Virus record (IMG/VR): IMGVR_UViG_3300034522_000110
Coordinates: 1-33,205 of that record
Reading direction: 5' to 3' (one strand)
Origin: a virus
DNA: 33,205 nt
Part shown: in pieces, positions 1 to 33,205 of the stretch
How the letters are laid out: each line of letters starts with the position of its first letter
Position numbering within the stretch: position 1 is the stretch's first letter
Program-made: the position numbers and the translations under genes
Notes under the pieces: generated by a model
Seen by the model: only the letters and a program-made list of their open reading frames with translations
Databases searched by the model: none
What the model was told of the DNA's origin: nothing

Positions 1-225
1 TTAAACCTCGATTTCATAGGTTGGTAAATCAGGGGCGGGCCCAATGATGGCGCCTCCCTGATAAAACGCCTTCTGGCCGATGGCCACCCCTCCCCCTCGC
101 ACGATCACCACGCCCCCGCCCGGGGTCTCCAGCGTGGTGCTGGTACCCGTCGTTGCGGTGACGGTACCGACCAGCAACGGGTCGGCGCCGGGTATCAGCT
201 CCCGGAACTGCTTGAACAGGTTCAT
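1..225 (-). CDS. Small conserved-looking phage tail-region protein, function unknown
   Basis: A complete 74-residue protein ends at the first base of the window with a TAA stop. It begins at ATG 225, overlapping the stop of the upstream tail hub gene by four bases (ATGA), so it is translationally coupled to it. The middle is rich in glycine, valine and threonine, with an alternating small/hydrophobic pattern (for example GGGVVIVRGGGVAIG) that suggests a small beta-barrel. This would fit a structural accessory of the tail tip. No catalytic motif, signal peptide or membrane segment is visible. I do not recognise a named family; the role is inferred only from its place at the end of the tail tip cluster. 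Confidence 0.75.
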   Translation of the reverse strand: MNLFKQFRELIPGADPLLVGTVTATTGTSTTLETPGGGVVIVRGGGVAIGQKAFYQGGAIIGPAPDLPTYEIEV

Positions 226-2168
226 ACAAATCGCTCCACACTCAGTTGCTGGCGCACCGTCATGGCCTTGTTCTGTAGCTCAGCAGAGACCCTGACGCCC
301 CGGTTGTATCCCTTCCAGCCATCCACCGCGAGCAACGCCCCGGGCAGGATGAGCCCCGTATCGGCAGACAACGGCAGTTGGATGGTCTGGGTGCGCTTCG
401 GCATGGTCTTGGCCAAGCCCACCACACCCTGGGCGCGGGCCGCCACCACATCACACACCAGCGGGTGGGTGATGGCCAAAGCCTGCCGCTCCCCTGCTGT
501 GCCTTGACGCAGCACCCGCGCATTGATGCCCTGATGGCCACCGCTGACATAGATGCCGTTCGCCGGCTGCCCCGGCTGGAAGTCGCTGCCCAGCGTCGTG
601 ATGATGGCGCGGGGGATGGCCACGTCGGCCAGCGCTCCATCGATCTGCCAGGGCACGGTCGGATAGCGCGGCTTGATGACCAGGTGCCGATCGCGCTGGT
701 GCGGCAACACGAACCCACCTGCCGCCTCGGCCAGGTACTTGATCGCCTCGATGGGTGTCTGACTGTCCAGGCTGAAAAATCCGCCTGGTACCAGCCAATC
801 CGGCGCCTGCCAGTCCAGGGTCCACCCGAACGGTAGCAGCGCCTCTGCGAGCTGGGCCATGGTCGCCGCCCCGACCTCGCTCACTGCCTGGGGTAAGACA
901 TGAGTCGGTGACAAATAGGCGGTGCGAGATCGCCCGGTGAGGGTCGCCGACTCACGGGCGAAGCTCTGGCTTGACTGCCAGCCATCGCACACGCAATCCC
1001 ACTGCTGGCCGTTGACGAAGATGCTTACCTCCTCCTCGTCCGTCATCTCGGCTGCCGCGATGCGGGGGATCTGGGCCGTGAACTGCCAGGCCCAGGAGTC
1101 GGTGTCGAGCTCGATGCTCAGCGAGGTGGCGGGAATGTCGAGCCCGTCCCTGAACCGCACAATGCTTGCTGCGTTGCTCACCAGGTAAACCCTCCGGGTT
1201 GGAATAACGATGTGGGCTTGCCCGAACCAGACAAACTCAAGAGAGGCATCCCCCCGGGGGCGGCCGAACGCCAGCTTACGGCTGCGCTTGTCCGGGCGCT
1301 CCGGGGTGATGGGGGGCTTGGGGGGCGGCGTGATGCCCCAGGGGGGCTGTATCGCTTCATCCCACCCATCCCGCCAGCTTTTGCGAAGGGGCAGGCCCCA
1401 CTGCCAGCGCTGGCCGGTCAGGGTGAACCCCAGCCCGATACCCTGGGCCCAGCCGCCCTGCCACTCGTTGTCCAAGCGCGGCAGGTCGCGATAACCGCTC
1501 ACCTGCCAGCACCCCGCCCTGGTGGCCTCACGCCACGGCGAGCGCGGGGTGACATCGCAGCGCGGCAGGCTGGTAAAGCCGGTGCCGTGGGTCGTGCCCA
1601 GTGCCGGGCCTTCTTCAAAGCGATCCTGCACCAGGTTATCGCAGCGCGGCATCTGGGCCGCGACACCTACCAGAGTGCTCTCCAGTGACGTGCCCTCTTT
1701 CCAGGACTGCTGATGGTGCGCCTGGGCCACCCCGGGGCGCTCCCAGTGGCTGATGACGCTGGCCACTACATCCTGGGCTTGCTGCCATTGCCCTTGGCTG
1801 GTGTGGCTCGGACCCCGAAACACGTTGATGTCATAGCCCGCCTCAATCTGGTAGATCGCGGCCCGTGCCGTCACGGCCAGCGTTGCATCGATCACCACGC
1901 TGGCGGTGATGTCCGTGACCGTGGCAGGGGCCGTGCTGGCCAGGGTGGCCGGATGGATGGGCGTGATCGTGACGTCTGTCAGCGGTGCCTGACCCCGGCC
2001 CTGCAAGACGGCAGGCAGCACCAACCCGGGGGAGCTGGCGAAGGTGGGCGGCAGACAGGTGCCCTGCAGCACGGCCACATAGCGCACCACCATGGCCGGG
2101 TTCAGCTCCAGGGCAGCGGACGACTTGCGGGCCTTCTGCAGCGCCAGGCGGGCGTCGGTTCTGGCCAT
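222..2168 (-). CDS. Putative tail tip / hub protein with internal W-x-E-G repeats
   Basis: This 648-residue protein starts at ATG 2168, chosen because AAGAGGT lies five bases before it; an in-frame GTG at 2186 lacks such a site. The N-terminal quarter is beta-rich. Residues of about 150-275 hold a spaced series of (W/F)-x-(E/G)-(G/A) motifs at intervals of about 28 residues, several preceded by a PRCD or PRLD motif. A proline-rich linker (about 275-292) follows. The C-terminal half (about 310-648) resembles hub proteins of long-tailed phages: a joining beta domain, then a segment with GFVLPHQRDRHLVIKPRYP and a final barrel. In context, after the tape measure and tip genes, it is most likely the tail hub or tip-closing protein. 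The exact family is inferred from position and general character. Confidence 0.7.
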   Translation of the reverse strand: MARTDARLALQKARKSSAALELNPAMVVRYVAVLQGTCLPPTFASSPGLVLPAVLQGRGQAPLTDVTITPIHPATLASTAPATVTDITASVVIDATLAVTARAAIYQIEAGYDINVFRGPSHTSQGQWQQAQDVVASVISHWERPGVAQAHHQQSWKEGTSLESTLVGVAAQMPRCDNLVQDRFEEGPALGTTHGTGFTSLPRCDVTPRSPWREATRAGCWQVSGYRDLPRLDNEWQGGWAQGIGLGFTLTGQRWQWGLPLRKSWRDGWDEAIQPPWGITPPPKPPITPERPDKRSRKLAFGRPRGDASLEFVWFGQAHIVIPTRRVYLVSNAASIVRFRDGLDIPATSLSIELDTDSWAWQFTAQIPRIAAAEMTDEEEVSIFVNGQQWDCVCDGWQSSQSFARESATLTGRSRTAYLSPTHVLPQAVSEVGAATMAQLAEALLPFGWTLDWQAPDWLVPGGFFSLDSQTPIEAIKYLAEAAGGFVLPHQRDRHLVIKPRYPTVPWQIDGALADVAIPRAIITTLGSDFQPGQPANGIYVSGGHQGINARVLRQGTAGERQALAITHPLVCDVVAARAQGVVGLAKTMPKRTQTIQLPLSADTGLILPGALLAVDGWKGYNRGVRVSAELQNKAMTVRQQLSVERFV

Positions 2169-2195
2169 GCTGACCTCTTGGCTCACGCAGAGCGG

Positions 2196-2600
2196 TTAGG
2201 GTTCGGTGAAGGTGGCATTGTTGATGCGCACCATGGCGCCCGCATACAGCTCGTTCGCCGGGATCTCGATATCGGCCCCGCTGCCTGGTGGCCCCACATC
2301 CAGGTCTGCGATAAAGACCCCATCGCGGTTGGCCAACCGCCCCCACGCCTGCACCCCGTTTCCGGTGACCATCTTCTCGGCAAGCGGCTTGAGGGTCAGC
2401 ACCCCGCCCGTCACGCTCTGGGCGCAGGGGTGGGTAAACTGCATGGCGACCAGCAGCACCTGGCTGGTGACGGCGGCACCCGGGGCGGGCCGTGGCCCGG
2501 TGTAAATGGTGAGGGTCGCCGGCCCCGCACTGCCTGAGTCGATGGCCGTGGCCAGCAGATCGGCGCGGGCGGTGCGCAACGTATCGGAGTAGGTGAACAT
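2196..2600 (-). CDS. Tail-region structural protein, function unknown
   Basis: A 134-residue protein starting at ATG 2600 behind GGAGGTTGAT, a strong Shine-Dalgarno; an extension to 2630 is possible in frame but has no comparable site. The N-terminal part is helical (YSDTLRTARADLLATAID). A stretch rich in proline, alanine and beta-formers follows, ending in a segment with MVRINNATFTEP. The arrangement is typical of small proteins next to receptor-binding genes of B3/D3112-like phages. No motif of an enzyme or membrane segment is present. It lies one base after the LamG-domain gene and was probably acquired with it as a tip module. Confidence 0.72.
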   Translation of the reverse strand: MFTYSDTLRTARADLLATAIDSGSAGPATLTIYTGPRPAPGAAVTSQVLLVAMQFTHPCAQSVTGGVLTLKPLAEKMVTGNGVQAWGRLANRDGVFIADLDVGPPGSGADIEIPANELYAGAMVRINNATFTEP

Positions 2601-2601
2601 A

Positions 2602-3756
2602 TCAACCTCCTGACAGGCCGACCCCCTCACCGGGGGCGTAGGGGGTGGGTTGCTGGAAATCGGCCGCCACGGCGTTGTAATCGGCCGGGCCGAACGCCGG
2701 ATCGTCCTGGGCGACCAGCATGTAACGGCGGTTCAGCCACAGCAGGTCGAATCGGTACTTGCCATCGCTTTCCCGGCTGTAGGTCTCGCCGACGATATTG
2801 CCCGCTTGGTCAAAGCACAGCACCCGGCGTCTGACACCCTCCCCGTTGATGGTGACGGTGCTCTCGATGTAGCCCTGAGCCACGTTCTGGATACCGTCCC
2901 TGATCCAGTTCAGATCCTGCCCCTGACAAAGCGGGTCGGTCGTCACGGCGGCCGCCGGTATGGGGCCGGCATAACCAGCTCCTTCCCCTCCCCGCCAGGC
3001 CACATCCTGCGGCACAAACTGGCTGCGGGGCTCCTGGTTGGCGGGAATGGCGGTGATGGGCTGGGCTTTAAACTCATAGGGCTTGTTCAATAGATCCGAC
3101 CGTGCCTGCCGCTCTGCGGCTGACAATTCACGGTTATAAAACGCCACATGGGACAGATATGCCGAGCTGCCAACACTGCCGCCCCGAGAGAACAGATGGA
3201 TGGGCAGGGTGCCCTGGTTACCCTGGGTGCCGTTGCCGGGGGCGACCGTCCACTCCTTGAGGATTTGGCCATTCATGTAGAGCTTGGTCACGCCCAGTAC
3301 GCTGGTAAACACCATATGGCAGATCGGCAGCACCGGCCCACCGCGCCCGTTTGCCGCAGAGACCGCTTGATCCCCCAGAATAAACTGGAAGGAGGGCACC
3401 GTGTATCCGGCGGCTGACCCAACACTCTGCAAACTCCAGTTTTTGTTGTCGCCACCCCGCTCGGCGATCACCAGGTTGGCATCCTCGCTCAATGCGATAA
3501 CGCACTCCAGGGTGAAGGTGCGCCCCTTGTACTCGGCCCGATCAGGAATGGCCACCAAGGCGCTGCTGACCCCCTTGGTCATAACAAAATCCATGTCCGA
3601 AAAGGAACCCACGCTTTGGCTAAAGCTGCCGCTCTGGCTACCGTGGTTGGCGTAGGGGGATATGTCCCTCCCCAGGTTGGCGGGGGTATCTAGTGGGTAG
3701 TATCCGACCGGGTTGCTGGCCAGAATAAGGTCGCGCAGTGCTTGATCGCTTGCCAT
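2602..3756 (-). CDS. Putative receptor-binding tail protein with a LamG/concanavalin-like lectin domain
   Basis: The 384-residue product starts at ATG 3756 behind GGAGGTGATTC. Residues of about 14-230 have the features of a laminin-G/concanavalin A-like fold: an opening GYYPLD block, FTLECVIAL, a central KLYMNGQ strand and a closing LSHVAFYNRELSAAE segment, which is characteristic of this jelly-roll family. The remaining C-terminal part (about 235-384) has no recognised domain and contains RFDLLWLNRRYMLVAQDDP. Such lectin domains on tail proteins usually bind cell-surface glycans, so a role in host adsorption is likely. The lectin part is less GC-rich than the neighbouring tip genes, suggesting modular exchange. 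The gene sits three bases after the upstream tail protein gene. Confidence 0.75.
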   Translation of the reverse strand: MASDQALRDLILASNPVGYYPLDTPANLGRDISPYANHGSQSGSFSQSVGSFSDMDFVMTKGVSSALVAIPDRAEYKGRTFTLECVIALSEDANLVIAERGGDNKNWSLQSVGSAAGYTVPSFQFILGDQAVSAANGRGGPVLPICHMVFTSVLGVTKLYMNGQILKEWTVAPGNGTQGNQGTLPIHLFSRGGSVGSSAYLSHVAFYNRELSAAERQARSDLLNKPYEFKAQPITAIPANQEPRSQFVPQDVAWRGGEGAGYAGPIPAAAVTTDPLCQGQDLNWIRDGIQNVAQGYIESTVTINGEGVRRRVLCFDQAGNIVGETYSRESDGKYRFDLLWLNRRYMLVAQDDPAFGPADYNAVAADFQQPTPYAPGEGVGLSGG

Positions 3757-3759
3757 GAA

Positions 3760-4953
3760 TCACCTCCAGGGTCCGGTCAGATCGAAGCCCGCCAGAGTGG
3801 GGGCGACACTCGCACCGCTTTCGTTGTAGGTGGCTTGAATAAACCGCACGATCTTGCCTGGCAATGCCGGCAGGTTGGCAAAGTTTTTACGGTGCCAAGC
3901 GTTGACGTTGCCATAAGGGACCACCAACCCAGGGAGATAGCCTCGCAGGTGGTTATTGCTCTCCATCACCATGATGGGGTCGGTGCTCATATAAAAGCCG
4001 TTGTCCGATCCGTTGGGGACTGTCATGCCCGTGCCAAAACGAGCGAACACCCCTTTTAGCCACCAACCTACCGTCCCAAATAATTGATGGTAGGGCCGGG
4101 CCATGATCCTATGGTTGCTATCATCAAAACTCAGCAGATTGTTATAGACGTACCCCCAGTTCGTGTTAGTGGACTGGTCCCAGCGTCGGCTTGTTTCATT
4201 GGCTCCGGTCGTCGGGTAGGTGCTCAACACCGCATGATAGCGGTCGCCTGGGCGCACCGACTTGATATAGCCAAACATCAGCAGCGACTGGGAGTTCGCG
4301 CTTGCATAAGCGGGCAGGAAGTAGAAAAGTTGGCTGTCGCCAATCAAATCCCAACGTTTATCGGAGTAGCGGCCAGTACAGGGCCAGCGGTGCTCATAGA
4401 TCAAGGTGTAAGTGTTGATATCCACCACATCCTCAACCAGTTGCACCTTGGCCAAATAGGCTATATAGGTCCCGCCTGTCCAGCCGCTGAATGCGGTGTT
4501 GTCGATGCGCAAGGAGACGTTGCCCGACTCGCTGATATTGGTGGGGCGATAGATGGCCACCATGCCGTCACCGCTCTCATGGGTCAGGGTCCAGCCGAGG
4601 GGGGCCACCTTCATCGACATGGTGCCGCTGCCGGCACTGCCCGGGTTGCCCCCGTCCAGCTCGAACCAGACCTCAGTGCTGCTCACCTTCTTGGCCCGAT
4701 GCTCGCCGTTGTAGGCGGCCGGGCTCGCCCCGCTCACCTCGATCACCGAGTCCTGCAGGTAAGCATGACCGCCGGAAAACGTGGCCTTGGCGGCCCCCTC
4801 GGCGGCATCCCATACCAGGGCATTGATCGTGAGGTTGCCGAACCCTGTCACCAGCACCGCCTTGAGCAGGGCCGTCAGGGCCCCGGCGGTGATGTCCCCC
4901 AGGCTCGGGGCACCCTGCATCTGACTCGCATACCATTTCACCGGAAACGCCAT
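3760..4953 (-). CDS. Putative tail tip or receptor-binding protein
   Basis: A 397-residue protein starting at ATG 4953, preceded by AGGAGATCATC. The first ~125 residues (FPVKWYASQMQGAPSLGDI, then beta-rich GTMSMKVAPLGWTLTH) look like a conserved virion-attachment domain found in phage tail proteins. The remaining ~270 residues are rich in Tyr, Trp, Asn and Ser and show no motif I recognise. Base composition changes with the domains: the N-terminal coding part (about 4580-4950) is GC-rich like the rest of the phage, whereas the C-terminal part (about 3765-4560) is clearly less so. This is the usual pattern for a variable host-contact domain joined to a conserved anchor. Function is inferred from this layout and position. 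Confidence 0.72.
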   Translation of the reverse strand: MAFPVKWYASQMQGAPSLGDITAGALTALLKAVLVTGFGNLTINALVWDAAEGAAKATFSGGHAYLQDSVIEVSGASPAAYNGEHRAKKVSSTEVWFELDGGNPGSAGSGTMSMKVAPLGWTLTHESGDGMVAIYRPTNISESGNVSLRIDNTAFSGWTGGTYIAYLAKVQLVEDVVDINTYTLIYEHRWPCTGRYSDKRWDLIGDSQLFYFLPAYASANSQSLLMFGYIKSVRPGDRYHAVLSTYPTTGANETSRRWDQSTNTNWGYVYNNLLSFDDSNHRIMARPYHQLFGTVGWWLKGVFARFGTGMTVPNGSDNGFYMSTDPIMVMESNNHLRGYLPGLVVPYGNVNAWHRKNFANLPALPGKIVRFIQATYNESGASVAPTLAGFDLTGPWR

Positions 4954-4968
4954 GATGATCTCCTATGG

Positions 4969-4989
4969 GGTGGGGCAGATTGCCCCACC
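4969..4989 (-). other. Intergenic hairpin between two tail tip genes
   Basis: A perfect 9-bp stem (GGTGGGGCA / TGCCCCACC) with a 3-base loop fills the short gap before the AGGAGATCATC ribosome binding site of the next gene. There is no T tract, so it is not a classical terminator; it may protect or partially attenuate the transcript between the 1207-residue tail protein and the downstream receptor-binding genes. Confidence 0.5.
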
Positions 4990-5000
4990 TGGTTGGTCCC

Positions 5001-8000
5001 TTATGGGGTGTTGATGTTGCCGCGCAGGGCCAGCTCGAACTTGTCGGTATCCTGTGATGCCACCGACTGCAACACGGTACGGATCGGCCAGAAGGGGGCG
5101 CCGGCTGCCTCGGTGGTGAAACGCAGCACGTTGCCACTCGCCCAGCCTGACCCCCAGCCCCGCTTGTCCAGCCGGAAATAGGGCTGGCCGTTGTTGGGGT
5201 TGATGGGCGCCAGATCGGTGTTCACATCCCCCACCGCGATCTGGCCCACATGTTCGCCGACCAGCACAAAGTTGGTGCTGGAGTTGGAGTTGAAGATGAT
5301 GGCCCAGCGCTCCTGCAGGGCGCCCCGGTTGGTGACCTGGATCGGGAAGTCGGTGTCGTTGTACTGCGCGGTGGACTGGTCGCCGATGAGGTAATCAGAC
5401 CAGACATTGGTCCACACCTTCTGATCGAACAGGTTGGTATACCTGGCCCACAGGTCGCCGATGATGAGGGCGCTGGAGACATAGGTATCTGCCGGGTCAT
5501 AGGCATGGGACAGCGCCTTGGTCAGCAGCAGGCGGCCCGAGATCTCCACATCGCTGACCAGGCTCATGTCCTCGATGCGATGCACGGCATAGAGGGGTTC
5601 GACATAGCCGGTCAGGTCTAATGGAGTGCCGAGCGTCACCACACCGCTATCCAGGTTGACGCTGTAGAGGGTGGTCGCCAGCGCCTTGCCGTTCTTGTCC
5701 TCCACATGGGCATGCGCCAGGCGGGTGCGACCGGTGCTGAGCTGCTGCCCGGCACTGACCCCCAGCGGGAACGCCGACTTGCGGGTGCTGTGAACCACCA
5801 CCGTGGTCCCCTTGCGGATGAAGGGCACCCTTCCGTCACTCGGCAACCGCACCGGATCCAGTCCGATGATGTCGGCATCGAGGGGCAGATAGCTGAACAC
5901 CACACAGTTAAACAGGATGGTGTCGGCCACCACGCTGATGGGCCGCCATATCTTGCCGTCCAGCCCCACCTGGTCAACGTCATACCAGGGCTGGCTTTCG
6001 TTGCCCGCAGCGGTGACGAACCGACCAAAGCGCACCGTCACCACCCCGGTCTGGTAGTTCACCCGGCCATCCATGTCGGTGGTGGTGAAATAGCCGTCCC
6101 CGTCCGCCGTAGCCTCGATGCGCCGCCCGCTCGCGGTGTTGGCGCTGATGTAGAGGCTACCCGGCGCCACCGGGGCGCCCGGGGTGCGGAAGGTCACCTC
6201 ATCCACCGACTGGGCACTGAACGAGGTGGCCAGGGACTGCAGCGACGGCTGCGCCGTCTGCCCGGCCGCCCAGTCAGACAGCACCGCCAACCCGTTCGAA
6301 TAGTCGATGGTGCCTGCCTGGATACCGGATCCCGTCTCCGGGTCCGGGTTACGGTAGAGCAGTCCCTGCCGATCCACGTAGGTGCTCCCCCCCAGGGTGA
6401 AGCGCAGCGACCCTTCCAGAATGGCCTCCGCAAACCCGGGGGTGACGTCAATGCGCAGCGCCTGGGCGGTCAGGGTGGCGTTTTGCGCCAGCGCACTGTT
6501 GTTGTTGCGGTAGGTCACCTCGACCCAGCCCCCCTCGCCATCGGGGAAGGTGTACGCCGTGTTGTGGTACTCGATGCCGGTCATGGTCCAGCGCTGCACC
6601 GCCACCTGGTTGTTGCCCACCCATTTGGTGCCCACGGTCACCCAGGCATAGGTCGGCTTGGGCAAGGGGGCACTGCCATCCGGCATGAAATGCAAGGTGC
6701 CGGCAGCGTAGTTGATGGCCCCCAGGGTGTTGCCACTGGCGTCCTTGAGGTTGCCCTGGCCGTCATCCAGCAGGGTGATCACCGGGTCGCGGGTCTGGAT
6801 CACCAGCTCCTGATCGTCCACATCGAACTTGTGATAGAGCGCGTTGAATTTGACATGCACCGACCCGGGGGTCAGGTTGGTGGCCCCGCCGCCTGCGCCG
6901 TCCAGGGTGATGGAGAGGTGCCCCACCTGGCCGGGGGTATTCAAGCGCCCCGGTTCAACATGGCGCTCGGTCACCGGCTCACCGTATTGGTACTGGGCGA
7001 TGTACTCCTGGCCCAGCGCCGGCAGGGTGATGTGATCGAGAATGATCACCCCCTCGGCATAGTTGATGGTGCCGGTGATGTCGCCGCGCAGGCGCCCGTC
7101 CCCCACCGCATCGTTGGCCGTTTGGCCGCTGCCCCAGGCCAGGATCACGCTCTTGGGGGTGATCCCGGTGTGGGGCAGTTGCCATGCCGATTTGCTGATG
7201 CTGATCGGCTGGTTGCTGCGGTTGGTGTAGTTGACCGGGGTCGCCCAGCTGAACAGGATTGCGGTGTCCACGTCCGGCAGGGCCCCCAGGGTCAGCATGA
7301 CCGACCCGGTGGCCAGGTTGACGATCCCGGTGCCGAAGGAGCGATCCGCACCGAACAGCTCGCCCCGGCCGTTGTCCTTCAAGTCGTACCATTTCCCCTG
7401 TGCCATAAACGACACCGTGAGGGTGCCCGGTGCCGGGGTCGGCAGCAGGGTGATGGTGTAGGCATAGCCCCGATTGTTGGCCTTGATGTCGATCCTGGCC
7501 GTGTCAGCTATACGGGACGGGCGAGACGCTGGCCAGAAGCTGATGGTTTTGCTGGCGGCCCCATAGTTCGGGCACTGGGCATTGAACTCCAGCTGACCAC
7601 GGCCATAGTCGATGGCACCCACCACGGACCCGGCGACAACCAGCTCACCCCCCTTGTCGGTGATGACGGCCGCACCGATGGTGATGGTCAGGGTGCCGGG
7701 TTTCACACCCGTGCCGAGGAACAGGCCCCGGCTGGGGGCAATGCTGACCACGGTCGAGAAGCTGACCAGCCCCTTGCCAGAATCCACCAGGCTGGCCATC
7801 TCGCCCGCCGCTGTCAGATCCACCGCCGGGGTCTCGGTGCGGGCAGACGGCACGATCTGGGTAAAGATCGTCTTGGCCCGCACCTGCATGGCGCCCAGGT
7901 TCACCGCCTCCGCCAGCTTGGTGGTGGCGAAGTAGTTGGCGGCATCGGCCACCACGGTTTCCCGCAGGGCGGTTTTGACGTTGGTCACCACATCGTAGGG

Positions 8001-8624
8001 GGTCGGCTGCTCCCCCTCGAAGGTGTAGCGCAGCGGGTCAGCCAGCTTGCAGGTCACCACGTTGCGGGTGAACTCGGGTACGTTGGGCACCTGGAACTTG
8101 GCCAACTGCTGGGTCACTTCCAGTACCCGCACGTACTGCTCGAACTCCCCCGCCTTGCCCTCGTTGCCGACCAGCACCAGGGTCTCCCCCACTTCCGGCA
8201 GGCGCACTTCGACGCGCTGGAAGAAGCGGATCGCCCGCTGGCCTTCGAGCTGGGTGTCGTACAGGAAGCCGCGCCACTTGGGACCACGGGCCAGATAGCG
8301 CTCCAGCACGTCGCGGGCATTGGCGCGGGTGTCGTGATGATCCCGGGTGTTGATGAGGCATAGCCCCACGTTCGGGTCAGCCGGGGGCACCTGCACGATG
8401 ATATGGGCACCCCGATAGGTGTCCGTGTCATCCGTCTGCACCGCCAGAAATGCCTTGCGCATGCTGACCACCCCGTAAGTGCGGTCGAGATCGCTGATGT
8501 CCTGAAACAGGCCATTGTGCTCGCCGCTCACGATCTCATGACCGGTGATGCGGCCGCCGCCGTCCGTGGTGTCAGTCAACCGCTGACTGGCCATCAGTTT
8601 GATGTCGCCGGAATGAATGGTCAT
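5001..8624 (-). CDS. Large tail tip protein with seven tandem beta-repeat units
   Basis: The 1207-residue product starts at ATG 8624 behind AGGTGATCCG, with a four-base ATGA overlap with the upstream gene. Residues 1-300 are a non-repetitive N-terminal domain (MASQRLTDTTDGGGRITGHE, FLYDTQLEGQRAIRFF). Residues of about 305-1003 contain up to seven repeats, each ending in a G-x-I/V-(D/N)-Y/L-x-x-G-x-(L/V) motif, at about 336, 432, 518, 635, 771, 853 and 987. Most repeats begin with a PGTL/PGSL-like turn. The final 200 residues form another domain (WSDYLIGDQSTAQYND, WAIIFNSNSSTNFVLVGEHVGQIAVG). Proteins of this size directly after the tape measure and a small tip protein occur in B3/D3112-type siphoviruses and are expected to form the distal tail structure. 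The exact homologue is not certain. Confidence 0.8.
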   Translation of the reverse strand: MTIHSGDIKLMASQRLTDTTDGGGRITGHEIVSGEHNGLFQDISDLDRTYGVVSMRKAFLAVQTDDTDTYRGAHIIVQVPPADPNVGLCLINTRDHHDTRANARDVLERYLARGPKWRGFLYDTQLEGQRAIRFFQRVEVRLPEVGETLVLVGNEGKAGEFEQYVRVLEVTQQLAKFQVPNVPEFTRNVVTCKLADPLRYTFEGEQPTPYDVVTNVKTALRETVVADAANYFATTKLAEAVNLGAMQVRAKTIFTQIVPSARTETPAVDLTAAGEMASLVDSGKGLVSFSTVVSIAPSRGLFLGTGVKPGTLTITIGAAVITDKGGELVVAGSVVGAIDYGRGQLEFNAQCPNYGAASKTISFWPASRPSRIADTARIDIKANNRGYAYTITLLPTPAPGTLTVSFMAQGKWYDLKDNGRGELFGADRSFGTGIVNLATGSVMLTLGALPDVDTAILFSWATPVNYTNRSNQPISISKSAWQLPHTGITPKSVILAWGSGQTANDAVGDGRLRGDITGTINYAEGVIILDHITLPALGQEYIAQYQYGEPVTERHVEPGRLNTPGQVGHLSITLDGAGGGATNLTPGSVHVKFNALYHKFDVDDQELVIQTRDPVITLLDDGQGNLKDASGNTLGAINYAAGTLHFMPDGSAPLPKPTYAWVTVGTKWVGNNQVAVQRWTMTGIEYHNTAYTFPDGEGGWVEVTYRNNNSALAQNATLTAQALRIDVTPGFAEAILEGSLRFTLGGSTYVDRQGLLYRNPDPETGSGIQAGTIDYSNGLAVLSDWAAGQTAQPSLQSLATSFSAQSVDEVTFRTPGAPVAPGSLYISANTASGRRIEATADGDGYFTTTDMDGRVNYQTGVVTVRFGRFVTAAGNESQPWYDVDQVGLDGKIWRPISVVADTILFNCVVFSYLPLDADIIGLDPVRLPSDGRVPFIRKGTTVVVHSTRKSAFPLGVSAGQQLSTGRTRLAHAHVEDKNGKALATTLYSVNLDSGVVTLGTPLDLTGYVEPLYAVHRIEDMSLVSDVEISGRLLLTKALSHAYDPADTYVSSALIIGDLWARYTNLFDQKVWTNVWSDYLIGDQSTAQYNDTDFPIQVTNRGALQERWAIIFNSNSSTNFVLVGEHVGQIAVGDVNTDLAPINPNNGQPYFRLDKRGWGSGWASGNVLRFTTEAAGAPFWPIRTVLQSVASQDTDKFELALRGNINTP

Positions 8625-8989
8625 CGGATCACCTCGGTGAAGTTAAGAGTCAGGGCATAGGGCTCACCCGCTTCGGGGTCGGCCATCTCGATCACGGGGG
8701 TGGCCACGACACCAGGCCGCCGCCAGACCACCTCCCGCTGCTGCCCATCGAGCAAGGTGAGAGTCATCAGCTGGGCCACCTGCGCCTCCAGCGCTTTAAG
8801 CGCGAGCACCGTGGCGCGGGGGACATGGCCCACCAGGGTGATGGGGCGTCCCTCCGGCGTGGCCGTTTCCTCGACCAGGAGAGCGCCAGAGAGCGTCGGC
8901 GTGACAACCTGCTCGACGGGCGACCAATCGAACTCGTCGCGCCAAACGAGATCATCGGGCAGGAGCAGCCCGTTTAAGGTGACGTTCAT
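8621..8989 (-). CDS. Small distal tail-region protein
   Basis: A 122-residue protein that starts at ATG 8989 and overlaps the tape measure stop by ATGA; its own stop overlaps the start of the 1207-residue gene. The sequence begins MNVTLNGLLLPDDLVWRDEF and continues with beta strands and a helix (ATVLALKALEAQVAQLM), ending in YALTLNFTEVIR. Small proteins immediately after the tape measure in long-tailed phages commonly form the distal tail ring, and the strand-rich content and length fit this. I do not recognise a specific named family. Translational coupling on both sides shows it belongs to the tape-measure transcription unit. Confidence 0.72.
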   Translation of the reverse strand: MNVTLNGLLLPDDLVWRDEFDWSPVEQVVTPTLSGALLVEETATPEGRPITLVGHVPRATVLALKALEAQVAQLMTLTLLDGQQREVVWRRPGVVATPVIEMADPEAGEPYALTLNFTEVIR

Positions 8990-11823
8990 GAGCGCAATCC
9001 TTGCTGTTTAAGGAGGTTGATAAGGGCGGCGGCATTGGCCTCATCGGCCTGAACTTCGGCCCGGGTGGTGCCTGATCTCAGCTCGATGATGATCCGCTGG
9101 GGCTGCCCCTGGGTGAACGAGGTTTGGGAAGATGGCCCGGCTTGACTGGCAGCCGAGGTGGTGGTCTGCGCTTTCTCTGCTTCCTTGGCCTGGGCTTTGC
9201 TCAGTTCCTGCTGGAGCTTGGTGCGCATGGCCTCCATCTCCTTCTGGAACTTCTCTGCGTACCATTTGCTCCACTCGCTATAGGCAGGGATGTCCCTGAC
9301 CTTCTGGCTGTAGCGGGCCAGCTCCTCTTCCACGCCCGCGAGGGTGTTGGCCAGGGCATCGGCATTGCCCCGCAGGTTGTTGATGTCCACGGTCTTGTAG
9401 AAGAACGAGCCGGCGCCCACGGTGCGAGTGACGTCCCCTCGGCCCCCACCGGCACCGCCCCCACCACCTGCCGAGGCCACGGCATTACCGGTCTGCTCTG
9501 CCTCTTTCTGCACGCCGCGAAGGCCGGAGCGCATGGCATCGGTGGCACTCTTGGCCCGGGCAGCGGCCGTGTCGAAGCCATCGCCGATCGCGGCCACCGC
9601 CTGTTTGGCGTCACCGCTGCCCCCCTTCACCTTGCTCATGGCGTCGGCCGCGATAGCCATGGAGCGGGTGATGCCATCCCCGGTCAGCTGGCCCTGTTTG
9701 GCCATTGCCTGCATGCGCTCGATCACCGCATCGATCTCGGCTTTGTTCTTCGCCTGGTTAAACGCAGCCGCCAGGTACTCTTCACAGGCCGCCGAACTGG
9801 AGCCGCTGTGCTGCACCAGGGTATCCAGGGCGCCGAGGGTCTCCTTGAAGCTCTCGCCGATACGGCCATTGGCACGTTCGAAGTCCAGCCCCAGGGTCTC
9901 GGCTGCCTTGCCCAACGTGGCGGGGAGCTCTGCCGCCGTTTTCCTGGCGACGGCATTGATCTCATCCAGGTAGTCGCGGGTCTGCTTGGCCTCAGTGCCA
10001 AGCTCCTGGACGGCGGCGGCCCCAGCTCGCCAGCTGCCGGTCGCCTCGTCGTAATGCACCTTGCCCTCGGCCACGGCCCTATCCATGTCTTCCACACTGG
10101 TGATCGCAATGCCCAGCTGAGCCGAGAGCGCCGCCAGCTGGCCATTGAGCTGGGCCTGGGTCTGCGCACGGAGCGCCTGGGATTCTCGCAGCGCCAGCTC
10201 GGCCTGCATCCACTCCTTGAGGGCGGTGGCCAGGCGGATGATCTGGAATATCGACTCGACAGTGACGGCAGCAAGCAACCCCTTGATCGCCATCCCAAGT
10301 GCTTGCACCCCGATAGAGGCGGCGGCCGCTGCCGTCCCTGCCGTGGTCATGCCCCCCGCCGCCGTGGCCGTCGCCGCCGGCAGGGCGATAAACTGGCCAT
10401 AGAGTCCGCGTAGATCGGCAATCCAGCCCGCGATTTTCAGGCCATACCAGGCCTGGGCCATCACCAGCAGGGCATCCCGCCAGGCATAGACGGTCTGGAT
10501 AAAGGCCTTGATGGACTCCCCAAGCCCGACGATGCCGTCGGAGAGGCGTTTGGCCCACGCCTGCAGGCGGCCATCCTGGGCCATCTGGTCAAACTCACGG
10601 TTCAGGCTGGCCAGCTGGTTCTTGAGCCAGGTCAGCGCCCCGTTCTCCGCCACCATGCGGTAGAACTTGGCCAGGTTGTCCTGGGCATTGGAGATAAGCC
10701 CCGAGAGCAGGCTCATGTTGTTGGCCGCCGCCCCGCTCGACTGGGCGGCGATCTCGTTCATCAGGGCCTGGATGGTATCCCGACCGAGCTTGCCGGCCTC
10801 CGAGAGCTTCTGCAGCTCGGCGGTGTTTTTGCCGGTGACCTGCTCCAGCAACTGCCACACCGGCACCCCGCGCTCGATCAGCTGCAGGATCTCTTCGCCC
10901 TGCAGCTTCTGCTTGGCCCAGGCCTGGCCGAGGGCCAGCGAGATGCCCTGCACCTCCTCGAAGCCACCGCCCAGCTTGAACGCCTGATCGACGATGCCCT
11001 GCATGGCGCCGTTCATGGGGTCGATACCGAAGGCCTTGAGGCGCACGAAGACCTGAGTCACCTCGTCAAGCTGCAGCGGGGTATTCTTGGCGAAGTCCTG
11101 GATCCAGGCGCTGGCCTGCTGGCCTCCTTCGATGGAGCCCATCACCGCCTTGAGCTGCACACTGAGCCGCTCGGCTTGATCGCCGGTCTGGAACATGGCC
11201 ATCAGCTGGGTGGTGAGGGTCTGGATGCCGAACCATGTACCGGCCATGGCCACCAGGCGGCCGGTCAGGCTGCCGATGGTCCCCTGGAAGCCGCCAGCCC
11301 CTTGAGCTCCCTGCACCAGGGAACGCCCCAGCCGCTCGGTCTGGGCCACGCTGCCCCGCAGCTCACGCTGCAGTCTGTTCTGTTCTTGGGCAAGGTTGCG
11401 GGTATCGAGCCCGGCTTGGGAGAGACCGGCATGCAGGCGGCTATGGCTGGCAGCCTGGGCGACCAGTTGGCGCTCCAGTTGCTTGACCTCGGAGGCCAGC
11501 AGCCGTTCCTGGTCGGTGAGCTGGCGAGCGCTACCCGCCGCCCCCTGCTGCTCGCGGCGCAGTTCGGCCAAGCGGTCCCGGGAGAGCACTGTGGCCAGTT
11601 CGAGCTGGGTCAGGGCGCGGCCGCTGGCTTCGAACTGATTGATCAGCTCCTGCTGCTGAGTCAGGGTTTCCAGGGTTTGCGCCAGTCGCTCGGTCTCGGC
11701 GGCAGTCTCGGTCGAGAGGGGCCCCAGCTCCTCCACCTGCCCCGCCAAGGCGGCCAAGTCCTCACGGCCGGTGACCTTGGCCGCCAGCTCTAGCGCGAGT
11801 TTGAAGGTGGAAGAGGTGGACAT
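8986..11823 (-). CDS. Tail tape measure protein
   Basis: A 945-residue protein starting at ATG 11823, with AGGA seven bases upstream. Residues of about 25-180 are Gln/Glu/Leu-rich and predicted coiled coil. Residues of about 200-400 carry the conserved phage tape-measure domain (QAERLSVQLKAVMGS, FGIDPMNGAMQGIVDQAF, GISLALGQAWAKQKLQGEEI, ERGVPVWQLLEQ). A hydrophobic Ala/Gly-rich section around 465-540 could insert into membranes during DNA delivery. The protein sets the length of the tail tube and is expelled ahead of DNA. Its length predicts a long flexible tail. It heads a new transcription unit after the reversed DUF4145 gene, with a putative late promoter element 55 bases upstream, and overlaps the next gene by ATGA. 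Confidence 0.95.
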   Translation of the reverse strand: MSTSSTFKLALELAAKVTGREDLAALAGQVEELGPLSTETAAETERLAQTLETLTQQQELINQFEASGRALTQLELATVLSRDRLAELRREQQGAAGSARQLTDQERLLASEVKQLERQLVAQAASHSRLHAGLSQAGLDTRNLAQEQNRLQRELRGSVAQTERLGRSLVQGAQGAGGFQGTIGSLTGRLVAMAGTWFGIQTLTTQLMAMFQTGDQAERLSVQLKAVMGSIEGGQQASAWIQDFAKNTPLQLDEVTQVFVRLKAFGIDPMNGAMQGIVDQAFKLGGGFEEVQGISLALGQAWAKQKLQGEEILQLIERGVPVWQLLEQVTGKNTAELQKLSEAGKLGRDTIQALMNEIAAQSSGAAANNMSLLSGLISNAQDNLAKFYRMVAENGALTWLKNQLASLNREFDQMAQDGRLQAWAKRLSDGIVGLGESIKAFIQTVYAWRDALLVMAQAWYGLKIAGWIADLRGLYGQFIALPAATATAAGGMTTAGTAAAAASIGVQALGMAIKGLLAAVTVESIFQIIRLATALKEWMQAELALRESQALRAQTQAQLNGQLAALSAQLGIAITSVEDMDRAVAEGKVHYDEATGSWRAGAAAVQELGTEAKQTRDYLDEINAVARKTAAELPATLGKAAETLGLDFERANGRIGESFKETLGALDTLVQHSGSSSAACEEYLAAAFNQAKNKAEIDAVIERMQAMAKQGQLTGDGITRSMAIAADAMSKVKGGSGDAKQAVAAIGDGFDTAAARAKSATDAMRSGLRGVQKEAEQTGNAVASAGGGGGAGGGRGDVTRTVGAGSFFYKTVDINNLRGNADALANTLAGVEEELARYSQKVRDIPAYSEWSKWYAEKFQKEMEAMRTKLQQELSKAQAKEAEKAQTTTSAASQAGPSSQTSFTQGQPQRIIIELRSGTTRAEVQADEANAAALINLLKQQGLRS

Positions 11824-11878
11824 GAGGCATTCCTGAGAGATTCAGATATGCCCTATTGTGAAGGGATGGCAGAATGTG

Positions 11879-11896
11879 GGGATTTATGGTGAATTA
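11879..11896 (-). promoter_or_regulatory. Putative late promoter element, copy 3 (tape measure unit)
   Basis: Minus-strand TAATTCACCATAAATCCC lies 55 bases upstream of the tape measure start. It matches two other copies at 17158 and 25113 with only a few changes and a similar distance to the gene. CATAAA could serve as a -10 hexamer with no obvious -35, as expected for a Mor/C-type activated promoter. Site identity is inferred from position and conservation. Confidence 0.55.
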
Positions 11897-11985
11897 CTGA
11901 GGTATCGCGTAGGAGTCAATTCGAGAGCCTCCAATTACGCCGCGCTAACCCCACTTACTGCTTTAAATATGCGGATGCAGGACCG

Positions 11986-12741
11986 ATGATAGATCGCTCA
12001 TTATATAAATATAATTTCACTGAAACTAACACCCCAGACTGGATGTGCCCCACATGCAAAAAAGGGATTCTGCGTATCGTTGAAAAGTCCTTTAATAAGC
12101 AGGAAACGCGAGAATCTCGACAAGCACATAGTCACCCTGAATGGGAGCCCTGCTTCACAACTTACATTTATTCATGCCTACTTCAATGCAACAACGAACG
12201 CTGTCAGGACATTGTTGCCAATACAGGCGAAGGAAGTGCTGACATAGATGGTTTCTATAATGGACAAGGACAACCAGATCAGGAGTGGATAGATCACTTC
12301 CAACCAACATTTTTTGAGCCGCCGCTTGCAATCATTGACATCCCAGCAAATTGCCCTGCTGAGGTTGCAGAACCACTACAAGAGTCGTTTCGTCTATTTT
12401 TCTGCTCGCCAGCATCTGCAGGCAACAATGTCAGAATGGCTATGGAGTCCCTCTTAACTCAACTTGGCGTACCCACTCACAACCCCAAACGTCTAACTCT
12501 CCAAGGTCGCCTGAATCTCCTTCCAGCGGAACATTCCGAATTTACCCCCCTGTTTGAAGCCATTAGACTCTTTGGCAACGATGGCAGCCATCCAGACAGC
12601 AAGATCACTCGCCATGATGTAATGGATGCTTACGACCTCATAGAACACGTACTGCAAGTGCTTTATAAACCTGCTCCCAAACTACCCACAGACATTGTGA
12701 AAAAAATGGCTGAAAGGTTTGATCCGAAGTCAGGTTGCTAG
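11986..12741 (+). CDS. DUF4145-like protein with an N-terminal zinc ribbon; cargo (moron) gene
   Basis: This is the only convincing plus-strand gene. It encodes 251 residues from ATG 11986, with AGGA four bases upstream. Cys21-x2-Cys24 and Cys68-x4-Cys73 form a zinc-ribbon-like N-terminal part. The C-terminal half (about 130-235) resembles the DUF4145 domain, with FCSPASAGNNVRMAMESLL, then RLNLLP and LFGNDGSHP, ending in a helix that includes DVMDAYDLIEHVLQVLY. DUF4145 proteins often occur alone or fused to nuclease and restriction-type domains in defence regions, but their biochemical role is not settled. The gene is less GC-rich than its neighbours, faces the opposite way, and is insulated by a terminator downstream. 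It is therefore an inserted accessory gene, probably expressed in the lysogen. Confidence 0.85.
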   Translation: MIDRSLYKYNFTETNTPDWMCPTCKKGILRIVEKSFNKQETRESRQAHSHPEWEPCFTTYIYSCLLQCNNERCQDIVANTGEGSADIDGFYNGQGQPDQEWIDHFQPTFFEPPLAIIDIPANCPAEVAEPLQESFRLFFCSPASAGNNVRMAMESLLTQLGVPTHNPKRLTLQGRLNLLPAEHSEFTPLFEAIRLFGNDGSHPDSKITRHDVMDAYDLIEHVLQVLYKPAPKLPTDIVKKMAERFDPKSGC

Positions 12742-12783
12742 CTCAGCTAAACACTTCGCAACAAGATGCTCGTAGTAAATAAA

Positions 12784-12813
12784 TGAAAACGGCGGGTCTC
12801 CCCGCCGTTTTCA
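12784..12813. terminator. Strong bidirectional rho-independent terminator
   Basis: A perfect 13-bp stem (TGAAAACGGCGGG / CCCGCCGTTTTCA) with a TCTC loop lies between the converging ends of the plus-strand DUF4145-like gene and the minus-strand tail tube gene. The A-tract before and T-tract after the GC-rich core give a terminator in both directions. Confidence 0.9.
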
Positions 12814-12824
12814 TTCCCCAACCA

Positions 12825-13574
12825 TCACACCGTCTCCGGCCGATCCACATAGAAAGGCGCATCCTCGCCATCCAGGGCCAACAGCTCCCCTTCCAGCTCG
12901 ATCTCGATGGGCTTGTCGCTGAGGAAGTCCACCGCCTTCTTGGGGGACAGGCTAGCCCGGGGCACCGTCAGCAGGATGGCCTCCCCACTGATCACGCTGC
13001 GCCCATCCAGGGTCAGCTTCGCCTTCACCTCCGGCTGCACGTTGCCGGCGATGCGGGTGCCGGTGATGGCGTTATAGCTGGCGCTGACGGTCACCGGGCC
13101 GCCATCTGCCACCGCCCCCGCCTTGGTGGCCCGCAGCAGCCCCAGGGCATAGTTGATCTCAAAATCGGTACCGAGCACCAAAGAGGTGGCCCCCTCCTTC
13201 ACCACCAGGCCGGTGGCCGCGAGGTTGGTCTTGCCCAGGCTCACCCACTTGGGGTGCGCCAGCAGGGTCACCGGCACCTCGGTCAGCGTCCCCGCCCCCT
13301 GGTTGATGGGGCTCTCCAGCCCCATAAAGGCGGCGGCCAGCAGCACAGGTGGGATCTCGCTGGTCTTGATGTTGACCGTGGCAGGCTTGGGCACGAAGTA
13401 GCTTTCCCGTGCCTGGCCCAGCTTGTGCTTGCGCTTGCTCGGGATGCTGATCTTCTCGCTGTCCGGTTTGACTTCCAGGCTGTTGACGTCCACCGGGCCG
13501 ATCACCCCGTTCGAGACGTTGTTGGTGAAGGTCTCGATGTAGAGATCCCCTTCCAGGTGCAGTGTTTCGCTCAT
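12825..13574 (-). CDS. Major tail tube protein (siphovirus type)
   Basis: A 249-residue protein from ATG 13574, overlapping the upstream gene by ATGA. It has an N-terminal MSETLHLEGDLYIETF block, then beta-strands typical of tail tube proteins, an internal SASYNAITGTRIAG segment and a C-terminal IEIELEGELLALDGEDAP strand. The abundance of beta structure, the length, and the position between head completion genes and the tape measure fit a tube-forming subunit. No sheath protein accompanies it, so the tail is non-contractile, unlike that of Mu itself. A strong terminator follows 12 bases after the stop. The family assignment rests on overall character and synteny. Confidence 0.82.
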   Translation of the reverse strand: MSETLHLEGDLYIETFTNNVSNGVIGPVDVNSLEVKPDSEKISIPSKRKHKLGQARESYFVPKPATVNIKTSEIPPVLLAAAFMGLESPINQGAGTLTEVPVTLLAHPKWVSLGKTNLAATGLVVKEGATSLVLGTDFEINYALGLLRATKAGAVADGGPVTVSASYNAITGTRIAGNVQPEVKAKLTLDGRSVISGEAILLTVPRASLSPKKAVDFLSDKPIEIELEGELLALDGEDAPFYVDRPETV

Positions 13575-14008
13575 GACCGTTCTCCCTTGAATTTCACTGT
13601 CGTCTTGAAGGCAAGGGGCAGATAGACCACCCCACCCTTGTAACTCGGCTTGACCGGTGCGGTTTCACGCCGAAAGGTACTGTCACCACAGACCCGACCG
13701 GCCACGGCCTGCAACATGCGCCCCAGCCACACCCCGGCGCTGGCTTCCTTGGGGGTGGCTCTATGCACCAACACCAGCAGCCAAACCTGATCGAACGCGC
13801 TTTGCCGCCCACTTTGGCTGGTCTCGCTCTCTCGCTCTCCCTGGTAAATCACATGAATGGCCGGGGCGTGCTGCCCCAGGTTGGCCACCGCCTCTAGGTC
13901 GGTGGCCACAAACACCTCCTTGAGCCCCCGGGTCTTCAAAGGCAGCAGCAGCTCGCGCAGCCGCTCCCCCGCCGCCAGGTAGTCGAGTTCAGGCGTGGGG
14001 GCACTCAT
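13571..14008 (-). CDS. Mu gp37-like head/tail completion protein
   Basis: A 145-residue protein from ATG 14008, overlapping both neighbours by ATGA. It contains an opening helix (LDYLAAGERLRELLLPL), a strand pair (EVFVATDLEAV, AIHVIYQGE) and the QVWLLVLVHR strand, which match the pattern of the DUF1834/Gp37 family found after gp36 in Mu-like phages. Such small proteins act at the tail terminator or head-tail joining position. The C-terminal GGVVYLPLAFKTTVKFKGERS strand is typical of a tail-terminator-like fold. Gene order (gp36, gp37, tube) supports the call. Confidence 0.8.
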   Translation of the reverse strand: MSAPTPELDYLAAGERLRELLLPLKTRGLKEVFVATDLEAVANLGQHAPAIHVIYQGERESETSQSGRQSAFDQVWLLVLVHRATPKEASAGVWLGRMLQAVAGRVCGDSTFRRETAPVKPSYKGGVVYLPLAFKTTVKFKGERS

Positions 14009-14418
14009 AGGAAGCCCCCAGTTCCCCGGCCAAAGACCCGACCATCGGACTGCAACTGGGCCAGGTTCTGGCTTTCCACCTGCTCGCCATCGGCCGCCAG
14101 CCCCAGCGCCAGCTCCCCCTTGCCCACCGACTTGAGGAAGGCCAGGGCCGCCTCATTGCGTTTGGCAATCTGCTCCGGCGCCTGCTCGCCATAGAGGCGG
14201 TGGCGGGCAATGTCGGCGCAGATGGGGACCAGGGCGCTCGGGACATGGGCCAGTGGCAGCGGATAGCGCCCCGCTAGGTAACCGTCGATCAAGGCACCGG
14301 CGTCCTGCAGTGCGATGGTGATGGCCGCACTGTCCAGCTCACCGGCCGGGGTCATGGCGAGGCGCAACAGCTCCGCCTCGCCAAAGCGGGTCACCATGTC
14401 GTTGACGCTGGCGTACAT
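14005..14418 (-). CDS. Mu gp36-like protein (DUF1320), head completion
   Basis: A 137-residue protein, starting at ATG 14418 because MYASVNDMVTRFGEAELLRL is the conserved opening of the gp36/DUF1320 family. The helical core (ALQDAGALIDGYLAGRYPLPL, then PSALVPICADIARHRLY) matches the head-tail connector fold of gp6/gp15-type proteins. It probably completes the portal vertex after DNA packaging. The start lies just downstream of the preceding gene's stop, and the end overlaps the next gene by ATGA. The Shine-Dalgarno is weak, so expression likely depends on coupling. Confidence 0.86.
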   Translation of the reverse strand: MYASVNDMVTRFGEAELLRLAMTPAGELDSAAITIALQDAGALIDGYLAGRYPLPLAHVPSALVPICADIARHRLYGEQAPEQIAKRNEAALAFLKSVGKGELALGLAADGEQVESQNLAQLQSDGRVFGRGTGGFL

Positions 14419-14419
14419 C

Positions 14420-14902
14420 TCAGGCGTCCTCGCCCACGGGGTCGGCAGGCGGCTCAGTGGTGGTACCAGCCTCGTCCTTGACCGGGTACTGCACCTCGGT
14501 CGCCGCAATGGCCGCCACCAGCTCGGCCTTCTTCATGCCGGCGGCGCCCGGGATCGCCATCTCCACGGCCAGTTCACGCAGCTCATCGACCTTCATCTCG
14601 GCCAACGGGGTGACCTTGCCATCCAGGGTGGCGACGCCCGCCAGATAGCCCGAGCCGGTCAGGCCGCCCACTGCTGCGTCCAGATCCCGGTCCGTCTGCG
14701 GTGCATCAGTCGTCGCAGGGGCGACGTCTTCACCCAGGCGGGTGACCACCAGGCGCGGATCGGCCTCCAGGGTCTCGCACTGCACAGGCGACACAGCCAG
14801 CTCAGACTTGCCAGGTGCAATCGCCAGGCCCGCTCGAAAATAGACCTGACGAACCGTTGATGTGATGCCAACGCGAATAGCCTGTTCCATCTCGTGTTCC
14901 AT
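14420..14902 (-). CDS. Mu gp35-like / HI1506-related phage protein with HeH-type helical segment
   Basis: A 160-residue protein from ATG 14902, with GAGGG upstream. Residues of about 5-45 begin with AIRVGITSTVRQVYFRAGLAI, the start pattern of HI1506-related proteins, which lie between capsid and gp36 genes in Mu-like phages. Residues of about 102-136 (KVDELRELAVEMAIPG, KKAELVAAI) form a helix-extended loop-helix (HeH/SAP-like) element. The acidic, proline-containing tail is probably disordered. The role is unknown but the position suggests head decoration or completion. A second in-frame ATG four codons later is an alternative start. Confidence 0.78.
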   Translation of the reverse strand: MEHEMEQAIRVGITSTVRQVYFRAGLAIAPGKSELAVSPVQCETLEADPRLVVTRLGEDVAPATTDAPQTDRDLDAAVGGLTGSGYLAGVATLDGKVTPLAEMKVDELRELAVEMAIPGAAGMKKAELVAAIAATEVQYPVKDEAGTTTEPPADPVGEDA

Positions 14903-14939
14903 CTCATGTTTCCCTCTGTCTCGTTCAATCCAGGATCCG

Positions 14940-14992
14940 GTTTAAACGGGGGTTAAACGCCCACACTCGCTCGTTTAACCCCGCCGTTAAAC
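14940..14992 (-). other. Large hairpin after the capsid gene
   Basis: An inverted repeat with an 11-bp perfect inner stem (GGGGTTAAACG / CGTTTAACCCC) and outer GTTTAA / TTAAAC arms sits directly after the capsid stop codon. It may stabilise or terminate part of the highly expressed capsid transcript. There is no T tract on the minus strand, so processing or partial attenuation is more likely than full termination. Confidence 0.6.
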
Positions 14993-14997
14993 AGCGC

Positions 14998-15906
14998 TTA
15001 CAGGTAGTCAGCCACCACCAGTTCCAGCTTGCCCTTGAGCTCGTTGCTGGAGCTGCTTTCCAGCTCGCGCTCCAGCATCTTGGTCGCCAGCTTCTCAAGC
15101 GACGCTGGCACCACCAGCAAGGTCGGCTTGATGCCGAGCTTGCGGCCGCCGTCCGCTTCGAAGGCTCGCATCCTGGAGAAGGCATCCCACAGGTTGTCAG
15201 GGGTCAGCGCCCGCTTGTTGGCGAACGCCAGCTGCCAGAAGCCAAAGCCGGCGGCGTCGCGGCAGTCCACCCCGTAGCGGAACTCCTTGCGGGTGAACAC
15301 CGCCTCGTCGTCGATCTTGGTCATGGCGATGAGCTCGGGGGACTTGCGATCCTGGAAGATCACCGGCTTGAGGGCGCGGCTGGTATCAAGCAGATACCAG
15401 GGCTCGCCGGTATAGGCGCCATCCACCACCAGGTTGGCCACCAGCGCCGGGGTGCCGGTGCCATCGACCTTGGGATAGACCGGGTGATCGGTATCGAAGA
15501 AATACTGGGCGTCGTAGCAGGGTGTGGTGAAACCGGCGCCCAGGAGGCCGAAGCAGAGCTCGTCGGGATGTACCCCGGCCGAGCGCCCCATCTCGGCGAA
15601 CAGCGGGGCATAGATGCCCAGCTCGTCGTCCGCGATATCGTTGCGATCGACGGCCACGGTGGCTTCGAAGTCTTCGTTGACGATCTGGTAACCGTGGGTC
15701 TTCATCGACTCGATCACCCGATCCCCAACCCACTTGCGCAAGCTCGGGAACTTGCCGAGCCAGCCATAGGTGTTGGACTTGGTGGTCGATTTGATCACGG
15801 TGGCGATCTTGGTGTACTGGGTCGGCGCCTCGCTCTTGGCGTCTTCAAAGTTCTTCTTGAAGCCGGTGAAGAGGGACTGCAGCAGCGCGGGTGTAATCAT
15901 GGCCAT
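14998..15906 (-). CDS. T: Major capsid protein, Mu gpT-like
   Basis: A 302-residue protein from ATG 15906, with AAGGA seven bases upstream. The N-terminus (ITPALLQSLFTGFKKNFEDA) and a following block with TKIATVIKSTTKSNTYGWLG are diagnostic for Mu gpT-like capsid proteins. Further conserved pieces are RVIESMKTHGYQI, VAVDRNDIADDELGIY and the C-terminal KPTLLVVPASLEKLA. It forms the icosahedral shell with an HK97-type fold. The size is close to that of Mu gpT (about 300 residues). It follows the protease/scaffold gene, as in Mu (I, Z, T). Confidence 0.95.
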   Translation of the reverse strand: MAMITPALLQSLFTGFKKNFEDAKSEAPTQYTKIATVIKSTTKSNTYGWLGKFPSLRKWVGDRVIESMKTHGYQIVNEDFEATVAVDRNDIADDELGIYAPLFAEMGRSAGVHPDELCFGLLGAGFTTPCYDAQYFFDTDHPVYPKVDGTGTPALVANLVVDGAYTGEPWYLLDTSRALKPVIFQDRKSPELIAMTKIDDEAVFTRKEFRYGVDCRDAAGFGFWQLAFANKRALTPDNLWDAFSRMRAFEADGGRKLGIKPTLLVVPASLEKLATKMLERELESSSSNELKGKLELVVADYL

Positions 15907-15960
15907 GGTCTATTCCTTCTCTGGTTAAACGGAACTGCCTTCGCGTGAAACGGGGCTTGC

Positions 15961-16518
15961 TCAGGCCTTGGCCTTGGCAAAGTCCTCGTGGCTGATGCCG
16001 AGCTGGTCGGCGGCGTACTTGTCCTCAGCCGAGAGCACCGCATCGCCCTTCTTCTCCGGCAGGGTGACGGCAGCGGTCTGGCTCGCCGTGAGCGCGGCGA
16101 TGGCCGGGCGCGGCTCCAACAGCGCCTTGAGGGCGGCCACCCCCTTCTGGGCGGCGAAGGCGGTCAGGTACTCCTCTTCGGCCGCCACCACCTTGCCTGC
16201 GGTGCGGGCCTCCTTGATGAGGGTCGCGGCGTCGGTGGTGTCCACCTGGGCGGTCAGGGCCGCCACCTGGTTGACCAGGGCGTTGTAGGTCGCCACCGGC
16301 ACGAATTGCGCCAGGTCAACCTGGCCACCCGGCTGCGCCTTGAGGGCAGCCAACGAGGCCTTTTCGGCCGAGAGCGCAGCCTCCAGCTCCGGCGCCTTCT
16401 TGGCACTGGCCTGCAGACTGTCGATCTCGGTGAGCGCCTTCTGCAGTTGCTCATCGGTCGGGTCGCCGGTCAGCTCGATGCCGAGCTTGGCCAGCAGCTT
16501 TTTCAGCAGTTCATTCAT
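15961..16518 (-). CDS. Z: Nested scaffold protein (Mu gpZ-like), in-frame internal start
   Basis: Within the protease gene, AAGGAG lies six bases before an in-frame ATG at 16518. Translation from there gives a 185-residue protein that starts MNELLKKLLAKLGIEL and contains only the helical, Ala/Glu-rich scaffold region, with the conserved end ISHEDFAKAKA. Mu makes gpZ from the 3' part of I in the same way, so the scaffold can be produced in excess over the protease. The internal site is as good as any in the window. Confidence 0.82.
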   Translation of the reverse strand: MNELLKKLLAKLGIELTGDPTDEQLQKALTEIDSLQASAKKAPELEAALSAEKASLAALKAQPGGQVDLAQFVPVATYNALVNQVAALTAQVDTTDAATLIKEARTAGKVVAAEEEYLTAFAAQKGVAALKALLEPRPAIAALTASQTAAVTLPEKKGDAVLSAEDKYAADQLGISHEDFAKAKA

Positions 16519-17091
16519 GGAGTTCTCCTTGGTGAGGATGGCCGGCTGGCCGGGTTGAATCAGTTGGGCACTCAAGGCCGCCAACGCCTGCATGCCTACC
16601 ACCCCGGGATCGTTGGTGATGGCGGTCATGCGCAGCTCCAGGGGGCGGCCCTGGGCGTCATAGGGGAAGACGGCAGAGAGGAAGCGATACTCCTTGGCAG
16701 CGACCAGGGCGGCGGCCCGCTCAGTCCAACGGGGCTTGATAAAGAGACCCTGATCCTCGCGCCACTCGATTTCGTCGCCGTTGTACCAACCGGCCGCCGG
16801 GGCTTCCTTGCCCGTCTTTTCGACATTGAGGGTCTGGTGGTCGTAGTCGATGAGGATGTCCTGGCCGAGCGCTTTGGCCCGGTTGATCAGAGTGGTAGCG
16901 ATCGTCTTGTCGAGCTGCCAGTGGCCACCAGGCACATCGAAGGGGCGGCCATCCCTGGCCTTGAACGGGCCGACCGGCAGCAGTTGATACCAACCGTCAT
17001 CCTGCTGAGTAAGCTGCGCATCGAGCACGGCCAGCCCCAGGGTGGTGGGTCTGGCATTCAAGATGGCCACGGCAATCGCAGATGGGGGCAT
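15961..17091 (-). CDS. I: Prohead protease (Mu gpI-like) fused to its scaffold domain
   Basis: The 376-residue product is taken from ATG 17091, with GGAG eight bases upstream; an in-frame GTG at 17100 is an alternative. Residues of about 10-180 are the Mu-I protease domain, with LPVGPFKARDGRPF, DILIDYDHQT, PAAGWYNGDEIEWREDQGLF, AAKEYRFLSAVFPYD and MTAITNDPGV. The C-terminal half (about 192-376) is Ala/Glu/Leu-rich, largely helical, and serves as internal scaffold. The enzyme matures the prohead by cleaving the scaffold. A ribosome binding site inside the gene allows separate production of the scaffold (see next entry). A putative late promoter element lies about 66 bases upstream. Confidence 0.92.
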   Translation of the reverse strand: MPPSAIAVAILNARPTTLGLAVLDAQLTQQDDGWYQLLPVGPFKARDGRPFDVPGGHWQLDKTIATTLINRAKALGQDILIDYDHQTLNVEKTGKEAPAAGWYNGDEIEWREDQGLFIKPRWTERAAALVAAKEYRFLSAVFPYDAQGRPLELRMTAITNDPGVVGMQALAALSAQLIQPGQPAILTKENSMNELLKKLLAKLGIELTGDPTDEQLQKALTEIDSLQASAKKAPELEAALSAEKASLAALKAQPGGQVDLAQFVPVATYNALVNQVAALTAQVDTTDAATLIKEARTAGKVVAAEEEYLTAFAAQKGVAALKALLEPRPAIAALTASQTAAVTLPEKKGDAVLSAEDKYAADQLGISHEDFAKAKA

Positions 17092-17157
17092 CACTCTCAC
17101 TCCGGCTGGTCACAGCAAAAATCACTGGCGCCAGTGTCAGGGAGGAGAGCAAGGGGT

Positions 17158-17175
17158 GGGGTTTATGGTGGGTTA
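17158..17175 (-). promoter_or_regulatory. Putative late promoter element, copy 2 (protease/capsid unit)
   Basis: Minus-strand TAACCCACCATAAACCCC is nearly identical to the elements at 25113 and 11879. It lies in the 193-base gap between gpG and the protease gene, at the position of the PI promoter in Mu. A 14-bp palindrome (CACTGGCGCCAGTG, 17123-17136) followed by T5 lies between it and the protease start. The rest of the gap contains no gene that I can see. Confidence 0.58.
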
Positions 17176-17293
17176 CTGCAACAGCAGGGGGTGCCGGTAC
17201 TGTTTAAGGGTGTTTAAACGCTCTTTTGCCATGCGAAGAGCGGACGGGCCATGCCACCGCCCTGGCCCTCCCCCCGCAATTGCACTCAGACGC

Positions 17294-17740
17294 TTAGGAC
17301 GCGTCCGCCGTCAGATAGCCTTCCAGCGTCTCCAGCACGCTCTGCTGGTCTGCTTCCGACAGCCCCAGATAGGGGCGCTCGGGCAGGTTGATCTCGGGAC
17401 GGCCGAACTGGTGAGCGGCGCCGTATTCGAGCGGGGTGCCGAAGTAGAGGGCCTGGGGATCGGCCTGATAGTTGAGGGTGTCGCGCAGATCGTCGTTGAG
17501 GCGCAGAACCTCGTCGGCATGGCGGGGCTTGCGGGCGCGGTACTTGTCCGAGAGGGGGGCCCAGGGCTCCCCTTCCGGGGTCTCCTGCGCATCCCAGCGA
17601 TCCCGGTGGGAGAGCGCCAGTCCTTCGCCGATATCCGCCAGGGGCTCGCTCAAGTCGCCGGTACGTTGATAGAGCCGGGCCAGCAGCTCATGGGCATCGG
17701 CCACCCCATGGTGGCTGATGGCGATAAAGCTGCCCGCCAT
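17294..17740 (-). CDS. G: Phage virion morphogenesis protein, Mu gpG-like
   Basis: A 148-residue protein whose start overlaps the upstream stop as TGATG. It has the features of the Mu gpG / tail-completion family: an N-terminal helix (DAHELLARLYQRTGDLSEPLADIG), the ALSHRDRWDAQETPEGEPW block, a basic stretch (KYRARKPRH), LRLNDDLRDTLNYQ, and a YGAAHQFGRPEINLPERPYLGLS motif close to the C-terminus. This last motif is highly characteristic. It is needed for late head or tail joining steps. It is the last gene of the unit that begins at the lysis region. Confidence 0.92.
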   Translation of the reverse strand: MAGSFIAISHHGVADAHELLARLYQRTGDLSEPLADIGEGLALSHRDRWDAQETPEGEPWAPLSDKYRARKPRHADEVLRLNDDLRDTLNYQADPQALYFGTPLEYGAAHQFGRPEINLPERPYLGLSEADQQSVLETLEGYLTADAS

Positions 17741-17940
17741 CAGATCTCATCCTCGAAAGTGGTCATAAAGTGCAGGGCCTCCTCATCGGCCGACAACATA
17801 GCGGCCTCCCAGAGATCCCCCAACATATCCGCCTCTTCGCCCCGGGCTTGCTCGCACAAGGCATCCAGCGCCTTGGCCTGTGCCAGGGTAAAGGGGCCAT
17901 CTTCTGCCAGCAGGGCGCTGGCTTGCTCCAACAGGGTCAT
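17740..17940 (-). CDS. Small acidic hypothetical protein between gp30 and gpG
   Basis: A 66-residue, strongly acidic, helical protein from ATG 17940 that overlaps the upstream gene as ATGA and the downstream gene as TGATG. It begins MTLLEQASALLAEDGPFTLA and has no membrane segment or known motif. Tight coupling on both sides and normal phage base composition support real translation. Mu itself has no gene at this place that I can name, so it is an accessory of this phage group with unknown function. Confidence 0.7.
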   Translation of the reverse strand: MTLLEQASALLAEDGPFTLAQAKALDALCEQARGEEADMLGDLWEAAMLSADEEALHFMTTFEDEI

Positions 17941-19412
17941 CCTTTCTCTCCTTTGCGGCTGGCGGTCGTGGCCTGGGCCAGCATGGCCTCCACCCGTTTG
18001 GCCAGTTCGGGGAAGTGCGCCACCATGGCATCCCTCGCCAAGATCCAGGCGGCAAACGCCTCGGCGGCGGCTTCCATCCTGGTCTTGCCGGCATACTCCG
18101 TCAGCAGCCCCACTCCCGTCAGGTCAGGCTCCCCGGCCCAGAAGTGAACCTGGTGACCGAGTTCGTGCAACCAGGTTGAGAGCCGCTGGGCTGATTCTCC
18201 CTGCTTGCCGCCGACGTTGGCGGAGATGCTCCAGTGACGGCGCAGGGTCTCGCCACTGGTACCCCTTGGCAGCCACTGACGGGGCCCGGTGTTGGCATGG
18301 GCATCGGTCACCACTTCGGCCGCCGCCGCTTGCACCGCCTGCATGTCCACTGCTTTGAGTGTATCACCCGCCTTGACCTTGATAACCAGATGGCCCCAGC
18401 TTTTGGCCGTAAAGCCGTTGGTCGCGCTGGCCCGGCGCGTGTGATAGAGGGACCGCACCTGGTAAGGGTCTGTGCCCAGGTACTCGGCAATGGCCGGCGC
18501 AACCTTGAGCCCTGCCGCCCCCTTGCCCATCTCGGTCTGCTTGATAAACAGGGTCTTGACCGGGTGCGCCTTGAGGAAGGCTGCCAAGGGCTCGCGCTGG
18601 GGTGCGGGTAGCTGGGCCAGCAGATCGCTGACTCCCTGCGCCGTTACCCCCTTGGCGGTCGAAAACGCGCTCTCCACCAACCGCTGCGGCAAGCGCTCGG
18701 CCAACGCGGGCTTGGCCGCCTCCCGCTTGGCCATCGCCTCGGTCAGGGCTGCCGGGGTTTTCGGCCGGTAATCAAAACCCGGATCGATGCCACGAGGGAT
18801 CCGGTGTATCTCCCCGGTCGCCTTGTCCACCCACTCATAATTGCCGTCATCCGGTGCCTGGCCCACCGTCAGCCCCCGCCGCTTGAGATCCGCCTCGGAG
18901 AGCAGGAACTTCTTGCACTTGCAGCCATAGCCGTTGCTGGGGCTGTGAATATCCCACCAGGGATGGTCCACCGGCAGCACCAGGTTGTTCCACTTGAGGT
19001 GCAGCTCCCTGGGGTGCTCGGAGTCGCCGTGACGATAGAGCGCATAGGGGCGCTTGTGCTTGATGCGCTCAATCTGGTCATCCCGCCCGGCGTTGTAGCT
19101 CTGGCGCAGGTTGGTCTCGAAGATGACGCGAGAGCGCCAGGACGCCGGGCCGGTGTGTTCCCAACCGTGGCGGGCCACGACTTCCTTGAACGCCTTCTGG
19201 AACGCACCGATGGATTGCCCTTCGCTTATCGCCTTGTCCACCGCCCCGCGCAGGTCCGCCAGCAAGTCCGTCTTGGTCGCCCCCGCCACCATAAAGGCGC
19301 GGTTATGGGCATCCCGCCACACATCGGCCCAACGCTCGCTCGGCATATTCAGCTTCTGGCGAAAGAAGGCGATCGCCTCCTCAAACGGCAGACTGCCGTA
19401 ACGAACGGGCAT
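17937..19412 (-). CDS. F: Minor head protein (Mu gp30/gpF-like) with C-terminal HELGH metallopeptidase-like domain
   Basis: A 491-residue protein from ATG 19412 (TGATG overlap with the portal gene). Residues of about 1-210 are the phage head morphogenesis (MuF/SPP1 gp7) domain: SRVIFETNLRQSYNAGRDDQI, then YALYRHGDSEHPRELHLKWN and the SPSNGYGCKCKKFLLSE cysteine block. Residues 211-300 are an Ala/Pro-rich linker. The C-terminal ~190 residues carry STWLHELGHQVHFWAG, a zinc-binding HExxH motif at residues 416-420, with candidate third ligands Glu447 or Glu451 in MEAAAEAFAAWIL. This suggests a metallopeptidase packaged in the virion. Phage MuF proteins with variable C-terminal effector domains are known. 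The activity is not proven here. Confidence 0.88.
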   Translation of the reverse strand: MPVRYGSLPFEEAIAFFRQKLNMPSERWADVWRDAHNRAFMVAGATKTDLLADLRGAVDKAISEGQSIGAFQKAFKEVVARHGWEHTGPASWRSRVIFETNLRQSYNAGRDDQIERIKHKRPYALYRHGDSEHPRELHLKWNNLVLPVDHPWWDIHSPSNGYGCKCKKFLLSEADLKRRGLTVGQAPDDGNYEWVDKATGEIHRIPRGIDPGFDYRPKTPAALTEAMAKREAAKPALAERLPQRLVESAFSTAKGVTAQGVSDLLAQLPAPQREPLAAFLKAHPVKTLFIKQTEMGKGAAGLKVAPAIAEYLGTDPYQVRSLYHTRRASATNGFTAKSWGHLVIKVKAGDTLKAVDMQAVQAAAAEVVTDAHANTGPRQWLPRGTSGETLRRHWSISANVGGKQGESAQRLSTWLHELGHQVHFWAGEPDLTGVGLLTEYAGKTRMEAAAEAFAAWILARDAMVAHFPELAKRVEAMLAQATTASRKGEKG

Positions 19413-20983
19413 CAGTTGCCTTCCTCCATCTCCAGCATGCCGAGCAGTTCGCTGGCGGCGATGGCCTGGGCCAGCAGGGTTCCCAGTTCGTCATGACTGA
19501 GGTTGGGCTCCAGCGCCAGCAAGCCATCCCGGATCTCCTCCAGGGTGGTGGCCTGCATCACCAGCGCCTGGACGGCATCGGTCATGCTGGCAAGCAAGGG
19601 GGCGACCTCGGCCTGCAGGCGGGCCAGCTGGGCGTCGTTGTTATCACCCTGAACAGGGTGTTTTGCCGCCAGCGCCGCCAACCCTTGCGCCCTGAGAGCC
19701 GCCTCCCCGGCCCCTGCCTGCTTGTCGACGATGACCAGCACCTCTTCCCCTTCCTTGGGGGTCGGGATCTGCAGCTTGTCCCGCACCCATTGCGCCGGGA
19801 TCTGCATCCCCATGCCCACCAGGGCCCGCAGCGGATAGGCCAGATCGCGCATGTCCTCGGGCTCGGTCACGTCAAACTCCAGGCGCGGGCAGCGGCGCGG
19901 CCCCTGGAAGCTCTTGCCGTTCAGGGCAAACAGCGGATAGACCAGATCCCGGGTCAGGGTCGCGGCGAGCTGGCGAAGGTCCGCATCCCGTACCTCCTGG
20001 CGCACCTCGTTGTGGACGTTGCCGAGCGCATGGGTGGAGCTCTTGCCATCGGCCTGGCTGGTCAAGGTGCCCCCCAGGATGGCCTTGCTCATGGAGCGCT
20101 CGCACCAGTCCATCATCACCACAAAGGGATCGGCTTGACCGTTGGCCGCATTCTGGAACTCGATCTCCATCCCCCGGGGGATGATGCCGCCCGCATTGTG
20201 GCCGATGGAGAGCACCGCCTGCAGCAGGGTCGCCTTCTCCTTCTCGGTGGCCCCTTCCGGGTATTTGCCCAAGCGCACCGGCAGGCCGTAGATCTCCAGA
20301 AACTCGGCGAGATCCCGCACGCTGTAGTTCTTGAACAGGAAGGGCCAGACCAGGGTGCGGATAAGGCCGGTGCGGGCGAGATACCCCGACTTCGACTTGG
20401 CCTTGTGCATGACCCAGCCGAACGGATTGAGGGCCGCCCCCTCCTTGCTGCCGTCCCGCAGTCGCAACTGGTTCCAGTCATCCGGGTGGGTCTGGAACCA
20501 GGCGGGATCGCGCCAGACGATGCCCTTGGGGAGCTGCAATCCCTCCACCATTTCCCAGCCACTGAACTCCTGGGCACTGAACCCCTTGAGCACCGCATCG
20601 GTGGCGTCAAAGATGGCGTCATCCAACCAGGTGAAGTCCTCCAAGAGTTCCCGGATCATCTCGCAGTCGCGCTGCTCGGCAGGGGTGGCGTTGCGTGGCG
20701 GCTCTATGGTCCAGCTCACCCCGAGCAGGGAGCGGCGCCGCTTGCCCAGCTCACTCTGCAGGTGGGCGTCCTTCTCCTCCATGTCTTCGGCCAGCTCGCA
20801 CTGGGCGATGAGGCTCCCCTCCTCCGCCTCTTTCAGCGCTGCCGCTGCCTTGCCCGGGGTGAGCCCCACCGTGGGATGCTCGCTGTAGTGACGGCGCAGC
20901 TGGGCCAACTTGGCGTCGTTTTCGGTCTGTGGCTCCTTCTGCAGGCGCAGCGAGTTGCCATGAATGTCGATGAGTCCGGTCAT
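19412..20983 (-). CDS. Portal protein, Mu gp29-like (DUF935)
   Basis: A 523-residue protein from ATG 20983 in a TAATG overlap with the terminase stop, with GAGAGGGGG upstream. Hallmarks of the DUF935 portal family are LTPGKAAAALKEAEEGSL, then CELAEDMEEKDAHLQSELGKRR, the KGFSAQEFSGWEMVEGLQLPKG core, RYPEG-like KYPEGATEKEKATLL, and WCERSMSKAILGGTLTSQADG. It forms the dodecameric DNA entry ring of the capsid and docks terminase. The length is typical of the family. It lies between terminase and gp30, as in Mu. Confidence 0.93.
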   Translation of the reverse strand: MTGLIDIHGNSLRLQKEPQTENDAKLAQLRRHYSEHPTVGLTPGKAAAALKEAEEGSLIAQCELAEDMEEKDAHLQSELGKRRRSLLGVSWTIEPPRNATPAEQRDCEMIRELLEDFTWLDDAIFDATDAVLKGFSAQEFSGWEMVEGLQLPKGIVWRDPAWFQTHPDDWNQLRLRDGSKEGAALNPFGWVMHKAKSKSGYLARTGLIRTLVWPFLFKNYSVRDLAEFLEIYGLPVRLGKYPEGATEKEKATLLQAVLSIGHNAGGIIPRGMEIEFQNAANGQADPFVVMMDWCERSMSKAILGGTLTSQADGKSSTHALGNVHNEVRQEVRDADLRQLAATLTRDLVYPLFALNGKSFQGPRRCPRLEFDVTEPEDMRDLAYPLRALVGMGMQIPAQWVRDKLQIPTPKEGEEVLVIVDKQAGAGEAALRAQGLAALAAKHPVQGDNNDAQLARLQAEVAPLLASMTDAVQALVMQATTLEEIRDGLLALEPNLSHDELGTLLAQAIAASELLGMLEMEEGN

Positions 20984-22542
20984 TACCAACCCCCTCTCTC
21001 ATATCGGTGATAATCGTCGTTGCGCTCTGAATCGTGTTTACCAGGTAAGGGGGTGAACTCGATGGCGCCCCCCTCCATCCAACTGGCTCGCACCGCCATG
21101 GCCAGGGCCACCGCAAAGTCGCCGTGGCGCTGCTGGCCGCCCTGGCCGGTGTTCTTGCCCTTGTCGATCTTGGGGATGCCGTTGATGACCTGGATCTTGC
21201 CCAGATCGTCCTGCACGTCCGCATGGCGCGGGATGATGAGGTTGCCATCCTCAAACTCGGCCTTGAGCTTGGGCATCCACTCCCGGTACCAGGGGTCATT
21301 GAGCATCACGCACTCGATCATCCCGGCGCCCCAGCGCAGTCTGGCAGCCTCTGCCAGATAGCCGCCGTTACCGGTGGCATCGAAGGCCGCCGCCGTGAAG
21401 CGGTGTAGCCCCTGCAGCAGGTAGAACAGGATCTGGCGCTGGGTCTCATAGGGGGCGTTGACCAGCTCCACCACGAAGGGCACGGTTTTGCGCAGGCTGG
21501 TCGCGATGGAGAGCGGGACGAACACCGAGAGATCCCCCTTGCGGGCGAAGTCCTCCCCCAGTACATGGCGGCAATTGCGATCGAGCGCTTCCAGGCAGGG
21601 CTTGAGGTTCTCCTCACACCAGATCTCCGCCACCGCCTTGCGGGTCTCCTCGCTCTGCAGCTCGAAGTCCGCAGGGGAAGTGAAGCGCAGGATGGGGATA
21701 TCCGGCTGCATGGCCCGCTCGATCAGGGTGCGCTTGATATAGACGCCGCTGCTCTGTTTGGGCACGCAGAAATACTCCTCAAGGGCATCCTCTTCGGTGG
21801 CGGTAGCCTTGAGCAGCCCTGCCTTCCAGCTCTCCTCGGCCTCCGGTGTCCAAGGCGTGCCCTTGACCTGGCAGATGCGACGATAGAGCCCCTGACGGCA
21901 GGCGTCGTCCAGGCTGATGGTGTGAATGGAATAGTCTTTACGACCCGCCCGGCTGTCGTTTATCAGCTGGTTGAACAGGTTATCGACGCCGTTGTGGGTG
22001 CTGATCAGCCGCACCTTGGCGCCCCACATGGTCAGCGCCATGGCAGCCTTGAGCACCTCGGCCAACCGGTCGTGGAAAGCGGCCTCGTCGATCGTCACAT
22101 TGCCCTGCATCCCCCGCAGGTTGGAGGGGTTGCTGGAGAGCGCCTGCACCTTGAAGCCAGAGGCGAAATAGACCACGAAGGTGAGGATCGCTTTGTCCTC
22201 GTCGTCGGTGAACACCTCCTCCTGGATCTCACCGGCCGCCTTGTTGTAAGCCTTGGCCCACATGGCCACGGCGTCGATAAACTCGCGGGCCATCTCCTTG
22301 TTGCTGCCCACATAGAAGTGATGGCAGCCGCCGGCCACCTTGGCTTTGGAAGCCGTCAGGGCCGCGTCGGCCGCCTCTGCCCAAGTGATACCGGTGCGGC
22401 GGCTCTTCTCGGCGATCTTGAGCGGGCTCTCGTCGGCAATCCAGATGCGCTGGTAGGGCAGCAGCACCTCATCGGGGTTGTATTCGGTACCGAGGATCAG
22501 GGCCAACTGTTGGGCGATAGGGGTCTGAGCAATGGTGGTCAT
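20983..22542 (-). CDS. Terminase large subunit, Mu gp28-like
   Basis: A 519-residue packaging motor from ATG 22542, overlapping the upstream gene as ATGA. An atypical Walker A (SRRTGITW, residues 47-54) and Walker B (VTIDEAAF, 149-156) mark the ATPase. The RNase H-like nuclease half has candidate metal-binding aspartates at D331 (GEDFARKGD), D388 (FDATGNGG) and D475 (HGDFAVAL). It cuts prophage concatemer-like host DNA and pumps headful lengths into proheads. The gene order gp27, gp28, gp29, gp30 is exactly that of Mu. Confidence 0.95.
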   Translation of the reverse strand: MTTIAQTPIAQQLALILGTEYNPDEVLLPYQRIWIADESPLKIAEKSRRTGITWAEAADAALTASKAKVAGGCHHFYVGSNKEMAREFIDAVAMWAKAYNKAAGEIQEEVFTDDEDKAILTFVVYFASGFKVQALSSNPSNLRGMQGNVTIDEAAFHDRLAEVLKAAMALTMWGAKVRLISTHNGVDNLFNQLINDSRAGRKDYSIHTISLDDACRQGLYRRICQVKGTPWTPEAEESWKAGLLKATATEEDALEEYFCVPKQSSGVYIKRTLIERAMQPDIPILRFTSPADFELQSEETRKAVAEIWCEENLKPCLEALDRNCRHVLGEDFARKGDLSVFVPLSIATSLRKTVPFVVELVNAPYETQRQILFYLLQGLHRFTAAAFDATGNGGYLAEAARLRWGAGMIECVMLNDPWYREWMPKLKAEFEDGNLIIPRHADVQDDLGKIQVINGIPKIDKGKNTGQGGQQRHGDFAVALAMAVRASWMEGGAIEFTPLPGKHDSERNDDYHRYERGGW

Positions 22543-23117
22543 CAGGCAATCCCCAGGATTTCGCGACGAATGGCGGCGGCGGCTTCACCGCTCAGACCCG
22601 CCTGGGTGACGATGGCCTCGGTCTTGGCTGCCACCTCCTCGGCAAAGGCCTGGCGGATCTCCTTCTCCCGCTTGTGGCTGTGCATGGCGGTGGATTCGAG
22701 GCGCTGGGCCGCCAGCATGGCGTTTTTCAGCATGTCGATATCCACCGCCTCCTCCGGGTTCTGCACCTGGGCCAGCATCGCCTTGAACAACTGGGAACGG
22801 CCGAGCTCCAGGATGAGCTTGGTGGTCTCCCCCATCGGCTTGTCACCGAGCTGAGAGGTGAGCGCCGCTGTGGTCTCCCGCAAATCCCGCAGGTGCTGGC
22901 CCACCTGCTCCACCTGGCTGGCGTGGCGGCTGAGCCCTGAGCGGGAGAGCTTGAGATCATCGGGCAGCCCAGCATCCTCGATAAGGCCATTGATCTCGTC
23001 CAGGATGGCGGCCTGGCTGTTGGCCTTGTCGCGCAACATCTCGTTGAGGGCGTTGCGGATAGCTTCGGGCAGCAGCCACACCTTGCTGGCCCTGCCCCGG
23101 GTCGGTTTCTCGGCCAT
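22542..23117 (-). CDS. Mu gp27-like protein (DUF3486), probable small terminase partner
   Basis: A 191-residue protein. ATG 23117 is preferred over an in-frame ATG at 23123, because GAGGGAGG lies six bases before it and touches the earlier one. The N-terminus (KPTRGRASKVWLLPEAIRNALNEML) and the middle (LKLSRSGLSRHASQVEQ) are characteristic of DUF3486. The long helical remainder includes QLFKAMLAQVQNPEEAVDID. In Mu-like phages it precedes the large terminase and is thought to act as the DNA-recognition subunit. The HTH-like N-terminus agrees with that. Confidence 0.9.
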   Translation of the reverse strand: MAEKPTRGRASKVWLLPEAIRNALNEMLRDKANSQAAILDEINGLIEDAGLPDDLKLSRSGLSRHASQVEQVGQHLRDLRETTAALTSQLGDKPMGETTKLILELGRSQLFKAMLAQVQNPEEAVDIDMLKNAMLAAQRLESTAMHSHKREKEIRQAFAEEVAAKTEAIVTQAGLSGEAAAAIRREILGIA

Positions 23118-23129
23118 GGTCATCCTCCC

Positions 23130-23426
23130 TCAATCTTCGGCACGGGGCTTCTTGACGCCAGGCACGCTGGATCGCCCTTCGGCCACGTCCTGGCCCCGGC
23201 CGGTCAGGTGGGCCACCTGCACCTGGGCCAATTTCTCGATGCGCACCAGCCCCTGCTCATCCAGCCAGGCCAGCAGGGTCTTGACCCGATCCCGGGACAC
23301 CCGGCCGGTACCCAGCTGGTCGAGGCAGTCATTGAGGATCGACTCGTTGGCCGCCCCGCCGATATCGAGCAAGGATCGCAAGATCACCAGGCGTTGCTGG
23401 GCGTCCAATATTCCTTGAATGCTCAT
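23130..23426 (-). CDS. VpaChn25_0724-type phage protein, winged-helix-like
   Basis: A 98-residue protein from ATG 23426 with AAGGAG upstream and an ATGA overlap with the preceding gene. It starts with a helix (LDAQQRLVILRSLLDI) and continues with ANESILNDCLDQLG, then RVSRDRVKTLLAWLDEQGLV, a winged-helix arrangement. Proteins of this family sit just before gp27 in many gammaproteobacterial Mu-like phages. The role is not established; a DNA-binding regulator or packaging accessory is plausible. Confidence 0.84.
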   Translation of the reverse strand: MSIQGILDAQQRLVILRSLLDIGGAANESILNDCLDQLGTGRVSRDRVKTLLAWLDEQGLVRIEKLAQVQVAHLTGRGQDVAEGRSSVPGVKKPRAED

Positions 23427-23725
23427 GGTCTCTCCTTGAGTTCATTTTCCAGCAGCAGGTCGGCCAGGCGGCGAGCCTGGCGCAGCTCCGGCGCCAGTGC
23501 CCGCAGCTCGCCACGCAATTCGCTTATCTCCAGTTGCAGGGTGTGCAACTCCTTCTCGGTCGGCAGATCCGAGAGTTGCTGCTCGACCCTGGCCACTCTG
23601 GCGGCCAGGCCGGTGACATCCTCTCGCTTGGCGTAGGTCTTGGAGAGCAGGATGATGACGATCAACCCCACCAGACTGGCCAGGGCGTACAGGGGCCCCC
23701 AGTTCTTAACGATGAAATCCCACAC
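23423..23725 (-). CDS. DUF2730-like membrane-anchored coiled-coil protein
   Basis: A 100-residue protein using GTG 23725, chosen because AAGGAGG is placed six bases before it and the product then begins at a typical DUF2730 N-terminus (VWDFIVKNWGPLYALAS). An N-terminal membrane segment (about 10-28) is followed by a basic residue cluster and a long coiled coil (about 40-95). It overlaps the zinc-finger gene by 20 bases. Such proteins lie in the lysis/packaging border of Mu-like phages. Spanin-like or Rz-like action has been suggested by analogy, but it is unproven. Confidence 0.82.
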   Translation of the reverse strand: MWDFIVKNWGPLYALASLVGLIVIILLSKTYAKREDVTGLAARVARVEQQLSDLPTEKELHTLQLEISELRGELRALAPELRQARRLADLLLENELKERP

Positions 23726-23933
23726 GGATTGCCTCCTTGCGCTCGAATAGGGTCTGGCACTCGATGCAGCGCGGCGCATCGGGTTCGGCATGCAGCCGCG
23801 CAATTGGGATGGGCTCATCACAATCGCAACAGATGCCATCGCCACGGGGTTTGGGCCTTGCCCGGTGGGCGTCAATAAGTCGCCCGGTTCGCTCGGCGTC
23901 GAGCTGCTGGGCGCGGTCTATGGGGTCGCTCAA
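23706..23933 (-). CDS. TraR/DksA-type C4 zinc finger protein
   Basis: A 75-residue protein with TTG start 23933, supported by AGGAG six or seven bases upstream and by the family-typical beginning SDPIDRAQQLDAERTG. A C4 zinc finger is formed by Cys35/Cys38 and Cys56/Cys59 (ICCDCDEPIPIARL, then RCIECQ). Phage TraR-like proteins bind the secondary channel of RNA polymerase and can mimic DksA with ppGpp. Here it could adjust host transcription late in infection. An upstream ATG at 23996 would overlap the holin-like gene and has no good ribosome binding site. Confidence 0.88.
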   Translation of the reverse strand: MSDPIDRAQQLDAERTGRLIDAHRARPKPRGDGICCDCDEPIPIARLHAEPDAPRCIECQTLFERKEAIRVGFHR

Positions 23934-23959
23934 GGGTGTCTCCTGCCCTGCTTGATGGC

Positions 23960-24181
23960 TTATTTGATGACGTGGGTCGCCTTGAGGCGCCCCCAAATGG
24001 CCAGCAGGCCGCCGATGGCACTGGCCAGATCCACGGCGGTGGAGACCAGGCTGGCTTGGGTACCGGCATCGACCGGTACGCCGAACAGGCCGGCGATACC
24101 GGCCCCCACGGCAATCACACCGCCGATCACGGTGCGGCTTTTGAGCGCAGGCTTTGCTTGGGGTAACAGGGAATCAGGCAT
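23960..24181 (-). CDS. Small hydrophobic protein, putative holin
   Basis: A 73-residue protein from ATG 24181, overlapping the previous stop by eight bases. After a basic N-terminus (KPALKSR) come two hydrophobic segments, of about residues 17-35 (TVIGGVIAVGAGIAGLFG) and 44-64 (LVSTAVDLASAIGGLLAIWG), and a short basic tail. Size, two transmembrane helices and position two genes after the endolysin fit a class II holin. No sequence-specific family could be recognised, so it is a topology-based call. Confidence 0.68.
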   Translation of the reverse strand: MPDSLLPQAKPALKSRTVIGGVIAVGAGIAGLFGVPVDAGTQASLVSTAVDLASAIGGLLAIWGRLKATHVIK

Positions 24182-24476
24182 GACAGGCTTCCTTCTGTAG
24201 AGGTGGGGTAAGACGGGCACGGGCCCGCAGGCGATCCAGCTCGCCCACCGACCGCCAGCCCTGGGCAAACAGGGATTGGCGAGTGGCGTGATGGCTGTAG
24301 AGCGGGATGGCCTCCAGATCCGCACCGGCCAGGGCGGCCTTGAGATGGGCGCGGCGCCCATCCTTAAAGCAGGCGAGGTAACGGGGGTTCTTGAGTTCGG
24401 GGATGCCGAAATAGCCAGCGGCCTGGATCCCCTGCAACGCCTTGCGGCGCTTGTTGATGAGGCTGGGTTTGCTCAT
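24174..24476 (-). CDS. Hypothetical lysis-region protein
   Basis: A 100-residue basic protein from ATG 24476, overlapping the endolysin stop as ATGA. It begins MSKPSLINKRRKALQGIQAA and contains AGYFGIPELKNPRYLACFKDG and a helical end with SVGELDRLRARARL. No membrane segment or signal is visible, so it is not a spanin or holin. The function is unknown. Coupling on both sides places it inside the lysis cluster. Confidence 0.72.
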   Translation of the reverse strand: MSKPSLINKRRKALQGIQAAGYFGIPELKNPRYLACFKDGRRAHLKAALAGADLEAIPLYSHHATRQSLFAQGWRSVGELDRLRARARLTPPLQKEACHA

Positions 24477-25057
24477 GCCCCCTCCCCGAACCGGGTAGAA
24501 AGCAGGTAGCTCTGCAGGCGCAGCAGGCGGTTGATCCAGCCATGGGCATTGGCCCACTGGCTCGGGTCTTTGCGCACGATGTTCAGCATGAAGCCGGCGC
24601 GGATCTCAAGCAGCGCGAGCAGCAGGGCCCGACCACCGTCCCGCCCCGTCTTGGCGGCCAGCACCCGCAAGGTTTGCGAGCCCAGCACCCCATCGACCAT
24701 GACACCGAGCGCCTGCTGCAACTGGCGCACCGAGCGACCAGGGCCGTGATGCACGGCCCCATCGAACAGGGCGATGGCAATCAGCGGGCAGACGCTATCA
24801 ACCCGATCGCAACGGGCGGGCAGCCAGTAGTTCGCTCGGTAAAACAACTCTGCATGGGCAGGGGTTGCATCCCCGACGGCAATATCCGGCCGGCCATCGC
24901 GATCGAGATCGATCATGCCGTCTTTCTTGCCGTCGGCGGCATCGGCCATGCCGAACTTGGTGTGGCCGCCACGGTCGGCCGGGTGGTTGACCTCGCCCCC
25001 TTCCACATCGGGACGGAGCAACCAGGCAAGCGCTATGGGATAGGTATCAGGCAACAT
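24473..25057 (-). CDS. Endolysin, GH108-type muramidase
   Basis: A 194-residue protein from ATG 25057. Residues 17-37 contain DVEGGEVNHPADRGGHTKFG, the catalytic Glu-Gly-Gly motif and downstream block of glycoside hydrolase family 108, with Glu19 as the probable catalytic acid. A calcium-loop-like DLDRDGRPD insert follows at 50-58. Residues of about 80-175 match the family's C-terminal peptidoglycan-binding part (FDGAVHHGPGRSVRQLQQALG, VDGVLGSQTL). There is no signal peptide, so release depends on a holin. The ribosome binding site GAGGGG lies in one arm of a strong hairpin, suggesting controlled translation. Confidence 0.93.
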   Translation of the reverse strand: MLPDTYPIALAWLLRPDVEGGEVNHPADRGGHTKFGMADAADGKKDGMIDLDRDGRPDIAVGDATPAHAELFYRANYWLPARCDRVDSVCPLIAIALFDGAVHHGPGRSVRQLQQALGVMVDGVLGSQTLRVLAAKTGRDGGRALLLALLEIRAGFMLNIVRKDPSQWANAHGWINRLLRLQSYLLSTRFGEGA

Positions 25058-25060
25058 AAA

Positions 25061-25104
25061 AGGCCCCTCGATTAACTGCGTTATCGCAGCGTACCGAGGG
25101 GCCT
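25061..25104 (-). promoter_or_regulatory. Hairpin in the endolysin leader covering its ribosome binding site
   Basis: A 10-bp perfect stem (AGGCCCCTCG / CGAGGGGCCT) encloses a second stem (CTGCG / CGCAG). The 3' arm contains the only Shine-Dalgarno (GAGGGG) and is followed by TTT and the endolysin ATG. It could work as an attenuating terminator for upstream transcription, as a translation block, or both. Confidence 0.65.
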
Positions 25105-25112
25105 CTATGGCA

Positions 25113-25130
25113 GGGGTTTATGATGGGTTA
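25113..25130 (-). promoter_or_regulatory. Putative late promoter element, copy 1 (lysis unit)
   Basis: Minus-strand TAACCCATCATAAACCCC lies 55 bases upstream of the endolysin start, at the place of Plys in Mu. It differs by a single base from the copy at 17158. CATAAA would be the -10 hexamer; a transcript would begin just before the leader hairpin. Confidence 0.58.
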
Positions 25131-25133
25131 GAA

Positions 25134-25154
25134 CTATGGCTTCTTGGGTGGCGG
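25134..25154. repeat. 21-bp direct repeat, copy 1
   Basis: The 21 bases covering the last codons of microprotein 3 are identical to 25502-25522, the end of microprotein 1. This marks the shared PPPKKP-stop end and points to recent duplication or strong constraint at DNA level. Confidence 0.85.
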
Positions 25155-25295
25155 TGTGGTTGGGCTTGTTCCGCTACTTTTCGGGGGCTGGTATCCATTT
25201 GTATTAATACCACTTGGTTTCGGCTTTGGTTGATATCCATCCATGCCTATCCCAGAACTTCCTTTTGAGGGAGATTTAGGCTTGTTATTGGACAT
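25134..25295 (-). CDS. GYQP microprotein 3 (53 residues), cargo cassette
   Basis: A 53-residue protein from ATG 25295 to TAG. It is Ser/Pro/Lys-rich and probably disordered. It contains two GYQP motifs (residues 20-23 and 34-37) and ends SPTTPPPKKP. It has no hydrophobic segment. The same GYQP motif and exact PPPKKP ending occur in the two genes directly upstream, and no comparable sequence is seen elsewhere in the window. The gene starts 15 bases after the stop of microprotein 2; the ribosome binding site is weak (GAGA), so coupling is likely. The function is unknown. Confidence 0.72.
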   Translation of the reverse strand: MSNNKPKSPSKGSSGIGMDGYQPKPKPSGINTNGYQPPKSSGTSPTTPPPKKP

Positions 25296-25310
25296 AATTT
25301 AGTCTCGCTT

Positions 25311-25487
25311 TCATGGTTTTTTTGGGGGGGGCTGAGTTGAGCCAGTACTGCTACTTCTTATCGGCTGATATCCGTTTGTTGCAAACTCGCCATCGTCCCT
25401 TGGAATAGGGTGAGTCACGAGTCGATCTGCATCCCTTATGGGGACATGGCACAACTCTGGGTTATCTTTAGCAGGTGGGATTGCCAT
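25311..25487 (-). CDS. GYQP microprotein 2 (58 residues), cargo cassette
   Basis: A 58-residue protein from ATG 25487, with GAGAGG seven bases upstream, ending at TGA 25311. Its first 36 residues differ from the other two and include NPELCHVPIRDADRLVTHP; the final part has TNGYQPIRSSSTG and ends QPPPKKP. The GYQP motif is at residues 39-42. Codon sense is kept although the DNA differs (a run of T and G encodes PPPKK here), so the shared C-terminus is conserved at protein level. It has no membrane segment; the function is unknown. Confidence 0.72.
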   Translation of the reverse strand: MAIPPAKDNPELCHVPIRDADRLVTHPIPRDDGEFATNGYQPIRSSSTGSTQPPPKKP

Positions 25488-25501
25488 ATTTCCCTCTCAA
25501 T

Positions 25502-25522
25502 CTATGGCTTCTTGGGTGGCGG
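25502..25522. repeat. 21-bp direct repeat, copy 2
   Basis: This is identical to 25134-25154 and encodes the last residues and stop of microprotein 1. Confidence 0.85.
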
Positions 25523-25669
25523 GTTTGTGGGGCTACCACCACTACCAGTAGGCTGATAACCACCTTTAACACTAGAAGTTCCAGAACCACCCGAATCCTT
25601 CGGTTGATAACCATGCTTCTCTGTCCCACTAGGGTGACGAGAATTATTGTTACTTGAATTGATTGACAT
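25502..25669 (-). CDS. GYQP microprotein 1 (55 residues), cargo cassette
   Basis: A 55-residue protein from ATG 25669 with GAGGTG upstream, ending at TAG 25502. It opens MSINSSNNNSRHPSG, is Gly/Ser/Asn-rich and likely disordered, has GYQP motifs at residues 20-23 and 37-40, and ends SPTNPPPKKP. It follows the DUF6338-like membrane protein gene after 27 bases and is the first of three related small genes. A good ribosome binding site and family conservation of the C-terminus indicate a real gene. I do not recognise a described family. Confidence 0.75.
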   Translation of the reverse strand: MSINSSNNNSRHPSGTEKHGYQPKDSGGSGTSSVKGGYQPTGSGGSPTNPPPKKP

Positions 25670-25696
25670 AAACACCTCATTTAAATCAAATTGTTT

Positions 25697-26281
25697 CTAA
25701 TGTTTATAAAACTCTAAATATAAAATTTCCGACGACAATATCATAATTCCTTCGGAGCCCATCTTTACTCGATCGAACCCCCCATCTTCATTAATAAACC
25801 ATGACTCTTCTAGATACACTTGCTCAGAGGCTGGTGAACTAGAAACAAATGATTTTTCACTATAAAGGCCTCCAATTCGTTCACCAGACTTAAGCGTTAC
25901 AATGACCCAGTAGCTCTTCTGCAGAGAAAACACGTAATCCCAAGGCTTTTCAATTGGATGTCTTTTAAAATACTTGGTCCTAATTTTCACCCATAAGTAG
26001 GTTATCAATATAGGAGAAACAAATAGCACCAAAATATAAAAAATGACATACAACCACATATGTACATTTTTTAGCTGGCTTGACTCGACCATATACACAA
26101 ATGGCAGCCATATCATATAGTTAATACAACTATATGTAGCTGCATCAATTAACTGTTCTGATGATGTTTTGGGTGCAGCAACTACGACAAATACGTCATA
26201 CGCCTTAATTGCCAGAAATCCAGGCATGACAAAGGCTATAAACATCATTAACTTATTGATTTCAAATAACTCTAGACTCAT
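25697..26281 (-). CDS. DUF6338-like membrane protein, cargo cassette
   Basis: A 194-residue protein from ATG 26281; the ribosome binding site is weak. Three hydrophobic segments at about 12-34, 50-66 and 75-99 anchor it in the membrane. The C-terminal domain (about 120-190) has strand-rich WVIVTLKSGERIGGLYSEKS, then QVYLEESWFINEDGGFDRV and a closing strand, which resembles the DUF6338 pattern and a small SH3/Sm-like barrel. The gene is AT-rich compared with the rest of the phage, a sign of separate origin. It heads the cassette with the three GYQP microproteins between mor and lysis. Superinfection exclusion or defence is a reasonable guess, but there is no direct evidence. Confidence 0.8.
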   Translation of the reverse strand: MSLELFEINKLMMFIAFVMPGFLAIKAYDVFVVVAAPKTSSEQLIDAATYSCINYMIWLPFVYMVESSQLKNVHMWLYVIFYILVLFVSPILITYLWVKIRTKYFKRHPIEKPWDYVFSLQKSYWVIVTLKSGERIGGLYSEKSFVSSSPASEQVYLEESWFINEDGGFDRVKMGSEGIMILSSEILYLEFYKH

Positions 26282-26313
26282 GCCGACACCCAGCTCACTT
26301 AGCGTATCAGCAG

Positions 26314-26348
26314 TGTATACCTCCGATTGCCGTATGGAAACCAGTCAA
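26314..26348 (-). promoter_or_regulatory. Possible middle/cargo promoter after mor
   Basis: In the 89-base gap after mor, the minus strand has TTGACT (26348-26343) and TATACA (26319-26314). The spacer of 23 bases is too long for a normal sigma70 promoter, but a TATACA -10 without a proper -35 would suit a Mor-activated Pm-type promoter. Evidence is weak. Confidence 0.3.
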
Positions 26349-26370
26349 CTCCCCTTCCAAAACCGAGCCT

Positions 26371-26802
26371 TTAACTAAACATATCAAGTTGTGACCTAGA
26401 TCTACTCAGTTGCCGCTGCTCAGCCACCACTGCATAAGTCTGTGGCACCGAGAGACCATGCTTGCGGGCAAGCTGGTCGATGTTGCGGCCGTTGAACTCA
26501 TCCCAGATGGCCCGGTCACGCAAGGCTGCCTTGAGGTGATCACCCGTGGGGATGTAATACGCTCGGCCCCCCATATAGTGGGCCTGCACCAGCGCCAGCT
26601 TGCGAGCCTGGGCCAAGGCCTTATCCGCCGCCATCCCACTGCGCCCCAATTCACAGGCGAGCACATCCACCAGCTCGGCCAGCGCCTTGGGCCATTTGGC
26701 GGTCAGCTCGGCCGCCGGGATCTGATCCAATCGGTCCACCAACTGCCCCAGGGACTCATGGTCCTCGGCGAACAGGTCCAGATTCTCTTGACTGCTATCC
26801 AT
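26371..26802 (-). CDS. mor: Mor-family transcriptional activator
   Basis: A 143-residue protein from ATG 26802, inside the end of gemA (eight-base overlap). The N-terminal part (SLGQLVDRLDQIPAAELTAKWPKALAELVDVLACEL) is the dimerisation region of Mor. A central YMGGRAYYIPTGD strand motif, typical of the Mor/C family, is followed by a C-terminal helix-turn-helix (IDQLARKHGLSVPQTYAVVAEQ). In Mu, Mor activates the middle promoter and the related C activates late promoters. Only this one member is seen here, so it may control late promoters directly. Length is close to Mu Mor (129). Confidence 0.94.
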   Translation of the reverse strand: MDSSQENLDLFAEDHESLGQLVDRLDQIPAAELTAKWPKALAELVDVLACELGRSGMAADKALAQARKLALVQAHYMGGRAYYIPTGDHLKAALRDRAIWDEFNGRNIDQLARKHGLSVPQTYAVVAEQRQLSRSRSQLDMFS

Positions 26803-27388
26803 GTTGCACCTCCCCTTGCATCTTCTCAAAGGCCGCCACAACGGCCTGATAGCCCGCCACCCGCCCGGTTTTCTCATTGATGGGGACAATTTTCTTGGCC
26901 GCCTGCAACGCCTTGACCATCTCCCGCTTGTGCCAGTGCTTGAGGGACTCCAGCACCGAGTAAGCCAGCACACCATCAAGCCAGGCCACTTCGGCCACGC
27001 CAACCCCGTTGTTGATCCGCACCGTCTGACGCTCCACATAGTGATTGAGCGCCGTCTCGCTGCCATCACGCAGCAGGCCATGGCGGTGCATAGTGATCCA
27101 GATAGCCCGGATCACCCCTATCTCGGCCGTCTTGACCGGCGTGCCACGAACAGGGCTTAAACGCTTCTGTTTTCCCCCCTTTACCGAGCGTTTAACCGTC
27201 GGTTTAAACCCTGCCCCCTTCATGGCCTGCAGCACCTTGTCCAGCTCCTGGATCGTCAGTGCTGCCGCAGAGCGTTTGCCACTCTGCTGGGCCAGCAGCT
27301 CCCGATAGGTTTCGTCATCCAGCCCCAGGGAGCGGCGGCCCACCTGCACCAGCCGGATCAAGCGGGTGCGTTCATTGCTTGCTGTCAT
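26795..27388 (-). CDS. gemA: GemA-like regulatory protein (DUF1018)
   Basis: A 197-residue protein, started at ATG 27388 because GGGGAGAAG lies before it. The N-terminus (RLIRLVQVGRRSLGLDDETYRELL) and SAAALTIQELDKVLQAMKGAGF are diagnostic of DUF1018/GemA. The C-terminal half includes GVIRAIWITMHRHGLLRDG and ALNHYVERQT. In Mu, GemA alters host gene expression and DNA supercoiling. It immediately precedes mor, as in Mu. Confidence 0.92.
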   Translation of the reverse strand: MTASNERTRLIRLVQVGRRSLGLDDETYRELLAQQSGKRSAAALTIQELDKVLQAMKGAGFKPTVKRSVKGGKQKRLSPVRGTPVKTAEIGVIRAIWITMHRHGLLRDGSETALNHYVERQTVRINNGVGVAEVAWLDGVLAYSVLESLKHWHKREMVKALQAAKKIVPINEKTGRVAGYQAVVAAFEKMQGEVQHG

Positions 27389-27551
27389 GACTTCTCCCCA
27401 CTTTTGCCACCCAGATTTGACCGGCAGGCACATCGTTTCCATTGCGCCACTCAGGGCAATGACTATCGAGCCACTGCTCGGCACCTTGCTGGTTCAAGGG
27501 GCCAAACTTCATCACATAGGCCAGCAGGGCCTGCCAATTAGACGCCGCCAT
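27372..27551 (-). CDS. Small hypothetical early protein
   Basis: A 59-residue protein from ATG 27551, overlapping the preceding gene by 14 bases and gemA by 17 bases. It begins MAASNWQALLAYVMKFGPLN and has WLDSHCPEWRNG in the middle. The helical pattern with GPLNQQGAEQWL could be a small winged-helix part. The ribosome binding site is moderate. No family is recognised; the chain of overlaps is the main support. Confidence 0.65.
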   Translation of the reverse strand: MAASNWQALLAYVMKFGPLNQQGAEQWLDSHCPEWRNGNDVPAGQIWVAKVGRSHDSKQ

Positions 27552-27768
27552 GAGTGACCTCTGCTGCTCTGGCTTGCTGCAGCTCTGCCACGAGTTGCCA
27601 GCGCATCTGACTGGCCTCTCCTGCCAGGGCAAACAGCCCTTGGGCACGAGCCTCTTTATCAAACTGCTTGAGCTGTCTGCACACAGCCCGTTTATCAGGG
27701 GTCGCCTGTGCAATGGCGGCCGCGCTGAATATCTTGGTAAGCCGAATATCCATCTCTGTTTTGGTCAT
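27538..27768 (-). CDS. Small hypothetical early protein
   Basis: A 76-residue helical protein from ATG 27768, with AAGGAG upstream. It begins MTKTEMDIRLTKIFSAAAIA and contains PDKRAVCRQLKQFDKEARAQGL. No membrane segment is seen. The clean ribosome binding site and chain of overlaps with downstream genes indicate that it is real; an earlier ATG at 27822 would extend into the hairpin-rich gap and is less likely. Confidence 0.72.
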   Translation of the reverse strand: MTKTEMDIRLTKIFSAAAIAQATPDKRAVCRQLKQFDKEARAQGLFALAGEASQMRWQLVAELQQARAAEVTHGGV

Positions 27769-27796
27769 CGCCGTGCTCCTTGTTCGAGGCGGTGAA

Positions 27797-27871
27797 GACC
27801 TGGGCCCAGGTCGGCTGCTCATCAGTACCCGGCCACCACGCCGGGCAGACAGGGCGGCGCAGCCGCCCTGT
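27797..27871. other. Cluster of three hairpins in an early intergenic gap
   Basis: The 112-base gap between two small early genes holds a 16-bp palindrome (GACCTGGGCCCAGGTC, 27797-27812), a CCCGGC/GCCGGG hairpin (27828-27845) and a 10-bp stem ACAGGGCGGC/GCCGCCCTGT with a 3-base loop (27849-27871). None has a long T tract. They may be attenuators, processing sites or protein-binding sites. Confidence 0.55.
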
Positions 27872-27880
27872 TTCGCACTG

Positions 27881-28078
27881 TTACTGCTCGAACTGCAGGG
27901 GCATCAGATCCTGGTACTCCTCTTCGCTCAACGGCGCCGGGCCCAGCCCCAGCACCCATAACAACGCGGCCTTGATACCATCCTCATAGGTGTCATCGGG
28001 ATAGCAGGTGCCTTCGGTCTCGCTGATCTGTTCACAGAGCTGCAGTTGCTCTTCGGCCTGTTCTACGTTGATTTCCAT
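27881..28078 (-). CDS. Small acidic hypothetical early protein
   Basis: A 65-residue acidic protein from ATG 28078, 14 bases after the DUF3164 gene. It begins MEINVEQAEEQLQLCEQIS and ends with SEEEYQDLMPLQFEQ. There is no membrane segment or known motif. A GGGAG ribosome binding site lies upstream. A DNA-mimic or inhibitor role would suit its charge, but this is only a guess. Confidence 0.68.
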   Translation of the reverse strand: MEINVEQAEEQLQLCEQISETEGTCYPDDTYEDGIKAALLWVLGLGPAPLSEEEYQDLMPLQFEQ

Positions 28079-28092
28079 CGCGCACGACTCCC

Positions 28093-28713
28093 TTACAGTT
28101 TTGCCAGATCCAGGCTCATCTGGACGTAACGCCCCTGGGCGTCACGCTCGTAGAGCCGCAGATATTGGCTGGTACCGGTCACCTGGATGGCGTCGGCGAT
28201 CGCCTGCATGGCCTGCTCCCAGTCGGTGTCGTCGATATTGAGCTGACGCAGGGAAAGCACCTGGTTGACGTCGATATGACCGGCCTTGGAAACCCGAAAG
28301 GCGTGGTCCACCAGGGCGCGGATCTCGGGGCTGGCGCCATCACTCCAGCGGGCGATGCACTGGTCGATCAGTACCTTGGCCGCCTGGATCCGTTCATCAA
28401 ATTTGCGGTGCTCCCCCACCGCCCGGATCAGCTTGTAACGACCGTCGAAACTGAGCAGGGTCACATTGCCCTTGGTGCCACCCCAAGCCACCCCGTATCG
28501 CTCGGCTGAGAGGTCCACAAAATCGGCGATCTGTTGCATGGCGCCGATCTTGAAAGCAGCCAGGCGTGAGCGCTCTTCCTTGGCTGCCGCGATGATGCCC
28601 ATCACCACCTCATCGCGCAGCTTGTCGGCTGGGGCTATCAGGTTCTCCGGTACCCAGTGACCCTGGGCGTTTTGCCGCATCGGCGTCGTGTCTTTGGTCT
28701 GTGCTTCTTGCAT
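28093..28713 (-). CDS. DUF3164 family early phage protein
   Basis: A 206-residue protein from ATG 28713 with AAGGAGAG upstream. Core features of DUF3164 are QNAQGHWVPENLIAPADKLRDE, RYGVAWGGTKGNVTLLSFDG, YKLIRAVGEHRKFDERIQ and AAKVLIDQCIARWSDGA. This is a very common early gene in Mu-like phages. Its function is not known; DNA binding or replication support is often assumed. Confidence 0.92.
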   Translation of the reverse strand: MQEAQTKDTTPMRQNAQGHWVPENLIAPADKLRDEVVMGIIAAAKEERSRLAAFKIGAMQQIADFVDLSAERYGVAWGGTKGNVTLLSFDGRYKLIRAVGEHRKFDERIQAAKVLIDQCIARWSDGASPEIRALVDHAFRVSKAGHIDVNQVLSLRQLNIDDTDWEQAMQAIADAIQVTGTSQYLRLYERDAQGRYVQMSLDLAKL

Positions 28714-28754
28714 AAGGCTCTCCTTGATTTATCCCGTTGTTGCTCGGTGGTCTC

Positions 28755-28985
28755 TTACTGGCGCCAGTGCAGCAGGCAACCGCCAAAGCGCACGATGGCG
28801 ACATCCCGCACCACACCCGCGAGGCACTCTCGCCCCCACACTGCTCGCTTGGTCATCGCCTCGGGCAGCGGACCGGTCACCGCCAACAAGGGGGTGTGGC
28901 ATACACGGCTGGTGCTCACCTTGCACCCTTTCGCCGTCAGCCAGATCCGCAACTGCTCGGCGGTCTTCTGCAGATTTCTGTTCAT
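28755..28985 (-). CDS. Small basic hypothetical early protein
   Basis: A 76-residue protein from ATG 28985, preceded by AAGGAG. It begins MNRNLQKTAEQLRIWLTAKG and ends FGGCLLHWRQ. A longer ORF exists in frame (to 29159) but lacks a ribosome binding site and would overlap the HTH gene. Three cysteines are present, without a clear zinc motif. The function is unknown. Confidence 0.68.
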   Translation of the reverse strand: MNRNLQKTAEQLRIWLTAKGCKVSTSRVCHTPLLAVTGPLPEAMTKRAVWGRECLAGVVRDVAIVRFGGCLLHWRQ

Positions 28986-29040
28986 CCCGTTCTCCTTGTG
29001 ATGTCTCACTGGGCCCACTGCATACCCCGAGCCCACAGCT

Positions 29041-29601
29041 TTACTGGCCGTGCTTCTCAACCTTGTCGAGCAGCCGGTTGTATTTGATGCCCAGGATCTT
29101 GAGCTCCTCGGCCAGCAGCTCAGCCAAGATGCGCAAGCTGCTGCTGGCGTTCTCGCCATCGCTTTTCGCTTGGCGGCGTAACCTGGAGAGAGTCACCTCG
29201 GCGTCATAGCGGGCACCCTTCTCCACGCCTCTGCCAACCTGTTCGACGGCCAGACGCATCGGCCGACGCAGTTGTTGATCTTCACTGAGCTGGCTATGGG
29301 GGCAGCCACTGTGGCAGGCCTTCCAGAGCTTGATGTCCATCGGTCTGGTCCCAACCTCGTCCGCCCGCCGCCGCTGATGGGCCAGGCATTGGTGCACCGG
29401 GATCTCCCCCAAAATAGGGCAGGTCACCTTGTGTCCCATCAGGTTCCCCTCCACCAGCTTCTGTACCCGGGCCAGATCTCCTGGGTACTTCTCGTTGCAG
29501 ACCTGGCTGATCGTGGTGCGGGACAGACCCAGTTTTTCAGCCACCACGGACAACGAACTGGCCCCGACCTCGGCTTGCAGAACCTCAAGCCACGTGTCCA
29601 T
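29041..29601 (-). CDS. HTH-type early regulator with cysteine motif
   Basis: A 186-residue protein from ATG 29601, chosen because AGGAGG lies upstream (AGGAGGAGAAAC) and the start fits the helix-turn-helix at residues 14-38 (SSLSVVAEKLGLSRTTISQV). Residues of about 50-90 hold spaced cysteines and histidines (CPILGEIPVHQCLAH, then CHSGCPHS), possibly a metal site. The C-terminal half is helical and ends in a coiled coil. It overlaps the upstream gene by 17 bases. It may regulate early phage or host genes. Confidence 0.83.
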   Translation of the reverse strand: MDTWLEVLQAEVGASSLSVVAEKLGLSRTTISQVCNEKYPGDLARVQKLVEGNLMGHKVTCPILGEIPVHQCLAHQRRRADEVGTRPMDIKLWKACHSGCPHSQLSEDQQLRRPMRLAVEQVGRGVEKGARYDAEVTLSRLRRQAKSDGENASSSLRILAELLAEELKILGIKYNRLLDKVEKHGQ

Positions 29602-30190
29602 GTTTCTCCTCCTCAACCAGGAACGGATAGAGCCGCTGTTGGTTTTGATCCCAGCAGCCGTTTTTGCGAACAATAGGGGCAAAGCGACCTGTATCTCTCA
29701 GCAACTGGTACTTGGCGACCTCTCCACGATGTGGCATGGCTTTGGCCTGGACTTTTACGTAACCAGCCTTGGCCAACGCCTTTGCATAAACGCCTGCATG
29801 GTTACTGGTTGAATTCGAGGTCATCGCCAATTCCGTCAACGTGAACACCCGACTGATTTTCATGGTGTTCCACATCTTTTGTTGGCTGGTCTTGCGCCTG
29901 CTTTTCCGCTTTTTCCGAGAGATGCAATTTCCTTGATTAGTGCCAAATTTGGGTGGTTCATTCACATTCGAAACTTGATACCGGTTACAGCCAAACACCT
30001 CTCTCTGACGCAATGCACCTTCAACAACGCAACTGAGGTGGCCGCTCGCTAACCAACGACGCATCAGCGCATATAAATTTGCTTGCTTAACGTCTGTCGC
30101 TGCGAGCAACTCACTCATATCGAACGAGTCCTGTTTGCACATCCACAGCCAAGCCTCTTCCGTCTTGGACTTATCGTTGATATCAACCAC
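29585..30190 (-). CDS. Two-part winged-helix-like early protein
   Basis: A 201-residue protein from GTG 30190, with GGAGGG six bases before. The N-terminal part (DSFDMSELLAATDVKQANLYALMRRWLAS) is a winged-helix-like block; the C-terminal part (VFTLTELAMTSNSTSNHAGVY, AKALAKAGYVKVQ) is a second one. A basic stretch (RKKRKSRRKTSQQK) in between could bind DNA. It lies after the MuB-like gene where Mu carries kil/gam; no resemblance to Gam was seen. Function unknown, probably DNA-binding. Confidence 0.78.
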   Translation of the reverse strand: MVDINDKSKTEEAWLWMCKQDSFDMSELLAATDVKQANLYALMRRWLASGHLSCVVEGALRQREVFGCNRYQVSNVNEPPKFGTNQGNCISRKKRKSRRKTSQQKMWNTMKISRVFTLTELAMTSNSTSNHAGVYAKALAKAGYVKVQAKAMPHRGEVAKYQLLRDTGRFAPIVRKNGCWDQNQQRLYPFLVEEEKHGHVA

Positions 30191-30226
30191 TGGTATCCCT
30201 CCCGTGCTTTGTTGTTATTTGCTGGG

Positions 30227-30949
30227 CTACCGGCTGCGGCGCACGTCATGCAGCAATTCGCTGGCGTCCACGTCCTCCAGCCGGATAGTCCGCGCATCAG
30301 AGGCCATGGCCATCTTCTCGATCTTGTCCAGAGCCGAGACGATGGTGCGCACCACCCCGTTGGAGCGCTTGCGGATGAGGTCCAGCAGTGCGTCGTCGAT
30401 CTCCACATCTACTTCCAGCATTTCGCTGGCAATCAGGGAGACGTCTTCCAGGTCGGCCGGTTTAAACTCGATCCACTGGGAGATGCGGTTAAACAGTTGC
30501 TTGCGCTGGCTGATGCGTCGGGCAATCTCTTCCATCCCAACCAGGATCAACGGCTGTTCGGTGGCGTCGTAGATATCGCGCAGGGTCTCCATGATGCGGG
30601 CATTGCCGACCACGTAATCCGCCTCATCCACGAAGATGGCCAACTCCTCCGCCCGTACCGCTTCGACGATGCCATCGACCTGGGCCCGCAGGTTGTGGCG
30701 CTGGGGAATGCCGATCTCCTTGGCGATCTGCTCCAGCAAACTCGTCACCGTGTCGGCCTTGTAACAGCGCACATAGATGCCGTTCACCTCGTCCTGGTTG
30801 AACAGCCACTCCACGGCGGTGGTCTTGCCAAAACCGGATGGGCCGTGGATCAAACCGATGCCCGGCACGATGCTGGAGCGGTTGAGCAGGTTGTCGAGCA
30901 GCTGCTCGGTCTTGATCATGTTTTTGACTTCGACGATCTTGTGTTTCAT
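30227..30949 (-). CDS. B: MuB-like AAA+ ATPase, transposition target activator
   Basis: A 240-residue protein from ATG 30949. Walker A GPSGFGKTT (residues 36-44) and Walker B IFVDEAD (105-111) define the AAA+ core; the arrangement with LILVGMEEIARRI and LDLIRKRSNGVVRTIVSALDKI is that of MuB/TniB-type ATPases. It binds target DNA, brings it to the transpososome and gives target immunity. It is shorter than Mu B (312) and lacks a large N-terminal HTH, as in B3/D3112-like phages. It follows the transposase after 42 bases. Confidence 0.93.
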   Translation of the reverse strand: MKHKIVEVKNMIKTEQLLDNLLNRSSIVPGIGLIHGPSGFGKTTAVEWLFNQDEVNGIYVRCYKADTVTSLLEQIAKEIGIPQRHNLRAQVDGIVEAVRAEELAIFVDEADYVVGNARIMETLRDIYDATEQPLILVGMEEIARRISQRKQLFNRISQWIEFKPADLEDVSLIASEMLEVDVEIDDALLDLIRKRSNGVVRTIVSALDKIEKMAMASDARTIRLEDVDASELLHDVRRSR

Positions 30950-30991
30950 AGTCTTCTTGTCCTTATGTTCATGGTTCTACAGGGCCGCTCG

Positions 30992-33205
30992 TTAACCTTT
31001 TGCGTGGGTGTTGCGAGTGGCCCTGATACTTTCCAGATGGCGGATAATCCGTTTCGCCATCAACTTGTGGCTGTAGAGGTACTTGGTCAGCCACTCCTTC
31101 TCCCGCTCAGTCAGCGGGGAATCCAACTCTTTCTCGGCCAGATACATGGCCTGCTCGTACTCAGTCCTGAGTGCCCTAGACTCCTGCCCGGCAGTCGCCT
31201 GTGCGCGGGCTGCTTTCTCTTCGCGGCGGGCTTCTATCGCAGCCAGCTCTGCCGCGCTGAATTGTGCCGGTTCACTGGGTGCGGCAATGCCTGAGAGCGC
31301 CGCCAATGCCGGGTTATCGAGCCCGAGATCACTGCGCTGGAACTGGGCAACATCACGCGCTTGGTCGACGAAGTGGCGCACCACATCCTGATGCAATTCG
31401 TTGATTCCGAAGGTCTTGGCGAGGCTGCGCATCTCACGGCGAAAGCTGGCCAGCGCCTTGGCATCGGCACGCTTGGCGGCGCGGAAGGCATCCGGGCTCA
31501 CCCCGTTCCCCAACAGATCGAGGTTCACGGCCTCGATCCGCTCGTTCCAGTCGCCGGTGCGGTACAAAATGGCCCGGCCCACGTCGCTCGGGTCGAGGAA
31601 CACGCTGACTCGCTGGCTCTTCCAGCTGTTCTCCAGCAGCTCCGGGGCGCTGTACTTGAGGCCACCGGCCTTGATGAACCCCTTGGAGACGGTTGCCTCA
31701 CCGATATGGTTGAGCAGCAGATCCAGCGCCGACTCATCGACAATGGCGCGGCGTTGGTAGCGGGCGCTTTGATACTTCTCGTTGGGAGTCATCCCGAGTG
31801 AGCTGTGTTTGCGGTTGTGGTAACGGGCATCGAGCCAGTCATCGAGCAAGACCTGCAGCTCGGCCGCCGTCATGGCCAACTCGTAGATCTCCTTCTCTGC
31901 ATTGGGCTTGCGCTTCTCCTCCAGCCGTTCGGCAAAGCTCTTGCGAGCTTCGATCACCTGACGGTCGGCCACGCAGTGCCCGACAAAGGCAGGCAGCAAC
32001 TCGATCAGGCCGTGAGAGAGAGTGCGGAAGAAGCGTTCGATATGTGGCTTCTCCCACCCTGAATAGGCGTTGGATCGGCTGACATTCATACCGAGCAGGG
32101 TGCAGATGGACATGACACGCTGGCTCACGTAATCGGATCCGTTATCGGTGCGCATCACCCCGTTGTCGTTGAGGGTGCCCCAGGCCAGCAGAGTCTTGCG
32201 CAGCAGCAGGCAGATCCCCTCGCTCGACGAGGTTTTGGCCACCAACAACCGCACCCGACGGGTGAACACATCGATCACCGCGATGATGCTGTGGCGGCCA
32301 TCCACCAACATGGCATCGACGGGAGTGCTGTCGAACTCCCACACGTCGTTGGGCTGACCCATCCAGGGGTACATTTCCTCAATGGCGGTGCGGTACTTGT
32401 TGTTGTAGGCGTCGGGGTTGGTCGCATAGGTAAAGGCCACCTTGTTCTCTGCCAGCCACTTGACTAGCCAGCGGCGCAAGGAGGACTGACTCGGGATCTG
32501 CCAGCCAAGCTGATTCATCTCGCTGTACTGGGTCGCCAGCTCATGCAGCGCCCCCCACTTGTTGGCCAAATGCGGTTTGGCGGTGATCAATGCGGTGAGG
32601 AATCGGGCCAGATCCGGGCTTTGTTCGACGCTGGATGGCCGCTCCCGCTGGTAATTACCTGCCAGCGCTGCCGGACCAGCATCCGCCAGGGTGCCCTGCC
32701 AGCGCCGCAAGGTGATCAGGCTGAATGGCTTTTGCTGCTCATAGACGCTCACAGGTAGTGACAGGCTGCGGGTGCGGTATGCCTCGATAAAAGCGCGACG
32801 CCCCACCTCCCCTTGCTGGCAGGCTTGATAAGGTGCCAAGAAGAGATCGGCGGCCTGCAGGATCAACAACCGGGCATCTACTTTCTTGCGGGCGGCGGCA
32901 CCCAGGGTCAGCAATTTGCGCCCCGCATCCGGCTTCACTGGCACCTCGCTGGCAAGCAGCTTGGCCATCGCCTTGCCGCCGGCAGCATGATCGGTCACCG
33001 TTTGTCCCTGCAAGGCAACAGCCTGCTCTGCCAGGTAGCGCCGGGTTTCTGCGGGTAATGAGCTGATGTGGTACTCACTGCCTTTGCCATCCGAACATTT
33101 GCGTGAACTGAACTGCTCAGATCTTGCGCGGTATCGCACGCCCTGTACCGTAGTAGGCATGCCCGGCAAACTGACTAGCTCCATGGATGTGAACCACTCT
33201 TTCAT
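30992..33205 (-). CDS. A: MuA-like DDE transposase
   Basis: A 737-residue protein whose ATG is the last base of the window. The N-terminus (ELVSLPGMPTTVQGVRYRA) is the Mu-type winged-helix domain, so the gene appears complete. The RNase H-like core has D292 (EFDSTP), D354 (RTDNGSDY) and E390 (KPHIERFF), with 35 residues between the last two. Residues of about 490-575 form the Mu transposase C-terminal beta-barrel. It cuts and joins phage ends during lysogenisation and replicative transposition. The C-terminal ~100 residues are charged and would contact the B protein and ClpX, as in Mu. Confidence 0.95.
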   Translation of the reverse strand: MKEWFTSMELVSLPGMPTTVQGVRYRARSEQFSSRKCSDGKGSEYHISSLPAETRRYLAEQAVALQGQTVTDHAAGGKAMAKLLASEVPVKPDAGRKLLTLGAAARKKVDARLLILQAADLFLAPYQACQQGEVGRRAFIEAYRTRSLSLPVSVYEQQKPFSLITLRRWQGTLADAGPAALAGNYQRERPSSVEQSPDLARFLTALITAKPHLANKWGALHELATQYSEMNQLGWQIPSQSSLRRWLVKWLAENKVAFTYATNPDAYNNKYRTAIEEMYPWMGQPNDVWEFDSTPVDAMLVDGRHSIIAVIDVFTRRVRLLVAKTSSSEGICLLLRKTLLAWGTLNDNGVMRTDNGSDYVSQRVMSICTLLGMNVSRSNAYSGWEKPHIERFFRTLSHGLIELLPAFVGHCVADRQVIEARKSFAERLEEKRKPNAEKEIYELAMTAAELQVLLDDWLDARYHNRKHSSLGMTPNEKYQSARYQRRAIVDESALDLLLNHIGEATVSKGFIKAGGLKYSAPELLENSWKSQRVSVFLDPSDVGRAILYRTGDWNERIEAVNLDLLGNGVSPDAFRAAKRADAKALASFRREMRSLAKTFGINELHQDVVRHFVDQARDVAQFQRSDLGLDNPALAALSGIAAPSEPAQFSAAELAAIEARREEKAARAQATAGQESRALRTEYEQAMYLAEKELDSPLTEREKEWLTKYLYSHKLMAKRIIRHLESIRATRNTHAKG

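Follow-up and report, generated by a model that had tools for sequence, protein, structure and literature searches.

A DUF6338 membrane protein and proline-rich microproteins with a common tail form a widespread two-part module carried as cargo by a Mu-like phage

We describe a cassette in which a gene for a DUF6338 membrane protein is followed by three tandem genes for microproteins that carry the motif GYQP and end in PPPKKP. The window, that is, the whole 33,205-nucleotide stretch of viral DNA analysed here, belongs to a Mu-like phage as judged by GemA and Mor (Pfam), with transposase-like genes recognised by reading at its right end. The same pairing recurs on plasmids, on chromosomes and in phages, and we have hardly any doubt that it is a real conserved module. 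It is a widespread two-part module that is undescribed as such, having been overlooked by annotation and BLAST because the microproteins are 40-60 aa long, disordered and fast-changing and DUF6338 has no known function. We lean towards reading the cassette as self-contained and mobile, carried as phage cargo and most likely serving anti-phage defence or superinfection exclusion by the mechanism proposed below. The cassette and its surroundings comprise the following features:

26371-26802, minus strand: Mor transcription activator (PF08765, E=7e-27), left border of the cargo slot, a phage gene outside the module
25058-26370, minus strand: cargo slot delimited by mor and the endolysin gene, with contents that vary among sibling phages
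25697-26281, minus strand: DUF6338 gene, 194 aa (Pfam PF19865, E=6e-33)
25502-25669, minus strand: microprotein 1, 55 aa from ATG, MSINSSNNNSRHPSGTEKHGYQPKDSGGSGTSSVKGGYQPTGSGGSPTNPPPKKP
25311-25487, minus strand: microprotein 2, 58 aa, one GYQP, ending QPPPKKP
25134-25295, minus strand: microprotein 3, 53 aa, two GYQP, ending TPPPKKP
25051-25111, minus strand: hairpin followed by TTTT and preceded by the motif TAACCCACCATAAACCC (dG -37.7 kcal/mol, z -7.3)
24473-25057, minus strand: GH108 endolysin (PF05838, E=6e-16; PF09374), right border of the slot, a phage gene outside the module

The first-pass annotation had described, in an AT-richer block after mor, a DUF6338-like gene and three tiny ORFs of 55, 58 and 53 residues, all with GYQP and a PPPKKP end, and this is what we find. 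The block has 36-43% GC compared with ~63% for the phage. The membrane protein scores 114.6 bits against PF19865 (cut-off 26.5) over residues 9-192 and is a clear member of that family, whose Pfam entry, as listed, is silent on function and on microprotein partners. Microprotein 1 shares the DUF6338 reading frame, from which it is separated by one TAG; its ATG is preceded by GAGGTGTTT, and an alternative GTG start at 25675 would give 57 aa. GAGAGGG lies upstream of microprotein 2, and the Shine-Dalgarno sequence is weak in microprotein 3 compared with good ones in the other two. GYQP occurs two, one and two times in microproteins 1, 2 and 3, respectively, and PPPKKP is terminal in 3/3. The microproteins had no match in Pfam, NCBIfam, PADLOC or PHROGs, the PADLOC 2.0 models matched neither DUF6338 nor the microproteins of the cassette, and a tblastn search of phages with microprotein 3 returned nothing. 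A literature search gave no match for PPPKKP, a single match for DUF6338 and, among the matches listed, GYQP only inside unrelated proteins.

The strongest evidence for a module is linkage. The tblastn matches to DUF6338 comprised 20 plasmid records and a single phage record. In most of the neighbourhoods opened, it was directly followed by one to three short ORFs, either unannotated or labelled 'hypothetical', that contain GYxP and have PPKKP-like ends. A profile-guided scan gave 67 bacterial or archaeal and 50 viral DUF6338 loci. A short GYxP ORF followed DUF6338 in 103/115 loci in a first count, and 102/114 DUF6338 genes had such an ORF compared with 53/656 control ORFs drawn from the same loci. 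Reading from stop to stop, the ORF is present in most of the first-count negatives (L014, L022, L041, L058, L064 and L074). When DUF6338 was clustered at 70% identity and the ORF defined more strictly, a proline-rich GYxP microprotein followed in 59/67 clusters, against 14/342 controls (Fisher p=2e-48); recurrent linkage beyond close relatives of the phage had been set beforehand as the test of the system, and the outcome is strongly in its favour. Moreover, 57/59 linked microproteins overlap the DUF6338 stop or start ≤30 nt from it and, judged by position, the two are translationally coupled. One metagenome bin encodes DUF6338, GYQP and NPPPKKP in a single reading frame (L048:3868-4599), which is either a natural fusion or a stop codon lost in metagenome assembly.

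The locus titles span Pseudomonadota, Nitrospirota, Planctomycetota, Chloroflexota, Sumerlaeota, Synergistaceae, Calditrichaeota, Acidobacteria (Acidobacteriota), SAR324, Selenomonadales and one Heimdallarchaeota bin, although individual placements may be wrong because many records are metagenome bins. Within lineages the gene is patchy and accessory: DUF6338 was found in 8/369 Gammaproteobacteria and, by the search used here, in 6/5426 E. coli genomes, there in prophage or satellite regions.

The microproteins were considered as possible chance frames in AT-rich DNA, and this was ruled out by codon evidence and by linkage. Across the window and four relatives, PPPKKP ends 14 of 15 microprotein copies (the remaining one reads NIPPKKP) and is encoded by many codon sets with the residues kept; in microprotein 2 the codons are CCC CCC CCA AAA AAA CCA, unlike both paralogues. 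Microprotein dN/dS was 0.05-0.28 for the computable pairs, many dS values being saturated, and against L079 it was 0.08 for microprotein 1 and 0.09 for microprotein 2. Thus the earlier suggestions that the microproteins are genuine and that their tail is under selection as protein both gained support; to judge from the codons, the tail is kept by protein-level selection. Microprotein 3 is nearly identical at the DNA level in L118 (L118:5591+309), with a dS of 0.06 compared with 2.3 for the DUF6338 pair, and therefore the microproteins are exchanged by recombination.

On average a microprotein has 57 aa, 16.5% proline, 12% large hydrophobic residues and a net charge of +3. The last GYxP starts 18-22 aa before the C-terminus in most copies, and exactly three GYxP are present in 36/57 one-copy loci. 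Tails fall into the types KKP, KKK/KKR, KER and GDE/GEE; mapped onto the DUF6338 tree, these require 17 changes, compared with 45 when shuffled. Such clade-following tails would fit a pairing between DUF6338 and tail, and are also expected if the two are merely inherited together. Ribosome arrest by the GYQP...PPPKKP ending was set aside, given that sister-class products are abundant and that acidic tails replace PPPKKP elsewhere.

A second, divergent class of DUF6338 brings in published data. Among Pseudomonadaceae, DUF6338 scored above the cut-off in 35/398 genomes; seven matches exceeded 120 bits and constitute the GYQP class, and the remainder scored 35-66 bits. In this divergent class, many DUF6338 genes have short proline-rich ORFs directly behind them that lack GYQP and end in APPPPKR, PPPPKK and the like, a pattern that recurs in other genomes. 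In the neighbourhoods inspected, distant Chloroflexota members were mostly without microprotein ORFs. At locus L161, three proline-rich ORFs of 42, 47-51 and 41 aa follow DUF6338, two of them sharing one frame and the third lying in the DUF6338 frame. In P. stutzeri (Pseudomonas stutzeri) ATCC 14405, three abundant proline-rich small proteins, SEP1, SEP2 and SEP5, are encoded in an operon with the DUF6338 gene Pstu14405_RS12030 (PMC10433244). All three were detected by mass spectrometry/direct sequencing, with 44-114 spectra, and were expressed in both growth conditions tested; the authors found them unconserved beyond the species, regarded them as possibly de novo genes and assigned no function (PMC10433244). 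From context, number, sizes and frames we infer that the L161 ORFs are SEP1, SEP5 and SEP2. Since they match, such microproteins are abundantly translated, and the interpretation as de novo genes fails. The P. stutzeri locus resembles the window in the three short proline-rich proteins encoded after DUF6338, and differs in its divergent DUF6338 class and PPPPKK-like tails without GYQP. The claim that no such system had been described stands as far as PADLOC, NCBIfam and PHROGs are concerned for the microproteins, but has to be qualified, as the P. stutzeri instance is in print (PMC10433244). The published interpretation of these genes is thereby corrected, and the mass-spectrometry data gain a family.

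Two other functions have to be weighed against these data. The microproteins could be secreted or antimicrobial proline-rich peptides, with DUF6338 as exporter or immunity protein. This possibility was raised in PMC10433244, and the proteins are indeed proline-rich and on average net positive (+3). However, inspecting the listed sequences by eye revealed no signal peptide, acidic tails (PPGDE) are numerous, the mean net charge is low and tails match the DUF6338 clade, so that we find this very unlikely. A toxin-antitoxin or addiction system is rather unlikely, yet clearly a better candidate. Here, DUF6338 would be a membrane toxin checked by an excess of microproteins, mainly stabilising plasmids and prophages, with any protection from phages secondary. 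It would account for a compact two-part operon on plasmids and prophages and for a small partner that changes fast and is present in one to four copies. It would also agree with P. stutzeri, where the microproteins were abundant while DUF6338 was undetected in an analysis that left out membranes (PMC10433244). Against it, the microproteins come second in order and lack a recognisable DNA-binding domain, several tandem copies with a common tail would be unusual for an antitoxin, and the module is also found on chromosomes and inside defence operons.

The first-pass annotation had proposed a cargo system, and comparison of the same interval in sibling Mu-like phages (L243-L279) bears this out: the slot between mor and the endolysin is exchangeable. 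Its right boundary is fixed at the endolysin start by TAACCCACCATAAACCC and the hairpin, which are kept in nearly all siblings whatever the cargo. The DUF6338 cassette fills the slot in five loci beyond the window (L078, L246, L266, L273 and L277), that of L078 being the same as the window's. In other siblings the cargo is RmrA and a partner gene (L256, 4e-116) or Septu PtuA next to a likely partner (L258, 1e-200); still others have HEPN-like, DUF2971 or DUF4145 genes, a ClpP-like SDH protease or genes of no known role, and in L276 the slot is nearly empty. This argument is one of guilt by association, because many of the sibling cargo genes lack a known function. P2/P4-type prophages have defence slots in which AT-rich cargo is exchanged between fixed phage genes. 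The mor-lysozyme slot is like these in its exchangeable AT-rich cargo, which includes known defence genes, and unlike them in lying in Mu-like phages and, in the window, in holding cargo without a PADLOC match.

The window has another AT-rich insert at 11986-12741 (46% GC at 12001-12600), which lies on the plus strand and is surrounded by phage genes on the minus strand. It encodes a DUF4145 protein (PF13643, 9e-11) that also matches the PD-T7-4 defence model weakly (E 0.003), and is probably a second cargo gene.

The position directly before the endolysin had also suggested lysis control, with the cassette acting for the phage as a holin or spanin-like accessory. This finds no support, and we regard it as most improbable: in siblings the same slot carries unrelated cargo, including Septu and RmrA, and many relatives are encoded on plasmids or chromosomes away from lysis genes, and one occurs in an archaeal bin. 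Judged by context, the most likely role is defence or exclusion.

Neighbourhoods outside the slot point the same way. In L008 the cassette follows an SMODS cyclase and an SLATT gene on the same strand, and in L003, L027 and L014 the same-strand gene before the cassette encodes, respectively, an E2-E1-JAB protein, an MmeI-type restriction protein and a subtilase. A pair of TIR and caspase-like genes adjoins the module in L002, L034 and L037, which we take to resemble caspase-effector Thoeris operons. Of the E. coli prophage or satellite loci, the two that were opened have TIR genes nearby, and SIR2 is present in one. On bacterial contigs, PADLOC matches near DUF6338 (≤2.5 kb) showed no clear enrichment over those far from it (≥5 kb), except for caspases. 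Overall, we regard an anti-phage role of the module as probable.

CBASS effectors of the Cap15 type combine membrane helices with a beta barrel, and L008, with its cyclase and SLATT gene, invites comparison with them. DUF6338, as predicted, shares the helices and barrel, but a CD-NTase (SMODS) was absent from the scanned window neighbours of DUF6338 (Mor, GemA and the GH108 endolysin), and its fold match is Sm-like. Moreover, we know of no microprotein partners in CBASS.

That fold comes from an AlphaFold2 model of DUF6338 (85 rows, mean pLDDT 83.6, pTM 0.59), which agrees with the three-helix membrane protein expected earlier and adds a C-terminal Sm-like barrel. Membrane helices are modelled at residues 2-31, 40-67 and 75-104, followed by a linker helix at 113-119 (HP..PWDYVF) and an Sm/LSm-like beta barrel at 124-193; the predicted model has both the N-terminal helix and the five-stranded bent barrel that characterise the Sm/LSm fold. 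In fold searches with Foldseek and VIA-align the leading matches were Sm, LSm and Hfq chains, with a best Foldseek E of 8e-4; the top Foldseek match was 6am0_D, a chain of the Edc1-Dcp1-Dcp2-Edc3 complex. Residues 110-194 aligned to archaeal Sm (1i5l) with Z up to 8.7 and an rmsd of 2.3 over 73 residues, and to Hfq with Z about 8.0; such middling values are common for small barrels, yet the top matches to the model are consistently Sm-like and cover the domain. A PDB search by sequence profile gave no meaningful match, and a BFVD fold search matched one protein over its full length, an uncharacterised one from Siphoviridae sp. ct96x5. Because DUF6338 and microprotein 1 are in frame across one TAG, a fused read-through model was built with 13 other fused rows. 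Its tail remained disordered and undocked (pLDDT 45-53), which speaks neither for nor against binding, since a single fused chain with few rows makes a weak test.

The barrel raises the alternative that DUF6338 is an LSm protein anchored in the membrane, which would bind RNA or act in regulation together with small cofactors and have no link to phage defence. The predicted fold would suit it, as would the production of the P. stutzeri microproteins in both conditions. However, the distribution noted above for Gammaproteobacteria is patchy, and the module sits in cargo slots and defence operons rather than in housekeeping contexts, making this quite unlikely. Monomeric LSm domains of Edc3 and Lsm14 bind linear motifs rather than RNA. 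DUF6338 would be like these in its predicted LSm fold and in the motif binding proposed here, and unlike them in that they are eukaryotic and soluble, act in mRNA decapping and recognise other motifs.

For defence or exclusion, we propose the following mechanism. One part would be the three-helix inner-membrane DUF6338 protein with its barrel in the cytosol; the other would consist of between one and four disordered, proline-rich microproteins that are produced from the same transcript, presumably in excess over DUF6338. The barrel would act as a short-motif receptor for the GYxP repeats and the free C-terminal tail, and the microprotein, being multivalent, would gather the membrane protein into clusters or hold it in check. 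When a second phage infects, it would disturb the complex, presumably as the trigger, and the membrane part would then block injection or damage the membrane. We give direct binding of the tail by the LSm-like domain an even chance. If the module is defensive, it represents a new architecture, in which an LSm-like receptor in the membrane has multivalent microprotein ligands tagged at their tails; to our knowledge this occurs in no other known system. The small size of the tail peptides and of the LSm domains allows direct binding tests of this central claim.

Lastly, we scanned viral contigs for the tail alone and then for GYQP at a fixed spacing from the tail. GYQP-x(7-11)-PPPKKP or -PPKKP ends small phage proteins of at least six kinds that are otherwise without visible similarity (in loci without DUF6338: L174, L188, L195, L169, L198, L211, L231, L318-L323, L330 and L331). 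With about 22 specified bases per pattern, these matches are not due to chance. The same ending on dissimilar proteins therefore looks like a portable C-terminal signal. DUF6338 was found in 0/13 tail-carrying records tested whole, which may be fragments. Tentatively, the ending may be a portable tag read by DUF6338 or a shared receptor, in which case the free-standing proteins could be decoys against the DUF6338 module, a counter-defence by tail mimicry; ligands of a common host receptor are a possible alternative. The phage proteins with the same tail make the mimicry hypothesis testable. They include Cys-rich proteins of 41-49 aa, some beside an endolysin, a protein of 109-118 aa whose gene is flanked by head-tail connector genes, small membrane proteins with a GYQP...PPPKKP ending and, in L211, a case with longer GYQP-to-tail spacing. 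A 46-aa protein encoded before the terminase reads MASQGFKNPNQFRKQL...GYQPK...PPPKKP, and Providencia phage PSTCR8lys provides a named case of this pre-terminase protein, with the variant GYRP.
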